A stretch of 64,000 nucleotides of DNA from Sideroxydans lithotrophicus ES-1 (GTDB lineage Bacteria; Pseudomonadota; Gammaproteobacteria; Burkholderiales; Gallionellaceae), in NCBI RefSeq assembly GCF_000025705.1, contig NC_013959.1, positions 1,479,063 to 1,543,062 on the forward strand. Reading direction: 5' to 3'. Below the pieces are notes generated by a model. The model ran no database searches. It was not told where the DNA came from and saw nothing but the letters and a program-made list of their open reading frames with translations. The translations under genes were made by a program, and so were the position numbers. This document shows, piece after piece, positions 1-64,000 of the stretch (its first letter is position 1; every line of letters begins with the position of its first letter).

Positions 1-1
1 C

Positions 2-664
2 GCTGCACTGACAGACAGGGCCGCACTCGCCGCCAGCATCTTTGGTACGCCGCCGAGCAAGCTGCCTGCGGGGCAATCCATCTACCGCATCAATGGTACG
101 GCGAAAGTGAATGGCCAAGAGGCGAATCTTTCGACCATCATCAAACCCAACGACACGGTCGAAACCGGGCCCAAAAGCGAGATCGTGTTCGTGGTGGGAG
201 GCACCTCCATGCTCATGCGCGAGAACAGCCATCTGACGCTGGAAGGCAAAGAGGAGGGGCTGGCTTCCTATCTCATCCAGGGATTCCGCATGCTTACCGG
301 AAAGCTGCTTACCGTCTCGCGCAGCAATGGCACTCAGATTCGCACATCGACTGCGACCATCGGTATCCGTGGAACGGGTTATTACATCGAATCGGACCCG
401 GAGCAGACTTATTTCTGCACTTGTTACGGCCTGACCGATGTGGAAGCGAATGATGACCCGACCAGCAGGGATACGGTGGCGTCGAAACATCACGACAAGC
501 CCCTGTACATACTGGCTGGACAGCAACCCGGACAGAACATCCGCCGTGCGAGCTTCATCAACCACACTGACCAGGAGTTGATGCTCATCGAGACTCTGGT
601 TGGACGAACTCCGCCATGGGTCTTTGCCGGGGATCAATACACCGCACCGCGCCGCGATTATTGA
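2..664 (+). CDS. FecR-domain protein, 5' end outside window
   Basis: The reading frame is open from the first bases of the window, so the N-terminus (and any signal peptide) is missing. The visible part begins with a FecR-like stretch: a Gly-x-Ala-x-Val-Asn-Gly strand, then a turn around 'DTVETGPKSE', a beta-rich run, and 'TATIGIRGTGYY' near the middle, the usual end of a FecR domain. FecR domains are periplasmic, beta-helical segments found in sigma-regulator proteins and in surface or signalling proteins. The tail after the domain (about 90 residues) has no motif I recognise. The next gene on the same strand begins 174 bases downstream, so the two may be co-transcribed. No sigma factor is visible, so a regulatory role is not shown. 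Confidence 0.7.
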   Translation, partial: AALTDRAALAASIFGTPPSKLPAGQSIYRINGTAKVNGQEANLSTIIKPNDTVETGPKSEIVFVVGGTSMLMRENSHLTLEGKEEGLASYLIQGFRMLTGKLLTVSRSNGTQIRTSTATIGIRGTGYYIESDPEQTYFCTCYGLTDVEANDDPTSRDTVASKHHDKPLYILAGQQPGQNIRRASFINHTDQELMLIETLVGRTPPWVFAGDQYTAPRRDY

Positions 665-838
665 TCGCAGAACACGACACGCTCATCCTGCCTGCAGGGA
701 TGGGTGTGCTGCCGGCAATCTCCTGCTTCTCAAAATAGCCTGTTTTTCTGCCTTTATTCCACGCTTCAACCAAAGTTCTACCTGTTACTTTAGCGTCGAA
801 CCGATGCCCTTGGCATCCCAAAGTGAAAGAGGTGGAAC

Positions 839-3433
839 ATGTCTGCACTGAAAAACATCCGCTTGGTTTCTTCCCGTGGCGAAGAAAATCCCGTCGAGTC
901 GGAAGCGATACTCGAATCGCGCGGGCGCATCGAAGCAGAGATCGAAGCGCAGCTGGCGGTGCAGGCTCGTGCCCGTGCCGAAGCGCATGCGCGGGCCATA
1001 TTGCAGGGCAAGGTGCGCCAGGAAAGCGAACTGACCGAACAGATCGAAGCTCGTACCCGTGCCGAATCCGAATTGGCCGGTGAAGTGCAAGCGCGCCACG
1101 ATCACGAACGCGAGCTGGCGGCAGTGTTGCATACCAAGAAGAAGGCCGAAGAACGTCTTACTGACGCCGTGCGCGAAAAACTGGAAGCAGAGCGACAGGC
1201 CCAAGCCGAGCTGGAACAGAAATTGGCTGCTGAAAAGCGCCTTCGTAACGAACTGGAGCGGCAGGCGCAACTGGATCGCGAGGCGGCATTGCTTGCCCAG
1301 GAAAAGGCCCGCACCGAAGAAACGTTGACGCAATCCGTGCAGAACAAGCTCAAGGCCGAAAAAGAGGCGCTGGCGATGGTCAATGCCAAGCTTGCCGCCG
1401 AGAACTCGGCGCAGGATGCGATGAATGCGCGCGTCCGCGCCGAAATGCTGGCACTGGCCGAGACTCAGGCCAGGGTGGCGGCGGAACTGGATGCCGAGCG
1501 TGCCGCGATGGCAAGGGCAGATGAAGAGCGCAAGGCCGCCGAAGAAGTCGAGCTGCGCATCAAGATCGAACAACAAGCCCAGGCCGAAGCATCGGCACGG
1601 GTGCAAGCCGAATTGAAAGCTGCCGAGATCGCCCAAAAGGCCGTCGAGGCAGAACAGGAAGAAAGACTTGCCGCAGAAAGGAAACTGCAAGCCGAACAGG
1701 AGATGCTGAAGCTGCTGGAATCTCGCGTGGAAGCTGAACAGCTGGCAATCAGGGAACGTGAAGAGGCGAACGCCGTATTGAAGCAGATCGAGCTGGAAGC
1801 GCGCGATCTGTTGGCGGTAGAGGAACAAGCCAAGCGTGCCGCCGAGGTCAAGCTGCAGGCGGAGCGGGAATTGACGGTGATGGCACAGCACCGTGCCGAA
1901 GTCGATATGCGCGCTTCGCAAGCCATCGAGTTGCAGGTTCATGCCGAAGCGGAAGCGATAGAGCAGGCCAACCGACGCTACGAGATGGCGGAATGCGCCA
2001 GAAGCATCGCCGAAGGCAAGGTCGAGCTGGAAACCGAACTGTTTGCAGCAGAACAGGCGCAAGCCAAGGCCGATGAACTGGCAACCTATGAACTGCAAAA
2101 GAAGCTGGATGCGATCAACGCCGCTTTGCCCCTGGCCGAACAGCGCGCGCAACTGATGGTGGAAGAATGTCTTGCGGCAGAAGAAAAGCTGGCTGCGGAA
2201 AAAGCAGCCATTGCCACAATGCTGCAACGCGTCGAAGCCGACCGCCGCGCCGCCGAAGCCGATAGACAACGCCAGGAACTGGAAGAGGAAGCTATCCGTG
2301 TAGCCGAAGCAAAGGTGCTTGCCGAGAACGAGGCCATCGAGAAGATCACCTCCCGCATGGATGCTGACTTGCGTGCCATCGAAGCCGACAACGAGCGCAT
2401 CGCTGCCGAAGTTCGCGCCGAAGAGGCCGCTGTTGCCAGGCAGGCATTGGCGGAAGAGAACATCGCGGCAGCCAGAGCGAAAGAAGAGATCGAGATGCGC
2501 GCACTCAATATGGCGAAGTTGAAGGCCGAATCACTGGCACGCGCCATCAAGGCCGAAGAGGAAACCATGCAGGCGGAAGCTGCTGCCGTCATGCAGGCAC
2601 GCCAGCGCTTTGCTGCGGCTGAGGAGACCCGGCGTCGTATCGAGGAGCGCGAACGCGCGGAGACAGCGCAGCTGTTGCTGGATCAGCAGAACAGGGACGC
2701 GGAAGAGCGTGCGGCATCAGAACGAGTGGCTGCCGTAGTGCGCCAGCGCATAGCCGTAGCCGAAGAGACCAGACTGCTCATTGAGGAACGTGAGCGTGAA
2801 GAGACTGCCAGGCTGGAACTTGAGCAACATAACCAGGCATTGGAGCAGGAGTATCTGTCATTGGCCCAACAGAACCGGGAAGCCGAGGAAAGATTCCGTG
2901 CCACCTGCAATGAGCGCCTGGAAGCGGAACGGCTGGAGATCGAAGCGATGGAAGGCCGCATCGCTGCCGAGAAACATGCCGCCGAACTGGCGCGTCAACG
3001 CGATTTTGCCGAATTGCTGGCGCATCAGTCCGCCAACGAGCAGATCGCAATGCAGGAGCAGGCCATCGCAGCGTTTTACGAAAGCGAAAAGATCGAACGC
3101 GGCCTGACCGAAGAAGTACGCAAAGAATTGCTGCAAGCCAAGGCGCAACTGGAAACAGGCAAGTTGCTGCAAAGGCTGAGCAGGACCCATCGCATCAACC
3201 GATTCACCCAGGCGGCCCTGGTTGCATCCTTGTTGTTATGTGCCGGATTGTGGTTTGGCGGAGCAGGTTCGAGTGCAAAGCCCGAAAGTATCGCGAACAG
3301 CAACAGGGTCGTTGTGGCGCAGTTCGCCCCTAAATTGCAGGCGAACGAGCCTGGCGTAATGGGTGGTTTGAAATTGTCTGCCGATCTGGGCGCATCGTCC
3401 TCGATGCAGGGGCAGGCCGAAAGAGAGTTCTAG
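839..3433 (+). CDS. Giant Ala/Glu-rich coiled-coil protein with C-terminal membrane anchor
   Basis: 864 residues. Residues about 30-780 are almost uninterrupted charged helix (A, E, R, Q, K, L) with heptad-like spacing and very few Pro or Gly, so a very long coiled coil. About 47 residues are tandemly duplicated (units starting 'RQRFAAAEET' near residue 588 and 'RQRIAVAEET' near 635). A single hydrophobic segment at about 786-808 (FTQAALVASLLLCAGLWF) is followed by a 55-residue Ser/Gly/Ala-rich tail, so the coil is probably cytoplasmic and held at the membrane. There is no N-terminal signal peptide. The start is an ATG preceded by a GAGGTGG-like ribosome site. An intrinsic terminator follows. 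I do not recognise a family; coiled-coil composition makes similarity to myosin- or TolA-like proteins uninformative. A structural or scaffold role is inference only. Confidence 0.75.
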   Translation: MSALKNIRLVSSRGEENPVESEAILESRGRIEAEIEAQLAVQARARAEAHARAILQGKVRQESELTEQIEARTRAESELAGEVQARHDHERELAAVLHTKKKAEERLTDAVREKLEAERQAQAELEQKLAAEKRLRNELERQAQLDREAALLAQEKARTEETLTQSVQNKLKAEKEALAMVNAKLAAENSAQDAMNARVRAEMLALAETQARVAAELDAERAAMARADEERKAAEEVELRIKIEQQAQAEASARVQAELKAAEIAQKAVEAEQEERLAAERKLQAEQEMLKLLESRVEAEQLAIREREEANAVLKQIELEARDLLAVEEQAKRAAEVKLQAERELTVMAQHRAEVDMRASQAIELQVHAEAEAIEQANRRYEMAECARSIAEGKVELETELFAAEQAQAKADELATYELQKKLDAINAALPLAEQRAQLMVEECLAAEEKLAAEKAAIATMLQRVEADRRAAEADRQRQELEEEAIRVAEAKVLAENEAIEKITSRMDADLRAIEADNERIAAEVRAEEAAVARQALAEENIAAARAKEEIEMRALNMAKLKAESLARAIKAEEETMQAEAAAVMQARQRFAAAEETRRRIEERERAETAQLLLDQQNRDAEERAASERVAAVVRQRIAVAEETRLLIEEREREETARLELEQHNQALEQEYLSLAQQNREAEERFRATCNERLEAERLEIEAMEGRIAAEKHAAELARQRDFAELLAHQSANEQIAMQEQAIAAFYESEKIERGLTEEVRKELLQAKAQLETGKLLQRLSRTHRINRFTQAALVASLLLCAGLWFGGAGSSAKPESIANSNRVVVAQFAPKLQANEPGVMGGLKLSADLGASSSMQGQAEREF

Positions 3434-3452
3434 ACTGTTGTTGCAAGGAATA

Positions 3453-3479
3453 AAAAACGGGGGCATTCAGCCCCCGTTT
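3453..3479. terminator. Bidirectional intrinsic terminator
   Basis: An 11-bp perfect stem (AAAACGGGGGC / GCCCCCGTTTT) with a 5-nt loop. It has an A-tract on one side and a T-tract on the other, so it can end both the coiled-coil gene and the convergent lipoprotein/copper-ATPase operon. Confidence 0.9.
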
Positions 3480-3495
3480 TCATTTGGCGATCAGC

Positions 3496-3954
3496 TCAGA
3501 ACGGAACGACGCGAGTCACACCATCGTTCTCGATGATGCGTACCTTGTCGCCGGCCTTGATATCGATGTCCTTGCTGACGGCTTGTACGACCGAGATGTA
3601 ACTGCCGTCTTCCAGCTTGATGGAATATTCGTTGCCGTCCTCGCGGGTATAGCCTTCTTCAGCCGCCGCGCCAGCCATACCGCCGACCACGGCCCCCAGG
3701 ACGGCTGCGACTTGTCCGGTCTTGCCGCCCGAGGCGCCGCTGCCTGCGATACCGCCGACGATGGCACCTGCAGTCGTGCCGACCTGGCTTTGCGTACCCT
3801 CGATGCGTACTTTGTGCACGCTTTCGACGGTGCCGACCTTGAAGTGTTGCACCTGTTGCACCTGGTCGCGGCTATAGACGTCGCCGCCTTTTTCGCTGGC
3901 ACAGCCTGCAAAAAGCAGCGGGGCGGCCAATAGAAATATGAATTTTCCGTTCAT
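3496..3954 (-). CDS. Glycine-zipper 2TM outer-membrane lipoprotein (SlyB/Pcp-like)
   Basis: 152 residues. A short signal peptide ends in a lipobox (LLFAGC, Cys18), so a lipoprotein. Residues about 60-100 carry two Gly/Ala-rich segments (AGAIVGGIAG and VLGAVVGGMAG), the glycine-zipper 2TM pattern of the SlyB/PcP family; the C-terminal 45 residues are a beta-rich domain ending in a KVRIIE motif typical of that family. Members sit in the outer membrane and affect envelope integrity; the exact function is poorly defined. The ATG overlaps the TGA of the upstream copper ATPase (ATGA), so it should be translationally coupled to metal export. Confidence 0.85.
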   Translation of the reverse strand: MNGKFIFLLAAPLLFAGCASEKGGDVYSRDQVQQVQHFKVGTVESVHKVRIEGTQSQVGTTAGAIVGGIAGSGASGGKTGQVAAVLGAVVGGMAGAAAEEGYTREDGNEYSIKLEDGSYISVVQAVSKDIDIKAGDKVRIIENDGVTRVVPF

Positions 3955-6197
3955 GATGTCGTTCCTTGGGAAGATAGTGACGTTTCGGTATTTACTGCAA
4001 CCGTTTTTTCGACCTCCGAATCGGGCACAGGTTCACCGGGCTTCCATTTTTTCAGCAGCAACGCGTTGCTGACCACCGATACCGAGCTCATCGCCATTGC
4101 GCCGCCTGCGATCATCGGGTTGAGCAGGCCGAGCCCGGCGAGCGGAATTCCCAGCACGTTGTAGGCAAAGGCAAAGAACAGGTTCTGGCGGATCTTGGAG
4201 AGCGTCACGTGCGACAGGTCGATGGCATCTGCCACGCTGTTCAGGTCGTTGCGCATCAAGGTGATATCCGCCGCCTCGATGGCGATGTCGCTGCCGTTCT
4301 TCATGGCGAAGCTGACATCGGCGGCAGCCAGCGCCGGCGCATCGTTGATGCCGTCGCCGACCATGCCGACCAGTGTCTTGTCGTTCTTGAGTGAGGCGAC
4401 ATAACGCGCCTTGTCCTGCGGCGAGACTTCGGCGATGAATTCCTCGATGCCTGCCTGTTCGGCGATGGCCTTGGCGGTGGCCTGATTGTCGCCGCTCAGC
4501 ATCACTACACGGATGCCCATCCCGCGCAAACGCGCCACGGCGATGCGGCTGCCGGGGCGTATCCTGTCGGCAAAAGCGATATAGCCGAGCAACACCTGCT
4601 CGCGCGCAATGGCGATCACTGTCTTGCCTTGTTTCTGCAAGCCGAGTATCGAGCCATCGTCCAGCGCAATACCTTGTTGTGTGATGAAGGACGGGGAACC
4701 AAGCAGGTAGGGGATGCCGTCGAGTTTCGCACGCAGCCCGCTGCCGGGCGATTCTTCGAAGTCGGAGACCGGCAATGGCATCGTCGCCTGTGCTTGCGCA
4801 TGTTCCATCACTGCACCGGACAGCGGATGCGTGGAATGCTGCGCGAGACTTGCGGCGATGCGCAGCAATTCGCCCACGCTGCTGGTTGCGCTCGGGCGCA
4901 GGCTGGTAAGGGTGGGTTTGCCCTCGGTCAGCGTGCCGGTCTTGTCCAGTACCAGCACGGCAAGTTTATGCGCGCGTTCCAGTGCCGCCGCATCCTTGAC
5001 CAATATCCCTTCGCGCGCCGCAAGTCCGCTGGCGACGACGATGGTGACGGGAGTCGCCAAACCCAATGCGCAAGGGCAGGCGATGACCAGCACCGAGACC
5101 GCATTGATGATCGCAGAAGAGATATCGCCATCCACCTTGAGCCAGACGAAAAAGGTGAGGGTGGCCAGCACCAATACGACGGGCACAAAGATGCCGGATA
5201 TCCTGTCGGCCAGTCGCTGGATGGGCGCCTTCGAACCCTGGGCCTGTTCCACCAGCCGCACCACTGCTGCCAACTGAGTATGGCTGCCGACGGCGGTCGC
5301 GCGGCACTTGATCATGCCCTGATGGTTGAGCGTGGCAGTGTAGACCTTGTCGTTCGCCTGCTTGCTTTGCGGCATGCTCTCGCCGGTCAGCATGCTTTCA
5401 TCCATGGTGGAGGCGCCTTCCAGCACCACGCCATCCACCGGCACGTTCTCGCCGGGGCGCACGATGAAGATATCGTCCGGCCGCAGCTGACCTGCCGAGA
5501 CATCCAGGATCTGCCCGTCGCGTTCCACATGGGCGATCTTGGGCTGGAGCTGGATCAGCTTCTCGATTGCGCTCGATGCCTTGGCCTTGGCGCCCATTTC
5601 CAGCAGTTTACCCATCAGCACCAAGGTGATGAGTACCGCACTGGATTCGAAATAGACCGGCTGGTGGATGTCGAAAATGACGATGGCGACACTGAGGAAA
5701 TAGGCGGCACTGGTGCCCAATGCCACCAGCAAGTCCATGTTGCCGCTGCCATGCTTGATGCTGGCCCAGGCACCGCGATAGAAACGGGCACCGATCCAGA
5801 ACTGCACGGGCGTAGCCAGAATCCATGCCGCCCAGGTCGGGAGCGAGAGATGGATGTCGAACGGCATCAGCAGCATCTCCAGCACCATCGGCGCGATGAG
5901 CGCCAACGATATGAAGAAGCGCAGTTTTTCCTGCTGGTAGGCTTTGAGCCGGTCCGCTTTTTCGGCGGCAAAATCGCGTGATACATGCGCATCGAAACCG
6001 GTATCGCGCACCGCCTTGATGAGTTCGTCCACATTTGTATGGTTGGGATCGAAGGTCACGCTGGCTTTTTCGGTGGCCAGATTGACCACTGCAGTGACCT
6101 CAGGCAGCTGATTCAATGCTTTTTCCAGACGAGAAGAACATGATGCACAACGCATGCCGACGATCTGGAGGTCGGCGTGATTTTCTGCTTGGGACAT
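3951..6197 (-). CDS. copA: Copper-translocating P1B-type ATPase
   Basis: 748 residues, normal CopA length. One N-terminal heavy-metal-associated domain has the CxxC site (GMRCASC, Cys17/Cys20). Then come paired membrane helices, an actuator TGES loop, a CPC metal site in the sixth helix (IACPCALG, near 373), the phosphorylation motif DKTGTLTEG (Asp near 417), the HP motif (STHPLSG), and GDGINDAPAL in the hinge. The last two helices contain FAYNVLG and MAMSSVSV, the YN and MxxSS signature of the Cu(I) subgroup. It should pump Cu(I) from cytoplasm to periplasm, coupled to ATP hydrolysis. It is the first gene of a two-gene operon with the lipoprotein downstream. Regulation could be through the dyad near 6271. 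Confidence 0.95.
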   Translation of the reverse strand: MSQAENHADLQIVGMRCASCSSRLEKALNQLPEVTAVVNLATEKASVTFDPNHTNVDELIKAVRDTGFDAHVSRDFAAEKADRLKAYQQEKLRFFISLALIAPMVLEMLLMPFDIHLSLPTWAAWILATPVQFWIGARFYRGAWASIKHGSGNMDLLVALGTSAAYFLSVAIVIFDIHQPVYFESSAVLITLVLMGKLLEMGAKAKASSAIEKLIQLQPKIAHVERDGQILDVSAGQLRPDDIFIVRPGENVPVDGVVLEGASTMDESMLTGESMPQSKQANDKVYTATLNHQGMIKCRATAVGSHTQLAAVVRLVEQAQGSKAPIQRLADRISGIFVPVVLVLATLTFFVWLKVDGDISSAIINAVSVLVIACPCALGLATPVTIVVASGLAAREGILVKDAAALERAHKLAVLVLDKTGTLTEGKPTLTSLRPSATSSVGELLRIAASLAQHSTHPLSGAVMEHAQAQATMPLPVSDFEESPGSGLRAKLDGIPYLLGSPSFITQQGIALDDGSILGLQKQGKTVIAIAREQVLLGYIAFADRIRPGSRIAVARLRGMGIRVVMLSGDNQATAKAIAEQAGIEEFIAEVSPQDKARYVASLKNDKTLVGMVGDGINDAPALAAADVSFAMKNGSDIAIEAADITLMRNDLNSVADAIDLSHVTLSKIRQNLFFAFAYNVLGIPLAGLGLLNPMIAGGAMAMSSVSVVSNALLLKKWKPGEPVPDSEVEKTVAVNTETSLSSQGTTS

Positions 6198-6267
6198 GGA
6201 TAATGACTCTTGGAATGAATAATCAAAAGATACGCCCGAGCGACATTCTTGTCTATCTTGCCTGTCA

Positions 6268-6290
6268 TTGACCTTGAGTAGAACGAGGTT
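6268..6290. promoter_or_regulatory. Possible MerR/CueR-type dyad between copA and mtnP
   Basis: A TTGACC hexamer overlaps a dyad ACCTTG-N7-CGAGGT (five of six arm positions match), which resembles the operators of copper-responsive MerR regulators. It lies 70-90 bases upstream of the copA start in the divergent region. However, the TTGACC reads toward mtnP, not copA, and no good -10 hexamer is spaced correctly on either strand. Weak candidate. Confidence 0.25.
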
Positions 6291-6332
6291 TCCTGTTTCA
6301 ATCCTGCCTCATTTCAGTGGCAGGGAATAGCA

Positions 6333-7205
6333 ATGGCACAAGCAAGCATCGGCATCATCGGGGGGAGCGGTGTGTATGACATCGCCGGGCTGGAGCACAA
6401 ACGCTGGGAAAAGGTCGAATCGTCATTCGGCGCACCGTCGGACGAACTGCTGTTCGGCGAGCTCAACGGCGTGAAACTGGCCTTCCTGCCGCGCCATGGC
6501 AGAGGGCACAAGATTCCGCCGTCCGAGATCAACTTCCGCGCCAACATCGACGTGCTCAAGCGCGTCGGCGTGAGCGATGTCATCTCGGTCAGCGCGGTCG
6601 GTTCGTTGCGCGAGCACCTGCCGCCGGGCACCTTCGTCATCGTCGACCAGTTCATCGACCGCACCTTCGCGCGCGAAAAATCCTTCTTCGGTACGGGATT
6701 GGTCGCGCATGTTTCGATGGCGCATCCGGTGTGCAAGCGCTTGGGCGACCATATCGAAGTGGCGGCCAGGGAAGCAGGCATATCTGCCATGCGCGGGGGC
6801 ACTTATTTGGTGATGGAGGGGCCGCAGTTCAGCAGCCTGGCCGAATCCGAACTCTACCGCAGCTGGGGTTGTGACGTGATCGGCATGACCAACATGCCCG
6901 AAGCCAAGCTCGCGCGCGAGGCCGAGCTCTGCTACGCCACCGTGGCCATGGTCACCGACTACGACTGCTGGCATCCGAACCATGACGATGTCACCGTGGA
7001 GCAGATCATCAAGGTGCTGCTGGCGAACGCAGATAAGGCCAAAAGCCTGGTGAAGCATGTCGTGCCGCACATCGGTGCGGATGCCAAGGCCTGCGAGTGC
7101 GGGTGCCGTAGCGCCTTGCAATACGCGCTCATCACCGCACCGGAAGCTCGCGATGCGGCGATGAAAAAGAAGCTGCAGGCCATCGCTGGGCGCGTGCTGA
7201 AATAA
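6333..7205 (+). CDS. mtnP: S-methyl-5'-thioadenosine phosphorylase
   Basis: 290 residues, purine nucleoside phosphorylase family 2. The N-terminal GIIGGSGVYDI loop, the phosphate-binding PRHGRGH segment (near 54-60), SAVGSLRE, the MTNMPEA base/ribose loop and TDYDCW near the purine site are all the MtnP pattern. It splits methylthioadenosine (a by-product of polyamine and homoserine-lactone synthesis) with phosphate into adenine and methylthioribose-1-phosphate in the cytosol. Both products are handled by neighbours: adenine by apt, the sugar phosphate by mtnA and then the aldolase. The ATG is preceded by an AGGGAATAGCA ribosome site. Confusion with PNP or MTIP is possible, but the context strongly favours MtnP. 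Confidence 0.92.
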   Translation: MAQASIGIIGGSGVYDIAGLEHKRWEKVESSFGAPSDELLFGELNGVKLAFLPRHGRGHKIPPSEINFRANIDVLKRVGVSDVISVSAVGSLREHLPPGTFVIVDQFIDRTFAREKSFFGTGLVAHVSMAHPVCKRLGDHIEVAAREAGISAMRGGTYLVMEGPQFSSLAESELYRSWGCDVIGMTNMPEAKLAREAELCYATVAMVTDYDCWHPNHDDVTVEQIIKVLLANADKAKSLVKHVVPHIGADAKACECGCRSALQYALITAPEARDAAMKKKLQAIAGRVLK

Positions 7206-7206
7206 T

Positions 7207-7276
7207 GTTGTCACACCGGCGAAGGCCGGTGTCTGGTTATATAAAATCAGTGGATTCAGGCCTTTGCCGGAATGAC
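7207..7276. repeat. Composite REP-like palindrome
   Basis: Two related 27-base units in inverted orientation (GTCACACCGGCGAAGGCC on one side; the reverse complement of GGCCTTTGCCGGAATGAC on the other) separated by about 14 AT-rich bases. The left unit alone folds into an 8-bp stem with a GAAG loop. This is a common proteobacterial intergenic repeat type. It extends into a spurious upstream start codon of the next gene, which helps reject that start. Confidence 0.7.
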
Positions 7277-7310
7277 GAACGATTTTGAATGTTTATATGT
7301 AGGCAACGAA

Positions 7311-7949
7311 ATGACCGAACAAACATTACGCCAGCAACTGCTGGACACCTCCCGCCGCATGGTCGAACTCGGCCTCAATCGCGGCACGGCAGGCAACGCC
7401 TCGGTGCGCCACGGCAGCGACATCCTTATCACGCCTTCCGCCTTGCCTGTGGCCGAGATGACCGAGCGGGACCTGGTGCTAATCGACAAGGAAGGCAAGG
7501 TGCTGCAAGGCCGCAAGCCTTCCAGCGAGTGGCGCTTCCATTGCGACATATTGAATGCCCGCCCCGAGATCGGTGCCGTGCTGCACATGCACTCCACCTT
7601 CGCCACCACCATCGCCTGCCTGGGCCGCGACGTGCCAGCCGTGCATTACCACATCGCCATCGCGGGTGGTGACAGCATCCGCTGTACACCTTACACCATC
7701 TTCGGCGAGCAGAACCTGTCCGACCTCGCACTGGAAGCACTGCGCGACCGCAAGGCCTGCCTGCTGGGCAACCACGGAATGATCGCGCTGGGCAAGGACC
7801 TGGACGATGCGCTGTCCGTCGCGCAGGAAGTCGAATATTTGTGCGAGATTTACTGGCGAGCATTGTCGGTAGGGGAGCCGAAGATACTTACCGCACAGCA
7901 GATGCATGAAGTGAAAGAGAAGTTCGTGGAGTACAAAAAGCGCGACTAA
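7311..7949 (+). CDS. Class II aldolase, FucA-like (probable methylthioribulose-1-phosphate aldolase)
   Basis: 212 residues from this ATG; an in-frame ATG at 7272 lies in a repeat and is less likely. The protein follows L-fuculose-1-phosphate aldolase closely along its length: GTAGNASVR phosphate loop, catalytic Glu in KPSSEWRFH, zinc ligands in HMHST and a later GNHG. The MtnB dehydratases belong to the same superfamily but match less well. Between mtnP and mtnA, the expected substrate is 5-methylthioribulose-1-phosphate, cleaved to dihydroxyacetone phosphate and methylthioacetaldehyde, as shown for the Ald2 enzyme of the DHAP shunt. That substrate is inferred from context; fuculose metabolism genes are absent nearby. 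Confidence 0.8.
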   Translation: MTEQTLRQQLLDTSRRMVELGLNRGTAGNASVRHGSDILITPSALPVAEMTERDLVLIDKEGKVLQGRKPSSEWRFHCDILNARPEIGAVLHMHSTFATTIACLGRDVPAVHYHIAIAGGDSIRCTPYTIFGEQNLSDLALEALRDRKACLLGNHGMIALGKDLDDALSVAQEVEYLCEIYWRALSVGEPKILTAQQMHEVKEKFVEYKKRD

Positions 7950-7975
7950 ATGAAGTTTGAGATTTGCAACGGACA

Positions 7976-8056
7976 TTCCCCCATCCCAACCTTTCCCTCG
8001 CGGGAGAAGGGTTCAACTTCCCTCTCCCACCGGGGGAGGGAATGAGGGTGGGGGAA
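7976..8056. repeat. Intergenic CCCTC/GAGGG palindromic repeat
   Basis: An imperfect inverted repeat with outer arms CCCCCATCCC and GAGGGTGGGGG and an inner CCCTCTCCC / GGGGGAGGG stem. It fills most of the gap between the aldolase and apt. A related copy lies at 10637-10735. This is a widespread proteobacterial intergenic repeat type; transcript stabilisation is possible but not shown. Confidence 0.65.
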
Positions 8057-8094
8057 CCAGCTTTAATCAACCTGAGTAGAAATTAGGAACCACC

Positions 8095-8622
8095 ATGCCC
8101 ATCAAATCCCGAGTCCGTACCGTCCCCCATTACCCCAAACAAGGCATCATGTTCCGCGACATCACCACGGTGCTCAAGGACCCCATCGGCCTGCGCGCCA
8201 CCATCGATGAACTGGTGCGCCGCTACAAGGACGTGAAAATCGACAAGATCGCCGGCATCGAATCGCGCGGCTTCATCATCGGTACGCCGCTGGCCTACGC
8301 GCTCGGCGTCGGCTTCGTGCCCATCCGCAAAAAAGGCAAACTTCCCGCCGAAACCATCGGCCACGACTACGCACTCGAATACGGCACCGACCGCATCGAG
8401 ATCCACACCGACGCGATCTCCAAAGGCGAAAAAGTTCTGCTGGTGGACGATCTCATCGCCACCGGTGGCACGGCCGAAGCTGCCGTCATCCTGATCGAGA
8501 AGATGGGCGGCAAGATCATCGAATGCTGCTTTATGATCGACCTGCCGGATATCGGCGGTCGTGCGCGGCTGGAGAAACGCGGGCACAAGGTGTTTGCCTT
8601 GTGCGAGTTTGAGGGTGATTAA
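8095..8622 (+). CDS. apt: Adenine phosphoribosyltransferase
   Basis: 175 residues, family-typical length. The PRPP-binding motif VLLVDDLIATGGTA lies near residues 120-133, and 'IAGIESRGFIIG' and 'RKKGKLPAET' are the usual Apt substrate loops. It converts adenine plus PRPP to AMP in the cytosol. In this cluster it recovers the adenine released by MtnP, so the placement is functionally coherent. It is preceded by an intergenic repeat, and its stop codon is followed without a gap by a 143-bp palindrome, which suggests that the transcript is processed or attenuated here. Confidence 0.95.
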   Translation: MPIKSRVRTVPHYPKQGIMFRDITTVLKDPIGLRATIDELVRRYKDVKIDKIAGIESRGFIIGTPLAYALGVGFVPIRKKGKLPAETIGHDYALEYGTDRIEIHTDAISKGEKVLLVDDLIATGGTAEAAVILIEKMGGKIIECCFMIDLPDIGGRARLEKRGHKVFALCEFEGD

Positions 8623-8765
8623 TGGAACCTGCAAAAATCTACTGCGCGATTCGATAGCGGCGTTGCGCGGTACTCGAAATCCTCATGTACTTTAAGTACA
8701 TTCCGGTTTCTCCGTTCCGTGCGCCTTGCTATCGAGTCGCTCGCTACGATTTTTATCAGGTTCCA
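8623..8765. repeat. 143-bp long palindromic element abutting apt stop
   Basis: An imperfect palindrome over its whole length. Outer arms are TGGAACCTG ... CAGGTTCCA, the next arms AAAATCTACTGCG ... CGCTACGATTTT, then GATTCGATAGC ... GCTATCGAGTC, and the centre is CTCATGTACTTTAAGTACATTCCG. It starts at the base after the TAA of apt. Related elements follow infB (15396) and rnhA (44570). Size and architecture recall ERIC elements, but the sequence is different. Confidence 0.8.
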
Positions 8766-8789
8766 TAAGGCCAATATCTGGGTGGCAGT

Positions 8790-9491
8790 ATGACGAACGA
8801 AAAATTCCATACAAAGGCAGAAGAGCATCTCCATACGAGAGAGCATTTTCGTGGCTTAGTGACCCAACAATTTTTATCTCACCATAAAGATGTAAATATT
8901 CTTGTGGCTTCAATGCACGAAATTGTAGCCAGTATGGTGACGTTTCTAGCAGATCAAGATATTGGAAAGATTAGAAACGGGGAATATATAGTTAAATTAG
9001 CCAGTTCTTTTTGTAGGTCTTACTTTATTGCGGCAGACCTTACACTTTGCGGTGAGCTAACCGATGCTGCCGTAATAGTTCGCAAACAAATGGAACTGCT
9101 AGCGCGGTTAAATGAACTGACTGCGGGCTTGGATGTGAACTCTCTAATTAATAAAACACCTCAACTTAAATATCTCAAAGGCGCGTTAAAGAAACAGTAT
9201 GGTGCATATTCCAAAGTGGCTCATTCTTCGAGTCTTGAAGGTATGATTCTCCTAGGTGAGGAAGTAACTGAAGATGGAGTCTTCACGCCTCTTCATCCTG
9301 TATTTCAGGAAAATGCCTACGTTAGCTTGCATCATCTATTTCTAACGGAGATTGGCTTCTTCATGTGGGCTATGGAATTTTATCGAAAGCACTTTCCCAA
9401 TTACGATAGCACTTATGATTTGCGATATTTCTCCCTTGCTATTGATCGGCACCAAAAAATATTCCCTTTAAATAAATCGAGCTTAGCGTAG
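8790..9491 (+). CDS. AT-rich gene of unknown function
   Basis: 233 residues, mostly predicted helix, soluble, no signal peptide. The stretch 'AADLTLCGELTDAAVIVRKQMELLARLNEL' region (about 86-112) resembles the helical core of DUF5677/HEPN-like proteins ('R..mE...rl' pattern), but I would not assign the family firmly. Base and codon use are clearly more AT-rich than both neighbours (many AAA, ATT, TTT, TTA codons), a sign of recent acquisition. It sits between apt and mtnA, directly after a long palindrome. The start is ATG with a GGGTGG-like upstream site. No role in methylthioadenosine salvage is suggested by the sequence. Confidence 0.7.
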   Translation: MTNEKFHTKAEEHLHTREHFRGLVTQQFLSHHKDVNILVASMHEIVASMVTFLADQDIGKIRNGEYIVKLASSFCRSYFIAADLTLCGELTDAAVIVRKQMELLARLNELTAGLDVNSLINKTPQLKYLKGALKKQYGAYSKVAHSSSLEGMILLGEEVTEDGVFTPLHPVFQENAYVSLHHLFLTEIGFFMWAMEFYRKHFPNYDSTYDLRYFSLAIDRHQKIFPLNKSSLA

Positions 9492-9531
9492 GTAACGCTG
9501 CGCTTCACCCAAGTACATTTGAGAAAGTGAT

Positions 9532-10623
9532 ATGAAAATCGAAACCCTGCGCTGGTTCAACGACCGGCTGGAGATGATAGACCAGCGCATCCTGCCTGCT
9601 GCCTTTGAATATTTGAGTTACTACTCGGCAGCTTCGGTGGCGGAAGGCATCCGCAGCATGGTGGTGCGCGGTGCGCCGGCCATCGGTGTGGCGGCGGCTT
9701 ATGGGGTGGCGCTGGAGGCGTTGCGATTGTCAGAGGAGCCGTCCACCCTTCGATCCTTCGACAAACTCAGGACAGGCGGAGCTCAGGGCGAACGGACTGA
9801 GTTTGATAAAGGCATGGAAGAAGGCTTTACCGTGCTGGCCGCTAGCCGCCCAACGGCGGTGAACCTGTTCTGGGCCTTGCAGCGCATGCGCAAGGTGTGG
9901 GTGAGCGTGGCGACGCAAACGCCGCAGCAGGTCGCGCAGCGTTTGCTAGCCGAGGCACACGAGATACTGGCCGAGGACATCCGCATCAACAAGGCGATGG
10001 GCGCGAACGGCGCGGCCTTGTTGAAGGACGGGGCGCGGGTGTTGACGCATTGCAACGCAGGGGCGCTGGCAACCGCAGGCTGGGGGACGGCGCTGGGGGT
10101 GTTCCGTTCGGCGGTGGAGGCGGGCAAGAAGATCTCGGTCATTGCCGACGAGACGCGGCCTTTCCTGCAAGGGGCGCGACTGACGGCGTGGGAGATGGTG
10201 CAGGAGAATATCCCGGTGACGCTGATCACCGACAACATGGCCGGTCACCTGATGGCACACGGCGAGGTGGATGCCGTGGTGGTGGGTACGGATCGCGTGG
10301 CGGCCAACGGCGATGTGGCGAACAAGATCGGTACCTACATGGTGGCGGTGCTGGCGAAACGGCACAACATCCCGTTCTATGTGGCGTGTCCGCTTTCGAC
10401 CATCGACTTGAACATCGCCACGGGCGCGGATATTCCCATCGAGGAGCGCTCGGTGGACGAGGTGAAGGGCTTCCGCGATAACCATTGGGCGGCGCAGGGG
10501 GTGAAGATCCGCAATCCGGCCTTTGATGTGACTCCGGCCGAACTGGTGACGGGGCTTATCACTGAAAAGGGTGTGATTTTGCAGCCGGATGTGCAAGGCA
10601 TTCGGAAGTTGATGGCGGGATGA
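9532..10623 (+). CDS. mtnA: Methylthioribose-1-phosphate isomerase
   Basis: 363 residues, eIF2B-like fold. 'RGAPAIGVAAAYGVAL' (substrate loop), 'ASRPTAVNLFWAL', the catalytic-loop region 'LTHCNAGALATAGWGTALG' (Cys near 177), 'DETRPFLQGARLT' and 'VGTDRVAANGDVANKIGTY' (catalytic Asp) are classical MtnA. It isomerises methylthioribose-1-phosphate to methylthioribulose-1-phosphate, the substrate of the nearby aldolase. It is some 15-20 residues longer than usual because a palindromic repeat has been inserted in frame (9743-9806, residues about 71-91). The insertion falls in a loop before the ASRPTAVN helix and keeps all catalytic motifs, so the enzyme is probably active. Confidence 0.93.
   Translation: MKIETLRWFNDRLEMIDQRILPAAFEYLSYYSAASVAEGIRSMVVRGAPAIGVAAAYGVALEALRLSEEPSTLRSFDKLRTGGAQGERTEFDKGMEEGFTVLAASRPTAVNLFWALQRMRKVWVSVATQTPQQVAQRLLAEAHEILAEDIRINKAMGANGAALLKDGARVLTHCNAGALATAGWGTALGVFRSAVEAGKKISVIADETRPFLQGARLTAWEMVQENIPVTLITDNMAGHLMAHGEVDAVVVGTDRVAANGDVANKIGTYMVAVLAKRHNIPFYVACPLSTIDLNIATGADIPIEERSVDEVKGFRDNHWAAQGVKIRNPAFDVTPAELVTGLITEKGVILQPDVQGIRKLMAG
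9743..9806. repeat. REP-like palindrome inserted in frame within mtnA
   Basis: The segment contains CCTTCGACAAACTCAGGACAGG and GCTCAGGGCGAACGG, the two halves of a common extragenic palindromic repeat. Perfect 9-base arms CAAACTCAG (9762-9770) and CTGAGTTTG (9797-9805) can pair. Translation gives 'TLRSFDKLRTGGAQGERTEF', a run foreign to MtnA. The reading frame is kept. Confidence 0.75.
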
Positions 10624-10636
10624 ACGTTTGATGACT

Positions 10637-10735
10637 TTGCCCCCTCGCCCAGACGGGGAGAGGGTTGGGGAGAGGGGAATGGTTGAAATGCGCCCTTCTT
10701 CCTGACCTGCTCTCACAGGGAGATGGGATGAGTTT
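10637..10735. repeat. Intergenic GC-rich repeat, relative of 7976-8056
   Basis: CCCCCTCGCCC ... GGGGAGAGGGTTGGGGAGAGGGG followed by a half-copy ending in CACAGGGAGATGGGATG. It shares the CCCTC/GAGGG character of the repeat between the aldolase and apt. It fills the space between mtnA and the rimP promoter. Confidence 0.55.
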
Positions 10736-10757
10736 AGCTATCTTCCTTAAATACCTG

Positions 10758-10786
10758 TTTCCATTGGCCTGACCTTTTGGTACAAT
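10758..10786 (+). promoter_or_regulatory. Predicted sigma-70 promoter of the rimP operon
   Basis: -35 TTTCCA (10758-10763), 17-base spacer, -10 TACAAT (10781-10786). Transcription should start near 10793, giving a leader of about 45 bases before rimP that contains a terminator-like hairpin. Confidence 0.55.
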
Positions 10787-10803
10787 CCGCGCCGTTTTCA
10801 GAT

Positions 10804-10823
10804 GGGCTTCGAGCCCGTTTTTT
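10804..10823 (+). terminator. Leader hairpin with T-tract (candidate attenuator)
   Basis: GGGCT-TCG-AGCCC followed by GTTTTTT, just downstream of the predicted promoter and about 20 bases before the rimP start. It is shaped like a small intrinsic terminator inside the operon leader, so it may attenuate transcription. Direct evidence for attenuation is lacking. Confidence 0.45.
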
Positions 10824-10839
10824 ATTTGTGGGTGCGAAT

Positions 10840-11265
10840 ATGGATGTGGCGAAGCTGGTAGAGACGACACTGGCCGGTATGGGCTACGAGTTGGTCGATC
10901 TGGAAGTGTCCGGTCGCGGGCTGATGCGCGTGTTCATGGACAAGCCGGACGGCATCTCGGTGGAAGACTGCGAGCGCGTGAGCAACCAACTGGTGCGCCT
11001 GTTCACGGTGGAAGGGGTGGAATACGAACGCCTCGAAGTCTCTTCGCCGGGACTGGATCGTGTGCTGAAGAAAGAATCCGATTTTGTGCGGTTTGCCGGG
11101 CAGAAGGCGCAGATCAAGGTGCGCGTGCCGCTGGCAGGGCGCAAGAACTTTGCCGGCATCATCGGCGAAGTGAAGGATGGCGTAGTGCAGTTGGATGTGG
11201 ATGGCAGCCTGGTAGCAATTGAGCTGTCGAATATGGATAAGGCACGTTTGGTGCCCGTGTTTTGA
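10840..11265 (+). CDS. rimP: Ribosome maturation factor
   Basis: 141 residues from the ATG at 10840; a longer in-frame extension is possible from 10777 but would overlap the promoter and leader hairpin. N-terminal alpha/beta domain ('[13 protein letters not shown]...[20 protein letters not shown]') and C-terminal SH3-like barrel after '[17 protein letters not shown]' are the RimP pattern. It assists 30S subunit assembly. It is the first gene of the conserved rimP-nusA-infB operon; nusA begins 17 bases downstream. Confidence 0.93.
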
Positions 11266-11282
11266 AGTAGTTGGAGAAAGCT

Positions 11283-12758
11283 ATGAGCCGTGAAGTTCTG
11301 TTGTTGGTAGATGCCTTGGCGCGTGAGAAGAACGTGGACAAGGAGATCGTGTTTGGTGCGCTGGAATCGGCATTGGCCTCTGCTACCAAGAAACGCTTTT
11401 CAGATGAAGAGGCGGATGTGCGCGTGAGCATCGATCGCCAGTCCGGCGAGTACGAATCGTTCCGTCGCTGGCAGGTGATGGACGACGAGACGTTCGAGAC
11501 GCCCGAGCTGCACATCAAGCTTGAAGAGGCGCAGAAACGCGATCCGCATATCCAGCTGGAAGAGTTCATCGAAGAGCCGCTGGAGAACATCGATTTCGGC
11601 CGCATCGGCGCACAGGCTGCGAAACAGGTGATCTTTCAGAAGATCCGCGATGCGGAACGCGAACAGATCCTCGCCGACTTCATGGAACGCAACGAGCACC
11701 TGGTGTCCGGCACCATCAAGCGCATCGAACGCGGCAACGCCATCGTCGAATTCGGCAAGATCGAAGCGCTGCTGCCGCGCGACCAGATGATCCCGAAAGA
11801 GAACCTGCGCGTCGGCGACCGTGTGCGCGCCTATCTGCTGCGCGTGGACCGCACCGTACGCGGTCCGCAGATCATCCTGTCGCGTATCACCACCGAATTC
11901 CTGAGCAAGCTGTTCGAGCTGGAAGTGCCCGAGATCGAGGAGGGGCTGCTGGAGATCGTCAGCGCCGCACGCGATCCCGGTTCGCGCGCCAAGATCGCGG
12001 TGCGCAGCCACGACCAGCGTCTCGATCCGATCGGCACCTGTGTCGGTATGCGCGGTTCGCGCGTGCAGGCCGTGACCAACGAATTGGCGGGTGAGCGCGT
12101 CGACATCATCCTGTGGTCGGAAGAGCCGGCAACCTATGTCATCAATGCCCTGGCTCCGGCCGAGGTGACCAGCATCGTGGTGGATGAAGAGAAGCACAGC
12201 ATGGATGTGGTGGTCGAGGAAGAGAACCTGGCGCAGGCCATCGGCCGCGGCGGCCAGAACGTCCGTCTCGCCAGCGACATGACCGGCTGGGAGATCAACC
12301 TGATGACGGTGGAGCAATCCGCCGAGAAGAACGAGCAGGAATTCTCCAAGATCCGCGACCTGTTCGTTGCCAAACTGGATGTGGACGAGGAAGTCGCCGA
12401 TATCCTGGTGCAGGAAGGCTTCAATACGCTGGAAGAAGTAGCTTATGTGCCGCTGGAAGAGATGCAGGCAATCGAATCTTTCGACGAGGCGACTGTCAAT
12501 GAGTTGCGCAGCCGCGCACGCAATGCGCTGCTGACCGCCGCTATCGTCAACGAAGAGCAGGTCGAGCATAACATCGAGGACTTGCTGAAGATCGCTGGCA
12601 TGGACGAAGAGACGGCGCGTACCTTGGCGGGCAAGGGTGTCGGCACGCAGGAGCAGTTGGCCGATCTGGACGGCGATGAACTGGTTGAAATGACCGGGAT
12701 GGACGCGGAGCGCGCAAATCAGTTGATCATGACGGCACGCGCGCCCTGGTTCGTTTAA
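11283..12758 (+). CDS. nusA: Transcription termination/antitermination factor
   Basis: 491 residues from the ATG preceded by GGAG. The N-terminal RNA-polymerase-binding domain (1-130) is followed by an S1 domain ('[27 protein letters not shown]', about 138-200), two KH domains (second includes '[15 protein letters not shown]'), and two C-terminal acidic helical repeats ending in '[18 protein letters not shown]', the gamma-proteobacteria-like AR1/AR2 layout. NusA binds RNA polymerase and modulates pausing, termination and antitermination. Confidence 0.97.
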
Positions 12759-12816
12759 GTCCGAAGCGCAAGAAGCAAAGGTTATCCGTAGTCAGGTATT
12801 GGTTTAAGGGGTCGTA

Positions 12817-15396
12817 ATGGGAAAAATGAACGTCGCGCAATTTGCGGGTGAGCTGGGGCTGCCGGTCGAACTGCTATTGGAGCAGTTGCAATCGGCTGGA
12901 GTCACTAAGCAGAAAGAGACCGACTCCATTTCGGAACAGGACAAGGCGCAACTGCTCGAACACCTGCGCGGTGCACATGGCGCAAGCAAGAGCAAGATCA
13001 CACTGACGCGCCGCGAAACGACTGCCATCAAGAAGGCGGACAGTACGGGCAAATCGCGCACCATCCAGGTGGAAGTGCGCAAGAAACGTACCGTTGCAGC
13101 TGCGCCGATCGCTGAAGCTCCTGCAGCTGTAACAGCTCCGGTAGCTGAGGAAGTCAAGCCGGGCAAACCGGCAAGGAAAGTGCTCGACGAACAGGAACAG
13201 AAGGCGCGCGAAGAAGAGGCGCGTCTGCAAGCGGAATTGGCGGCACGCCAGGCTGCCGACGTACTTGCCAAACAGGAGCGCAGCAAACGCAAGATCGCTG
13301 CCGCAGAACCGGTTCCGGCCCCTGCGCCTGAGCCAGTCGCCGAAGCCAAGCCAGCCGTTGCCGCACCGGCAGTGGCGGCGCCACCTGAAGGAACTTTGCA
13401 TAAGCCGACGCTCAAGCCCGGCGACAAGGTGGCACGGCCGACCAAGAAGACAGAAAAGCCCTCAGCCAAGGACAGTCCCTGGGATGAGGCCGGACACAAA
13501 AAGCGTCCTCCATCGCGCAGCACGGATACCCGTGCCGGATTGGGCGGGCGTACTGGCGGCAGCGCGATTCGTGCGCCGCGTCATGACAAACACAGCAAAC
13601 CCGAAGCGGCACATGCGTTCTCTTTGCCGACCGAGCCGATCATGCAGGAAGTGATGGTTCCGGAAACCATCACCGTTGCGGAGTTGGCGCAGAAGATGTC
13701 GATCAAGGCTGCCGAGATCATCAAGACATTGATGAAGATGGGTTCCATGGTCACCATCAACCAGGTGCTGGATCAGGAGACCGCGATGATCGTGGTCGAG
13801 GAACTGGGGCACAAGGCGATTCAGGCCAAGCCGGACGATCCCGACGCGTTCCTGCTGGAAGCCGTCGATCATGGCGACGTGGTGATGGAATCTCGTGCGC
13901 CGGTAGTGACCGTGATGGGCCACGTCGACCACGGCAAGACTTCCTTGCTGGACTATATCCGCCGCACGCGCGTGGCGAGCGGCGAGGCGGGCGGCATCAC
14001 CCAGCATATTGGCGCCTATCACGTGGATACGCCGCGCGGCATGATCACTTTCCTCGATACCCCAGGCCACGAGGCGTTTACGGCGATGCGTGCGCGCGGC
14101 GCCAAGGCGACCGATATCGTGATCCTGGTGGTGGCGGCTGACGACGGCGTGATGCCGCAGACCAAGGAAGCGATCCACCACGCCAAGGCGGCCGAAGTGC
14201 CTATCGTGGTGGCGATCACCAAGATCGACAAACCGGATGCCAATTCCGAGCGCGTGCGCCAGGAACTGGTGGCGGAAGGCGTTGTTCCGGAAGACTGGGG
14301 CGGCGATGCGATGTTTGTCGAGGTGTCTGCCAAGACCGGACAGGGTATCGACACCTTGCTGGAAGGCATCCTGCTGCAGGCCGAAGTGCTGGAACTGAAG
14401 GCGCCGAAGAACGCCAGCGCCAAGGGCGTGGTGGTCGAAGCTCGTCTGGACAAGGGCAAGGGCGCCGTGGCGACCCTGCTGGTGCAATCCGGTACGTTGA
14501 AGCGCGGCGACGCGATCCTGGTCGGTTCCGTGTCCGGGCGCGTGCGCGCCATGCTGGACGAGAACGGCAAAGTGATCGACGAAGCGGGCCCCTCGATCCC
14601 GGTCGAGATACAGGGGTTGTCAGAAGTGCCGGTCGCCGGCGCCGATTTCCTGGTGCTGGCCGACGAGAAGAAGGCGCGTGAGATCGCGCTGTTCCGTCAG
14701 GGCAAGTTCCGCGACGTGAAGCTGGCGAAGCAGCAGGCTGCCAAGCTGGAGAACATGTTCGAACAGATGGGCGAAGGCGAAGTGCGCACCCTGTCGCTGA
14801 TCGTGAAAGCCGACGTGCAGGGTTCGCTCGAGGCGATCGCCGGATCGCTACAGAAACTGTCCACGGCCGAGGTCAAGGTCAGCATCATCCACAGTGGTGT
14901 GGGCGCGATCTCCGAATCCGACGTCAACCTGGCGCTGGCCTCCAAGGCGATCATCATCGGTTTCAATTCGCGTGCCGATGCGACAGCGCGCCGTCTGGCG
15001 GAATCGTCAGGTGTGGATATCCGTTACTACAACATCATCTATGCGATGGTGGACGAGATCAAGGCGGCGTTGTCCGGCATGCTGGCGCCGGAGAAGAAGG
15101 AAAGCATCATCGGCATGGTCGAAGTGCGCCAGGTGTTCCACATCTCCAAGGTGGGCACGATCGCTGGTTGCTACGTCACCGAGGGCATGATCAAGCGTTC
15201 TTCCAGCGTGCGCGTGTTGCGTAACAACGTGGTGATCCATACCGGCGAACTGGATTCGTTGAAACGCTTCAAGGACGATGCCAAGGAAGTCAAATCCAAC
15301 TTCGAATGCGGCCTGTCATTGAAGGGCTACAACGATCTTGAAGTCGGCGACCAGCTGGAAGTGTTCGAGATCGTTGAAGTGGCGCGGGCGCTGTGA
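12817..15396 (+). CDS. infB: Translation initiation factor IF-2
   Basis: 859 residues. An N-terminal IF2_N helical domain (1-50) is followed by a long charged Ala/Pro/Lys-rich linker (100-270) and a second IF2_N-like region (about 285-335). The GTPase domain starts near 360 with '[11 protein letters not shown]', then 'DTPGHEAF' and 'TKIDK'. Domain II and the C-terminal fMet-tRNA-binding barrel complete it. It brings initiator tRNA to the 30S subunit. Its TGA is the first base of a 121-bp palindrome. Confidence 0.97.
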
Positions 15397-15516
15397 AAAA
15401 CTGCTGCGAGGCGATGATGCTGCGTTGGAAAACGTCTCAGAATGCTCATTTACTCCATGTAAACTCCGCTTCTGAGACGTTTTCCGCCTTGCCTGATCGC
15501 CTCTCGCGACGTTTTT
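15396..15516. repeat. 121-bp palindromic element between infB and rbfA
   Basis: Outer arms AAAAACTGCTGCGAGGCGAT and the reverse complement of ATCGCCTCTCGCGACGTTTTT, an inner perfect arm GAAAACGTCTCAGAA / TTCTGAGACGTTTTC, and a centre CTCATTTACTCCATGTAAACTCCG. Layout and central motif match the element after apt. It begins at the last base of the infB stop codon. Confidence 0.8.
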
Positions 15517-15537
15517 CATTTTTTGGTAATTGACTTT

Positions 15538-15894
15538 ATGGCAAAGGATTTCGCCAGGACAGACCGCATCGCCGAGCAGATCCAGCGTGAACTGGCCGAA
15601 CTGATTCGTCTGGAAGTGAAAGACCCGCGTGTGCGCAAAGTCACCCTGACAGGAGTGACAGTGACCAACGACCATGCCCATGCCAAGGTGTTCTACACCT
15701 CGCTGGATGGCGACAGCCCCGACCTCCTGCTGGGGCTGGAGCGTGCGGCTGGCTTTTTGCGCAGCCAATTGGCGCACGCCATGAAGCTGCGCATCACTCC
15801 CCAGTTGCATTTTGTATACGACGCCTCCGTCGAGCGCGGCGCGCATCTCTCCCAGTTGATCGATCAAGCGGTTGCGAGTGACAAAAAAGACTGA
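15538..15894 (+). CDS. rbfA: 30S ribosome-binding factor
   Basis: 118 residues from ATG at 15538. A KH-like single domain: '[26 protein letters not shown]' helix, '[19 protein letters not shown]' strands, then '[33 protein letters not shown]', the RbfA signature. It binds the 30S subunit during 16S rRNA maturation and cold adaptation. The downstream truB overlaps its end by 17 bases. Confidence 0.95.
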
Positions 15895-16819
15895 GCAATT
15901 CAAACGCGTCAAAAGGCCGCTAGATGGCGTCCTGCTGTTCGACAAGCCGCTGGAGCTCAGTTCCAACACCGCCCTGCAAAAAGTCCGCCGTCTATATGGC
16001 GCCGAAAAGGCCGGACATACCGGCACGCTCGATCCTCTGGCCACCGGCCTGTTGCCGGTCTGTTTCGGCGAAGCCACCAAATTCACCACTGCCTTGCTGG
16101 ATGCCGACAAGCGATATCGCGCGACGATACGCTTGGGGCAGCGCACGACGACGGGCGATGCCGAAGGCGAGATCACCGAAACGCGCCAGGTCGAAGTGAA
16201 CGAAACGCAAGCTCGGGCAGTACTGGCGATGTTCATGGGCGAAACGCAACAGCTGCCGCCCATGCACAGTGCCATCAAACATCAGGGCAGGCCGCTGTAT
16301 GAATATATCCGCAAGGGCGAAACCGTGGAACGCGAGCTGCGCCCGGTGTTTATTCGCGAATTGACGCTGGAACGACTGCAGGGAGACGAACTGGAATTCA
16401 GCGTGCTGTGCAGCAAGGGGACATATGTCCGCACGCTGGCGGAAGATATCAGTGAAAAACTGGGTTGCGGTGGACACTTGGTCGCCTTGCGGCGTACCGG
16501 AATCGGCGAGTTCAGCCTGAAGGATGCCTATACCCTCGCTCAGCTTGAGGGGATGGATGATGTGCAACGCGATGCCAGCCTGTTGCCGCTGGATAGACTG
16601 GTACAGAACCTGCCGAGGCTGGAGCTGGATGAAGTTCAGGCGAATCGGCTTGCACAAGGACAAAGATTGGGGTTGAGCGATATGTACCCTGACGGGAAAC
16701 GGCGTCTGTACGCCGCCGGACGATTCATCGGCCTGGGCGACCTGGAGGGCGGGCGGCTGTCTCCGAGCCGCCTGCTGTCCAGTGTGGCCAAGATGGCTGC
16801 AAAGCGCGAATCAGCTTGA
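15878..16819 (+). CDS. truB: tRNA pseudouridine-55 synthase
   Basis: 313 residues from a GTG start at 15878 (a TTG two codons earlier is also possible). '[14 protein letters not shown]' and '[25 protein letters not shown]' contain the catalytic Asp (about residue 46) of the TruB family; '[12 protein letters not shown]' and '[15 protein letters not shown]' follow, then a small PUA-like C-terminus. It makes pseudouridine-55 in the T-arm of tRNAs. The start lies inside rbfA, so translation is probably coupled. Confidence 0.95.
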
Positions 16820-16845
16820 GCGGAGACCCCATTCGGGGGTAGAAT
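16816..16845 (+). promoter_or_regulatory. Predicted promoter of rpsO-pnp
   Basis: -35 TTGAGC (16816-16821, overlapping the truB stop codon), 18-base spacer, -10 TAGAAT (16840-16845). rpsO starts 29 bases further on, after a GGAGAGAG ribosome site. Confidence 0.5.
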
Positions 16846-16874
16846 GCCGCACTTTTTATTGGAGAGAGAAGTCA

Positions 16875-17144
16875 ATGTCTATTACCGCTGCACAAAAATC
16901 GCAGATCGTGGCCGATTATCAACGCGCCAAGGGCGATACCGGCTCCCCGGAAGTACAAGTTGCCCTGATGACGGCACGTATCAATTACCTGACCGATCAT
17001 TTCAAGGAACACAACAAGGATCACCACTCCCGTCGTGGTCTGCTGCGTCTGGTCAGTCGCCGCCGCAAGCTGCTTGATTACCTGAAGAGCAAGAATGAAG
17101 ACGGTTACAAAGAGCTGATCAAGCGTCTGGATCTGCGTAAGTAA
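16875..17144 (+). CDS. rpsO: Small ribosomal subunit protein uS15
   Basis: 89 residues, standard length for S15. '[51 protein letters not shown]' matches the family along the whole length. The ATG is preceded by GGAGAGAG. In E. coli S15 represses its own translation through an mRNA pseudoknot; I cannot show one here. A hairpin follows before pnp. Confidence 0.97.
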
Positions 17145-17154
17145 CGAGGTTTGC

Positions 17155-17186
17155 AAGCGGGTCGCGAATGCGGCCCGCTTCGTTTT
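17155..17186 (+). terminator. Terminator-like hairpin between rpsO and pnp
   Basis: AAGCGGGTCGC-GAAT-GCGGCCCGCTT (11-bp stem with one G-T pair) followed by CGTTTT. The T-tract is short, so readthrough into pnp is expected. In other bacteria the rpsO-pnp junction is an RNase III processing site. Confidence 0.65.
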
Positions 17187-17243
17187 GGTTGTCGTTTCAG
17201 CATGCGGGCCACTCGGTTCGTGTACACAATGGAGAGCGCTATC

Positions 17244-19358
17244 TTGAGTCACTATAAAAAAACCCTGAGCTACGGCAAACATCAATTGACGCTGGAGACC
17301 GGCGAGATCGCGCGCCAGTCCAGCGGCGCAATCATGGTCAGCCTGGATGACACTGTGGTGCTGGTCACTGTGGTGGGACGCAAGGATGCCAAGCCCGACC
17401 AGGATTTCTTTCCGCTGACCGTGGATTACCAGGAACGCACTTATGCCGCAGGCAAGATCCCCGGCGGCTTCTTCAAGCGCGAAGGCCGTCCCAGCGAAAA
17501 GGAAATCTTGACCTCGCGCCTGATCGACCGTCCGCTGCGCCCGCTGTTCCCGGAAAGTTTCTACAACGAAGTGCAGATCGTGGCGACCGTGATGTCATCA
17601 GATCCGCAGATCGATTCCGACATCCCCGCCATGATCGGCGCTTCAGCAGCGCTGGCGATCTCCGGCATCCCGTTCGATGGCCCCATCGGCGCAGCGCGCG
17701 TGGGTTATCTCAATGGCCAATATGTGCTTAACCCGACCAAGGATGAGCTGGTCGAGTCGAAGATGGACCTGGTGGTTGCCGGTACAGCGAAGGCGGTGCT
17801 GATGGTGGAATCCGAAGCCCAGGAGCTGTCGGAAGATGTGATGCTGGGCGCTGTGGTGTTCGGCCACGAGCAGATGCAGGCCGTGATCAATGCGATCAAC
17901 GAAATGGCCGATTCCGTCGGTCAGGACGACTGGGACTGGACGCCGGCTCCGAAGAACGAGGCACTGATCGCCAGGATCAATGCGCTGGCAGAGAACGAGC
18001 TGAAAGCCGCATATGCTGTGCGCCAGAAACAGGCGCGTACCCAGCAAGTGGATGCGATCCGTGCCAAGGTATCCGAAGCGCTGGCAACTCCGGAATTCGA
18101 GAATGTCTCCAGGAACGAGATCGGCGAACTGTTCAGCGCGCTGGAAGCCAAGATCGTGCGCGGTCAGATCCTCAGCGGCGAACCGCGCATCGACGGTCGC
18201 GACACTCGCACCGTGCGCCCGATCACTATCCGTACCGGCGTGCTGCCGCGTACCCATGGTTCCGTATTGTTTACCCGCGGCGAGACACAGGCGCTGGTGG
18301 TGGCGACGCTGGGTTCCATGCGCGATTCGCAAACCATCGACGCACTGCAGGGCGAGTATTCCGACCGCTTCATGCTGCATTACAACTTCCCGCCGTACTC
18401 CACCGGTGAAACCGGTCGAGTGGGCACGCCGAAGCGCCGCGAGATCGGCCACGGCCGTCTGGCCAAACGCGCCTTGGTGGCCGTGTTGCCGAGCGAGGAA
18501 GAATGCGGCTACGCGATCCGCGTGGTGTCCGAGATCACCGAATCCAACGGTTCCAGCTCCATGGCGTCCGTGTGCGGCGGTTGCCTGTCGCTGATGGACG
18601 CAGGCGTGCCGGTGAAGACCCATGTGGCGGGTATCGCCATGGGCCTGATCAAGGACGGCGGCCGTTTTGCCGTGCTGACCGACATCCTGGGCGACGAAGA
18701 TCACCTCGGCGACATGGACTTCAAGGTGGCTGGCTCCGACAAGGGCATCACGGCGCTGCAGATGGACATCAAGATCAACGGCATCACCAAGGAGATCATG
18801 CAGGTCGCCTTGAGCCAGGCCAAGGAAGGCCGTCTGCATATCCTCGGCATCATGAAGCAGGCGATGCCGTCCGTGCGTCCTGAAGTCTCCGACTTCGCGC
18901 CGCGCATGATCAAGATGAAGATCAATCCGGAAAAGATCCGCGACGTGATCGGCAAGGGCGGTGCGGTGATCCGTGCATTGACCGAAGAGACCGGCACGAC
19001 CATCGACATCGACGATGAAGGCAATATCACCATCGCCTGCGTGAGCGGCGATGCGGGCGAACTGGCGAAGAAGCGCATCGAGGATATCGTGGCCGAAGTG
19101 GAAGTTGGCAAGATCTACGAAGGTCCGGTGGTCAAGCTGCTGGATTTCGGTGCGCTGGTCAACATTTTGCCGGGCAAGGATGGTTTGCTGCATATCTCGC
19201 AAATCTCGCACGAGCGTATCGCCAATGTGTCAGACCATCTGAAAGAAGGCCAAGTGGTCAAGGTCAAGGTGCTGGAAGTGGACGACAAGGGCCGCATGCG
19301 TCTAAGCATGAAGGCGTTGTTGCCACAACCGGAAGCAGCCGCACCTGCTGCCGAATAA
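17244..19358 (+). CDS. pnp: Polyribonucleotide nucleotidyltransferase
   Basis: 704 residues from a TTG at 17244, chosen because GGAGAG lies 8 bases upstream; the ATG at 17229 has no such site, and family members start near 'KKTLSYGKH'. Two RNase PH domains (1-140 and about 310-540) enclose an all-helical linker; catalytic-domain motifs '[15 protein letters not shown]' and '[13 protein letters not shown]' are present. A KH domain ('[20 protein letters not shown]') and an S1 domain end the protein. It degrades RNA phosphorolytically and works with RNase E in the degradosome. Confidence 0.96.
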
Positions 19359-19378
19359 TTCGGAGACCGATGTCATTC

Positions 19379-19405
19379 AAGCCCCGCTTCGAGCGGGGCT
19401 TTTTA
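19379..19405 (+). terminator. Intrinsic terminator after pnp
   Basis: AAGCCCCGC-TTCGA-GCGGGGCTT followed by TTTATT. A strong GC stem and U-tract closing the rimP-pnp transcription unit. Confidence 0.9.
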
Positions 19406-19413
19406 TTGAAATT

Positions 19414-19436
19414 CATTGTACAAAATTGTATCAATG
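19414..19436. promoter_or_regulatory. Inverted-repeat operator candidate upstream of efflux operon
   Basis: Core TACAA-AA-TTGTA flanked by ATTG and CAAT arms (one-base offset), within an AT-rich stretch about 75 bases before the outer-membrane factor gene. The size and symmetry suit a TetR/MarR-type repressor site. No regulator gene is adjacent. Confidence 0.35.
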
Positions 19437-19509
19437 CACCCAATTCGATGATTTTGTTATAGGGTAGAGACCGTGCATACACAACCTCTGCCCGAATTTG
19501 CCTGATAAC

Positions 19510-20907
19510 GTGATTCGATATCGATTTCATCTATTGCTATTGATGTTTCTGGCGACATTGTTGCCATTGGCTGCCTGTGCGGCTGGCGATCCCCTTTCAA
19601 CCGGCCAATACATGGAGCCGGGAGAATTCCCCCAAACGGCAGATACCGGCAACTGTGACCGGGACAAGATCAGCAAGCCATTGAACCTGGCCGACGTGGT
19701 CGATCTGGCCTTGTGCAACAATCCCCAGACGCGTTCCTTGTGGGCAAGCGCACGTGCCGAGGCGGCGAATGTGGGTGTCGCCATGTCGGCCTATTTGCCT
19801 ACGCTTTCGGCTCAAGGCAGCCTGTCGCGCAATTTCTCCAATTCGGCCGGACAGAAGAACAGTTACAACTCGCGTAACGCCAGCCTGACTGCAAGCTATT
19901 TGCTGTTTGATTTCGGCGGCCGTTCCGCGACGCTGGAAAATGCCAAACAACTGTTGGTGGCGGCGAGCGCGACGCGCGATGCGACGCTGCAGGCCAACTT
20001 CCTGACTGCCGTGCAATCCTACTATGCATTGCTGTCCGCCCGAGCCAATGTGGATGCATTGCAGATTGCCGAGGCTTCGGCCAAGGAAAGCCTGGCTGCA
20101 GCCGACGCCCGCTATATGGCTGGAGTCGCCACGCCGGCAGACAAATTGCAGGCGCAGACAGCGTTGTCCCAGGCCAGGCTCAATCTGATCACGGCACAGG
20201 GCAATGAACGCTCCGCTCAGGGCACGTTGGCAAATATCATGGGATTCGACGCCAGTCAGCCGTTTTTACTGGCGACCTTGCCGGAATCGACGCCCGATCC
20301 TTTCATTGAGCAGGACATCGGGAAACTGATCGAAGAGGCACGCCGGAAACGCCCCGATCTGCAGGCTGCAGAGGCGCAGATCAAAGCTGCCGAAGCGCAA
20401 CTCACTGCGACCCGTGCAACGGGCTTGCCAACGGTGAGTCTGGGGGCATCGACCGGAACCCAGAATATTTCCGGAGCGCCCAGTACCAATAGCAGCAGTA
20501 TCGGCGTAACGCTCAATGTGCCCTTGTTCACTGGCACACGCAACACCTATCAGAACCGTGCCGCCGAGTTTCAGTTGGAGGGCAAGGTGGCAGCGCGCGA
20601 ACTGCTAGCCAACCAGATCGCGCTGGACGTCTGGAAGTCCTATCAGACCTTGTTGACCAATAGCCAGTCGCTGATCGCTGCCAGCGACCTGGTGGCGTCG
20701 GCAGAGCAGTCAGAACGAATGACGCTGGGCCGTTATAAGGCGGGGGTTGCGAACATGTCCATACTGGATGTGCTGAATGCGCAAAGTGCCTTGGCTAGCG
20801 CCCGGCAACAGCGCGTGGCAGCGCTGTACAACTTCAAATCGAGCAGACTGGCATTGGCGCAAGCGATCGGTCAGCTTGACTTGACCAGGCTGGATGCAGG
20901 TAACTGA
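19510..20907 (+). CDS. TolC-family outer-membrane efflux protein
   Basis: 465 residues from GTG at 19510 (a TTG at 19498 is the alternative). A signal peptide (RYRFHLLLLMFLATLLP, cleavage near AACAAG) precedes two OEP repeats of long helices ('LDVVDLALCNNPQTR' type openings at about 60 and 270, and 'LADVVDLA'). 'VTLNVPLFTGTRN' and 'SYLLFDFGGRSATLENAK' are the paired beta-strand/helix motifs of TolC channels. It should form the trimeric outer-membrane duct of the pump encoded by the next three genes. One Cys in the leader (LAAC) makes lipid modification possible but the spacing is unusual. Confidence 0.9.
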   Translation: MIRYRFHLLLLMFLATLLPLAACAAGDPLSTGQYMEPGEFPQTADTGNCDRDKISKPLNLADVVDLALCNNPQTRSLWASARAEAANVGVAMSAYLPTLSAQGSLSRNFSNSAGQKNSYNSRNASLTASYLLFDFGGRSATLENAKQLLVAASATRDATLQANFLTAVQSYYALLSARANVDALQIAEASAKESLAAADARYMAGVATPADKLQAQTALSQARLNLITAQGNERSAQGTLANIMGFDASQPFLLATLPESTPDPFIEQDIGKLIEEARRKRPDLQAAEAQIKAAEAQLTATRATGLPTVSLGASTGTQNISGAPSTNSSSIGVTLNVPLFTGTRNTYQNRAAEFQLEGKVAARELLANQIALDVWKSYQTLLTNSQSLIAASDLVASAEQSERMTLGRYKAGVANMSILDVLNAQSALASARQQRVAALYNFKSSRLALAQAIGQLDLTRLDAGN

Positions 20908-20955
20908 AGCAGCAGGGATAGCACGATACTTCACATCGGGAATCGGAGTTCTGTG

Positions 20956-22149
20956 ATGCAAATGAAAATATCAAAAAGCATGATGATCGGCATCTTGGCG
21001 CTGCTCATTGGCGGAGCCGTCATCTTCTGGTGGGTCATGCCAAAAAAATCCCCTGTAGCAGGGCGTTATGCGACTGCAACGATCGAGCGCGGATCCATCA
21101 CGCAAAGTGTTGCTGCTAACGGAACCTTGAATCCGGTGGTATTGGTGAGCGTGGGCAGTCAGGTTTCCGGGATCGTAAAAAAATTGCATGCCGATTTCAA
21201 CGATCAGGTCAAAGCGGGACAGATATTGCTGGAACTCGATCCGACGCTGAATCGTGCGCAACTACAGCAAAGCGAAGCGAACCTTGCCAGTGCCCAGGCT
21301 TCGCTGGATCTGGCCCAAGCCAATGAAACCAGGGCGCGCGGGCTGTTTGCACAGGAATATGTGACACGCCAGGACCTGGATGTCGCCGTGCAGGCGTTCA
21401 AAGCGGCCAAGGCCCAGTTTGATGTTGCTCAGGCACAGGTGGTGCGCGACCGCAGGAACCTGGACAACACCGTGATCCGCTCGCCGGTATCCGGTGTCGT
21501 AGTGTCGCGGCTGGTCGATGTCGGTCAGACCGTGGCGGCTTCGCTGCAATCGCCGACCTTGTTCCAGATCGCCCAGGATCTCTCGCACATGCAGATCGAC
21601 ACGAGTTATGCCGAGGCGGATGTGGGTAACATCCGCGTGGGCCAGCATGCGACATTCCGCGTCGATGCCTTCCCGAACCGCATATTCCGCGGCGAAGTTC
21701 GCCAGGTGCGGCTGAATCCGACCACGCAGCAGAACGTGGTTACCTATGATGTGGTGGTGTCGGTGGACAATCTGGATCAGGCACTGATGCCGGGCATGAC
21801 GGCGTACGTGAACATCGTCGTCGCGCAGCGCAATGATGCGTTGCTGGTTCCCAATGCCGCATTGCGTTTTCGGCCCGGCGATGCGACGTCCCGGCAGGAC
21901 AGGATGCGCAGCAACGACAAATCTGCAAGCGAGGGAGCAGGCAAGAACAAGGGAGAAGCGATCCCCATGGGCACGGTGTATCTGCTGGATAACAGCCAGC
22001 CCAAAGCGGCGCGCATTTCCGTAGGTATCACGGATAATCGTCAGACCGAGGTACTGGGAGGATCGATCAAGGAAGGCGATGCTGTCATCGTCGAAGACCT
22101 GCAACCGCCCTCCAAGAGCGAAGGCGGTCGCGGTATGAGATTGTTCTAG
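20956..22149 (+). CDS. macA: MacA-like periplasmic adaptor (HlyD family)
   Basis: 397 residues. One N-terminal membrane helix (MMIGILALLIGGAVIFWWVM) anchors it. 'SVGSQVSGIVKKLHADFNDQVKAGQILLELD' is the first lipoyl half, followed by a coiled-coil hairpin (about 100-165), the second lipoyl half 'NTVIRSPVSGVVVSRLVDVGQTV', a beta barrel and a membrane-proximal domain. The charge-rich segment 'RQDRMRSNDKSASEGAGKN' (near 315-335) is a probable insertion in the membrane-proximal domain. It links the inner-membrane MacB-type transporter to the TolC-like duct. The ATG at 20956 is preceded by CGGAG. Confidence 0.92.
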   Translation: MQMKISKSMMIGILALLIGGAVIFWWVMPKKSPVAGRYATATIERGSITQSVAANGTLNPVVLVSVGSQVSGIVKKLHADFNDQVKAGQILLELDPTLNRAQLQQSEANLASAQASLDLAQANETRARGLFAQEYVTRQDLDVAVQAFKAAKAQFDVAQAQVVRDRRNLDNTVIRSPVSGVVVSRLVDVGQTVAASLQSPTLFQIAQDLSHMQIDTSYAEADVGNIRVGQHATFRVDAFPNRIFRGEVRQVRLNPTTQQNVVTYDVVVSVDNLDQALMPGMTAYVNIVVAQRNDALLVPNAALRFRPGDATSRQDRMRSNDKSASEGAGKNKGEAIPMGTVYLLDNSQPKAARISVGITDNRQTEVLGGSIKEGDAVIVEDLQPPSKSEGGRGMRLF

Positions 22150-22158
22150 GTGCTGGCG

Positions 22159-22887
22159 ATGAACAGCGATCCCGTCATTCGTATCGAGCGGCTATACAAG
22201 GAGTACGTGACCGAAGCGGGCACGGTGCCGGTGCTCAAGGATGTTTCTGTCTCGGTGATGCCGGGGGAATTCGTCGCCATCATGGGGCCGTCGGGTTCGG
22301 GTAAATCCACGTTCATGAATATCCTCGGCTGCCTCGATGTGGCGACCAGCGGCAACTATTTTCTCAACGGCCGCGATGTGAACGCGCAGAGCCGCGATGA
22401 ACTGGCGTTGTTGCGCAATCAGGTGATCGGCTTCGTGTTCCAGGGATTCAATCTGTTGCCACGCGCAAGTCTGGAGGATAACGTCGCATTGCCGTTGATC
22501 TATCGCGGTACACCGACCGCGACCCGTTTGGCACGTGCCAGCGAAATGCTGGAGAAGGTCGGGCTCGGGCAATACCGGCGCTCACGTCCCAATCAGATAT
22601 CGGGCGGGCAGCAGCAGCGCGTTGCCATCGCGCGCGCGCTGGTCAACCATCCCAAGCTGCTGCTGGCAGACGAACCGACCGGCAATCTCGATACGCATAC
22701 CAGTCAGGAGATCATGGCGCTGTTCACCGAACTGAACCAGCGCGATGGCATCACGATCGTCCTCATCACGCACGAATCGGACATCGCCACTTATGCGCAG
22801 CGGCTGGTGCGACTCTCCGATGGCCGCATCGTGTATGACGGGGCGATCGAGCATGCCGCCCCGCACCATCTGGAGGCGACCTCGTGA
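22159..22887 (+). CDS. MacB-type ABC transporter, ATP-binding subunit
   Basis: 242 residues. Walker [10 protein letters not shown] (near 45), Q-loop '[19 protein letters not shown]', signature ISGGQQQR, Walker B '[12 protein letters not shown]' and the H-loop 'LITHESD' are intact; this is the LolD/MacB-ATPase class. It energises export by the permease encoded next. In E. coli MacB is a single polypeptide; here ATPase and permease are separate genes, as in YknYZ. The permease start overlaps its end by 4 bases. Confidence 0.95.
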
Positions 22888-24104
22888 TCAGCGCCATGCT
22901 CAGTGAAGCCTGGATGGCGATGGGAGCGAACCGGTTGCGCACCTTCCTGACCATGCTCGGCATGGTCATCGGTGTCGGCGCCGTGATCCTGATGCTGGCT
23001 GTGGGGCAGGGGGCGCAGCAGCAAGTGCAGGCATCCATCGCATCCATGGGCAGCAATCTGTTCATCATTCTTTCCGGCTCGACCACATCCGGCGGGGCGC
23101 GCATGGGTGGAGGCGCAGCACCGACACTGACCGTGGCAGATGCGCAGGCCATCGAGGAATTGTCGTCGGTCAATGCAGCCGCCCCGGCATCGCCGGGGAC
23201 TGCCCAATTGATATATGGTCCCAATAACTGGAGCACCGTGATCAATGGCACAACTCCAAGTTACCTGAAGGTGCGCGATTGGCAGTTGGCTGAAGGAGCT
23301 TCGTTTTCCGATTCCGATGTCCGCTCGGCGACACAGGTTGCGTTGCTGGGCGAAACCGTGGTGCAAAACCTGTTCGGCGACGAAGATCCGGTAGGCAAGA
23401 CCATACGCATCAAGAACAGTCCTTATGTGGTTCTCGGGGTGCTCGGGGCCAAAGGTCAAAGCCTGGATGGGCGCGATCAGGATGACACCGTGCTGGTTCC
23501 GGTATCCACGGCGCAACGCAAGCTGTTCGGGACCCGCATCGGCGGCACCGTACGATACGTCATGGCGCAGGCCGAGTCGGCCGATGCGATGCCGAGAGTC
23601 GAGAAATCGATCAACCAATTGCTGCGCCAGCGCCACCGTATCCGTGAAGGCGCAGACGACGACTTTACCGTGCGCAACCTTACCGCCATGGCGAACACCG
23701 CTGCCGAGACTGCCAAGGTCATGTCCATGATGCTGGGCGCCATCGCCTCAATCTCGTTGCTGGTTGGCGGCATCGGGATCATGAATATCATGTTGGTATC
23801 GGTTACGGAACGCACACGCGAAATCGGTATCCGCATGGCTATCGGAGCCCGCGCCAAGGACATCCTGCTGCAATTCCTGCTGGAAGCCATCATCATCTCC
23901 GTGGTCGGTTGCCTGATCGGTGTGCTGCTTGGCGTCGGCGGGGCAATGGCGGTGAGCAAGCTGACCGGCATGGAAGTGCTGGTGACCGTTACTTCCATCG
24001 TCACGGCCTTTTGTGTGGCTGCAGCAGTCGGCATATTCTTCGGCTGGTATCCTGCACGCAAAGCCTCCATGCTCAAGCCTATCGATGCTTTGAGATTCCA
24101 ATAG
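22884..24104 (+). CDS. MacB-type ABC transporter, permease subunit
   Basis: 406 residues. One N-terminal membrane helix ('FLTMLGMVIGVGAVILMLAVG'), a periplasmic MacB_PCD domain (about 45-235), then three C-terminal helices forming the FtsX-like domain with 'GGIGIMNIMLVSVTERTREIGIRMAIGA' and ending 'YPARKASMLKPIDALRF', as in MacB. It works with the ATPase, MacA and the TolC-like protein, likely exporting a peptide, macrolide or lipid-like substrate. The substrate cannot be read from sequence. The GTGA junction with the ATPase implies coupling. Confidence 0.94.
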   Translation: MISAMLSEAWMAMGANRLRTFLTMLGMVIGVGAVILMLAVGQGAQQQVQASIASMGSNLFIILSGSTTSGGARMGGGAAPTLTVADAQAIEELSSVNAAAPASPGTAQLIYGPNNWSTVINGTTPSYLKVRDWQLAEGASFSDSDVRSATQVALLGETVVQNLFGDEDPVGKTIRIKNSPYVVLGVLGAKGQSLDGRDQDDTVLVPVSTAQRKLFGTRIGGTVRYVMAQAESADAMPRVEKSINQLLRQRHRIREGADDDFTVRNLTAMANTAAETAKVMSMMLGAIASISLLVGGIGIMNIMLVSVTERTREIGIRMAIGARAKDILLQFLLEAIIISVVGCLIGVLLGVGGAMAVSKLTGMEVLVTVTSIVTAFCVAAAVGIFFGWYPARKASMLKPIDALRFQ

Positions 24105-24118
24105 AAACAGATAACTAT

Positions 24119-24769
24119 ATGAACGTTTTTTCCACCGATTGCCGGTTGTGTCCGCGGCTGGCTTCTTTCCTGGATGAGGTTCGTTTGGCGCAGCCGGACT
24201 ATTTTGCCAAGCCGGTTCCTTCCTTCGGCGATGCAGGGTCGCCCTTGCTGATCGTTGGGCTGGCACCGGGCATGCATGGTGCAAACCGAACCGGACGACC
24301 TTTCACCGGCGATTACGCCGGTGACCTGTTGTATTCGACCTTGCATAAATTCGGTTTGGCTACCGCAGCCGAGCCTCTGGATGCCAATAAACAGGCCAAT
24401 CCCCGGCTGAAACTGAAGAGTTGCCGCATCACCAATGCAGTACGCTGCTTGCCGCCGCAGAACAAGCCCGAACCGGCCGAGGTCAGGCAATGCAACGGCT
24501 ACCTCGTACAGGAACTGGCAGCCGTGCCGCAAGGAGCAGCGATACTTGCCCTGGGCACCGTCGCACATGAGGCGGTGTTGCGCGCCTGCGCCCTGAAGGT
24601 GAAGGGCTACAAATTCGCCCACTCGGCACGCCACGAATTGCCGAATGGCCTGAAGCTGTATGACAGTTACCATTGCAGCCGCTACAATACCCAGACCAGA
24701 CGCTTGACTGAAGCGATGTTCCATCAGGTCTTTGAATCTATCCTTGAACGCCACAGCCTTCGACCCTAA
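24119..24769 (+). CDS. Type 5 (UDGb-family) uracil-DNA glycosylase
   Basis: 216 residues from ATG at 24119. Cys8-x2-Cys11 at the N-terminus plus Cys near 102 and 110 fit the iron-sulfur cluster of family 4/5 uracil-DNA glycosylases. '[30 protein letters not shown]' is the active-site loop; it carries GLAPG-x-H-GAN, the family 5 pattern, instead of the Glu/Asp-containing GEAPG of family 4. '[14 protein letters not shown]' near the end is the DNA-intercalation loop. It removes uracil and deaminated bases, and precedes uvrC, another repair gene. Confidence 0.88.
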
Positions 24770-26552
24770 AGAGTTCGTCGCCTCGCTGCCATTGCAGCCT
24801 GGTGTGTATCGTATGCTGGACGAGGCTGGGCAAGTGCTGTACGTGGGCAAGGCCAACCAGCTCAAGAAGCGCGTCGGCTCCTATTTCCAGCAGAGTAACC
24901 TGTCGCCGCGCATCCGCCTGATGGTGTCGCACATCGCGCGCATCGAAGTCACCGTGACGCGTTCCGAGGCCGAGGCTTTGCTGCTGGAGAACAATCTCAT
25001 CAAGTCACTGAAGCCGCGTTACAACATCCTGTTCCGCGACGACAAATCCTATCCCTACATCGTGCTGACCGGCAGTCCGTCGCCGCGCCTGACTTATTAC
25101 CGCGGAGCTACCGACAAACGCAATCAGTATTTCGGTCCCTATCCAAACGCGCAGGCGGCGAAGGAAAGCATCAATCTGCTGCAAAAGGTGTTCCGGCTGC
25201 GCACGTGCGAGGAAGGAGTCTTCAACAACCGAACCAGACCCTGTCTGCTGCATCAGATCCATCGCTGCAGCGCGCCATGTGTCGGACTCATCAGCGCCGA
25301 GGATTACGCTACCGATGTGCGCAATGCCGGACTGTTGCTGCAAGGCAAGTTCGATGAGGTGGAGAAACGTCTGCGGGAGGCGATGGAACAGGCGGCAGAA
25401 GCCATGCACTACGAACATGCCGCCGCGCTGCGCGACCAGTTGCAGGCACTGCATACGGTGCAGCAGAAACAGTTCGTGGAGAGCGGGCGCGATACCGATG
25501 CCGACATTGTGGCGGTAGTCGAGGCTGAAGGCGCGATATGCCTGAACCTCGCTGTGGTGCGCGGTGGGCGGCATCTGGGCGACAAACCGTTCTTTCCCCA
25601 GAACGTGCAGGGCCAGGACAGCGCTGAGGTGCTGGAGGCTTTCTTGGCGCAGCATTATCTGGAGAGTAACGTACCTTCGCTGATCATCACCAGCGCAGAG
25701 ATCTCCGATGAAACACTGGAAGCGTTGTTGAGCGAGCAGGCGGGGCACAAGGTTCAGATCCGGCACGCGGTGACCGGGGAGCGGCGGCAATGGCTGGAGA
25801 TGGCGCAAGGCAATGCACTGTTGGCATTGCGCCAGCAAGCCGGCTTGCAAGCCGGACAGGCATTGCGCCTGGAGGCGCTGCGTACGGCATTGTCATTGCC
25901 CGATCTGAAACGGATCGAATGCTTCGACATCAGTCATACCATGGGTGAAGCGACTGTGGCATCGTGCGTGGTCTACGATGATTTGGCCATCCGCCCGCAG
26001 GAATATCGTCGTTACAACATCGGCGGCATCACGCCCGGTGACGACTATGCCGCGATGCGGCAGGCACTGCAGCGGCGCTACCAGAAATTGCAGGCGGGGG
26101 AGGGCAAGCGCCCGGACCTGATCCTGATCGACGGTGGAGCCGGACAGTTGGGCATGGCGGTGGAGGTGATGGCAGAGTTCGGATTGTCCGATATCGCGCT
26201 GATTGGAGTGGCCAAGGGAGTGGAACGCAAGCCGGGAAAGGAGCAATTGTTGCGACCCGGTGCGGAAAAGCCGTTACAATTGACCCCAGATAGTCCTGCC
26301 CTGCATCTGATCCAGCAAGTGCGTGATGAGGCTCATCGTTTTGCCATCAGCGGCCATCGTGCACGACGCGGAAAAGCGCGCACCACTTCATCATTGGAAG
26401 ACATCGAGGGAGTGGGAGAAAAACGCCGCCGCAACTTGCTGACCCATTTCGGTGGGTTAAAGGGTGTACAACAAGCCAGCATAGAAGAATTAGCGCGAGT
26501 AGAGGGGATCAGCCCATTGCTTGCAGAAAAAATTTACCAGCACCTACATTAA
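24732..26552 (+). CDS. uvrC: Excinuclease ABC subunit C
   Basis: 606 residues from a TTG inside the previous gene (38-base overlap; a TTG at 24744 is also possible). N-terminal GIY-YIG nuclease domain ('[29 protein letters not shown]'), a four-Cys region ('[28 protein letters not shown]'), a UVR domain near 205-240, an RNase-H-like nuclease half with '[22 protein letters not shown]' and '[12 protein letters not shown]', and tandem HhH motifs at the C-terminus. It makes both incisions in nucleotide excision repair. Confidence 0.96.
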
Positions 26553-26554
26553 CG

Positions 26555-27136
26555 ATGCCACTCAATATACCGAATCTGCTGACCTGGTTCAGGATACTGA
26601 TGATCCCCGTGTTTTTCTCGGTGTTCTATGTTTCGGATGAAACGCTTAGCCTGCACCAGAAACATCTGTTCAGCACAGCCATCTTCTGGCTTGCAGCCAT
26701 TACGGATTGGCTCGATGGCTATCTGGCACGCGCTTTGGACCAAGGGTCGGCTTTTGGCGCCTTCCTTGATCCAGTGGCGGACAAACTGATGGTGGCAGCT
26801 GCACTGATTGTTTTGGTCAAACTGGGATTGGTCAATGACATCATCGCCTTCATCATCATCGGTCGCGAGATCACGATCTCTGCGTTGCGCGAATGGATGG
26901 CACAACTCGGCAATAGCAAGAGCGTGGCCGTTTCCATGCTCGGCAAGTTCAAGACCGCGTTCCAGATGCTGGCTATCCTGTTCTTGCTGTATCAGGAGCC
27001 CTTGTTCGGTATCTCGACGTTATGGTGGGGGAATTTGCTGATCTACCTCGCTGCGGTGCTGACTTTGTGGTCGATGGTTTATTACCTGACCCTGGCCATG
27101 CCACAAATATTGGAAAAATCTCGCAATCAAAATTGA
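26555..27136 (+). CDS. pgsA: CDP-diacylglycerol-glycerol-3-phosphate 3-phosphatidyltransferase
   Basis: 193 residues with several membrane helices. The CDP-alcohol phosphatidyltransferase motif D-G-x2-A-R-x8-G-x3-D-x3-D is complete ('DWLDGYLARALDQGSAFGAFLDPVADK', near 50-76). It commits CDP-diacylglycerol to phosphatidylglycerol at the inner membrane. It lies two bases after uvrC, the same uvrC-pgsA pairing seen in many proteobacteria. Its stop codon lies within the promoter of the following tRNA genes. Confidence 0.95.
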   Translation: MPLNIPNLLTWFRILMIPVFFSVFYVSDETLSLHQKHLFSTAIFWLAAITDWLDGYLARALDQGSAFGAFLDPVADKLMVAAALIVLVKLGLVNDIIAFIIIGREITISALREWMAQLGNSKSVAVSMLGKFKTAFQMLAILFLLYQEPLFGISTLWWGNLLIYLAAVLTLWSMVYYLTLAMPQILEKSRNQN

Positions 27137-27160
27137 TTTTTGCCGCTCGGTCTGTATAAT
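27133..27160 (+). promoter_or_regulatory. Promoter of the tRNA Pro-Arg-His operon
   Basis: -35 TTGATT (27133-27138, overlapping the pgsA stop), 16-base spacer, perfect -10 TATAAT (27155-27160), 10 bases before tRNA-Pro. Confidence 0.75.
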
Positions 27161-27170
27161 GCCGCGCTCT

Positions 27171-27247
27171 CGGGGTGTAGCGTAGCCTGGTAGCGCGCCT
27201 GCTTTGGGAGCAGGATGTCGGGAGTTCGAATCTCTCCACCCCGACCA
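27171..27247 (+). tRNA. tRNA-Pro (anticodon TGG)
   Basis: Seven-base acceptor stem CGGGGTG / CACCCCG, anticodon loop CTTTGGGAG, GTTCGAA T-loop, and an encoded CCA end. Confidence 0.97.
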
Positions 27248-27286
27248 GGTTCAAGTAGCAAGAGTTTGTTGGATGCCGAAAGAATT

Positions 27287-27363
27287 GTGCCCGTAGCTCA
27301 ACCGGATAGAGCACCAGCCTTCTAAGCTGGGGGTTACAGGTTCGATTCCTGTCGGGCACGCCA
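27287..27363 (+). tRNA. tRNA-Arg (anticodon TCT)
   Basis: Acceptor stem GTGCCCG / CGGGCAC, anticodon loop CCTTCTAAG, GTTCGATT T-loop, encoded CCA. Second gene of a three-tRNA operon. Confidence 0.97.
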
Positions 27364-27382
27364 ATAGACTTGATGGTTCAAC

Positions 27383-27459
27383 GGTGGCTGTAGCTCAGTT
27401 GGTAGAGCCCTGGATTGTGATTCCAGTTGTCGTGGGTTCGAGCCCCATCAGCCACCCCA
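27383..27459 (+). tRNA. tRNA-His (anticodon GTG)
   Basis: Acceptor stem GTGGCTG / CAGCCAC plus the extra 5' G (27383) facing C73, the histidine identity pair. Anticodon loop ATTGTGATT; CCA is encoded. Third gene of the tRNA operon. Confidence 0.97.
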
Positions 27460-27493
27460 TCTTCCCCTCTTTGCATTACCCCTCTCGCCGGGA

Positions 27494-27724
27494 TTACAGG
27501 CCAACGATGGTCGCCACCGGGTCTGTTTTACGCACCATATCCAGAATCTGCATGCCTCGAACTGCATCGGGATCATATTTCACGATCAAGGCATGTGAAT
27601 GTGAATGACGGTCAAATTCGGCGCAATCAACCCCAACGCGTCCCTCGACCATCCTTGTCAATTCGCTCCTTGCTTGTGGTTCCAGTTCTGGATGAATATA
27701 AATCAACATATCGGCTTTGTTCAT
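27494..27724 (-). CDS. Small protein with ferredoxin/HMA-like fold, unknown function
   Basis: 76 residues. The alternation 'ADMLIYIHPELEPQARSELTRMVEG ... SHALIVKYDPDAVRGMQILDMVR' suggests a beta-alpha-beta-beta-alpha-beta fold as in heavy-metal-associated domains, but there is no CxxC; the only Cys is in 'VGVDCAEFD', followed by a His-rich 'DRHSHSH'. A CAGGAGAG ribosome site precedes the ATG. It is the third gene of a three-gene minus-strand operon behind a cysteine-free DsrC-like protein. A sulfur- or metal-related accessory role is inference. Confidence 0.65.
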   Translation of the reverse strand: MNKADMLIYIHPELEPQARSELTRMVEGRVGVDCAEFDRHSHSHALIVKYDPDAVRGMQILDMVRKTDPVATIVGL

Positions 27725-27789
27725 GATTCTCTCCTGCAGACCAAGATTTTGAACACAGTCAATCTGCGAGGCAGACGACCCTTGTTTTG

Positions 27790-28158
27790 TTACGCCGCCC
27801 AGCCGAATGAAGGATCTCTGGAATATAACGGGGCAGGTATGCCTGCCAAACGTGATCCTTGGCTGACTGGCCCCTTCGGGAACAGCTCATAAAGATAACG
27901 ACGCCCGCCCTCATTGACGAAATCCTGTTCCAGAATACGCATGACCACGCGCGAATTCGCTGAGCGTCCGTTTTCTCTATAAAGATTCCGCAATGTGTAA
28001 ATCACATGCCAATGATCTTCGGTCAGCTCTTCCAACCCCTCTTCCTGCGCCATGTGTTTTACCGTCATCGGAGACCAGTGTTCCAGGTTGTACATGTTGC
28101 CTTCGGGGTCGGAATACTGAAGGCCTTCATCGTTGATGATATGGTTTATATCAAGCAT
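27790..28158 (-). CDS. DsrC/TusE-like protein lacking all cysteines (RspA-type)
   Basis: 122 residues. 'LEHWSPMTVKHMAQEEGLEELTEDHWHVIYTLRNLYRENG' and 'YLYELFPKGPVSQGSRLAGIPAP' follow the DsrC/TusE fold from start to end. DsrC needs a penultimate Cys in its C-terminal arm and often a second Cys in the K-G-P-x2-Q-A-C segment; here the second is Ser (GSRLAG), the arm ends 'LYSRDPSFGWAA', and there is no Cys anywhere. It therefore cannot act as a persulfide carrier. Such proteins have been grouped as RspA, proposed sulfur-related regulators. AAGGAG ribosome site; second gene of its operon. Confidence 0.8.
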   Translation of the reverse strand: MLDINHIINDEGLQYSDPEGNMYNLEHWSPMTVKHMAQEEGLEELTEDHWHVIYTLRNLYRENGRSANSRVVMRILEQDFVNEGGRRYLYELFPKGPVSQGSRLAGIPAPLYSRDPSFGWAA

Positions 28159-28173
28159 GATGTACTCCTTATA

Positions 28174-28371
28174 TCAGGGGCGTTGCAGATTGGAAGGCGG
28201 GCGCGTTACTGGAGCTGCCTTGGCTGTGGCACGGTTCATCCACTCAACAAGCTCAGGCTCGATAAGTGTTTCGTTGGATAAGGCCTGAGAATATAAGAAT
28301 GTGCTTGCAGCCTCAAAACGGAAGGCGATGGATCCATTGCTAAACGGGCGGGAAGTGCCAGAGGTTTCCAT
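28174..28371 (-). CDS. Small unknown protein, first gene of the DsrC-like operon
   Basis: 65 residues from the ATG at 28371, which has a strong GAGGAGGT ribosome site; a longer reading frame from 28410 would start in the inverted repeat. The sequence 'IAFRFEAASTFLYSQALSNETLIEPELVEWMNRATAKA' contains one probable amphipathic helix and no known motif. No membrane segment or Cys. The close spacing (15 bases) to the DsrC-like gene implies a shared job. Confidence 0.6.
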   Translation of the reverse strand: METSGTSRPFSNGSIAFRFEAASTFLYSQALSNETLIEPELVEWMNRATAKAAPVTRPPSNLQRP

Positions 28372-28400
28372 GCTTACCTCCTCATGCAACTTGAGAGGTT

Positions 28401-28423
28401 TCACCGTCAATCGTTGACGGTGA
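28401..28423. promoter_or_regulatory. Perfect inverted repeat in leader of the DsrC-like operon
   Basis: TCACCGTCAA-TCG-TTGACGGTGA: 10-base perfect arms around three bases, lying between the predicted promoter and the first start codon. It could be a repressor operator or an RNA hairpin in the 5' leader. Confidence 0.6.
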
Positions 28424-28440
28424 TGACTGATATGGGATAC

Positions 28441-28469
28441 ATGATGTCATAGCCTACTTTTATAGTCAA
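28441..28469 (-). promoter_or_regulatory. Predicted promoter of the DsrC-like operon
   Basis: On the minus strand: -35 TTGACT (28469-28464), 17-base spacer, -10 CATCAT (28446-28441). The -35 also sits in a short ATAGT-TG-ACTAT palindrome. The -10 is weak, so an activator may be needed. Confidence 0.4.
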
Positions 28470-28531
28470 CTATTAACCGTGCTTTGTCTCCTGAATGAAT
28501 TCAACCAGGATATTTGATGCCCTGGAAATAA

Positions 28532-28559
28532 AAACGCCCGGCCTTGGAGCCGGGCGTTT
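28532..28559 (-). terminator. Intrinsic terminator after the DUF2892 gene
   Basis: AAACGCCCGGC / GCCGGGCGTTT, an 11-bp perfect stem with a 6-base loop, followed on the minus strand by TTATTTCC. It closes the DUF2892 transcript. Confidence 0.9.
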
Positions 28560-28573
28560 CGGAATCGGAAAAA

Positions 28574-28768
28574 TCAATTCTTTTCCATTGGGCAAGTAGT
28601 CATGCCGAAGATGGCATAAGCCGGACAGAATTTGAAGATTCCGGTCAGCAGCGGAACCACACCGATCCAGCCCCATACACCGATCATTCCAGCAAGTGTG
28701 GCGCCGATGAGTGCCAGGCCGACCACGATGCGCAGGATGCGATCAATACCACCAACGTTGAGTTTCAT
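28574..28768 (-). CDS. DUF2892 (YgaP-like) inner-membrane protein
   Basis: 64 residues from ATG at 28768 with an AAGGAG site. 'KLNVGGIDRILRIVVGLALI' opens the DUF2892 domain; two membrane helices (about 13-33 and 36-53) follow, and 'KFCPAYAIFGMTTCPMEK' carries the two conserved Cys. This module is the membrane half of YgaP sulfurtransferases, here without rhodanese. Such proteins commonly occur with Crp/Fnr regulators and sulfide-handling genes. It follows a Crp/Fnr gene by 86 bases. Confidence 0.85.
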   Translation of the reverse strand: MKLNVGGIDRILRIVVGLALIGATLAGMIGVWGWIGVVPLLTGIFKFCPAYAIFGMTTCPMEKN

Positions 28769-28854
28769 GTTTGCTCCTTGGAATAGGTTAAGGGAGGCTT
28801 CAGGATATGCGCAAACAAGAGGATTGTCTGTGACAAAAATCACAAAACAGCAAG

Positions 28855-29520
28855 TCAGAGTTCGGCGAATCGTTTAAGTGCTGCCTTATCAGTAACTTCA
28901 ATCTGTTCCCGTGCAAGTTTAACCCAACCCTGCTCGGCAAAACCTTTCAATAGACGACTGACGATCTCGCGCGCACTGCCGAGCTCATCGGCCAAGGCCT
29001 GGTGTGTCATAAAGAGAGGGCTCGCTTTTGCGATAAGCAAGGCGGCCAGACGTTGATCGAGTTTCTGGAATGCGACGGCCGAGACCAGCTGCATCAGGTC
29101 GGTGAGGCGGTCGGAGAACAGGTGGAACACATAGTTCCGGAATGCTTCGTGATTTCCAACCAGAATATGGAAGGAGGGCGCTGGCAACAGCACCATTTCC
29201 AACGGCTGTTCGGCGATGCCGCGGGCCTGATAGCGGGTATGCCCGAGCAGGCAACTGCTGGTGAGTATGCAGCTTTCCCCCGGACTGACACGATAGAGCT
29301 GCAATTCACGACCGTTCGGGGCGGCCTTGATCACACGGATGCTGCCGGAGAGCAACATGGGAAATCCCTGGCAAGGCTGGTTCTCGTCGAACACCACTGC
29401 ACCATTCGGCAGCGGCACCAACAGCGCATTCGCCAGTAACGCATCCAGCTCCGCTGCGGGCATATCGGCCAGTGCGGGGTAGTACTGCAGCAGGCGAGTG
29501 CGGAGTTCCGGATTCAGCAT
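28855..29520 (-). CDS. Crp/Fnr-family transcriptional regulator
   Basis: 221 residues. A cyclic-nucleotide-binding-type beta barrel (about 25-115) and a helix-turn-helix ('MTHQALADELGSAREIVSRLLKGFAEQGWV', near 168-197) make up a typical family member. The N-terminal Cys cluster of Fnr is absent, so no oxygen-sensing 4Fe-4S site is predicted. A pair of Cys in 'PGESCILTSSCLLG' (near 82-92) recalls redox- or sulfide-sensing relatives. The start directly abuts the lysS stop (TAA-ATG). The DUF2892 gene downstream is the likely target or partner. Confidence 0.88.
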   Translation of the reverse strand: MLNPELRTRLLQYYPALADMPAAELDALLANALLVPLPNGAVVFDENQPCQGFPMLLSGSIRVIKAAPNGRELQLYRVSPGESCILTSSCLLGHTRYQARGIAEQPLEMVLLPAPSFHILVGNHEAFRNYVFHLFSDRLTDLMQLVSAVAFQKLDQRLAALLIAKASPLFMTHQALADELGSAREIVSRLLKGFAEQGWVKLAREQIEVTDKAALKRFAEL

Positions 29521-31023
29521 TTATTCCGGTCGCATGTGCGGGAACAGGATGACGTCCCTGATGCTGGCGCTGTCGGTCAGCAGCATGACCAATCGGTCGA
29601 TACCGATGCCTTCGCCGGCCGTCGGAGGCAACCCGTATTCGAGTGCGCGAACGTAGTCGTTGTCCTTGAACATCGCCTCTTCGTCGCCAGCATCTTTCGC
29701 TGCAACCTGAGCATCGAAGCGACGCTCCTGGTCTTCTGCATCGTTCAGTTCGGAGAAACCATTGGCGATCTCGCGGCCGACGATGAACAGCTCGAAGCGT
29801 TCAGTGATCTCCGGGCGGGCATCGCTGCTGCGCGCCAGCGGCGAGACTTCGACGGGATAGTCGATGATGAAGGTCGGCTCGAACAGGTGTGCCTCGGCCA
29901 GCTCTTCGAACAGCGACAGCTGCAAACCGCCGACCGCGTCTTTCGGATTGTATTTGGCCTTGAGGTCTTTCAATTCGTTGACCAGGAAATCGCGGTCGTT
30001 CAGCTGCGCATCGGTGAACTGCGGATGATATTTCTGGATCGCTTGTACCATGGTCAGGCGGTGGAACGGCTTGCCCAGGTCCAGTTCCTTGCCCTGATAG
30101 GTGATGACGGTGGTGCCGAGTACCTTGCGCGCCACTTCAGCGAACAGCTTCTCGCTGAAGTCCATCAGGTATTTGTAATCGCGATACGCCTCGTAGAATT
30201 CGATCATGGTGAATTCCGGATTGTGGCGTGTCGAGACGCCCTCGTTGCGGAAATTGCGGTTCACCTCGAACACCTTCTCGAAACCGCCCACCACCAGACG
30301 CTTCAGGTACAGCTCCGGCGCGATGCGCAGGTACATCTGCAGGTCCAGCGCGTTGTGGTGCGTGACGAACGGCTTGGCCGACGCGCCGCCGGGAATGGGG
30401 TGCATCATCGGCGTTTCGACTTCCAGGTAGCCGTGGCGCACGAAGAACTCGCGAATCGCCTGGATGATCTGGGTGCGTGCGATGAACACCTTGCGCGATT
30501 GCTCGTTGGTGATCAGGTCGAGGTAACGCTGGCGGTATTTCTGTTCCATGTCGGTCAGACCGTGGAATTTTTCCGGCAACGGACGCAGCGCCTTGGTCAG
30601 CAGGCGCACCTGCGTCACGCGCACGGAAAGCTCGCCGCTCTTGGTCTTGAACAGTACGCCGACCGCACCGAGGATATCGCCCATGTCGTAATGCTTGAAC
30701 TCGCTGTGCGCTGCTTCGCCGGTGATGTCGTTGCTGATGAACAGCTGGATGCGGCCGCTCATGTCCTGCACCGTGGCAAAGCTGGCCTTGCCCATCACGC
30801 GCTTCAGCATCATGCGGCCGGCCACGGCGACATGGACCTGCGCGGCTTCCAGTTCGTCATGCGATTTCTCGCCGAACTCGGCATGCAGGTCGGCGGCCAT
30901 GTGCTCGCGCTTGAAATCGTTGGGGAAGGCGACGCCTTTTTCGCGGATCGCCTTCAGCTTGGCGCGGCGCTCCGCGATGATCTGATTCTCGTCCTGGACT
31001 GGGGTAATGGGTTCGGTGCTCAT
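29521..31023 (-). CDS. lysS: Lysyl-tRNA synthetase, class II
   Basis: 500 residues. An OB-fold anticodon-binding domain (60-150) with '[13 protein letters not shown]' is followed by the class II core: motif 2 '[23 protein letters not shown]' and motif 3 '[13 protein letters not shown]'. It charges tRNA-Lys. In E. coli prfB and lysS form one operon; here the pair is preserved but three genes are inserted between them. Confidence 0.97.
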
Positions 31024-31117
31024 GGTGTTCTGAATGGGTTGAGTTAAATTTTAGCGGCGTGAAATATAGCACAGGGACGGGGTTTTCAGGACTTGCTTGT
31101 ACACCCGTTGCTGCTGG

Positions 31118-33883
31118 TCATGACCTTTCCCGCACCAGCACCTTCACGCCCGGCGCCCAGGTGTCCGTCGGTTTCTTCTTGAAAGTCACCAGCGTCAACA
31201 TGGACGGGTCGTACACGCCGACGTTGTGGGTGACCGGCGTGGTTAGCAGATATTGCGCACGGGTGGCCTTGAGGAACTTTGCCACGCGCTCGATGTTGAC
31301 GATGTCGAGGTGGGCGAAGGGTTCGTCGATGAAGACGAAGCCGCCGGGACGCGACTCTTCCATCATCAGTGCCACCAGCAGGATCAGCGACTTCATCACC
31401 TGCTGTCCGCCGGAAGCATCGCCGTCGTTCATACCCATGAAGCCCTTGTCGTCGAAGTTGAAGCGCACCGCCAGGCCGGCCTGTGCCAGCGACAGGTCGT
31501 TATTCTCAAGCGCCACCGGCTCGTGTTCCACCTTGATGCCGGCCAAGTCGCCCAGCACTTTGAGGTTCTTCACGTAGCGGCTGACGGTGTGGCGCAGCAC
31601 GGCGATGTACTGCTCGCGCGCGGTCTCGGTCTGGCTGCGCGCCATCTCGTTGTCGCGGCGGCGCGAGGAGAGGTCGCTCTCCATGCGCCGGTAGTCGTCC
31701 TTGATCTTGTCGCGTAGCGCGACCACGGTATCGTCGGTCTCCCAGGATTCCTCCTTGAAGCGAAGTTCGATCTCTTCGATGCGGCGGTCGATGTTGGTGG
31801 TGTCGCGGTATTTGTCGGCGAGTTGCTGGTTGGCGTCGCTGTTGCTCCAGCCAGCCGGGAACTGCTTGCGGTTATGGCGCAGTGTCTGCACGCGGCGCTT
31901 CTGCTCCTCGCGCGCGGAGCGGTTCTCTTTGCCGGCGATCTCGCGTTCCAGCCCCTGCAAGGCGAACTCGATCTTTTGCAGACTGCCGAAAGCCGTGCTG
32001 ACGGCCTTGTCGGCCTCCGCGCGTTCCTGTTGCGCTTGCAGCACGGTATTGTCGCGACGACGCAGCACCAGCGCATCGTATTGCTGGCGCGCTTCGGCGA
32101 ATTCTTCGGCGCGCTCGGCGAGCCGTGCGGCAGCATCCACCCCGGCCAGTTGCGCCTGCTGCGTGCGGATGCGAGAGGTGAGTTCGTTCAATTGTTCGCG
32201 CAAGGGCGCCAGCGCTTTTTCGAGCTGGCCGCGCTGCTCGCGCAGTGCTTCCAGACGCGCCTTGCCGAAACGCGCCTGATCCGGCGCAGCATAGCGGCCG
32301 CCGCGTCGTTCACGCAAGTAGCCTTGCCGCGTGATCCAGTCTTCGCCGCGCGGCAGCTTGCTGCCTGCGGCCGCGTCTTCCACGCGGCGGGTGCGTTCCA
32401 GTGTGCGCAGCAGCCATTCCGGCACCGGCTTGGCGAAGTGCACCACTTCCAGCAGCGAGCCCTTGGGCGCGAGTCCGGCGCTCACGCAGTCCGGCACGAT
32501 GAAGTGGCGGTAGCGCAGCTTTTCGCCCAGCGCCATTGCCGCTTCGGTGTCTTTCTCCTTGCCCAGCAGCACCAGATGAGCGAACGGCGCGAGCACGGCT
32601 TCCACCGCCGACTGCCAGGTCGGGTCGGCGACCTCCACCACGTCGGCGAGCAGGTCGTGCACGATGCCGGCCTGGCTCAGCGCCTGGCGGAAAGCGCCGA
32701 CATCGTGCGGATCGGCGCGGCGTCCGGCGGCGAGGTTCTCCAGCATCTCGTCGAGCTGGCGTTGCTTCTGTTCCAGTTCGGCGATGCGCAAGCGCAGGCC
32801 ATCACGTTCCCCCGCAAGTTTTTCGATCTCGCGTGCATCGGCGAGCTTGTCGCCTTGGGTGCTGTGCACTTGCTGTTCCAGCCGTTTTTGTTGTTCGACG
32901 ATGGCTTCCCAGCGTCCCAGTTCGCGGTTCAGTTCGTTCAGCGCGCGCTGCTGGTTCTGTTCGTTTTCCTGTGCTGCCTGGCTGCGCAGTTGCGCGTTTT
33001 CGTGGGCCTGTCGTTGTGCCTGCAATTCGAGCTGCATGCTTGCGCGTTCGGCGTGCTTGGTGCGCCATTCTTTTCGGATGGCAAGCAGGGTGCGGCGCGC
33101 GTTGTCGGCTTCGCGCTGCAACAAGTGATGCTCGAGACGCGGACGGATTTCGGCGGTCAGCGAGACGCGCTCCTGATTCAGGCGATGCCATTCCAGATAG
33201 CGGTTCACCTTCTGCTCGTGTTTCTCCAGGCTGTTGCCGAGCGCTTCGAGCTGGTTCTGTCCCGCATCCAGTTCGCGCACGGTATGTTCCTGGTGGTGGC
33301 GTGCCTCTTCGTACCGTTCCAGCACTTCCTTGTCGCCGAAGACCTGGAACACCAGGTCGAGCAGATCCTTGTGCGACAGCTCGCACAGCTTGTCGGTCTG
33401 CCCCTGTTCCAGCGACAGCACGCGGGCGATGGCGGGCGACAGGCCTGCGCTGTGCAAAATGCGCTGGTAGTCGCGCACGCCGAACTCTTCGCCTTTCTGC
33501 TCGATCTCCTGCAGACTGACCTCGCCGTCGGCGATCCAGTATTTGCGCGACCAGTCGCCGCCTTTCTTGTCGATGCGGCAGGCCAGCGTGATCTTGTCCT
33601 GCTGGTAGGGCAGGCGGAACGGGCGGTAGCTCGCGCCCGGCGGGCACTGGTTGTCCACCACGCCGCGCAGCCAGCAGAAGTCCTCGCCGTTGCGGCGCAC
33701 GTAGCGCTTGTAGTCGCGTTTCTTCGAGCACTCCAGCGCCAGCAACGTGCGCATGGCATCGAGCAGCGTGGTCTTGCCCGAGCCGTTGGGGCCGGAGATG
33801 GTGATGATGGGTGCGTCCAGCGGCAGCTTGAAGTTGCGCCAGTAGTCCCAGTGTACGGTTTCCAGTTCCATCAACCTGAACAT
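31118..33883 (-). CDS. SMC-like ATPase of a three-gene condensin-type operon
   Basis: 921 residues. N-terminal head: Walker A GPNGSGKTT (31-39) and an 'SLEQGQTDKLCELSHKDLLDLVFQVFGD' Q-loop/SMC stretch near 150. A long coiled coil (about 190-390), a compact hinge-like domain (395-520, 'GIVHDLLADVVEVADPTWQSAVEAVL'), a return coil, and a C-terminal head with signature ASGGQQ (near 824), Walker B 'GFVFIDEPFAHLD' (near 851) and 'QYLLTTPVTHN'. To my eye, the C-terminal head most resembles eukaryotic Smc5 (SGGER ... QYFLITP) and MksB/JetC. The start overlaps the previous stop (TGATG). It probably loads on DNA with the two proteins encoded upstream. Confidence 0.85.
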   Translation of the reverse strand: MFRLMELETVHWDYWRNFKLPLDAPIITISGPNGSGKTTLLDAMRTLLALECSKKRDYKRYVRRNGEDFCWLRGVVDNQCPPGASYRPFRLPYQQDKITLACRIDKKGGDWSRKYWIADGEVSLQEIEQKGEEFGVRDYQRILHSAGLSPAIARVLSLEQGQTDKLCELSHKDLLDLVFQVFGDKEVLERYEEARHHQEHTVRELDAGQNQLEALGNSLEKHEQKVNRYLEWHRLNQERVSLTAEIRPRLEHHLLQREADNARRTLLAIRKEWRTKHAERASMQLELQAQRQAHENAQLRSQAAQENEQNQQRALNELNRELGRWEAIVEQQKRLEQQVHSTQGDKLADAREIEKLAGERDGLRLRIAELEQKQRQLDEMLENLAAGRRADPHDVGAFRQALSQAGIVHDLLADVVEVADPTWQSAVEAVLAPFAHLVLLGKEKDTEAAMALGEKLRYRHFIVPDCVSAGLAPKGSLLEVVHFAKPVPEWLLRTLERTRRVEDAAAGSKLPRGEDWITRQGYLRERRGGRYAAPDQARFGKARLEALREQRGQLEKALAPLREQLNELTSRIRTQQAQLAGVDAAARLAERAEEFAEARQQYDALVLRRRDNTVLQAQQERAEADKAVSTAFGSLQKIEFALQGLEREIAGKENRSAREEQKRRVQTLRHNRKQFPAGWSNSDANQQLADKYRDTTNIDRRIEEIELRFKEESWETDDTVVALRDKIKDDYRRMESDLSSRRRDNEMARSQTETAREQYIAVLRHTVSRYVKNLKVLGDLAGIKVEHEPVALENNDLSLAQAGLAVRFNFDDKGFMGMNDGDASGGQQVMKSLILLVALMMEESRPGGFVFIDEPFAHLDIVNIERVAKFLKATRAQYLLTTPVTHNVGVYDPSMLTLVTFKKKPTDTWAPGVKVLVRERS

Positions 33884-34566
33884 CAGGACTCCTCCTCGTT
33901 ATGCAACTCCCCAAGCGTCACATCGCGCAGGATGCCGCGCTGTTTCAGCAGGTCGGACAGCGCGCCTTGCAGGATGCGCGGCGCCATTTCGGCGTAGTCG
34001 AAGGCGAGGTCGAGCAGCGGGCCTTCGTGGATCACCTTGTTCTTGCGCTCGATGAAGCCGAGGCGCGACAGCTGCGGCAGCGCGAACTGCTGCAGGCGCG
34101 CCTTGCCGCCGAGCAGCTTGCCATAGTCTTCCAGCAGTACGTTCTCGGCGATGCCGCGCGAAGCCTCGTGCGCCAGCGGTGTGAGCTTCACGGTCTCGAA
34201 CATCTCGGTTTGCTCTTCTTTCTGCGCGGATTCGCCGGACTGCTGGCGTTCGCGCTTGGGCAGGATGATCAGCGCCCACAGGATCACCAGCAGCGCGACC
34301 GCATCCTTGGGCAGGCCGAGGTTGCTGGATTGCCAGGCGTCGTTCTGTTCGAACACCGCGCTCTCGCATTCGCGCGTGAGCGCGACGCCAACGTAAGCGG
34401 AGAAAGGATGTGCCAGCAGGCGCAGGCCGTTGGTGGCCAGACGCTGTTCCACTTCGTCGCGGAATCCGGCGTCCACCAGCAGGCGGCGCACTTCCTTGTC
34501 CTCGCGTGGCAGGTAGCGCAGCGCCAAGAGGCGGGCGATCAGGCGGGCGGCATGGTCCTGGTTCAT
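33883..34566 (-). CDS. KITE/MukE-MksE-like winged-helix protein
   Basis: 227 residues. Residues 75-110 include 'KDAVALLVILWALIILPKRERQ', then a charged linker and a C-terminal winged-helix-like part ('LQQFALPQLSRLGFIERKNKVIHEGPLLDLAFDYAEMAPRIL'). Size (MksE about 230), gene order and position next to an SMC gene fit a KITE dimerisation subunit that binds the kleisin. No enzyme motif. The ATG overlaps the preceding stop by 4 bases and its own stop overlaps the SMC start by one base. Assignment rests on context and fold pattern, not on a recognised signature. Confidence 0.65.
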   Translation of the reverse strand: MNQDHAARLIARLLALRYLPREDKEVRRLLVDAGFRDEVEQRLATNGLRLLAHPFSAYVGVALTRECESAVFEQNDAWQSSNLGLPKDAVALLVILWALIILPKRERQQSGESAQKEEQTEMFETVKLTPLAHEASRGIAENVLLEDYGKLLGGKARLQQFALPQLSRLGFIERKNKVIHEGPLLDLAFDYAEMAPRILQGALSDLLKQRGILRDVTLGELHNEEES

Positions 34567-35825
34567 GTGTTTTTCTCCTGTTGCGGTTCGATATGGCCGC
34601 CGCTCATCGCGGCAATCTCATCGCGTCCGATGTGTTGCAATTCGAAGTTCTCGTCCCAGCACAGTCGCAACGGCAGATGCGCCAGCGGGGCGAGTTCCGG
34701 GTCGACGTTCTGTTCGCCGAGGAAGGACAGCAGCGACAGGCGATACGATGCGTCGCTGAATCCGCCGCCGACGATGCCGTCGGCAAGCGTGAGCGGCTCA
34801 TCCAGCCCGGACAACAGGCGCACCAGCGCGGCCAGCTGATACGGCGGGTCGAGTGCAATGTCGTCCACGTACTCGACTTCGGACGGCGCGGGCATGGCGG
34901 AGACGCGACGATTCGGCAGGTCGCGCGCGACGAACTCTTCGGTGTTGTCCACCATCACGTCGGGCAGGATGAAAGTGGTTTCCGGCGTGAGGGTGAGTTG
35001 CCCGGCGGCGAGTTCGACCAGTTCATCCACGGTGCGCTGCTTGAGCCAGGCGGCGAGTTCGGAAGAGCTGAGCCCGCCGTGCGACAGGTGCACCTGCTGG
35101 CGCGAGATCTCGGCCAGCTCGCGCTGGAACACGGAAGACATGCGCATCAGTTTGGATTGGCGCTGGCCGATCTGTTGCGACAGTTTCCAGGTCGTGTCAT
35201 CCAGCCCTTCGGTGGCCAGGTCGCGCATGACCTCGTTGGCCTTGTCCATCCATTTCTGCACCGCCTCCAGCCTGGTTTGCGCTTCGCGCAGCCGGAATTC
35301 GGAGCCCGAGGTGACTGCCTGGGAGAACTCCTCTTCCAGTTCGGCCAGGCGGGCCAACAGGTGCGCCAGCGCTTCCGGCGACAGCTTGCCCACGGCCGCA
35401 CCAGCGGCGATCTGCGCAGCGAGGAACTCGCCGTCCTGCTCGGTGTTGAAGTTGAGCAGGCTGGACAGCGCCGACAACACCATGCGTCCGGCGGAGGAAA
35501 GGCGATAGAGATGACGCTCGTTGTCCCACAACAGCAACTCGTGTTCGCGCAGACGGCCGAGCACGGTGTTGAGCTTGGACTGGTTGATGAAGGCAAAGTG
35601 GCTTTGCAGTTCCCGCGGTGACCACTCCGGCGCCTCCGCGCGCAGGCCGATCTCGCGCAACACCATCAGGCGCACCATCACCTCATCGTCGCCGCCACGG
35701 AACAGCGCGATCATTGCGCCGATCAGTGGCTTGGCCGCGAACAGCGGGAAGAATTGCGGTACGTCGGCGGGCTCGACGCCGGCGACGAAGAACTCGGCGA
35801 GGCCGTTGTCTTCCTGCTCGGACAT
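34563..35825 (-). CDS. Kleisin/MukF-MksF-like protein of the SMC operon
   Basis: 420 residues. An N-terminal winged-helix domain (about 50-125: 'REIGLRAEAPEWSPRELQSHFAFINQSKLNTVLGRLREHELLLWDNERHLYRLSSAGRMVL') is followed by a helical middle (150-250) and a long linker to a small C-terminal domain, the layout of MukF/MksF kleisins (about 420-440 residues). It would bridge the SMC head and neck and recruit the KITE. It starts seven bases after the prfB stop, so the whole trio is probably read from the prfB promoter. Confidence 0.6.
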   Translation of the reverse strand: MSEQEDNGLAEFFVAGVEPADVPQFFPLFAAKPLIGAMIALFRGGDDEVMVRLMVLREIGLRAEAPEWSPRELQSHFAFINQSKLNTVLGRLREHELLLWDNERHLYRLSSAGRMVLSALSSLLNFNTEQDGEFLAAQIAAGAAVGKLSPEALAHLLARLAELEEEFSQAVTSGSEFRLREAQTRLEAVQKWMDKANEVMRDLATEGLDDTTWKLSQQIGQRQSKLMRMSSVFQRELAEISRQQVHLSHGGLSSSELAAWLKQRTVDELVELAAGQLTLTPETTFILPDVMVDNTEEFVARDLPNRRVSAMPAPSEVEYVDDIALDPPYQLAALVRLLSGLDEPLTLADGIVGGGFSDASYRLSLLSFLGEQNVDPELAPLAHLPLRLCWDENFELQHIGRDEIAAMSGGHIEPQQEKNT

Positions 35826-35832
35826 GTTGCTC

Positions 35833-36937
35833 TTAAACGCCTTGCTTCAGGCTGGCTTCGATGAAGGGATCGAGGTCGCCGTCGAGCACCTTCTGCGTAT
35901 TGGATATCTCGACGTTGGTGCGCAGATCCTTGATGCGCGACTGGTCGAGCACATAGGAACGGATCTGGTGGCCCCAGCCGACATCGGTCTTGGACGCTTC
36001 CAGCTTGTCGGCTTCGGACTGGCGCTTGCGCAGCTCCAGTTCGTACAGGCGCGACTTCAGCATGGACATGGCCTCGGCCTTGTTGCGGTGCTGCGAGCGG
36101 TCGTTCTGGCACTGCACCACGATGCCGGTGGGCTGATGGGTGATGCGGATCGCCGAGTCGGTCTTGTTGATGTGCTGGCCGCCCGCACCTGAGGCGCGGA
36201 AGGTGTCGATACGCAGATCGGCCGGGTTGATGTCCACTTCGATGGAATCATCCACTTCAGGGGAGACGAACAGACTGGCGAAGGAGGTGTGGCGACCGCC
36301 CGAGGAATCGAACGGCGATTTGCGTACCAGGCGGTGCACGCCGGTTTCGGTGCGCAGGTGACCGTAGGCGTATTCGCCTTCGACCTTGAGCGAGGCGCTG
36401 CGGATGCCGGCGACATCGCCGTCGGTCTGCTCCAGCACCTCGACCTTGAAGCCCTTGCGCTCGCAGTACTTGAGGTATTGGCGCAGCAGCATCGAGGCCC
36501 AGTCGCACGCTTCGGTGCCGCCGGCGCCGGCCTGGATGTCGATGAAGCAGTTGTTCGGGTCGGCCGGGTTGGAAAACATGCGGCGGAATTCAAGCGCGGC
36601 GACGCGAGTCTCGATGTCCTGCACATCGGCGGCGATGCTGTTCAGGCTGTCGTCGTCATTCTCGGCTTGCGCCATCTCGAACAGTTCTGCTGCATCGTCG
36701 AGGTTCTGGCTGATCCGGATGAGGCCAAGCACCACGTCTTCCAGCGACTTGCGTTCGCGGCCCAATTCCTGCGCGCGCTTCGCATCGTTCCAGATGGCTG
36801 GGTCTTCGGCGAGCTGATTGACTTCGGCTAGGCGTTCCTGCTTGCTGTCGAAGTCAAAGAAACCTCCGTAACTCATTGCTGCGATTGCGTAAATCTTGCA
36901 GGGAATTGGAGAGGGCGTTGAGTTGTTCGGCTTCCAT
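35833..36937 (-). CDS. prfB: Peptide chain release factor 2, with programmed +1 frameshift
   Basis: 367 residues once the frameshift is included. The gene starts at the ATG at 36937, runs 27 codons ([16 protein letters not shown]...) to an in-frame TGA at 36856-36854, and shifts +1 at CTT-TGA-C to continue '[14 protein letters not shown]'. An ATG at 36876 in the second frame is not the true start. Peptide anticodon-like 'SPF' ([17 protein letters not shown]) and the catalytic '[16 protein letters not shown]' GGQ loop are intact. It terminates at UGA and UAA; RF2 level is autoregulated through the frameshift. Confidence 0.96.
36853..36867 (-). promoter_or_regulatory. prfB +1 programmed frameshift site
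   Basis: Minus-strand order: Shine-Dalgarno-like GGAGG (36867-36863), three bases (TTT), the slippery CTT, the stop TGA and C. Spacing and the UGA-C context are those of the E. coli prfB site. Confidence 0.95.
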
Positions 36938-36971
36938 TTTTTATGTCTTATCGCTGCTTTGAAAGACCGCG

Positions 36972-37000
36972 ATTATACACGTCTTGAGCGTATCGAAGGA
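36972..37000 (-). promoter_or_regulatory. Predicted promoter of the prfB operon
   Basis: Perfect -10 TATAAT (36977-36972 on the minus strand), about 35 bases upstream of the prfB start. The -35 at 17-base spacing (TCCTTC) is poor. Confidence 0.5.
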
Positions 37001-37009
37001 GCCGAAGGG

Positions 37010-38272
37010 CTACAGGAGCAGCAGGCCGAACAGCACGCCGCAGGAGATGGCGCCGAAGCCGATGGCAACTTGTTTTGCCAATGTCCGGCCGCCGATAAAA
37101 ACGACCATGCCGAACTTGAAGGCAATATTGGACAGGAAAGCGATCGTGATCGCAGTGACGGTCTGATGCTCGCTGAGTTGTCCGAGGTTGAACAGGCGCA
37201 AGCTGGACAGCGTGATGGCGTCAACATCGGTCAGGCCGGATACCAGCGCCACCGCATACAGACCCTGGCTGCCTGCCAGGTCGGCCATCCATGCCGAACC
37301 CAGCAACACGACCACATACAGCAGGCCGAAACCAACAGCAGAATGCAATTCCGCCGGGTTCGTGGTTTCCGGCATATAGAGCTCAGAAACCTTGCTGGAT
37401 TTGAGCCAGGTATAGATCGAGACGGCGACCCCGGCGATCAGGCCCCCCGCAAACACCGGCGCCAAGCCCGGCAGGGTGCCGTATGCCACGACCGAGCTGA
37501 CCACCAGCAGGCGCAGCAAGACCACTACGCTGGCGATCACGATCACTGCGGCGGCAAGACTGGTCATTGCCGGGTTGGTCTTGCCGTGTTTGGCATAGAT
37601 CATGGTGGTGGCGGTGCTCGATACCAGGCCGCCGAGAAAGCCCAGCAAGGGTGCCCCGTAACGGGTTCCCACCATGTGCAATGCAGCATAACCGGCGAGG
37701 CTGATGCCGGAGATGAGCACCACCATCAGCCAGGCCTGGTGGGGATTGAACGCGTTGTAGGGGCCGTAGTCCTGATTGGGAAGAATAGGCAGCACGATGA
37801 AGGTGAGCACCGAGAATTGCAGCACGGCGACCAGGTCGCGGCGCGTCAGACGTTGCGTGAATCCTCGCAGTTCTGGTTTGAAATAGAGCAGGGTAGTGAT
37901 GCCGATGGCCAGCATCACGGCGAGTGTGGAAAGACCGAACCAGATGAGCACTCCCAGTCCGTAACTCAGCAGCAAGGCGACCACGGTGGTGGTGCCCGGG
38001 TCGTTCTCTTCTGTGGGAGTGTTGATGTAAGCCGCGACGATCATTCCTGCCACGGCAAGCAAACCTGCGATCACCAGCCAGGGTGAACCGAGCTTGGCAG
38101 AAAGCATCGCCATCAAGGTGCCGAGCACGGCGACCAGAGCAAAGGTGCGCAGCCCGGCTTTGGCTGAGGGGTTACGTTCGCGCTCCAGACCGATGAGCAG
38201 ACCAATGGCCAGGCTGGTCAGGAACTGCGGCAGAGCTTCGATGCCGTTGCTTTGTAATAGAACGGATTCCAC
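37010..38272 (-). CDS. MgtC/DUF4010-family membrane protein
   Basis: 420 residues from a GTG at 38272 with an AGGAGG site located in the end of recJ. The N-terminal MgtC-like module has 'FLTSLAIGLLIGLERERNPSAKAGLRTFALVAVLG' (about 15-50); the rest is a DUF4010 domain with roughly ten further membrane helices, including 'GGLVSSTATTMIYAKHGKTNP' and 'SGLTDVDAITLS', which are family-conserved polar segments. Function is not established; relatives are listed as Mg-related or as general inner-membrane transporters. Confidence 0.8.
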   Translation of the reverse strand: MESVLLQSNGIEALPQFLTSLAIGLLIGLERERNPSAKAGLRTFALVAVLGTLMAMLSAKLGSPWLVIAGLLAVAGMIVAAYINTPTEENDPGTTTVVALLLSYGLGVLIWFGLSTLAVMLAIGITTLLYFKPELRGFTQRLTRRDLVAVLQFSVLTFIVLPILPNQDYGPYNAFNPHQAWLMVVLISGISLAGYAALHMVGTRYGAPLLGFLGGLVSSTATTMIYAKHGKTNPAMTSLAAAVIVIASVVVLLRLLVVSSVVAYGTLPGLAPVFAGGLIAGVAVSIYTWLKSSKVSELYMPETTNPAELHSAVGFGLLYVVVLLGSAWMADLAGSQGLYAVALVSGLTDVDAITLSSLRLFNLGQLSEHQTVTAITIAFLSNIAFKFGMVVFIGGRTLAKQVAIGFGAISCGVLFGLLLL

Positions 38273-38276
38273 GGTC

Positions 38277-39968
38277 TCAACCTCCTGCCCAGTGACGCAC
38301 GATGAGTTGCAAACTCTCGCTGCCATTGTATTCATTGACACTCAGGCTGTATACCGCATGGATATGCTCGGGAGCTGGCTCTGCCGAAAAGAAGCGGATG
38401 GCATCGAAACTACCGGCTGGCGACGACAGTTTGAGTTTGAGGTGTTTCTCGCCGACCACGCGCTGCGTCTGCACGCGGAAATCCCCCTCGAACAAGGGTT
38501 CCGGAAAACCCTGTCCCCAGACCTGACGCTGCAGGTCGCGTGCGATATCCATTGAAAACTCGTGCGTATCAAGCGAGCCATCCGTAGAAATGACTTTAAC
38601 CAACGCATCGGCATCGAGCAGTTCTTGCGCCACTGTCTCAAAGGCTTGCCGGAAATCGTTCAGGTGTTCCTCATGAATGCTCAAGCCTGCTGCCATGGCA
38701 TGACCGCCGAATTTCTGGATCAGATGCGGCTGGCGTTTTGAGATCAGATCGAGCGCATCGCGCAGATGCAGTCCTGCGATGCTGCGGCCGGAACCTTTCA
38801 GTTCTCCCGTTTGTGCACGCGCGAAGGCGATCACCGGACGATGGAATTTGTCCTTGAGGCGCGAGGCGAGGATGCCGATCACGCCTTGATGCCAATCTTC
38901 GTTAAAGAGAGTGAGGGAATATCCGTCTGCCGGATCGAAATTGTCGAGTACGGCCAGGGCACTGTCCTGCATATCCGCTTCGATGCTGCGCCGCTCATGA
39001 TTCAGCGCATCCAGCCTGGTGGCGATCTCGCCGGCTTCGGCGGTATCGTCGGTCAGCAGGCAACGGATGCCCAGGCTCATATCGTCCAGACGTCCGGCGG
39101 CATTCAAACGCGGTCCGACGATGAAGCCCAGTTCGTAGGATGAAGACTGTATTGCCGGTCTGCGGGCTATCCGCAGCAAAGCCTGGATGCCGGCGCAGCT
39201 GCGTCCGGCGCGGATGCGCTGCAAGCCTTGCTGCACCAGGATGCGGTTGTTGTCGTCCAGCTTCACCACATCCGCTACCGTGCCGAGTGCGACGAGATCG
39301 AGCAGATTGCCGAGATTGGGTTCCGTTTTTCCGGCGAAAACACCGCGTTCACGCATCTCCGCGCGCAGCGCCATCAGCACATAGAACATCACCCCCACGC
39401 CCGCCAGGTGCTTACTGGGGAAAGTACAACCGGGCTGGTTGGGGTTCACGATGCACAGAGCGTCGGGCAGGGTATCGCCGGGCAGGTGATGATCGGTCAC
39501 CAGCACTTGTATCCCCAGCCTGTTGGCTTCGGCCACTCCCTCCACGCTGGCGATGCCGTTGTCCACCGTGAGCAGGATATCCGGCTTGCTTTCTGCTGCC
39601 AGCCGAACGATCTCCGGCGTCAGGCCGTAACCGTACTCGAAACGGTTGGGAACGATGAACTCCACCTTTGCGCCAAGTGCAGCCAGACCGCGCATGGCCA
39701 CGGTGCATGCCGTAGCACCGTCGGCATCGTAATCGGCCACGATCAGGATTCTTTTATGGTCGGCAATGGCATCGGCCAGGATGGACGCCATCCTTTCTGC
39801 GTTCTTCAACAAGGAGAAGGGCAGCAATTGCTTGAGGTCGGTGTCCAATTGCGCAGTATCGACAATGCCGCGCGCCGCGTAGATACGCGCCAGCAAAGGC
39901 GCAATGCCAGATTCAACAAGTTGTGCGGCGGTGCTTGCCGGGTAGGGGCGTTGGCTGATCTTGTTCAT
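38277..39968 (-). CDS. recJ: Single-stranded-DNA-specific exonuclease
   Basis: 563 residues from the ATG at 39968. DHH motifs are complete: 'ILIVADYDADGATACTVA' (motif I), 'VDNGIASVEGVAEANRLG' (II), 'VLVTDHHLPGDTLP' (III), 'LKHLAGVGVMFYV' (IV), then the DHHA1 part with 'KFGGHAMAAGLSI' and a C-terminal OB-fold. It degrades ssDNA 5' to 3' in recombination and mismatch repair. Its 3' end supplies the ribosome site of the DUF4010 gene. Confidence 0.96.
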   Translation of the reverse strand: MNKISQRPYPASTAAQLVESGIAPLLARIYAARGIVDTAQLDTDLKQLLPFSLLKNAERMASILADAIADHKRILIVADYDADGATACTVAMRGLAALGAKVEFIVPNRFEYGYGLTPEIVRLAAESKPDILLTVDNGIASVEGVAEANRLGIQVLVTDHHLPGDTLPDALCIVNPNQPGCTFPSKHLAGVGVMFYVLMALRAEMRERGVFAGKTEPNLGNLLDLVALGTVADVVKLDDNNRILVQQGLQRIRAGRSCAGIQALLRIARRPAIQSSSYELGFIVGPRLNAAGRLDDMSLGIRCLLTDDTAEAGEIATRLDALNHERRSIEADMQDSALAVLDNFDPADGYSLTLFNEDWHQGVIGILASRLKDKFHRPVIAFARAQTGELKGSGRSIAGLHLRDALDLISKRQPHLIQKFGGHAMAAGLSIHEEHLNDFRQAFETVAQELLDADALVKVISTDGSLDTHEFSMDIARDLQRQVWGQGFPEPLFEGDFRVQTQRVVGEKHLKLKLSSPAGSFDAIRFFSAEPAPEHIHAVYSLSVNEYNGSESLQLIVRHWAGG

Positions 39969-40073
39969 GGGAACGGGTCGCTGGAATTGCCCACAGTGTA
40001 GCAGAGGGGTCATCGTCTTTTGACGCCAGTTCAGTTAGAATGCCGCCCACTTAAAAAACGACGCAGGCATATT

Positions 40074-41306
40074 GTGGCATTGATAGTACAGAAATACGGC
40101 GGCACTTCTGTCGGAAGTCCGGAGCGCATCAGGAATGTTGCGCAACGCGTGGCAAAATACAAGGCTCAAGGACATCAGGTCGTGGTGGTGGTCTCCGCGA
40201 TGAGCGGCGAGACCAACCGCCTGATCGCGCTGGCCAAAGAGATCCAGAAACATCCCGATCCGCGCGAACTCGACGTTGTGATCTCCACCGGTGAACAGGT
40301 GACCATCGGCCTGCTGGCGATGGCACTTAAAGATGCCGGACTGCAAGCCAAAAGCTATACCGGCGCGCAGGTCAAGATACTCACCGACAGCGCCTTCACC
40401 AAAGCGCGCATCGTCAGCATCGACGAACAGAACATCCGCACCGACTTGGCCAACGGCTATGTGGTTGTGGTCGCAGGCTTTCAGGGCATGGATGAAGACG
40501 GCAACATCACCACCCTGGGCCGAGGCGGTTCCGATACCACCGGCGTCGCTATCGCAGCCGCACTGCGTGCCGACGAATGCCAGATCTACACCGACGTGGA
40601 CGGTGTCTACACCACCGACCCACGCATGGTGCCCGAAGCGCGCCGCCTGAAGAGCATCACCTTTGAGGAGATGCTGGAGATGGCGAGTCTGGGATCCAAG
40701 GTTCTGCAGATACGCTCGGTCGAATTCGCCGGCAAATATAAAGTCAAACTGCGTGTACTCTCCAGTTTCGAGGAAGAGGGAGAAGGCACGCTGATCACGT
40801 TCGAGGAAGGCAATAAAATGGAACAGGCAATCATCTCAGGCATCGCGTTCAATCGCGACGAGGCCAAGATCACCGTGCGCGGCGTGCCGGACAAACCCGG
40901 CATCGCATATCAGATACTTGGCCCGGTGAGCGAAGCACATATCGACGTCGACATGATCATCCAGAACGTCGGCGTGGACGGCTCCACCGATTTCTCTTTC
41001 ACCGTGCATCGCAACGAATTCACCAAGGCGATGGACATCCTGAAGACCAAGGTGCAGCCGCATATCGGCGCGCGCGATGTCATCGGCGACAACAAGACCG
41101 CCAAGGTTTCCGTGGTCGGCGTCGGCATGCGTTCGCACGTGGGGATCGCCAGCAAGATGTTCCGTACCCTGGCGGAAGAAGGCATCAACATCCAGATGAT
41201 CTCCACCTCGGAGATCAAGATTTCCGTCGTCATCGACGAAAAATATCTGGAACTGGCCGTGCGCGTATTGCACAAGGCATTCAATCTGGACCAGGAAGAC
41301 GCATAA
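40074..41306 (+). CDS. lysC: Aspartate kinase
   Basis: 410 residues from GTG at 40074 (MALIVQKYGG...). Kinase signature 'VQKYGGTSVGSPERI' at the N-terminus, 'GFQGMDEDGNITTLGRGGSDTTGVAIA' with the catalytic residues, and two C-terminal ACT domains (about 265-400) with 'VGMRSHVGIASKMFRTLAEEGINIQMIS', the allosteric lysine/threonine-binding part. It phosphorylates aspartate, the first step to lysine, threonine and methionine. It is transcribed away from recJ; the gap between them is short. Confidence 0.95.
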   Translation: MALIVQKYGGTSVGSPERIRNVAQRVAKYKAQGHQVVVVVSAMSGETNRLIALAKEIQKHPDPRELDVVISTGEQVTIGLLAMALKDAGLQAKSYTGAQVKILTDSAFTKARIVSIDEQNIRTDLANGYVVVVAGFQGMDEDGNITTLGRGGSDTTGVAIAAALRADECQIYTDVDGVYTTDPRMVPEARRLKSITFEEMLEMASLGSKVLQIRSVEFAGKYKVKLRVLSSFEEEGEGTLITFEEGNKMEQAIISGIAFNRDEAKITVRGVPDKPGIAYQILGPVSEAHIDVDMIIQNVGVDGSTDFSFTVHRNEFTKAMDILKTKVQPHIGARDVIGDNKTAKVSVVGVGMRSHVGIASKMFRTLAEEGINIQMISTSEIKISVVIDEKYLELAVRVLHKAFNLDQEDA

Positions 41307-41351
41307 ATCGTTTGACCGCCTAGCCTCTAATCAGTATCATTCGCGGCCTTC

Positions 41352-41445
41352 GGAGAGGTGGCCGAGAGGTCGAAGGCACGCCCCTGCTAAGGGCGCATAC
41401 GAGCTTAAACTTGTATCGAGGGTTCGAATCCCTCCCTCTCCGCCA
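41352..41445 (+). tRNA. tRNA-Ser (anticodon GCT)
   Basis: Acceptor stem GGAGAGG / CCTCTCC, long variable arm (CATACGAGCTTAAACTTGTATCG), anticodon loop CTGCTAA, encoded CCA. Confidence 0.97.
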
Positions 41446-41465
41446 CGTGTAACAAGCAGCAAAAC

Positions 41466-41542
41466 GCGCCCGTAGCTCAGCTGGATAGAGTACTTGGCTA
41501 CGAACCAAGGGGTCAGGAGTTCGAATCTCTTCGGGCGCACCA
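41466..41542 (+). tRNA. tRNA-Arg (anticodon ACG), integration target
   Basis: Acceptor stem GCGCCCG / CGGGCGC, anticodon loop GCTACGAAC, encoded CCA. A serine-recombinase remnant on the opposite strand reads into its 3' half, so it was probably the attachment site of a former integrated element. Confidence 0.97.
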
Positions 41543-41878
41543 ATTCAGGTTAAAAATGGGCACTTGATTCAAGTTGCCCATTTTTATTTTCTGCATCGTC
41601 TCTGCCAACGCCTTGTAGCTTCCCCGGATGGTGGCGGTTCTGTCCTCTACTACGATCTCATCCACCAATATTTTCAGATAGCTTTTAGTCAACGGAGATC
41701 CGGAGGCCAACAGTTTTCCCCGTAATGCTTTCCCGAAGCCATCCACCTGACTTGCTTTGAGGTATTCCACTTCCGGCAGGATATTGTCTCTGAATGTGCA
41801 GGCAACCGCGAAGCGCGCTTCAGCTTCAAATTCCACTGTCCCAGCGGCAAGTTTGTCGAAGCAGGAATCCGGTCGTTA
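41513..41878 (-). pseudogene. Serine (large) recombinase, C-terminal remnant
   Basis: About 120 codons without the catalytic N-terminal domain. The residual 'VDGFGKALRGKLLASGSPLTKSYLKILVDEIVVEDRTATIRGSYKALAETM' and the end 'NQVPIFNLNWCARRDSNS' are the C-terminal zinc-ribbon/coiled part of integrase-type serine recombinases, whose last residues are commonly encoded by the tRNA they integrate into. An in-frame stop (about 41880) lies just upstream of the visible homology, so the gene is broken. Confidence 0.7.
41552..41590. terminator. Terminator after tRNA-Arg
   Basis: AAAAATGGGCACTTG ... CAAGTTGCCCATTTTT, a long stem with one bulge, ending in TTTTTATTTT. Works on both strands; on the minus strand it lies inside the recombinase remnant. 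Confidence 0.8.
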
Positions 41879-41955
41879 ACATCTAAACGGCTTCGGGACT
41901 TTCTGCGCGAGCCGATCGTGCTCGGGGCAAGCGTCTCCCCCGAAAACTACGAGGA

Positions 41956-42355
41956 AGGTACTGGGAAACTCTGTGCATCAAGGGGTGGGTGTTCGATCCC
42001 GCCGCAGTTAACCACATTTCCAAAGATTTCTATGCGGCGAACACAGCCAAAGCATTCGCGGAGGATGACATTCGCGTGGCTTTCTCGAGTGAAGGGACTA
42101 TCGGCAAGCTGGCGCTCGTCGGGGCGGATGTCGAGGGCATCTGCTTCGATTTCACCAGGAGGATTTCGGGTTGACCAATCGAAGTTGCTACCGTCGTTCG
42201 CTCGCTACTGTTTGATGTCCGACTACTTCCAGCACCTCGTTTACGCACACAAGTAAGGCTTAGGCAACAACATCAATATCTTTCCGAACCATATCCAAGA
42301 CTTCCCGATGCTCCCCCTCATCGGAGAGCAACAAAAGGCTGTGGATCTCACGTAG
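41956..42355 (+). pseudogene. HsdS-like restriction specificity subunit, broken remnant
   Basis: Frame 1 reads 'GRYWETLCIKGWVFDPAAVNHISKDFYAANTAKAFAEDDIRVAFSSEGTIGKLALVGADVEG' and stops at 42174; the homology continues in the next frame as 'VDQSKLLPSFARYCLMSDYFQHLVYAHK', stop TAA at 42256, then 'GLGNNINIFPNHIQDFPMLPLIGEQQKAVDLT'. 'SSEGTIGK', 'LLP.F..Y.L.S.YFQ' and 'PL.GEQQK' are target-recognition-domain and helix motifs of type I specificity subunits. The pieces are separated by a frameshift and a stop, so the gene is dead. No HsdR or HsdM is nearby. Confidence 0.6.
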
Positions 42356-42468
42356 GCCACCCGAACCGCCCCTAACAGCACTTTCGGGGTGCATCTCAGA
42401 ATAGGCGATGGGTAAAACGAAGGGTGGGGAACTATTGCAGCCACAGAGCCCTTGGGGGCAAGGAAACC
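42356..42468. other. Gap with no supported gene
   Basis: Between the HsdS remnant and tRNA-Ser(GGA) I see no coding potential, repeat or promoter I can support. Together with the two remnants this completes the 0.9 kb scar between tRNA-Arg and tRNA-Ser. Confidence 0.5.
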
Positions 42469-42559
<91 letters not shown>

Positions 42560-42600
42560 GAAAGGGCGCGCAGGATAAACTAGAACATCATTTCCCGCAA

Positions 42601-43362
42601 TCAAAAACGATCACGCCACTCGCGCAGGGCAGTGAATACGGCGAGTTCGCTGGTGTCCGCCAAGCCGCGCGCCTGGAGGGTCCGGACGAGTTCAGGGCTG
42701 CTGCATCTGAGGAATGGATTGGTGGCTTTTTCCAGTGCGATGGTGAAGGGGACGGTCGACAGGTTCCTTTCGCGCAGGCTGCGGGTATCGGCGATGCGAC
42801 GCTGGACGTCAGGGTTGTCCGGTTCACAGGCAAGCGCAAAAGGCAGGTTGTAGGAGGTGTATTCGTGCGCGCAATAGACCTGTGTGTCGTCGGGCAGGGC
42901 GGCCAAGCGCTGCAGCGAATGGAGCAGTTGTGCTGGCGTGCCTTCGAAATTCTTCCCGCAGCCTCCTCCGAACATCACATCCCCGCAAAATACCACCCGC
43001 GGGGCGATGAAGGCGATGTGATCGTCGAGGTGGCCGGGTACTTCGATGATGGCGAATTCGGCATCCAGCGTTTCCAGCCAGAGCCGGTCGCCTTCGCGTA
43101 AGTCGTGGGTAATATGAGGGTTCTTCGGATGGCTTCGCCCATGCACCGGCACGTTATATACTCCGCGCAATTCTTCGATGCCATCGACGTGGTCGTGATG
43201 ACGGTGGGTGCAGAGGATGGCATCCAGTTGCAGGCTGTTTGCTTGGAGGTAATCCAGTACCAGTGCGGCCTCGCCTGGGTCGACGATGACGGCATGATTG
43301 TCGCGCCGGAGCAGCCAGATGTAGTTGTCCTGCAGAGCAGGGATGGGAATGATGTTCAGCAT
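42601..43362 (-). CDS. gloB: Hydroxyacylglutathione hydrolase (glyoxalase II)
   Basis: 253 residues. Metallo-beta-lactamase fold with 'CTHRHHDHVDG' (T-H-x-H-x-D-H metal motif, near 51-60), a second metal-ligand region 'PGHLDDHIAF', 'FCGDVMFGGGCGKNFEG' and 'YCAHEYTSYNLPFAL'. It hydrolyses S-lactoylglutathione to lactate and glutathione after glyoxalase I. The start faces the methyltransferase gene 18 bases away. Confidence 0.95.
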   Translation of the reverse strand: MLNIIPIPALQDNYIWLLRRDNHAVIVDPGEAALVLDYLQANSLQLDAILCTHRHHDHVDGIEELRGVYNVPVHGRSHPKNPHITHDLREGDRLWLETLDAEFAIIEVPGHLDDHIAFIAPRVVFCGDVMFGGGCGKNFEGTPAQLLHSLQRLAALPDDTQVYCAHEYTSYNLPFALACEPDNPDVQRRIADTRSLRERNLSTVPFTIALEKATNPFLRCSSPELVRTLQARGLADTSELAVFTALREWRDRF

Positions 43363-43380
43363 GATAGAAATGGGAACCGG

Positions 43381-44130
43381 ATGCCGAATTGTAGATTAAT
43401 CCCGCGTAGCCTGAGCGAATGGTCCTCCAGCGAGCAGGGGAACTACGTACTGAAGCGCGAACAGGAATATTTCGACCGTACGGTCAGCGATATCTTCGGT
43501 TTCAACGCCCTGCAACTGGGCTTGCCGGAACATGATTTCCTGCACAGCAGCCGCATGCCCTTGCGCTTTACGGCCGGGAACCAGGCCGGCAACAACGTGC
43601 GCTTGCGCTGCGACGAACTTCCATTCGACAGCGACAGCCTGGATCTGGTGCTGTTGCCGCATGTGCTCGAATTCGCCGAGAACCCGCACCAGATATTGCG
43701 CGAAGTGGAGCGGGTGCTGCGGCCGGAGGGCAACCTGATCATCAGCGGATTCAACCCGTTCAGCCTGTGGGGCCTGCACCGCGCATTGGGCCGGAAGCAA
43801 GGCTACCCGTGGCGCGGGCGTTTCATCCGGTTGCCGCGCCTGAAGGACTGGCTGGCGCTGCTCGGTTTCGAGGTGGCCGGAGGCCGTTTTGCGGCCTATG
43901 CGCCACCACTGCACCAATCAAGATGGCTGGAGCGTTTTGCCTTCATGGAAAAGGCCGGCGACCGCTGGTGGGCGGTGAGCGGCGGAGTGTATTTCCTGCA
44001 TGCGATAAAGCGCGTCCCTGGCATGCGCCTGATCAAGCCGAAATGGAACGAAGGGCTGGTGCGCAACCTGATGCCGGCATCGGCCAAGTTGAACAAGGGT
44101 GTGACGCAAAAGAATGGACAAAATGAGTGA
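43381..44130 (+). CDS. SAM-dependent methyltransferase, type 11
   Basis: 249 residues from ATG at 43381. A degenerate motif I region, then '[58 protein letters not shown]', the standard Methyltransf_11 post-I/II/III order, followed by a C-terminal part with '[19 protein letters not shown]'. The glycine-rich motif I (GxGxG) is poorly visible. Divergent from gloB and overlapping rnhA; the gloB-methyltransferase-rnhA-dnaQ order is conserved in betaproteobacteria. Substrate unknown. Confidence 0.82.
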
Positions 44131-44578
44131 CGTGGTCGAGATTTTTACCGACGGGGCCTGCAAAGGGAATCCTGGCCTCGGCGGTTGGGGCGCATTGCTG
44201 CGCGTCAAGGGCAAGGAGCTGGAGTTGTGTGGCGGCGAGGCGCACACCACCAACAATCGCATGGAATTGCTGGCGGCTATTTCCGCGCTGGAGGCGTTGA
44301 AACGCCAGTGCCGGGTCCGCCTGCACACGGACTCGAAATATGTGCAGCAGGGTATCAGCGAATGGGTGCACAACTGGAAGCTGCGCGGCTGGAAAACGGC
44401 GGACAAGAAACCGGTGAAGAACGAAGACTTGTGGCGCAGGCTGGATACGCTGGCGGAGCAGCATCATGTCGAATGGGTATGGGTAAAAGGACATGCCGGG
44501 CATGACGGCAACGAACGCGCCGACGCTCTGGCAAACCGTGGCTGTGCAGACGTGGAAAAACACCTCAAGAAATCGTAG
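44123..44578 (+). CDS. rnhA: Ribonuclease HI
   Basis: 151 residues from ATG at 44123 (an ATG at 44114 is possible). '[22 protein letters not shown]' (catalytic Asp), '[11 protein letters not shown]' (Glu), '[12 protein letters not shown]' (Asp) and '[17 protein letters not shown]' (Asp) are the four catalytic sites. It removes RNA from RNA-DNA hybrids. It overlaps the methyltransferase end by 8 bases. Its TAG lies inside the beginning of a 119-bp palindromic element. Confidence 0.95.
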
Positions 44579-44688
44579 CGAGCAAGACATAGGGCAAGGA
44601 GCTGCACAGTGAGTGACGAGACATACCTGAAAGGCAGGCGAGGATTGAACGAGCATGCGACGCAGCAATATGGCTGCGCAGTAGATTT
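44570..44688. repeat. 119-bp palindromic element between rnhA and dnaQ
   Basis: Ends AAATCGTAGCGAG and TGCGCAGTAGATTT match (in inverted orientation) the arms of the element after apt. Its centre CTCGCCTGCCTTTCAGGTATG (minus-strand reading) is a diverged version of the CTCATGTAC core. It covers the rnhA stop codon and ends 12 bases before dnaQ. Confidence 0.6.
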
Positions 44689-44700
44689 ATCGAGGTGTTC

Positions 44701-45402
44701 ATGAGGCAGATCGTACTGGATACCGAGACCACCGGTCTCGATCCCAAACAGGGGCACCGCATCATCGAGGTGGCCGCCATCGAGCTGAATGGGCGCAAAG
44801 TCTCCGAGCGCACTTTTCATCGTTATATCAATCCGGAGCGCGAGATCGACGAGGGTGCTGCGGCAGTGCACGGCCTGACGCTGGACCGCTTGCAGGATGA
44901 GCCCAAGTTCGCAGAAGTCGCACCGGCATTGCTGGAATTCATCGCCGGTGCCGAACTCATCATCCACAATGCGCCGTTCGACATCGGCTTCCTCAACGCA
45001 GAGCTGGCTCTGGCCGGGTTGCCATTGCTGAACAATCCCGTGATCGACACCCTGAAGGTTGCCAAAGAGCTGCATCCCGGAAAGAAGAACAACCTGAATG
45101 CGTTGTGCGACCGCTACCAGGTCGACAACTCGCACCGCACTTTGCACGGTGCGCTGCTGGATACCGAGTTGCTGGCCGAGGTATATCTGGGCATGACGCG
45201 CGGCCAGGAAAGTCTGCTGGGCGAAGAACGCTCCGAAGAGGATGGCGTGCAATTCACCGCCAGCGGCGAAGCGATCTGCCTGAGCGTGCGTGTGCTGCCC
45301 GCCAGCGAGGACGAACTGGCGCTGCACAGGGCGCAATTGGAAGACATCGAAAAAGCCAGCAAGGGGTCATGCCTATGGAAAAGGCTGGAAACACAGGTTT
45401 GA
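44701..45402 (+). CDS. dnaQ: DNA polymerase III epsilon subunit
   Basis: 233 residues from ATG at 44701, with GAGGTG upstream. The DEDDh exonuclease motifs are present: 'VLDTETTG' (ExoI), 'IIHNAPFDIGFL' (ExoII) and 'HGALLDTELLAEVYL' (ExoIII), in family-typical spacing, then a C-terminal alpha-binding tail. It gives 3'-5' proofreading. The next gene's start overlaps by 28 bases. Confidence 0.95.
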   Translation: MRQIVLDTETTGLDPKQGHRIIEVAAIELNGRKVSERTFHRYINPEREIDEGAAAVHGLTLDRLQDEPKFAEVAPALLEFIAGAELIIHNAPFDIGFLNAELALAGLPLLNNPVIDTLKVAKELHPGKKNNLNALCDRYQVDNSHRTLHGALLDTELLAEVYLGMTRGQESLLGEERSEEDGVQFTASGEAICLSVRVLPASEDELALHRAQLEDIEKASKGSCLWKRLETQV

Positions 45403-46259
45403 TCCTGAAGTGGTCCAAACGCATCAGGTGGACGCTGATGCTGGCTGTGCTGGCATATCTGCTGGCGTGTGCCTATATGTGGTCGACGCAACGAAAACAT
45501 ATATTCAAGCCTAATCCAATACAGGAAACCACACCGGATCGTCTGGGTTTGAAATTCGAGGAAGTGCACATTCCCTCAGGCAGCGGCACAGATCGCGGTG
45601 TGCTGTCTGCATGGTGGATACCTGCAGACAGCCCTGATGCCCCCACCGTGCTTTACCTGCATGGCAACGACAAGAACATCGGAGGTGCTTCGGACATCGA
45701 CAGGGTTGCACGGCTACACAGCATGGGCTACAACCTGCTCACGGTCGATTATCGCGGTTATGGCAAAAGTACCGGTGGCGCTCCCACTGAAGCCAAGGTG
45801 TATGAAGATGCCGAGGCGAGCTGGGACTATCTGGTCAGGCAAAAGGCCTGCGATCCAAAACGCACGTTCATATTCGGACACTCCTTGGGCAGTGCGATCG
45901 CCATAGACCTGGCTGCCCGTCACCCGGAGGCTGCCGGGCTCATTGCCGAAAACGCCTTTACCTCGATGGTCGACATGGGTGAGCTGGAATATCCCTATTT
46001 GCCGGCCGAACTCCTGTTGAACCAGCGTTTCGATTCGCTGAGCAAGATAGGCAGCTTGAAGATCCCGTTGCTGCTCATTCACGGCACATGGGACAAGCTC
46101 GTACCGTACCAGATGAGCCAACGCCTTTTCGAAAGAGCGCCGCAGCCAAAAAATCTGAAGCTGATCGAAGGGGGCGGGCATAGCAACGACGCGATCATCG
46201 CCCCACTGGAATTCCGTGCTGCAGTGACTCAGTTCATCCAACGCTACGCCATGCACTGA
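45375..46259 (+). CDS. Membrane-anchored alpha/beta hydrolase
   Basis: 294 residues from ATG at 45375 (AAGGGG site upstream). One N-terminal membrane helix ('IRWTLMLAVLAYLLACAYMW') is followed by a hydrolase fold: 'VLYLHGNDKNIGG' oxyanion region, 'DYRGYGKSTGG', nucleophile 'FGHSLGSA' (Ser near 176), an Asp in 'HGTWDKLVP' and a late His ('GGGHSNDAI'). This is the layout of YfhR/BEM46-type serine hydrolases facing the periplasm or the membrane. Substrate unknown. The stop overlaps the next ATG by one base (TGATG). Confidence 0.85.
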   Translation: MEKAGNTGLILKWSKRIRWTLMLAVLAYLLACAYMWSTQRKHIFKPNPIQETTPDRLGLKFEEVHIPSGSGTDRGVLSAWWIPADSPDAPTVLYLHGNDKNIGGASDIDRVARLHSMGYNLLTVDYRGYGKSTGGAPTEAKVYEDAEASWDYLVRQKACDPKRTFIFGHSLGSAIAIDLAARHPEAAGLIAENAFTSMVDMGELEYPYLPAELLLNQRFDSLSKIGSLKIPLLLIHGTWDKLVPYQMSQRLFERAPQPKNLKLIEGGGHSNDAIIAPLEFRAAVTQFIQRYAMH

Positions 46260-47434
46260 TGGATGCAAACCGTTTTGACGTACTGATCGTCGGGGCAGGG
46301 GCGGCAGGCATGATGTGCGCCTTGACCGCGGCTCAACGCGGACGTTCGGTACTGCTGCTCGACCATTCATCGAAGCTTGCGGAGAAGATACGCATCTCCG
46401 GCGGCGGCCGCTGCAACTTCACCAACCTCAATTCCCGGCCGGAAAACTTCCTGTCGCAGAATCCGCATTTTTGCCGTTCCGCGCTGGCGCGTTTCACGCC
46501 GCAACATTTCATTGCCATGCTGGAAAGGCATGGCATCGGCTATCACGAGAAGACACTCGGCCAATTGTTCTGCGACGACGGTTCGGAAGCCATCATCGCC
46601 ATGCTCAAGTCGGAATGCGATGCGGCAGGCGTGCGCTGGTGCATGCCGTGCGGCGTGGAGAAAATCGAGCGGGACGACGAGTTCGTTGTGACAGCCTCGC
46701 ACGGGAAATATCGCGCGGAGTCACTGGTGATCGCCACCGGTGGGCTATCCATTCCCAAGATCGGTGCGACGCCGTTCGGCTACAAGCTGGCGGAGCAGTT
46801 CGGCGTACCCATGACCAGGCTCAAACCGGGACTGGTTCCGCTCACCTTCCATCCTGAAGAATGGGCTGCGTATGCGGAACTGTCCGGTGCTTCGCTGGAT
46901 GCGGTGGTGAGTTTCGGCAAGCACAGTTTCCGCGAGAATCTGTTGTTCACCCATCGCGGCCTCAGCGGCCCGGCCATCCTGCAAATCTCGTCATACTGGG
47001 AGCAGGGCATGCCGCTATCCATCGATCTGCTGCCCGATCTCGATGCGCACGAAATGTTCCTGCAACAACGCGGCAGCAAGATGCTGCTGGGCAACTTCCT
47101 TGCGCAGTACCTACCCAAACGCCTGGCCGAGATCATCGCCGTGCAATGGCTGGAAAACAAACCGCTGAACCAGTATGCGGAAAAGGAATTGCGGACATTG
47201 GCCGACAAGCTGAAGAAGTGGCAGATCATACCGAGCGGGACGATGGGTTACGGCAAGGCGGAAGTGACCTGCGGCGGCGTGGATACGCGGGCGCTGTCCT
47301 CCAAAACGATGGAGTGCAATAATGTTCCCGGCCTGTATTTCGTCGGCGAAGTGATGGATGTGACCGGACAGCTTGGCGGCTACAATTTCCAGTGGGCATG
47401 GGCTTCCGGTTATGCTGCAGGGCAGGCGGCATGA
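46259..47434 (+). CDS. NAD(P)/FAD-dependent oxidoreductase, YhiN/HI0933 family
   Basis: 391 residues. An N-terminal Rossmann fold binds FAD ('VLIVGAGAAGMMCALTAAQRG', then 'EKIRISGGGRCNFTN', a family hallmark), with a second glycine-rich 'VIATGGLSIPKIG', and 'CGGVDTRALSSKTMECNNVPGLYFVGEVMDVTGQLGGYNFQWAWASGYAAG' at the C-terminus. Family members reduce flavin-dependent substrates; most are uncharacterised. It is translationally coupled to the hydrolase. Confidence 0.92.
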   Translation: MDANRFDVLIVGAGAAGMMCALTAAQRGRSVLLLDHSSKLAEKIRISGGGRCNFTNLNSRPENFLSQNPHFCRSALARFTPQHFIAMLERHGIGYHEKTLGQLFCDDGSEAIIAMLKSECDAAGVRWCMPCGVEKIERDDEFVVTASHGKYRAESLVIATGGLSIPKIGATPFGYKLAEQFGVPMTRLKPGLVPLTFHPEEWAAYAELSGASLDAVVSFGKHSFRENLLFTHRGLSGPAILQISSYWEQGMPLSIDLLPDLDAHEMFLQQRGSKMLLGNFLAQYLPKRLAEIIAVQWLENKPLNQYAEKELRTLADKLKKWQIIPSGTMGYGKAEVTCGGVDTRALSSKTMECNNVPGLYFVGEVMDVTGQLGGYNFQWAWASGYAAGQAA

Positions 47435-47493
47435 ATCTGAAAAATGTATCTGCCTGAAAGCAAGCAGGGACGGCCATCTGCAATGTGATATCG

Positions 47494-47522
47494 TGCAGAT
47501 CGTTTAATTTGTTCGATCTGCA
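47494..47522. promoter_or_regulatory. Inverted repeat upstream of lemA
   Basis: TGCAGATCG - 11 AT-rich bases - CGATCTGCA, perfect 9-base arms, in the 198-base gap after the YhiN-type gene. It could be an operator or the stem of a terminator for the preceding gene; no clear T-run follows. Confidence 0.4.
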
Positions 47523-47632
47523 GGTCGATGCCTTGAAGATCGCCTGTCGGTGCGGAGTTTCGGGCGGGTGCTTGAAAATTCAGGATAATTGCGCCATCTG
47601 ACGATGCGTGCGTACAACCAAGGAGAATCGAA

Positions 47633-48235
47633 ATGCGTGTGATCTGGGTATTGATGTTGACGATGCTGCTGAGCGGTTGCGGCTACAACGATTTCCAAAC
47701 GAAAGACGAGCAGATCAAGGCCGACTGGTCGGAAGTGCTGAACCAGTATCAGCGCCGCTTCGATCTGATCCCCAATCTTGTAAATACAGTCAAGGGTTAT
47801 GCCCAGCAGGAAAAGGATGTGCTGATCGGGGTGACCGAAGCGCGCGCCAAAGTCGGCACCATCCAGGCCACACCGGCACTGATCAACGATCCCAAGGCAT
47901 TCGCCCAGTTCCAGGCCGCGCAAGGCGAACTCACCACGGCGTTGAGCAAATTGATGATGGTGACGGAAAACTATCCGCAACTGAAGTCGGACGCGCTGTT
48001 CCGCGATTTGCAGGCGCAGCTCGAGGGTACCGAGAATCGAATCACGGTCGCACGCAATCGCTATATCAAGTCGGTGCAGGAATATAACGTGCTGGCGCGT
48101 TCCTTCCCGACCAACCTGACCGCAATGATGTTCAGCTACAGCATCAAGCCCACGTTCACGGTGGCGGATGAAAAGGCCGTGTCGGTTCCGCCGACGGTGG
48201 ATTTCTCTGCTCCCAAGGCGGCACCAGCCAAATAA
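47633..48235 (+). CDS. LemA-family lipoprotein
   Basis: 200 residues. A signal peptide ends in lipobox LLSGC (Cys16). 'DEQIKADWSEVLNQYQRRFDLIPNLVNTVKGYAQQEKDVL' and 'YPQLKSDALFRDLQAQLEGTENRITVARNRYIKSVQEYNVLARSFP' are the LemA helical signature. LemA proteins sit at membranes, with poorly defined function. It precedes two TPM-domain genes, a common LemA-TPM pairing. Confidence 0.92.
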   Translation: MRVIWVLMLTMLLSGCGYNDFQTKDEQIKADWSEVLNQYQRRFDLIPNLVNTVKGYAQQEKDVLIGVTEARAKVGTIQATPALINDPKAFAQFQAAQGELTTALSKLMMVTENYPQLKSDALFRDLQAQLEGTENRITVARNRYIKSVQEYNVLARSFPTNLTAMMFSYSIKPTFTVADEKAVSVPPTVDFSAPKAAPAK

Positions 48236-49114
48236 ATGAAACGGTTCTGGACGCAGCTTATCCTGCTTGCACTGCTGTTCTGCAGCTCGGCGCAGGCGGA
48301 GGTTGCCGTCCCTGCGCTTGAACGGCGCGTCACCGACCTCACCGGCACGCTGGACGGCGGGCAGCAACAGCTGCTGGAAAACAGGCTGGCGGCTTTCGAG
48401 TCCGGCAAGGGTTCGCAGATCGCCGTGCTCATGTTGCCGTCCACACAGCCGGAGACCATCGAGCAGTTCGGCATTCGTGTCGCCGATGCATGGAAGCTGG
48501 GCCGAAAAGGCGTGGACGATGGCGTGCTGCTGCTCGTCGCCAAGGACGACCACCGGATGCGCATCGAAGTCGGGTACGGGCTGGAGGGCGCGCTGAACGA
48601 TGCGACGGCCAAGCGCATCGTATCCGATGTCATCTCGCCTTATTTCAAACGCGGCGAGTTCTATGCCGGCATTGATGCCGGGGTGGGCGCGATCATGAAG
48701 GTGGTCGAAGGCGAACCGTTGCCGCCGCCTGCGCCGCGGGCTTCTGCGCGATCCGGCGGCGATTCAGGTGGTTTGGGCCAATTGATCGGCGCGGGCTTCA
48801 TTATCTTCATGATCGGCAACATCCTGTTGCGCCAGTTGCTGGGGAGATTGCCGAGCGGACTCATCGTTGGCGGATTGATCGGCATGCTGGCCTGGGTGCT
48901 GTTGCTTTCGCTGGCCTGGGCGATCGCCGCTGCAGTGGCGGCTTTCCTGTTTTCTTTGCTCTTCGGCGTGGGCGGCCCCGGATCATCCTTTCCCGCCGGG
49001 TGGGGCGGTGGAAGCAGCGGAGGCGGATGGGGCGGCGGCGGCGGTTTCGGGGGCGGAGATTTTGGCGGTGGAGGTGGCGGCTTTGGCGGCGGCGGAGCAT
49101 CAGGAGACTGGTAA
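48236..49114 (+). CDS. TPM-domain membrane protein with Gly-rich tail
   Basis: 292 residues. A cleavable signal peptide (to about SSAQA) is followed by the TPM domain ('RVTDLTGTLDGGQQQLLENRLAAFESGKGSQIAVLMLPSTQPETIEQFGIRVADAWKLGRKGVDDGVLLLVAKDDHRMRIEVGYGLEGALNDATAKRI', about 30-130), a pair of membrane helices (175-245) and a Gly/Trp/Phe-rich C-terminal tail (from about 255). This is the YgcG-type layout. The ATG directly follows the lemA stop codon. Such proteins have been tied to photosystem or cell-envelope repair in other organisms; the bacterial role is unclear. Confidence 0.9.
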   Translation: MKRFWTQLILLALLFCSSAQAEVAVPALERRVTDLTGTLDGGQQQLLENRLAAFESGKGSQIAVLMLPSTQPETIEQFGIRVADAWKLGRKGVDDGVLLLVAKDDHRMRIEVGYGLEGALNDATAKRIVSDVISPYFKRGEFYAGIDAGVGAIMKVVEGEPLPPPAPRASARSGGDSGGLGQLIGAGFIIFMIGNILLRQLLGRLPSGLIVGGLIGMLAWVLLLSLAWAIAAAVAAFLFSLLFGVGGPGSSFPAGWGGGSSGGGWGGGGGFGGGDFGGGGGGFGGGGASGDW

Positions 49115-49615
49115 ATGAACATCAAACGCATCGTCAAACACCTTTCGACCGGACATACCGTTGCGCGCCGCGTATTTCCCCGCGCTGCACTGGACAACAT
49201 CAGGCGCACGATCGCCGAGGTGGAGCAGACGCATGCCGGACAGATCCGTTTTGCCGTCGAATCTGCGCTGGAGCTCAAACCTTTATTGGCCGGGCAGTCC
49301 GCGCGCGAAAGGGCCATCGAGGTCTTTTCCAGCTTGCGCGTGTGGGATACCGAACACAATAACGGAGTGCTGATCTATCTGCTGCTGGCGGATCGCGATG
49401 TGGAGATCGTGGCGGATCGCGGTGTCCACATCAAATTGGGACCTGCCGTGTGGGAAGCTGTCTGCCGGGAAATGGAAAGCGCATTTCGCCAGGGCGAGTT
49501 CGAAGAGGGAGTGATCGCCGGGATACGCCGCGTGGGCGCGCATCTCGCGCAGCATTATCCGCAAAGCGGCGCCAACAAGATCAACGAATTGCCGGACCAA
49601 CCCTTCCTGATCTGA
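49115..49615 (+). CDS. TPM-domain protein, small cytoplasmic form
   Basis: 166 residues with no signal peptide. 'RRTIAEVEQTHAGQIRFAVESALELKPLLAGQSARERAIEVFSSLRVWDTEHNNGVLIYLLLADRDVEIVADRGVHIKLG' is a TPM (DUF477) domain with a shorter N-terminus. It lies immediately after the first TPM gene (no gap) and eight bases before the CYTH-CHAD gene, so the four genes form one unit. Confidence 0.88.
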   Translation: MNIKRIVKHLSTGHTVARRVFPRAALDNIRRTIAEVEQTHAGQIRFAVESALELKPLLAGQSARERAIEVFSSLRVWDTEHNNGVLIYLLLADRDVEIVADRGVHIKLGPAVWEAVCREMESAFRQGEFEEGVIAGIRRVGAHLAQHYPQSGANKINELPDQPFLI

Positions 49616-49622
49616 TCCCGTC

Positions 49623-51110
49623 GTGACCATCGAGACCGAACTCAAGCTGCACATCTCGCCCGGGCACATGCAAAAGCTCAAGCGGCATCCCTGGCTTCGA
49701 AACTTGTCCGCGACTCCTGCGCGCGCGCAAAAGCTCTACAGCATCTACTACGACACCGGCGATCTTGAACTGCGTCGGCATGCCATGGCCCTGCGGCTGC
49801 GCCGCGTAGGCAGGCAATTCGTGCAGACCCTGAAGGGCGGCGGTCAGGTGAGCGCGGGATTGCACCAGCGCAACGAATGGGAGTCGGCGGTCCCGTCCGA
49901 GCAGCTGGATTTCGAGGCACTCGAAGCCTGCGGAGGGGAGTTGCCGCGCGGGGTGCGCAACCGGTTGCAGCCGGTGTTCGTCACCGATTTTTCACGCAAT
50001 GTACGGACCCTCAGTTATGAAGGAGCAGAGATAGAGCTTTGCATGGATAGCGGCGAGATACGCGCGGGCCAATCGAGTTGCCCGATCTCCGAACTGGAAC
50101 TCGAACTCAAGTCCGGGGAACCGCAACAGTTGTTCAAACTTGCCCTGGCTTTGCTGAATATCGTGCCGCTGGATGTAGAGCACACCAGCAAGGCCGAATA
50201 TGGCTATCTGCTGTTTTCGGCCTCGAAACCGTCAGCGAGCAAAGGGCGATTCCCCGTGCTGAAAAGATCGCAACCCATCGCCGGAGCCTTGCGCGACATG
50301 ATAGCCGCATGCCTGACGCATGTGCAGTCCAACGTGCCGGGCGCACTGCTGAAACTGGATGAAGAGTACCTGCACCAGGTACGTGTCGGGCTGCGGCGCC
50401 TGCGGGTGGTACTGGCCATTGCGCTGCGTTTCAACGCCGATGCGGAATTGGCCGCATTGCGCGAGCAAGTTGCTGAACTGTGCGTGGACCTGGGACGCTC
50501 GCGCGAGTGGGATGTGTTCGTTACCCAGACATTGGCCCCGATCTGCGCACGTTTGCCCGAGCATGCCGGGTTGCACGAAGTGCTGAGCGCCAGCGAACGG
50601 GCGCGCAAGAAGCAACTTGCTGGAATGGAAAGCAGTCTCGCCTCGCAGGATTTCCAGCGCATGCTGCTGCGCTTTGGCGCATGGATGCAGGGGACACCGG
50701 CGATCGAACCGGAACTCACGCTGGAGCGATTCGCCAGGCAGACATTGGAGAAACGCAGCAAACAGGTGCTCAGGAACGGCGTGGCACTGGCCGGGGAGGA
50801 TGCCGCACAACTGCATGCGTTGCGCATCGCCTGCAAGAAACTGCGTTACAGCATCGAGATGTTCGCTTCGCTGTTCAATGACGCCAAGGTCAGGAACTGT
50901 GTGGTTGCGCTGGTCGAACTGCAAGACATACTGGGCATCCTCAACGACATCGCCGTGGCAAATCGCCTTCTGGACAAGTTGGATAACGCGGCGAGGCACG
51001 ATACACTCGCACTCATACGCGGCTGGATGGAACATGATTATGCACAGCGCGTTGCAGAGTTCGGCAAGGCCTGGAACAGGTTTGCGGCACAAAAAGGATT
51101 CTGGAACTGA
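49623..51110 (+). CDS. CYTH plus CHAD domain protein
   Basis: 495 residues from GTG at 49623. The CYTH domain begins with the E-x-E-x-K site 'IETELKLHI' and contains the paired Arg/Lys strand residues ('RRHAMALRLRR', 'QTLKGGG'), the triphosphate-tunnel fold of inorganic triphosphatases and adenylate cyclase homologues. From about 215 a CHAD domain follows, with conserved His in 'YLHQVRVGLRRLRVVLA' and 'LHALRIACKKLRYSIEMF' and many Arg/Lys. CHAD domains bind polyphosphate. A tie to inorganic triphosphate or polyphosphate is inferred. Confidence 0.93.
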   Translation: MTIETELKLHISPGHMQKLKRHPWLRNLSATPARAQKLYSIYYDTGDLELRRHAMALRLRRVGRQFVQTLKGGGQVSAGLHQRNEWESAVPSEQLDFEALEACGGELPRGVRNRLQPVFVTDFSRNVRTLSYEGAEIELCMDSGEIRAGQSSCPISELELELKSGEPQQLFKLALALLNIVPLDVEHTSKAEYGYLLFSASKPSASKGRFPVLKRSQPIAGALRDMIAACLTHVQSNVPGALLKLDEEYLHQVRVGLRRLRVVLAIALRFNADAELAALREQVAELCVDLGRSREWDVFVTQTLAPICARLPEHAGLHEVLSASERARKKQLAGMESSLASQDFQRMLLRFGAWMQGTPAIEPELTLERFARQTLEKRSKQVLRNGVALAGEDAAQLHALRIACKKLRYSIEMFASLFNDAKVRNCVVALVELQDILGILNDIAVANRLLDKLDNAARHDTLALIRGWMEHDYAQRVAEFGKAWNRFAAQKGFWN

Positions 51111-51164
51111 ATGTTCGCCACCGGTTGCACAGGCAAGCCAATGATCAAGAAAGGGTAGTACAGA

Positions 51165-51554
51165 ATGACCAAGAAACGTCCGCCGTTGCGTGTGCCTGTC
51201 ACCCAGGGGCTGAAAGACATCTATGCGATGGACATGTATCTGCCCTATCAGGCGGCGTGCGAAGACCGGTTCAGCGTGACCGCTTTCGGCCGTCTTGCAG
51301 TGGCCGTTTGCGTCGTTCGTTCTGCGCTCGCGAAAAAGAACACCCAGATCCCCAATGCCATCGAGATACTGGATGCAGCCATCAACACCCTGACCGTCGT
51401 GCGCAAGCGGGGAGATACGACCGATGTCTGGGAGATCACTGAAGCCGAGCGACCTGTCGTGCTTGACGGTATCGAGGTCGCCGAACAGTGCATCGGCGTG
51501 CTGGATGTCGCGCTATTGGCGCAAACGGCAGCCACGCTGTTCGATGAGGTGTGA
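51165..51554 (+). CDS. Small unknown protein
   Basis: 129 residues. Mostly helical, soluble, no signal or membrane segment. The opening 'MTKKRPPLRVPVTQGLKDIYAMDMYLPYQAACEDRF' and 'AIEILDAAINTLTVVRKRGDTTDVWEITEAERPVVLDGIEVAEQCIGVLDVALL' match no family I can name. Base composition matches its neighbours, so recent transfer is not suggested. It stands alone after the CYTH-CHAD gene and ends with its own terminator. Confidence 0.6.
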   Translation: MTKKRPPLRVPVTQGLKDIYAMDMYLPYQAACEDRFSVTAFGRLAVAVCVVRSALAKKNTQIPNAIEILDAAINTLTVVRKRGDTTDVWEITEAERPVVLDGIEVAEQCIGVLDVALLAQTAATLFDEV

Positions 51555-51630
51555 TGCCATGCCGCAGTAGCTGACACCTGCTGGCGGCGGGTGTCTTGGC
51601 TCATTTGCAGTGCGATGTGACCGTTCGACC

Positions 51631-51659
51631 CGGGATCGGGAGGAGACCCGACCCGTTTT
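51631..51659 (+). terminator. Terminator after the 129-residue gene
   Basis: CGGGATCGGG-AGGAGA-CCCGACCCG with one bulged A, followed by TTTTC. Confidence 0.65.
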
Positions 51660-51714
51660 CACGATCCGAAAGATCGGGGCTGCAACGCCAGCAGGGAGAT
51701 CGTCAGGCGCAAGC

Positions 51715-53703
51715 TTACTTCAGCATCGCCTTCAGCCTGGCCAGCTTGTCCATCCCTTCCTCTTTGGTCACTGCAGGTGCGTTGCCCGCCGTCACCACGC
51801 CCGTATAAACGATATCTGCCTGCGGCAGCTCGGCGATGAATCGGCTGGGATCGCAGCCCGCGAATTCCTTGCCGCGTTTGCGGCGGGTACAGTAACTGAT
51901 CTGCAATGAGCGCTGCGCGCGGGTGATGCCGACGTACATCAGGCGGCGTTCTTCCTCGATCTGTTCCGGTGCTTCGCTGCGTTCGTGCGGCAGGATGCCT
52001 TCTTCCACGCCGATCAGGAACACATGGCCGAACTCCAGTCCCTTGGCGGCATGCAGGGTGGAGAGGGAGACGGCATCGGTCTCCTGGTCGCGCGATTCGA
52101 GCAGGTTGAGCAGCGCGATCAGCTGCGTCATGGCGATCATGGTCTTCTCGTCCGCTTCGGATTTGCGGTTCATCCAGCCGACGAAGTCCTGCACGTTCTT
52201 CCATTTGTTCTCGGCCTGGCGCGGCTCGTGGCTGTCGAACAGCCAGGCCTCGTAGTCGATGGCGCTCAGCAGATCGTTCAGCACTTCGTTGCACGGCTCT
52301 TTTTCGGCACGCGCCTGCATGCGGTTGATGAACTGGCAAAAAGTGAGCAGGTCTTCGTGCTGGCGCGGTTGCAGTTGGTGCGCCATGGCGCTCTCGAATG
52401 CGGCTTCGAACAGGCTGACATTGCGCGAGCCGGCATACGATGCCAGCTTCTCCAGCGTGCTGTTGCCGATGCCGCGCTTGGGCGTGGTGATCGCGCGGAT
52501 GAAGGCGGGGTCGTCGTCCGGATTGGCGATCAGGCGCAGGTAGGCGGTGAGGTCCTTGATCTCGGCGTGATCGAAGAACGAAGTGCCGCCGCTGACGCTA
52601 TAGGGCACCTTGTGGGTGCGCAGCTGTTCCTCGAATACGCGCGACAGGTGATTGCTGCGGTAGAGGATGGCGTAGTCGGAGAAGCGCGTGTTGTTTTCGA
52701 ACTTGTGCGCCAGCAGGCGCAGTACTACCGATTCGGCTTCGTTCTCTTCGTCCTTGGCCGCGAAAACGCGCACCGGATCGCCGGGGCCGTGCTCGCTCCA
52801 CAGGTTCTTCTCGAACAGTTTGGTGTTGTTCTTGATCAGATGGTTGGCGCTTTGCAGGATGCGCTGCGAAGAACGGTAGTTCTGTTCCAGTTTGATGACG
52901 CGCAATTGCGGGTAGTCGTTCTGCAAATTTTGCAGGTTGGCCGTGCTCGCCCCGCGCCAGGCATAGATGGCCTGATCGTCGTCACCCACCACAGTGACCG
53001 CGGCACGGGGGCCGGCCAGCAGTTTCATCATCTGGTACTGGCAATCGTTGGTGTCCTGGTATTCGTCGATCAGCAGGTAACGAAAGCGATGTTGCCAGCG
53101 CTGATGAGCTTCTTCATGCGTCTTGAACAACTCTACCGGCAGACGGATGAGATCGTCGAAATCCACCGACTGATATGCGCGCAGCGTTTCCTGATAGCGC
53201 GCGTAGAGCAGGGCAAGACGCTGTTGTTCTTCATTTTCGGCCAGGCTGCCCGCCTGTTCGGGCGTGAGAAAAGCGGCTTTCCAGTTCGACATCACGCTCT
53301 GCGCGGTGCGTATCTCCTGCTTGTCAGGGCTGCCCAGCAACTCGCTGATGATCTTTCCGGTGTCGGCACTATCGAAGATGGAGAACTGTTTCTTGTAGCC
53401 CAGCAGCGGCCCATCCTCGCGCAGGATCTGCATGCCCAGCGCATGGAAGGTGCTGATGGTCATGCCTTTGGCATCGCGCCCGTTCATGATCTTGCCGACG
53501 CGTTCGCGCATCTCGTTGGCGGCCTTGTTGGTGAATGTGATCGCGGCGATATTGCGCGGGGAATAGCCGCACTCCTCGATCAGGTAGGCCAGTTTATGCG
53601 TAATGACGCGCGTCTTGCCGCTTCCTGCGCCTGCAAGTACCAGCAGTGGACCGCCCAGGTACTTGATTGCTTCTCGTTGAGTGGGATTCAGTTTGCTTGA
53701 CAT
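51715..53703 (-). CDS. rep: ATP-dependent DNA helicase, Rep
   Basis: 662 residues, superfamily 1. Motif I 'VLAGAGSGKTRV', Ia 'AAITFTNKAANEM', II 'LLIDEYQDTND', III 'VVGDDDQAIYAWRGA', IV 'IKLEQNYRSSQRIL', V 'VSLSTLHAAKGLEF' and VI 'EEERRLMYVGITRAQ' are all present. Length and the missing UvrD C-terminal extension favour Rep. It unwinds DNA 3' to 5' and helps forks pass obstacles. tRNA-Leu lies six bases upstream on the same strand. Confidence 0.93.
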   Translation of the reverse strand: MSSKLNPTQREAIKYLGGPLLVLAGAGSGKTRVITHKLAYLIEECGYSPRNIAAITFTNKAANEMRERVGKIMNGRDAKGMTISTFHALGMQILREDGPLLGYKKQFSIFDSADTGKIISELLGSPDKQEIRTAQSVMSNWKAAFLTPEQAGSLAENEEQQRLALLYARYQETLRAYQSVDFDDLIRLPVELFKTHEEAHQRWQHRFRYLLIDEYQDTNDCQYQMMKLLAGPRAAVTVVGDDDQAIYAWRGASTANLQNLQNDYPQLRVIKLEQNYRSSQRILQSANHLIKNNTKLFEKNLWSEHGPGDPVRVFAAKDEENEAESVVLRLLAHKFENNTRFSDYAILYRSNHLSRVFEEQLRTHKVPYSVSGGTSFFDHAEIKDLTAYLRLIANPDDDPAFIRAITTPKRGIGNSTLEKLASYAGSRNVSLFEAAFESAMAHQLQPRQHEDLLTFCQFINRMQARAEKEPCNEVLNDLLSAIDYEAWLFDSHEPRQAENKWKNVQDFVGWMNRKSEADEKTMIAMTQLIALLNLLESRDQETDAVSLSTLHAAKGLEFGHVFLIGVEEGILPHERSEAPEQIEEERRLMYVGITRAQRSLQISYCTRRKRGKEFAGCDPSRFIAELPQADIVYTGVVTAGNAPAVTKEEGMDKLARLKAMLK

Positions 53704-53708
53704 CGTGT

Positions 53709-53797
53709 TGGTGCCCGGAACCGGAATCGAACCGGTACAGCTCTTTCGAGCCGACGGATTTTAAGTCCGTTGTGTCTACCAATTTCACCACCCGGGC
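53709..53797 (-). tRNA. tRNA-Leu (anticodon TAA)
   Basis: On the minus strand: acceptor stem GCCCGGG / TCCGGGC, anticodon loop ACTTAAAAT, long variable arm, encoded CCA. A TATAAT box at 53857-53852 is its likely -10. Confidence 0.96.
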
Positions 53798-53906
53798 TTA
53801 AGGGCTGTATGGAATGTATCGAAACACAGTTCCGAAATTCATGAGCGGCGCATTATACAGAGGCTGAAGCGACCCGAACAAAACAAAATATCGTCGTTGA
53901 ATTTCT

Positions 53907-53934
53907 TGACACGAAGTTCGATATCCATATAATG
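53907..53934 (+). promoter_or_regulatory. Consensus sigma-70 promoter of tRNA-Gly/Cys
   Basis: -35 TTGACA (53907-53912), 16-base spacer, -10 TATAAT (53929-53934); both hexamers are perfect consensus. The tRNA starts 16 bases later. Confidence 0.92.
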
Positions 53935-53949
53935 CGGACTTCGTTTTTT

Positions 53950-54025
<76 letters not shown>

Positions 54026-54032
54026 GATAACT

Positions 54033-54066
54033 TGGGAAAGCTTTCGGGCTTTCCCATAATTTTTGC
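54033..54066 (+). terminator. Hairpin between tRNA-Gly and tRNA-Cys
   Basis: TGGGAAAGC-TTTCGG-GCTTTCCCA followed by TAATTTTTGC. It looks like an intrinsic terminator; as tRNA-Cys has no convincing promoter, it may only be partial and act as a processing stem. Confidence 0.6.
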
Positions 54067-54086
54067 TACTATGCAAATTGCCTAGC

Positions 54087-54160
54087 GGCGCGATAGCAAA
54101 GCGGTTATGCACCGGATTGCAAATCCGTGTAGGTCGGTTCGACTCCGGCTCGCGCCTCCA
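54087..54160 (+). tRNA. tRNA-Cys (anticodon GCA)
   Basis: Acceptor stem GGCGCGA / TCGCGCC, anticodon loop ATTGCAAAT, encoded CCA. Follows tRNA-Gly at 61 bases. Confidence 0.97.
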
Positions 54161-54201
54161 AAAAACCTCTCCCAGAACTGCGTTTGCCGATGCGGCCCCG
54201 A

Positions 54202-54981
54202 TCAGGGGTAATCCTGTCGGGTTGGCCGCACCAGGATGTCGCTGATATGGACATGAGGCGGCTGGCTAACGATAAAGTGGATCGCGTTCGCCACATCTTC
54301 CCCGTGCAGCAAAGGACCGAACCTGTCCTCGAAGTCATGCACCATATCGCCACTATATCCTGCGGCATCCTGAAAGCCGCTGACCACGATGCCTGGCTCA
54401 ACCAGTGACACGCGTATCCCTTTGGGGCCCACTTCGCGGCGCAGTCCTTCGGCCAGTGAATGAACGGCGAACTTGGTGGCACCATAAACCGCACTGAATG
54501 GCGATATATGTCTTCCCACCACCGAGCCGATGATCACTATATCTGCAGCCCGTTTGGGGTAGTCTGCTTGCTGTTTGACTATCATCTTCCGCGCCGCCTT
54601 TTGCAGCAAATCCAGAACGCCTGAGACATTGAGCCTGAGTATCTCTTCGAATCTGGACAGATCGGCATCCTTGACTGACCCGCCCAGGCCTCGTCCGGCG
54701 TTGGCGACGACGATGTCGGCAGGCTTCCCGAAGTGTTCGATTGCCGAACCGAAGAGTTTTTCAAGCAAAGAACTGTCTGAGGCGTCACCGGCGATCCCGA
54801 TGAATGCCGTCCCCAGTTCTTGTTCAAGTGCCCGGAGCTTTTCGGCATTGCGGCCGTTGCCCACGACCCCATAGCCACTCGCCACAAATCTTCTTGCTGT
54901 GGCTTCGCCTATACCAGAGGTGCTGCCGGTAATGATGGCGATACGCGAATATCGGCTGGATACGATTCTCTCATCGGTCAT
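54202..54981 (-). CDS. Short-chain dehydrogenase/reductase
   Basis: 259 residues from ATG at 54981 with AAGGAG upstream (a frame extending to 55056 has no ribosome site). Classical SDR motifs: TGSTSGIG cofactor loop near residue 18, 'VVANAGRG' instead of the usual NNAG, catalytic Ser in 'VIIGSVVGR', and Y-x3-K ('YGATKFA'). The 'HRG'-type adenine-binding segment GNGRNAEKL favours NADP(H). Substrate unknown. Stands alone beside tRNA-Cys. Confidence 0.88.
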   Translation of the reverse strand: MTDERIVSSRYSRIAIITGSTSGIGEATARRFVASGYGVVGNGRNAEKLRALEQELGTAFIGIAGDASDSSLLEKLFGSAIEHFGKPADIVVANAGRGLGGSVKDADLSRFEEILRLNVSGVLDLLQKAARKMIVKQQADYPKRAADIVIIGSVVGRHISPFSAVYGATKFAVHSLAEGLRREVGPKGIRVSLVEPGIVVSGFQDAAGYSGDMVHDFEDRFGPLLHGEDVANAIHFIVSQPPHVHISDILVRPTRQDYP

Positions 54982-55196
54982 GGCATTTCTCCTTTGCAAA
55001 ATGGGTGGATGCAGGGCTAATGCAGTATAGCCAATCCTGCGGCCCATGAAGACCATGCCGAATCAATGGAAAAGATGAGCTTGAAGCGATGGAACTCCCG
55101 GTGCATTCACAACCTAATCCAGATGTTGGGGCCACAAGTTCACATACCGCGCTACAGGAGCCTGTTTTCCCATGACAATATTCCAGGAGTAATGAA

Positions 55197-55376
55197 ATGA
55201 AAAAAGACGAAACAAGAAGGATTTTGACGGACGACATCGATAATTTTCGGTCGAAGGCGGAATTCTATGAGTCGCTGCACTTGTTCGAGGCCGCTCAATA
55301 TGCTGACAAGCTTGCCTCGAACATCGAATTGGCGCTTACGACCATGCCGTCCGACGGCGATCAGGCGATTGCCTGA
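55197..55376 (+). CDS. Small helical protein, 59 residues
   Basis: 59 residues, too short for routine gene finders. ATG preceded by AGGAG at eight bases. Composition is that of two helices ('DDIDNFRSKAEFYESLHLFEAAQYADKLASNIELAL'), a compact amphipathic protein without known motif. It has good codon use, a proper ribosome site and downstream a terminator shared with dksA, so a real gene is likely, but it has no recognised relative. Confidence 0.55.
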   Translation: MKKDETRRILTDDIDNFRSKAEFYESLHLFEAAQYADKLASNIELALTTMPSDGDQAIA

Positions 55377-55445
55377 TTGAGATGTGGTCGCTGCATGACT
55401 ATTCCGGGCAGAGAAGGGCAGGAACTCGTCCTGAGCCGGGCGAAA

Positions 55446-55473
55446 AAAATCCCTGCGTCAAGGCAGGGATTTT
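55446..55473. terminator. Bidirectional terminator between the small gene and dksA
   Basis: AAAATCCCTGC-GTCAAG-GCAGGGATTTT, an 11-bp perfect stem with A/T-tracts at both ends, closing dksA from the minus side and the 59-residue gene from the plus side. Confidence 0.88.
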
Positions 55474-55496
55474 CGTTTTAAGTCTGTAGCGCAGTG

Positions 55497-55919
55497 TTAC
55501 TTTGCGACTTGGCGCTCTCTGATCTCATCCAGTGTCTTGCAGTCGATGCACAAAGTGGCTGTAGGACGAGCTTCCAGGCGGCTCAGGCCGATCTCCACAC
55601 CGCATTTGTCGCAATAGCCATAGTCTCCGGCATCTATCCGCCCCAGCATCTTGTCGATGTTCTTGATCAACTTGCGCTCACGGTCACGGTTGCGCAGTTC
55701 CAGGCTCATGTCTGATTCCTGGCTGGCGCGATCGTTCGGGTCCGCGAATACGGTCGCTTCGTCCTGCATGGTGTGCACGGTGCGATCGATGTCCTGGCTC
55801 AGGCTCAGCTTGATATCATTCAAGACACTGCGGAAGTGCTCGAGCTGGTCCGGGTTCATGTACTCCTCGCCTTTTTTGGCCTTGTACGGTACTGAGGTTT
55901 TGCTGGCTTGTACGGGCAT
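55497..55919 (-). CDS. dksA: RNA polymerase-binding stringent-response factor
   Basis: 140 residues from ATG at 55919 (TTG at 55934 is an alternative). Coiled-coil hairpin (about 20-100) with the tip acidic pair in 'DEATVFADPNDRASQ' region (DPNDRAS), then a zinc finger CxxC-x17-CxxC ('YCDKCGVEIGLSRLEARPTATLCIDC'). It acts with ppGpp on RNA polymerase to lower rRNA transcription during starvation. It stands alone between two divergent or convergent units. Confidence 0.95.
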   Translation of the reverse strand: MPVQASKTSVPYKAKKGEEYMNPDQLEHFRSVLNDIKLSLSQDIDRTVHTMQDEATVFADPNDRASQESDMSLELRNRDRERKLIKNIDKMLGRIDAGDYGYCDKCGVEIGLSRLEARPTATLCIDCKTLDEIRERQVAK

Positions 55920-56012
55920 TACGTCGGTCTCCAAGGTGGTACTAAATTTTTCAAGCGCGCTTTAATACCAGAAAGAAATTTCAGTCGCAACCGAAAATTT
56001 TCGCATTATTGG

Positions 56013-56597
56013 TCATATAACCCTAACGCCTTGTTTTTCAAGCATACCAACCAGCAAGATTAAAGGCAGGCCTATCAGTGCATTCGGGTCGTCGCCCTTT
56101 ATGCGACTGATCAGTGCGATGCCCAGACCTTCGGATTTTGCGCTGCCCGCGCAATGATAGGGCTGTTCCTTCCTGAGATAGCGCTCGATCGCGTCGTCGC
56201 TCATGTCGCGGAAGCTGACCTCGGTAATGGCGACATCGGTCTGCATCTCGCCGCTGACTGCGTTCAGCAAGGTCAGGGCGGTATAGAAGGTCACTGTCTT
56301 GCCGCGCATTGCACTCAATTGAGAAACGGCATTGACGTGGTTGAGCGGTTTACCTATCTGCTGTCCTTCCAGCAAGGCTACCTGGTCCGAGCCGATTATC
56401 AGCGCATCCGGGAAGCGTTTGGCTGCAACTTCCGCTTTGGCCCGGGAAAGCCGCCACGAGGTCTGTTCGGCACTTTCCCCTGGTAGCGGAGTTTCATCCA
56501 CGTTGGGGGCGGTAGTTTGAAAAGGGATCTGAAGTGTGGCGAGCAGTTGACTCCTATATATAGAGGTCGAAGCGAGAACAAGCGGCTGAGAATTCAA
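56013..56597 (-). CDS. yceF: Maf-like nucleotide pyrophosphatase, YceF type
   Basis: 194 residues. The Maf fold begins 'LVLASTSIYRSQLLATLQIPFQTTAPNVDET', with the catalytic segment 'IIGSDQVALLEGQQIGKPLN' and 'VSFRDMSDDAIERYL'. 'AGSAKSEGLGIALISRIKGDDPNALIGLPL' is the YceF signature. The YceF branch removes 7-methyl-GTP. Divergent from the yceD-rpmF-plsX unit. Confidence 0.93.
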   Translation of the reverse strand: MNSQPLVLASTSIYRSQLLATLQIPFQTTAPNVDETPLPGESAEQTSWRLSRAKAEVAAKRFPDALIIGSDQVALLEGQQIGKPLNHVNAVSQLSAMRGKTVTFYTALTLLNAVSGEMQTDVAITEVSFRDMSDDAIERYLRKEQPYHCAGSAKSEGLGIALISRIKGDDPNALIGLPLILLVGMLEKQGVRVI

Positions 56598-56655
56598 GGT
56601 GTTCCTTTACAGCGTCTTTGACAGAGGTGGTCGGAATATATATCATGCGCGCCTC

Positions 56656-57135
56656 ATGTTTGCACGGCCTTTCATAGACAGCGTTGATTTTGCCCGAAAC
56701 GGCAAGGAGATGCGCGGCGAAATTGCGGTGTCCGAGCTGTCCAGACTAGCCGATTTACTGGCCAAACCTGATGGTTTACTGACTTATAAGGTGCTGGGCT
56801 TCCGGGAAGAAGGCCGCGACATGCTGGAGGTCTCCCTGCAAGGAGTGTGCACCTTGAGATGTCAGCGTTGCCTGAGTGAACTGGAATATCCGGTGAAGCT
56901 GGTTTCGCGGCTATGGTTGCTTCCGGCAAGCAAGCTGGATGAGGCTGAAGAAGATGATGAGGTGGATGCCATCGAAGCCGAACCCCGGCTGGATGTACTG
57001 GCATTGATCGAAGAAGAGTTGTTGTTGGGCTTGCCATTCGCTCCAAGGCATCCTGAAGGGGAGTGTGCTCCTGCAGCGAATGATTTAAAACAGAAGGTCA
57101 GTCCGTTTGCTGTACTGGCCGGATTAAAGAAGTGA
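56656..57135 (+). CDS. yceD: YceD/DUF177 protein
   Basis: 159 residues from ATG at 56656. 'LQGVCTLRCQRCLSELEYPVKLVSRLWLLP' contains the CxxC-x2-CxxC-like pair (Cys in TLRCQRC), and an acidic tail 'DEAEEDDEVDAIEAEPRLDVLALIEEELLLGLPFAPRH' is typical of the family. YceD is linked to 23S rRNA accumulation. It comes before rpmF in the conserved order. Confidence 0.9.
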   Translation: MFARPFIDSVDFARNGKEMRGEIAVSELSRLADLLAKPDGLLTYKVLGFREEGRDMLEVSLQGVCTLRCQRCLSELEYPVKLVSRLWLLPASKLDEAEEDDEVDAIEAEPRLDVLALIEEELLLGLPFAPRHPEGECAPAANDLKQKVSPFAVLAGLKK

Positions 57136-57159
57136 TACTGGTTTTTTGAGGAGTAGAAA

Positions 57160-57339
57160 ATGGCTGTTCAGCAGAATAAAAAATCCCCGTCCAAACGTGG
57201 GATGCATCGTGCGCATGATTTCTTGACCAACCCGGCACTGGCCATCGAGCCATCCACGGGCGAACCACATCTGCGCCATCACATCAGCCCCAGCGGTTAC
57301 TATCGCGGCAAGAAAGTCGTCAAGACCAAGGGCGAATAA
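57160..57339 (+). CDS. rpmF: Large ribosomal subunit protein bL32
   Basis: 59 residues, normal L32 length, too short for routine lists. '[22 protein letters not shown]' and '[16 protein letters not shown]' are the family sequence; the four Cys of zinc-binding L32 are absent, as in most betaproteobacteria. TGAGGAG site before the ATG. Upstream of plsX in the usual order. Confidence 0.95.
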
Positions 57340-57416
57340 GCTCATTCGGCACCTTGAGAGGCTCTCCGTTCGCGGGAGCCAAACTCCGTCAATTTCTCGC
57401 CCATAAGGATCTCCCG

Positions 57417-58454
57417 GTGGATATCACGATAGCCATTGATGCCATGGGAGGCGACCACGGGACACGGGTGACCGTTCCTGCGGCTGTCGCTTACCTGAAG
57501 AAACATCCTGACGATACCGTGGTGCTGGTCGGCCTGCCCGATGCCATCGAAGCGGAGTTGAGCAAGCTCGGCTTCGCTGACCGCACTCGCCTGCGCATCC
57601 ATGCTACGACAGAAGTCGTCGGTATGGACGAGTCGCCTCAGTCCGCTTTGCGCGGAAAAAAAGATTCCTCCATGCGTGTCTCCATCAACCTGGTCAAGAA
57701 CGGTGAGGCTTCGGCTTGCGTGAGCGCCGGCAACACCGGCGCGCTGATGGCGACCGCGCGTTATGTGCTGAAGACCTTGCCCGGCATAGATCGTCCCGCT
57801 ATTGCCTCCTTTTTGCCAACCGTCAACGGCCAGGTCTGTATGCTGGATCTGGGAGCGAACGTGGACTGCACTGCCGAACACTTGCTTCAGTTCGCGTTGA
57901 TGGGCAGCACTTTGGTGTCTGCGTTGGAGCACAAGGAACAGCCCACAGTCGGACTGCTGAACATCGGCAGCGAAGACATCAAAGGCAACGAAGTCGTCAA
58001 ACAGGCAGCGGAACTGTTGCAAGCCAGTGACCTCAACTTCTATGGCAACGTGGAAGGCGACGATATATTCAAGGGCGTCACGGATGTGGTGGTGTGCGAC
58101 GGATTCGTGGGCAATGTCGCCCTGAAGACCGCCGAAGGCGTGGCCAAGATGATGGGCGGTTTCCTCAAGGAAGGTTTCAGCCAGAACTGGTTCACCAAAC
58201 TTGGCGCCCTGGTTTCCATGCCTGTACTCAAGGCTTTCAAGCACAGGCTGGATCACCGTCGCTACAATGGGGCCAGTTTCCTCGGCCTGAAAGGTATCGT
58301 GGTGAAAAGCCACGGTTCCGCCGACTCATTCGCGTATTTGTGCGCCATTGAACGGGCTGCCGAAGAGGCGCGCGGCGGCATGCTTAACCACATCAGTGAA
58401 CATGTTGAAAAGTGGCATCACGCACGCCAACAAACTGCAGGAGAGGCGCTTTGA
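57417..58454 (+). CDS. plsX: Phosphate acyltransferase
   Basis: 345 residues from a GTG at 57417 (AAGGA eight bases upstream). '[18 protein letters not shown]' at the N-terminus, '[26 protein letters not shown]', '[10 protein letters not shown]', '[19 protein letters not shown]' and '[20 protein letters not shown]' are the PlsX pattern. It makes acyl-phosphate from acyl-ACP, the donor for PlsY. The downstream fabH starts inside its stop codon. Confidence 0.95.
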
Positions 58455-59380
58455 CTTATTCCAGGATTATCGGCACCGGCAGCTACCTGCCCGCGAAGGT
58501 GCTGACCAACTACGACCTTGAAAAGATCGTCGATACTTCGCATGACTGGATTTTCACCCGTAGCGGCATCGTCGAACGCCACTTTGCTGCAGACGATGAA
58601 TTGACCAGCGACCTTGCGCTGCAGGCCAGCCGCAAGGCGATCGAAGCGGCAGGTATCCAGGCTGACGAGATCGACCTGATCATCGTGGCGACCACTTCGC
58701 CTGACATGGCTTTTCCAAGTACCGCCTGCATCTTGCAGGACAAGCTGGGCATCCGCAACGGCGGAGCGGCCTTTGATATGCAGGCCGTGTGCGGCGGGTT
58801 CGTCTATGCATTGAATACGGCAGACCTGTATATCCGCGGCGGGCAGGCGAAGACTGTACTGGTGGTGGGAGCCGAAGTTTTGTCGCGCATGCTGGACTGG
58901 AACGACCGCACCACCTGCGTGCTGTTCGGGGACGGAGCCGGTGCCGTGGTATTACGCGCTTCCGACAAGCCCGGCGTCGTGACTGCCAAGCTGCATGCCG
59001 ATGGCATCCATCGGGGCATGTTGAAAGCCGACCCCAAAGTCTCCATGGATGGCAAGGCGGTATTCAAGTTTGCAGTCAAGGTGTTAAGTGAAGTGGTTGA
59101 AGAGGTGCTGGAAGAGCGAAAAATGGCCGGAACGGACATCGACTGGTTGGTGCCGCATCAGGCCAACATCCGCATCATCGAAGCGACAGCCAAGAAACTC
59201 GGCCTGGAAATGGACAGCGTGGTACTGACGGTCGACAAACACGGCAACACCTCGGCCGCCTCGATCCCGCTGGCGCTGGACACGGCCGTACGCGATGGGC
59301 GCATCAAGCCCGGTCAAAATATTCTGCTTGAAGCCGTAGGTGGCGGATTCACCTGGGGTGCGGTTTTAATCAACTGGTAG
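58451..59380 (+). CDS. fabH: 3-oxoacyl-ACP synthase III
   Basis: 309 residues from a TTG that overlaps the plsX stop (TTGA), with GGAG seven bases upstream. Catalytic Cys in '[13 protein letters not shown]' (near 112), His in 'PHQANIRII' and Asn in '[10 protein letters not shown]' form the FabH triad. It condenses acetyl-CoA with malonyl-ACP to start fatty acid synthesis. Translational coupling to plsX is likely. Confidence 0.95.
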
Positions 59381-59387
59381 GTCAAAT

Positions 59388-60320
59388 ATGACTCAATTCG
59401 CTTTCGTATTTCCCGGTCAAGGCTCGCAATCGCGCGGCATGATGAACGGCTATGCCGATTTTTCCGCCGTGCGCGACACCTTCACCGAAGCTTCCGATGT
59501 GTTGAAACAGGATCTGTGGCAACTGGTTGCCGAAGGTGGTGATGCAGACCTGAATGCCACGGTGAATACGCAGCCCATCATGCTGGCTGCCGGAGTCGCA
59601 GTGTATCGGGCCTGGCAATCGCAGAATGGCACAAAACCGGTCATCATGGCCGGGCACAGCCTTGGCGAGTACACCGCACTGGTCGCCGCAGGCGCATTGA
59701 GCTTTGCCGACGCCTTGCCGCTGGTGCGCTACCGCGCGCAATGCATGCAACAGGCCGTTCCGGAAGGTGTGGGTGGCATCGCCGCGATCCTCGGGCTCGA
59801 CGATGAAGTGGTGCGCGCCGTATGTGTGGAAGGTGCGCAAGGCGAGGTGCTGGAAGCGGTGAACTACAATTCGCCCGGACAGGTGGTCATTGCAGGCAAC
59901 CGTGGCGCCGTCGAACGCGGCATGGAACTGGCCAAGGCCAAAGGTGCAAAACGCGCAATCATGCTGCCCATGAGCGTACCGTCACATTGCAGCTTGTTGA
60001 AAGGTGCAGCTGAACAACTGCGTGCATACTTGAATGATGTATCTGTGCAGACCCCGGCCATTCCGGTGCTGCACAATGCCGATGTCGCATCTTATGGCGA
60101 GGCCGCGAAGATCAAGGACGCGCTGGTGCGCCAGCTGTACTCACCAGTGCGTTGGGTGGAAACCGTGCAGGCTTTCGGCAAACAAGGCATCACCCATAAC
60201 GTAGAATGCGCGCCGGGCAAGATACTGGCCGGGTTGAACAAGCGCATCGACACCAACCAACAGGCAATGGCCATCAATGACGGCGAAGCACTGAAAGCAG
60301 CACTGGCTGCACTCGCATAA
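59388..60320 (+). CDS. fabD: Malonyl-CoA-ACP transacylase
   Basis: 310 residues. 'FPGQGSQSRGMM' at the N-terminus, nucleophile 'GHSLGEYTALVAAGALSF' (Ser near 90), 'CMQQAVPEGVGGIAAILG', and the His in 'PMSVPSHCSLL' are the FabD motifs. It loads malonyl groups onto ACP. Gene order fabH-fabD-fabG-acpP-fabF is standard. Confidence 0.95.
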   Translation: MTQFAFVFPGQGSQSRGMMNGYADFSAVRDTFTEASDVLKQDLWQLVAEGGDADLNATVNTQPIMLAAGVAVYRAWQSQNGTKPVIMAGHSLGEYTALVAAGALSFADALPLVRYRAQCMQQAVPEGVGGIAAILGLDDEVVRAVCVEGAQGEVLEAVNYNSPGQVVIAGNRGAVERGMELAKAKGAKRAIMLPMSVPSHCSLLKGAAEQLRAYLNDVSVQTPAIPVLHNADVASYGEAAKIKDALVRQLYSPVRWVETVQAFGKQGITHNVECAPGKILAGLNKRIDTNQQAMAINDGEALKAALAALA

Positions 60321-60332
60321 GGGGACGGGACA

Positions 60333-61076
60333 ATGACACTGCAAGGACAAATCGCACTGGTTACGGGCGCTTCGCGTGGTATCGGTCAAGCCATCGCGCT
60401 GGAGCTGGGCAGGCAAGGTGCGACCGTGATCGGCACCGCCACCAGCGACAATGGCGCACAAGCCATCGGTGCCTATCTGGATGCTGCCGGCATCAAGGGC
60501 AAGGGTTTTGCGTTGAACGTCAATGATGCCGCCCAGACCGAGCAGGTACTGGCGGCGATTCGCGAACAGTTCGGCGAAATCTCGATCCTGGTGAACAACG
60601 CGGGTATCACCAAGGACAACCTGCTGGCACGCATGACCGATGAAGAATGGGATGACGTGCTGTCGACCAACCTCAAATCCGTGTTCCGCCTGAGCCGCGC
60701 CGTTTTGCGTGCCATGATGAAGGCCCGGGGCGGCCGCATCATCAGCATTTCCTCGGTGGTCGGCAGCATGGGCAATCCTGGTCAGGCCAACTATGCCGCC
60801 TCCAAGGCTGGCATGGCCGGCTTCACCAAATCGCTGGCGCAGGAGATCGGCAGCCGTAATATCACCGTGAATTGCGTCGCACCGGGCTTCATCGACACCG
60901 ATATGACGCACGCCTTGGGCGAAGAACAGCGCGCCAAACTGGTCGAACATGTACCTTTGAAACGTCTCGGCCAGCCTGCCGACATTGCAGCTGCTGTAGC
61001 CTTTCTGGCCAGTCCGGGAGCGGCTTACATCACCGGCGTCACGTTGCATGTGAACGGCGGGATGTACATGGAGTAA
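60333..61076 (+). CDS. fabG: 3-oxoacyl-ACP reductase
   Basis: 247 residues. SDR motifs 'TGASRGIGQAIA', 'LVNNAGITKDNLLARM', catalytic Ser in 'ISISSVVGSMG', and 'YAASKAGMAGF', with 'CVAPGFIDTDMTHAL'; FabG hallmark sequence. It reduces 3-oxoacyl-ACP with NADPH. Separated from acpP by a promoter region. Confidence 0.95.
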   Translation: MTLQGQIALVTGASRGIGQAIALELGRQGATVIGTATSDNGAQAIGAYLDAAGIKGKGFALNVNDAAQTEQVLAAIREQFGEISILVNNAGITKDNLLARMTDEEWDDVLSTNLKSVFRLSRAVLRAMMKARGGRIISISSVVGSMGNPGQANYAASKAGMAGFTKSLAQEIGSRNITVNCVAPGFIDTDMTHALGEEQRAKLVEHVPLKRLGQPADIAAAVAFLASPGAAYITGVTLHVNGGMYME

Positions 61077-61085
61077 TGTGTCGTT

Positions 61086-61113
61086 TTGGAAATCGGCGCA
61101 AGTTTGGTAGAAT
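61086..61113 (+). promoter_or_regulatory. Predicted promoter of acpP
   Basis: -35 TTGGAA (61086-61091), 16-base spacer, -10 TAGAAT (61108-61113). It allows acpP to be made at higher levels than the upstream fab genes. Confidence 0.5.
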
Positions 61114-61155
61114 ACACGCGCTTTTTGAACTTTAATCAGAGTAGGAGAATCAGGG

Positions 61156-61389
61156 ATGTCTAACGAACAACGCGTCAAGAAAATCGTAGCTGAGCAACTG
61201 GGTGTGAACGAGTCCGAAGTCAAGAACGAGTCTTCTTTTGTGAACGACTTGGGCGCCGACTCTCTGGATACCGTGGAACTGGTTATGGCCTTGGAAGAAG
61301 AATTCGGCGTTGAAATCCCTGACGAAGATGCAGAGAAGATCACCACCGTGCAACAAGCGCTCGACTACGTCAACGCGCATTCCAAATAA
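61156..61389 (+). CDS. acpP: Acyl carrier protein
   Basis: 77 residues. The phosphopantetheine site is '[19 protein letters not shown]' (Ser37) in a very acidic four-helix protein. It carries growing acyl chains for fatty acid synthesis. Own promoter upstream, and fabF follows after 46 bases. Confidence 0.97.
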
Positions 61390-61435
61390 TAATTTAGTCC
61401 TTACCTAATCGTTTCTTTCCGTAGCGGAGTCCAGT

Positions 61436-62668
61436 TTGGCTAGGCGCAGAGTGGTAGTAACCGGATTGGGCGCGATTACGCCCGTCGGTCTTGGGGTTGC
61501 CGAAACATGGCAAAACATCGTGGCAGGCAAATCCGGTATCGGGCGTATCACTCGCTTCGATCCCAGCGCCTTCGCCTGCCAAGTGGCAGGCGAGGTCAAT
61601 GGTTTTGATGTAACCCAACATCTTCCAGCCAAGGACGCCCGGCGCATGGACCGCTTCGTTCATTTCGGTTTAGTGGCCGGCATGGAAGCGTTCAAGGACT
61701 CCGGCCTGGTTGTAACGGAACAGAACGCCGAACGTATCGGCGTGTGTATCAGCTCCGGCATCGGCGGTTTGCCGATGATCGAAGACACTCACAACGACTA
61801 CCTTGCGGGCGGACCGCGCAAGATTTCGCCGTTCTTCATTCCCGGCACCATCATCAACATGATTTCCGGCAACCTGTCCATCATGTACGGACTGAAGGGG
61901 CCGAACTTCTCTGTGGTGACGGCCTGTACCACCGGTACTCACAGCATTGGCGAATCTGCCCGCATCATCGAATACGGCGATGCCGACGTGATGATCGCCG
62001 GCGGTGCTGAATCGACCATTTCGCCTTTGGCGCTTGGCGGTTTCTCTTCTGCCAAGGCATTATCCACCCGCAATGATGACCCAGCGACTTCCAGTCGTCC
62101 TTGGGACAAGGATCGGGATGGCTTCGTGATGGGCGAAGGAGCTGGCGTACTGGTGCTGGAAGAGTACGAGCACGCCAAGGCTCGCGGCGCCAAGATTTAC
62201 GCCGAGCTCTCCGGTTACGGCATGAGCGCTGACGCATACCACATTACGGCACCAAGTACGGATGGCCCAAAACGCAGCATGCTCAATGCTCTGCGCAATG
62301 CTGGTTTGAATCCGGATCAAGTGCAGTACGTTAACGCGCACGGCACTTCGACCCCGGTGGGCGACAAGAACGAAACCGAAGCACTCAAGCTCGCTTTCGG
62401 CGACTACGCCAGGAAACTGGTGGTGAGTTCCACCAAATCTATGACAGGCCACCTGCTGGGCGGGGCGGGCGGGATCGAGTCCCTGTTCTGCGTGCTGGCG
62501 ATCCATGACCAGGTCGCGCCTCCCACCATCAACATCTTCGAGCAGGATCCCGAGTGCGATCTGGACTATTGCGCCAATACAGCACGCAAGATGAAGATCG
62601 ATGTGGCAGTGAACAACAATTTCGGCTTCGGCGGAACCAACGGCTCTTTGGTATTCCGCAAGGTCTGA
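61436..62668 (+). CDS. fabF: 3-oxoacyl-ACP synthase II
   Basis: 410 residues from a TTG with GGAG upstream. 'VVVTGLGAITPVGLG', catalytic Cys in 'VVTACTTGTHSIGESA' (near 163), His in 'NAHGTSTPVGDKNET' and in 'TKSMTGHLLGGAGGIESLF' make up the KAS II triad. It extends acyl-ACP chains, including the palmitoleate to vaccenate step. Confidence 0.95.
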   Translation: MARRRVVVTGLGAITPVGLGVAETWQNIVAGKSGIGRITRFDPSAFACQVAGEVNGFDVTQHLPAKDARRMDRFVHFGLVAGMEAFKDSGLVVTEQNAERIGVCISSGIGGLPMIEDTHNDYLAGGPRKISPFFIPGTIINMISGNLSIMYGLKGPNFSVVTACTTGTHSIGESARIIEYGDADVMIAGGAESTISPLALGGFSSAKALSTRNDDPATSSRPWDKDRDGFVMGEGAGVLVLEEYEHAKARGAKIYAELSGYGMSADAYHITAPSTDGPKRSMLNALRNAGLNPDQVQYVNAHGTSTPVGDKNETEALKLAFGDYARKLVVSSTKSMTGHLLGGAGGIESLFCVLAIHDQVAPPTINIFEQDPECDLDYCANTARKMKIDVAVNNNFGFGGTNGSLVFRKV

Positions 62669-62680
62669 TCCCGCGCCGTG

Positions 62681-63490
62681 ATGCTGATCAACGGCGCGCC
62701 GGGCAATACGATCAATGCTGAAGATCGAGGGTTGGCGTACGGTGACGGCGTGTTCAGAACCCTGCGCATGCAAGCCGGACTTCCCGTAAACTGGGAACGC
62801 CAATATGCCAAACTTCAACAAGATTGCAATGCACTAAGGATTCCCTGTCCTTCCGCGCTGGTGCTTTCCAGCGAATTGCAGCAGCTGGGCAAATCACAGG
62901 CCGAGGGCATCGCCAAGATCATCATCACCAGAGGCGTCTCGACCAGAGGATATGCGCCTGCCGCCCAATCCGAAGCGACTCGCATCCTCAACATCACTCC
63001 CAAGACGGCTTTCCCGATTGAATATTCAAGGCAGGGAATACGCGCGCATGTCTGTAAAGTGCGACTGGCCCACCAGTCTTTGCTTGCGGGGATAAAACAC
63101 CTCAATCGACTGGAGAACGTGCTTGCCGCCAGCGAGTTGCAGGGCAGGGATTTCCCGGAAGGCCTGCTGAGCGACATTACCGGTTATGTCATCTCTGGCA
63201 CTCGCAGCAATCTGTTCGCGCTGCGCGGTAATGTCCTTTATACGCCGAACCTGACGCGCTGCGGGGTGGCGGGAGTGCAGAGAGAGCGGGTCATGGATTG
63301 GTGCAAGGGATATGGTGTGACTTGCAAGGTGGCAGATCTCCGCATCGAAGAGTTATTGCAGTCCGATGAGATATTCTTTGTGAACAGCGTCATCGGACTG
63401 TGGCCGGTAAGCGAACTTGCCGATTATCGCCGTACGCAGCATCCGATGGCTTGGAAGATACAGGAATGGTTGAATGATGAGCGTCATTAA
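62681..63490 (+). CDS. pabC: Aminodeoxychorismate lyase
   Basis: 269 residues from ATG at 62681 (GTG just upstream is also possible). Fold-type IV PLP enzyme: 'INAEDRGLAYGDGVFRTLRM' and 'GIKHLNRLENVLAASELQGRDFPEGLLSDITGYVISGTRSNLFAL' (Lys of PLP Schiff base in 'GIKHLNRL'). It makes p-aminobenzoate for folate. It sits between fabF and mltG as in many proteobacteria; D-amino-acid or branched-chain transaminase relatives are the alternative. Confidence 0.92.
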   Translation: MLINGAPGNTINAEDRGLAYGDGVFRTLRMQAGLPVNWERQYAKLQQDCNALRIPCPSALVLSSELQQLGKSQAEGIAKIIITRGVSTRGYAPAAQSEATRILNITPKTAFPIEYSRQGIRAHVCKVRLAHQSLLAGIKHLNRLENVLAASELQGRDFPEGLLSDITGYVISGTRSNLFALRGNVLYTPNLTRCGVAGVQRERVMDWCKGYGVTCKVADLRIEELLQSDEIFFVNSVIGLWPVSELADYRRTQHPMAWKIQEWLNDERH

Positions 63491-64000
63491 AGAGTTGTTG
63501 TTGTGGTTGCTGTTCTTGTTGATCATCGTGGCAGGATTGTTCACCTACTATGCACGTACGCCGATACCGCTGGAAAAAACTCCTTTCGTATTTTCCCTGA
63601 AACAGGGAAGCAGTCTTAAAAGTGCCGCGCACCAGATTCAGCTAGCCGGTGGGCTCAATAACGAATGGCTGTTCGTTTTGCTGGCCAGAACTTTGGGCAA
63701 GGCCAAGCAGATCAAGCCGGGGAACTATCAGTTGGAGCATGAAACCACTCCACTGCATTTGCTGAATATGATCAGCAAAGGCCAAGTCGAGCAGAGCTCA
63801 ATCACCATCATCGAGGGTTCTACATTCAAGGAGTTGCGCGCTTCATTGAATGCCGATTCCACCGTGCGCCACGACAGCGAATCGCTGTCGGATGCCGAGA
63901 TACTCAAGCGGATCGGAGCGACCGAATCCGTTCCAGAGGGATTGTTCTTTCCAGATACATACAACTATGCCCGTGGCAGCAGCGACCTGATAATATTGAA
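63477..64000 (+). CDS. mltG: Endolytic murein transglycosylase, 3' end outside window
   Basis: The first 174 residues. An N-terminal membrane helix ('LLLWLLFLLIIVAGLFTYYA') and the start of the YceG domain with a LysM-like segment ('KQIKPGNYQLEHETTPLHLLNMISKGQVEQSSITIIEG') and 'PEGLFFPDTYNYARG', the conserved MltG segment before the catalytic Glu. It cleaves nascent peptidoglycan at the inner membrane to end glycan chains. It overlaps pabC by 14 bases, the usual pabC-mltG junction. Confidence 0.95.
   Translation, partial: MSVIKELLLWLLFLLIIVAGLFTYYARTPIPLEKTPFVFSLKQGSSLKSAAHQIQLAGGLNNEWLFVLLARTLGKAKQIKPGNYQLEHETTPLHLLNMISKGQVEQSSITIIEGSTFKELRASLNADSTVRHDSESLSDAEILKRIGATESVPEGLFFPDTYNYARGSSDLIIL

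Follow-up and report, generated by a model that had tools for sequence, protein, structure and literature searches.

The three-gene operon wedged between prfB and lysS in the window (the whole 64,000-nucleotide stretch of the Sideroxydans lithotrophicus ES-1 genome analysed here) probably represents the JetABC part of a divergent family of Wadjet-like systems, its jetD having been deleted along this lineage; it most likely now serves as an MksBEF-like condensin. For the family as a whole, the best reading is repeated conversion of a Wadjet-like system into a chromosome condensin resembling MksBEF. That the JetD-less trio is the only complex of this kind found in one distant genus suggests that a defence system became a chromosome organiser. 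We lean slightly towards a wider account, in which a JetABCD family, of which no description was found in the literature searched and which ranges across a single order (by our inference Burkholderiales, as GTDB defines it), became a housekeeping condensin several times through nuclease loss and replaced Smc altogether in one genus.

The operon and its three subunits

The trio spans positions 31118-35825 on the minus strand and begins 7 bp downstream of the end of prfB (release factor 2; 35833-36937, minus strand, made up of a 347-aa frame at 35833-36876 and the segment that precedes the CTT TGA C shift site). It encodes a 420-aa kleisin-like subunit in the JetA/MksF position (34563-35825), a 227-aa KITE-like subunit in the JetB/MksE position (33883-34566) and a 921-aa JetC/MksB-like SMC ATPase (31118-33883). 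In the ORF reading of the window, the kleisin-like and KITE-like frames overlap via ATGA (34563-34566), and the KITE-like and SMC frames overlap by 1 base within TGATG (33883). The SMC stop codon is separated by 94 bp from the start of lysS (29521-31023, minus strand), and these 94 bp (31024-31117, minus strand) form the deletion junction where relatives carry jetD (~1.18 kb). The gene layout and overlaps described in the earlier note were thus confirmed, as were the Walker A (GPNGSGKTT), ASGGQQ and FIDEPFAHLD motifs in the SMC translation. The same gene order was found in Gallionellaceae and Thiobacillus, with SMC proteins 72-92% identical over the matched parts; this conserved order, together with dN/dS values far below 1, indicates that the trio is not a chance arrangement. 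The idea that the trio rides with translation genes held in some clades but not in other families, where the neighbours, read by eye, are obgE, an rlmL-like methyltransferase gene or proB.

The window SMC matched PF02463 (2.2e-17, Pfam) and PADLOC JetC (9.4e-21). Most of the JetC score, its best stretch included, falls in the coiled coil, and PADLOC coiled-coil ATPases of other systems scored nearly as high (mad3, LmuB 1.6e-17), both of which count against the favoured reading. The hhalign probabilities of the N-head were 98.6 for type A JetC, 97.1 for type B and 97.0 for canonical SMC, and those of the C-head were 94.4, 91.1 and 74.5, respectively. By these profiles, from which L024 was left out, the heads are nearest to JetC/MksB among the three compared. 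The hinge profile scores practically alike against canonical SMC (98.8) and MksB type B (98.7), which also speaks against that reading. NCBIfam placed SMC_prok_B first at 92 bits, itself below its cut-off, with Rad50 and SbcC at 0.0016-0.0025, and among PDB matches an SMC chain came first and a Rad50 chain second at 2.6e-7. A best match to RecN, SbcC or Rad50, which the earlier note had named as one refuting outcome, was not seen: SMC_prok_B came first and the hinge matched SMC hinges.

The KITE-like protein gave a near full-length profile alignment with DUF4194/MksE proteins at E 0.0024, with a probability of only 12 (best of 40 shuffled controls, 0.12). It had no PADLOC match and no Pfam match above the cut-off, the Pfam signal being confined to one homologue, from f208, which matched PF13835 at 0.0043, below the cut-off. 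On this evidence the protein looks like a remote MksE/JetB. The kleisin-like protein had no Pfam or PADLOC match, DUF3375-type JetA included, and its profile comparison with known JetA/MksF was at about the level of shuffled controls; a comparison between the two known kleisin types gave hardly any match either. We infer its kleisin role from position, size and co-conservation. PDB profile searches for KITE, kleisin and JetD returned nothing useful. Taken together, sequence comparison relates the trio to JetC and, weakly, to MksE.

Presence and absence of jetD

In relatives, jetD lies between the SMC gene and lysS, so that the four-gene jetA-B-C-D operon is complete in the order kleisin-KITE-SMC-Toprim nuclease. 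The two JetD proteins scanned matched PADLOC JetD1 (6.7e-15 and 2.6e-11), and one of the two matched DUF2399 (2.1e-5). A search of the window genome (single contig, 3.0 Mb, completeness estimate 100%) recovered no relative of JetD. As previously proposed, the trio is of the MksBEF/JetABC kind and nuclease-free in this genome, and a survey for a nuclease following it found jetD 3' of the SMC gene in relatives. The earlier note had allowed that the trio might be a standard Wadjet whose adjacent nuclease was simply lost here; the adjacent nuclease is indeed present in relatives, but the known JetA and JetB models failed to match the window proteins, so a standard Wadjet was rejected. JetC/MksB-near heads, an MksE/JetB-like KITE and a JetD-type nuclease gene in relatives together point to a divergent JetABCD (Wadjet-like) family that lost jetD here.

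In clade I, the window's clade (n=34), 23 loci have JetD, 8 lack it and 3 are cut by contig ends; loss thus affects 8 of 31 scorable loci, at no fewer than four different junctions. Among the other lineages of the order (lineages II, n=52), 4 loci have JetD, 46 lack it and 2 have no SMC gene on their contig, making 46 of 50 scorable loci JetD-less. These counts leave out L010, L021, L022, L023, L027 and L094 (same-genome pairs: L010 and L086, L021 and L089, L022 and L087, L023 and L093, L027 and the L028-type G028, L094 and L013). Remnants persist at some junctions: L026 retains the last 36 codons of jetD, and L084 retains the last 3-4 codons and the stop. The window junction is similar to the L086 and L087 junctions, and a promoter-like TATATT-containing stretch before lysS is conserved and common to jetD+ relatives. 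Judging from these states and junctions, JetD loss is recurrent. JetD was found elsewhere in none of 43 JetD-less genomes at E <= 0.01, with both positive controls recovered, and in none of 9 genomes of a separate set (G024, with a second copy, and the jetD+ G539 not counted). A DUF2399 scan of 11 genomes gave one match, below the cut-off, in G539, which has JetD.

Mapped onto the SMC tree, the JetD state changes six times, and in clade I the jetD-less state sits at the tips. Reading these changes as six deletions was rejected: L086 groups with the JetD+ L025, yet its junction is like those of the window (W) and L087, a mismatch that points to recombination. The JetD tree (L024, L091 and L179 left out) and the kleisin+KITE tree have 12 of 24 splits in common, with the deep order broadly alike and many local groups differing, so vertical descent of JetD is supported only in part. 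The f208 JetD, whose branch is exceptionally long (3.37), may have been re-acquired. In the 83-locus tree, L086, L087, L089, L091, L161 and L171 were left out as incomplete; lineages II, mostly without JetD, had a support of only 0.42 as a monophyletic group.

Selection, canonical Smc and the role of the trio

All three genes have full-length frames in W, L083, L084, L088 and L026, and in the JetD-less pair W/L083 the dN/dS of the trio is 0.06-0.18, compared with 0.075 for lysS and 0.046 for prfB. Even in the absence of JetD, purifying selection on the trio persists.

In genus g8, canonical Smc was detected in none of 6 genomes at E <= 0.01, and the best match in each was the trio's own SMC. 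The trio is present in all 6, and the stretch around it contains jetD in none. In G040 of this genus, mrp is followed by ~145 bp and then zipA, where the relative G568 has smc. The JetD-less trio is thus the only SMC condensin found in genus g8 in a search covering canonical Smc, and from gene content it appears to have replaced Smc there. Constraint on the trio in genus g8 is near that of obgE. The dN/dS values were 0.014-0.044 in the smc-less pair L097/L138 and 0.029-0.044 in a sister pair with smc, L136/L137; the genus without smc is not alone in showing strong constraint, which counts against the condensin reading. Also counting against it, the window genome retains canonical Smc as a separate gene, the kleisin-like protein showed no link to known kleisins, and the trio is patchy in the window's genus (detected by KITE or SMC in 13 of 34 genomes, many of them incomplete assemblies).

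If the trio is a condensin, its kleisin and KITE subunits would close the SMC dimer, which would load onto DNA and extrude loops using ATP, and this extrusion would organise the chromosome in place of triggering plasmid cleavage. Ring assembly, loop extrusion and a chromosome role would then be properties of the trio, and its role in the window organism would presumably be the same as in the distant genus g8, which indirectly supports a part in chromosome segregation. In the window's genus, given this patchiness and the presence of Smc, the trio may be accessory or decaying. The full version of this second possibility, in which the Gallionellaceae trio lost its task with jetD and is now disappearing as a remnant, fits the patchiness, the position of the jetD-less state at the tips and the presence of Smc. 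We consider it unlikely, because the frames are full-length, the W/L083 dN/dS is low, and it offers no account of lineages II without JetD or of genus g8. Somewhat less likely still is nuclease-free plasmid silencing, in which the trio would sense small circular DNA and compact or silence it, as a review suggests for Smc5/6 on viral circles. Descent from JetABCD, described in passages of PMC10586767 as a sensor of DNA shape, and a patchiness like that of a defence system agree with silencing; apparent smc replacement in genus g8 and obgE-like constraint are unexpected for pure defence. It is most improbable that the trio partners a nuclease of unrelated type with its gene at another site: the A3 profile would not pick up a JetD from a different family, and the DUF2399 scan covered 11 genomes, but the 14 loci read by eye show no other gene repeatedly next to the trio, and several of its neighbours look housekeeping (by eye, some identified).

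Relation to known SMC systems

MksBEF, and perhaps MukBEF, are held by a review to have arisen from Wadjet, a relationship that it calls unresolved in the passages concerned (PMC10586767). The trio has the kleisin-KITE-SMC operon without nuclease that defines MksBEF, the kleisin being assigned by position, and like MksBEF of Pseudomonas aeruginosa it is a three-subunit complex alongside Smc (likened by make-up); unlike there, loss in the trio family is seen several times and with deletion remnants. MukBEF apparently replaced Smc-ScpAB in the ancestor of enterobacteria, according to the same passages (PMC10586767), much as the trio seems to have done in genus g8; PF04310, however, reached only 0.048 in the trio, below the cut-off. 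With Smc-ScpAB the trio SMC shares the hinge architecture (PF06470 at 0.004, below the cut-off), whereas its heads are farther from canonical SMC than from JetC, the Pfam models of ScpA and ScpB hit none of the trio proteins at E <= 1, and canonical smc is a separate gene. The bacterial Smc5-like complex proposed in the earlier note from the ASGGQQ and QYLLTTP motifs can practically be set aside, given that the 18 PDB sequences matched by the window SMC include chains named SMC, Smc1, Smc4 and Rad50 (some names unspecific) and none named Smc5 or Smc6, that the heads are nearest to JetC/MksB among the JetC, MksB and canonical SMC profiles compared, that the SGGQ signature is also common to JetC/MksB proteins, that the operon has a single SMC gene, unlike Smc5/6, and that relatives have a JetD partner.

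Wadjet type I (JetABCD, also MksBEFG or EptABCD) shares with the relatives the order kleisin-KITE-SMC-Toprim nuclease, the JetD1 match and JetC-near heads, and the window SMC is itself of the JetC type. It differs in that the trio's kleisin and KITE are unmatched by PADLOC and Pfam, that jetD is missing in the window, and that the trio SMC, at 921 aa, is shorter than the 1107-1219 aa seen in 16 of 20 DUF4194-type operons (the remaining 4 being truncated, misread or 1013 aa). Judging by the window's proteins, scanners based on known JetA/JetB models would probably miss intact family members.

Members of the trio family form a graded natural series: complete JetABCD systems, loci where jetD is deleted but remnants persist, lineages long without JetD, and a genus whose genomes yielded no smc. 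If our reading is true, a defence system has been caught at each stage of turning into a chromosome organiser, and the transition from plasmid killer to condensin becomes testable in close relatives, some of which share the chromosomal site. A look for plasmid-borne copies yielded two partial Variovorax matches.

Components of the trio and its nuclease

In the window, prfB and lysS flank three overlapping minus-strand genes, which encode a kleisin-like subunit of 420 aa (34563-35825), a KITE-like subunit of 227 aa (33883-34566) and an SMC ATPase of 921 aa (31118-33883). The window's genome, a single contig of 3.0 Mb, encodes a canonical Smc of 1179 aa besides the trio and, elsewhere, a 553-aa protein matching PF02463. 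Among named relatives, the trio occurs in Sideroxydans, Sideroxyarcus, other Gallionellaceae and Thiobacillus.

The 921-aa protein matched PF02463 (2.2e-17), PADLOC JetC (9.4e-21, with the best stretch in the coiled coil) and PADLOC mad3 and LmuB (1.6e-17), and is, by these matches, an SMC ATPase. We then compared it part by part with profiles of SMCs from DUF4194-type operons (nine of type A, JetC, and six of type B, MksB type) and of 33 canonical SMCs. Both head halves were closest to type A (N 98.6, C 94.4), followed by type B (N 97.1, C 91.1) and canonical SMC (N 97.0, C 74.5). At the hinge, canonical SMC (98.8) and type B (98.7) were about equally close and type A was more distant (96.9). 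The kinship with Smc5 proposed in the earlier note was unsupported, as no chain named Smc5 or Smc6 occurred among 18 PDB matches, some of which carry unspecific names.

The 227-aa protein itself had no Pfam match near significance; its KITE-like role comes from alignment of its family profile to a DUF4194 (MksE/JetB) profile (26 sequences; E 0.0024, probability 12), which spanned columns 2-193 of 228, almost the whole length. Controls gave 0.12 (best of 40 column-shuffled profiles), 0.3 (reversed profile), 0.14 (lysS) and 0.51 (prfB). Among its homologues, that of family f208 reached 0.0043 against PF13835, under the cut-off, and that of locus L097 had no Pfam match. For the 420-aa protein, Pfam, PADLOC and profile comparison yielded no link to known kleisins, and we infer a kleisin role from its place, size and co-conservation.

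In relatives such as loci L009, L013 and L014, a fourth gene of ~380-400 aa begins at or just past the SMC stop; the next gene is lysS in Gallionellaceae and a different one in Thiobacillus. Its products matched PADLOC JetD1 at best at 6.7e-15 (L009) and 6e-12 (L013); of these two proteins, only that of L013 exceeded the DUF2399 cut-off, and the L178 JetD was without a Pfam match. Glutamate and D-x-D residues, which we take to be the Toprim pattern, were invariant in 15/15 aligned JetD sequences. No JetD was found in the window genome. In Thiobacillus locus L024 (7617-11858), a single frame of 1413 aa covers both the SMC and the JetD match, and the C-terminal part of the SMC is interrupted; this is either an assembly error or real.

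Distribution and loss of jetD

The family was found in 62 of 399 genomes of the order-level sample and in 2 of 369 of the class-level sample, namely the window's own genome and the jetD-bearing G539. We classified 88 loci for jetD state: 34 in clade I, 52 in lineages II (other lineages of the same order), and L159 and L192, both jetD-bearing. Clade I, which we drew from a tree of 83 of the loci (support 1.00), comprises Gallionellaceae, Thiobacillus and kin, f215, f230, f15 and f227. It held 23 loci with jetD, 8 without (the window locus, L026, L083, L084, L086, L087, L088 and L089) and 3 interrupted by contig ends. Lineages II held 4 with jetD (all f208), 46 without and 2 whose contig carries no SMC.

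With this tree rooted on G539, jetD-bearing loci occupied the base of clade I, which makes loss the simpler reading there. The last 36 jetD codons remain at L026 and the last 3-4 codons plus the stop at L084, L088 has a different join, and the junctions of the window, L086 and L087 are alike; these junctions show separate deletions. In genome G003 (L021/L089), the place of jetD is taken by an oppositely oriented gene of 1454 aa (L021, 2340-6704); read by eye, its product combines leucine-rich repeats with a GTPase-like part and ends in a glycosyltransferase-like region. Genome G024 carries two copies of the system (L084, L085): the lysS-linked copy is without jetD, and the second keeps jetD and adjoins a partial prfB-like match.

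The direction of change is less sure in lineages II, because the f208 JetD sits on a very long branch and support for the grouping is weak (0.42); the f208 nuclease was possibly re-acquired. JetD of the f208 loci (L166, L167, L169 and L172) is extremely divergent (branch 3.37), and that of L166 retains ENLSVFE and CDLDPSG.

A JetD of the family's kind was not found at E <= 0.01 in any of 43 further JetD-less genomes, and both positive controls were detected. Selection was estimated as dN/dS (Nei-Gojobori, own script). For the JetD-less pair of the window locus and L083, dN/dS was 0.10 (kleisin), 0.06 (KITE) and 0.18 (SMC), and 0.075 and 0.046 for the neighbours lysS and prfB. Seven JetD-less pairs of lineages II, two of them with dS close to saturation (1.5-2.1) in most genes, gave 0.014-0.143 with two exceptions: a KITE pair at 0.28 with few changes (dS 0.14) and a kleisin pair with saturated dS. 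Trio values in JetD-bearing pairs were comparable (0.005-0.19), so neither relaxed selection after loss nor any other change is indicated.

A genus in which no canonical smc was found

With 12 candidates scored per genome, the canonical SMC model exceeded its cut-off in 41/45 trio genomes. Of the four exceptions, G836 is 89% complete and has jetD; G757, whose trio is jetD-less, carries canonical smc in two pieces ~30 bp apart (C1:113811-117280, L276); and G040 and G831, both jetD-less, belong to genus g8. Searched with the canonical SMC of the relative G568, all six g8 genomes examined (99-100% complete) yielded nothing at E <= 0.01; the top match, in every case the trio's own SMC, spanned 34-36 residues (E 0.0145-0.035). 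The trio was present in all six, and jetD was not seen in the stretch fetched around it in any. In G568 the gene order, named by eye, is mrp-smc-zipA-ligA; in G040, zipA lies ~145 bp after mrp and is followed by ligA, with no trace of smc between mrp and zipA. We read this pattern as the JetD-less trio having probably replaced Smc in genus g8. Trio dN/dS between G040 and G831 was 0.014-0.044 (obgE, 0.012), and the smc-bearing sister pair L136/L137 was almost equally constrained (0.029-0.044); strong constraint is thus not special to g8.

Support for a chromosome role is strongest in genus g8 and lineages II. Within the genus of the window, 13/34 genomes have the trio, many assemblies being incomplete, and such patchiness resembles that of an accessory or defence gene. 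Because of this distribution, and because the window genome retains Smc, we only infer a chromosome role there. PMC10123090, PMC7485682 and PMC12287153 deal with MksBEFG, MksBEF and Wadjet. Among the matches listed from open-access journal papers, no title concerned this JetABCD family or smc loss in such a genus.

Genomic neighbourhood

prfB lies upstream of the trio in most clade I loci examined; at L096 it was not found within 14 kb. Neighbours at 14 further loci were read by eye. At L097 (f5), L099 (f22) and L157 (f213) the trio follows obgE, and L097 and L099 also have an rlmL-like gene downstream of the trio. The preceding gene is prfB in L181 (f21), proA in L178 (f227) and phosphomannomutase in L159, and proB follows the trio in L098 (f14). 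The window's prfB (36937 to 35833, minus strand) keeps the programmed +1 frameshift layout, with ATG at 36937, an SD-like GGAGG and then CTT TGA C; the 347-aa ORF as listed starts within the gene. Between near relatives, prfB of L009 differed from that of L025 and L084 at dN 0.19, much above lysS (0.03-0.06), a divergence that suggests allele replacement of prfB beside the trio.
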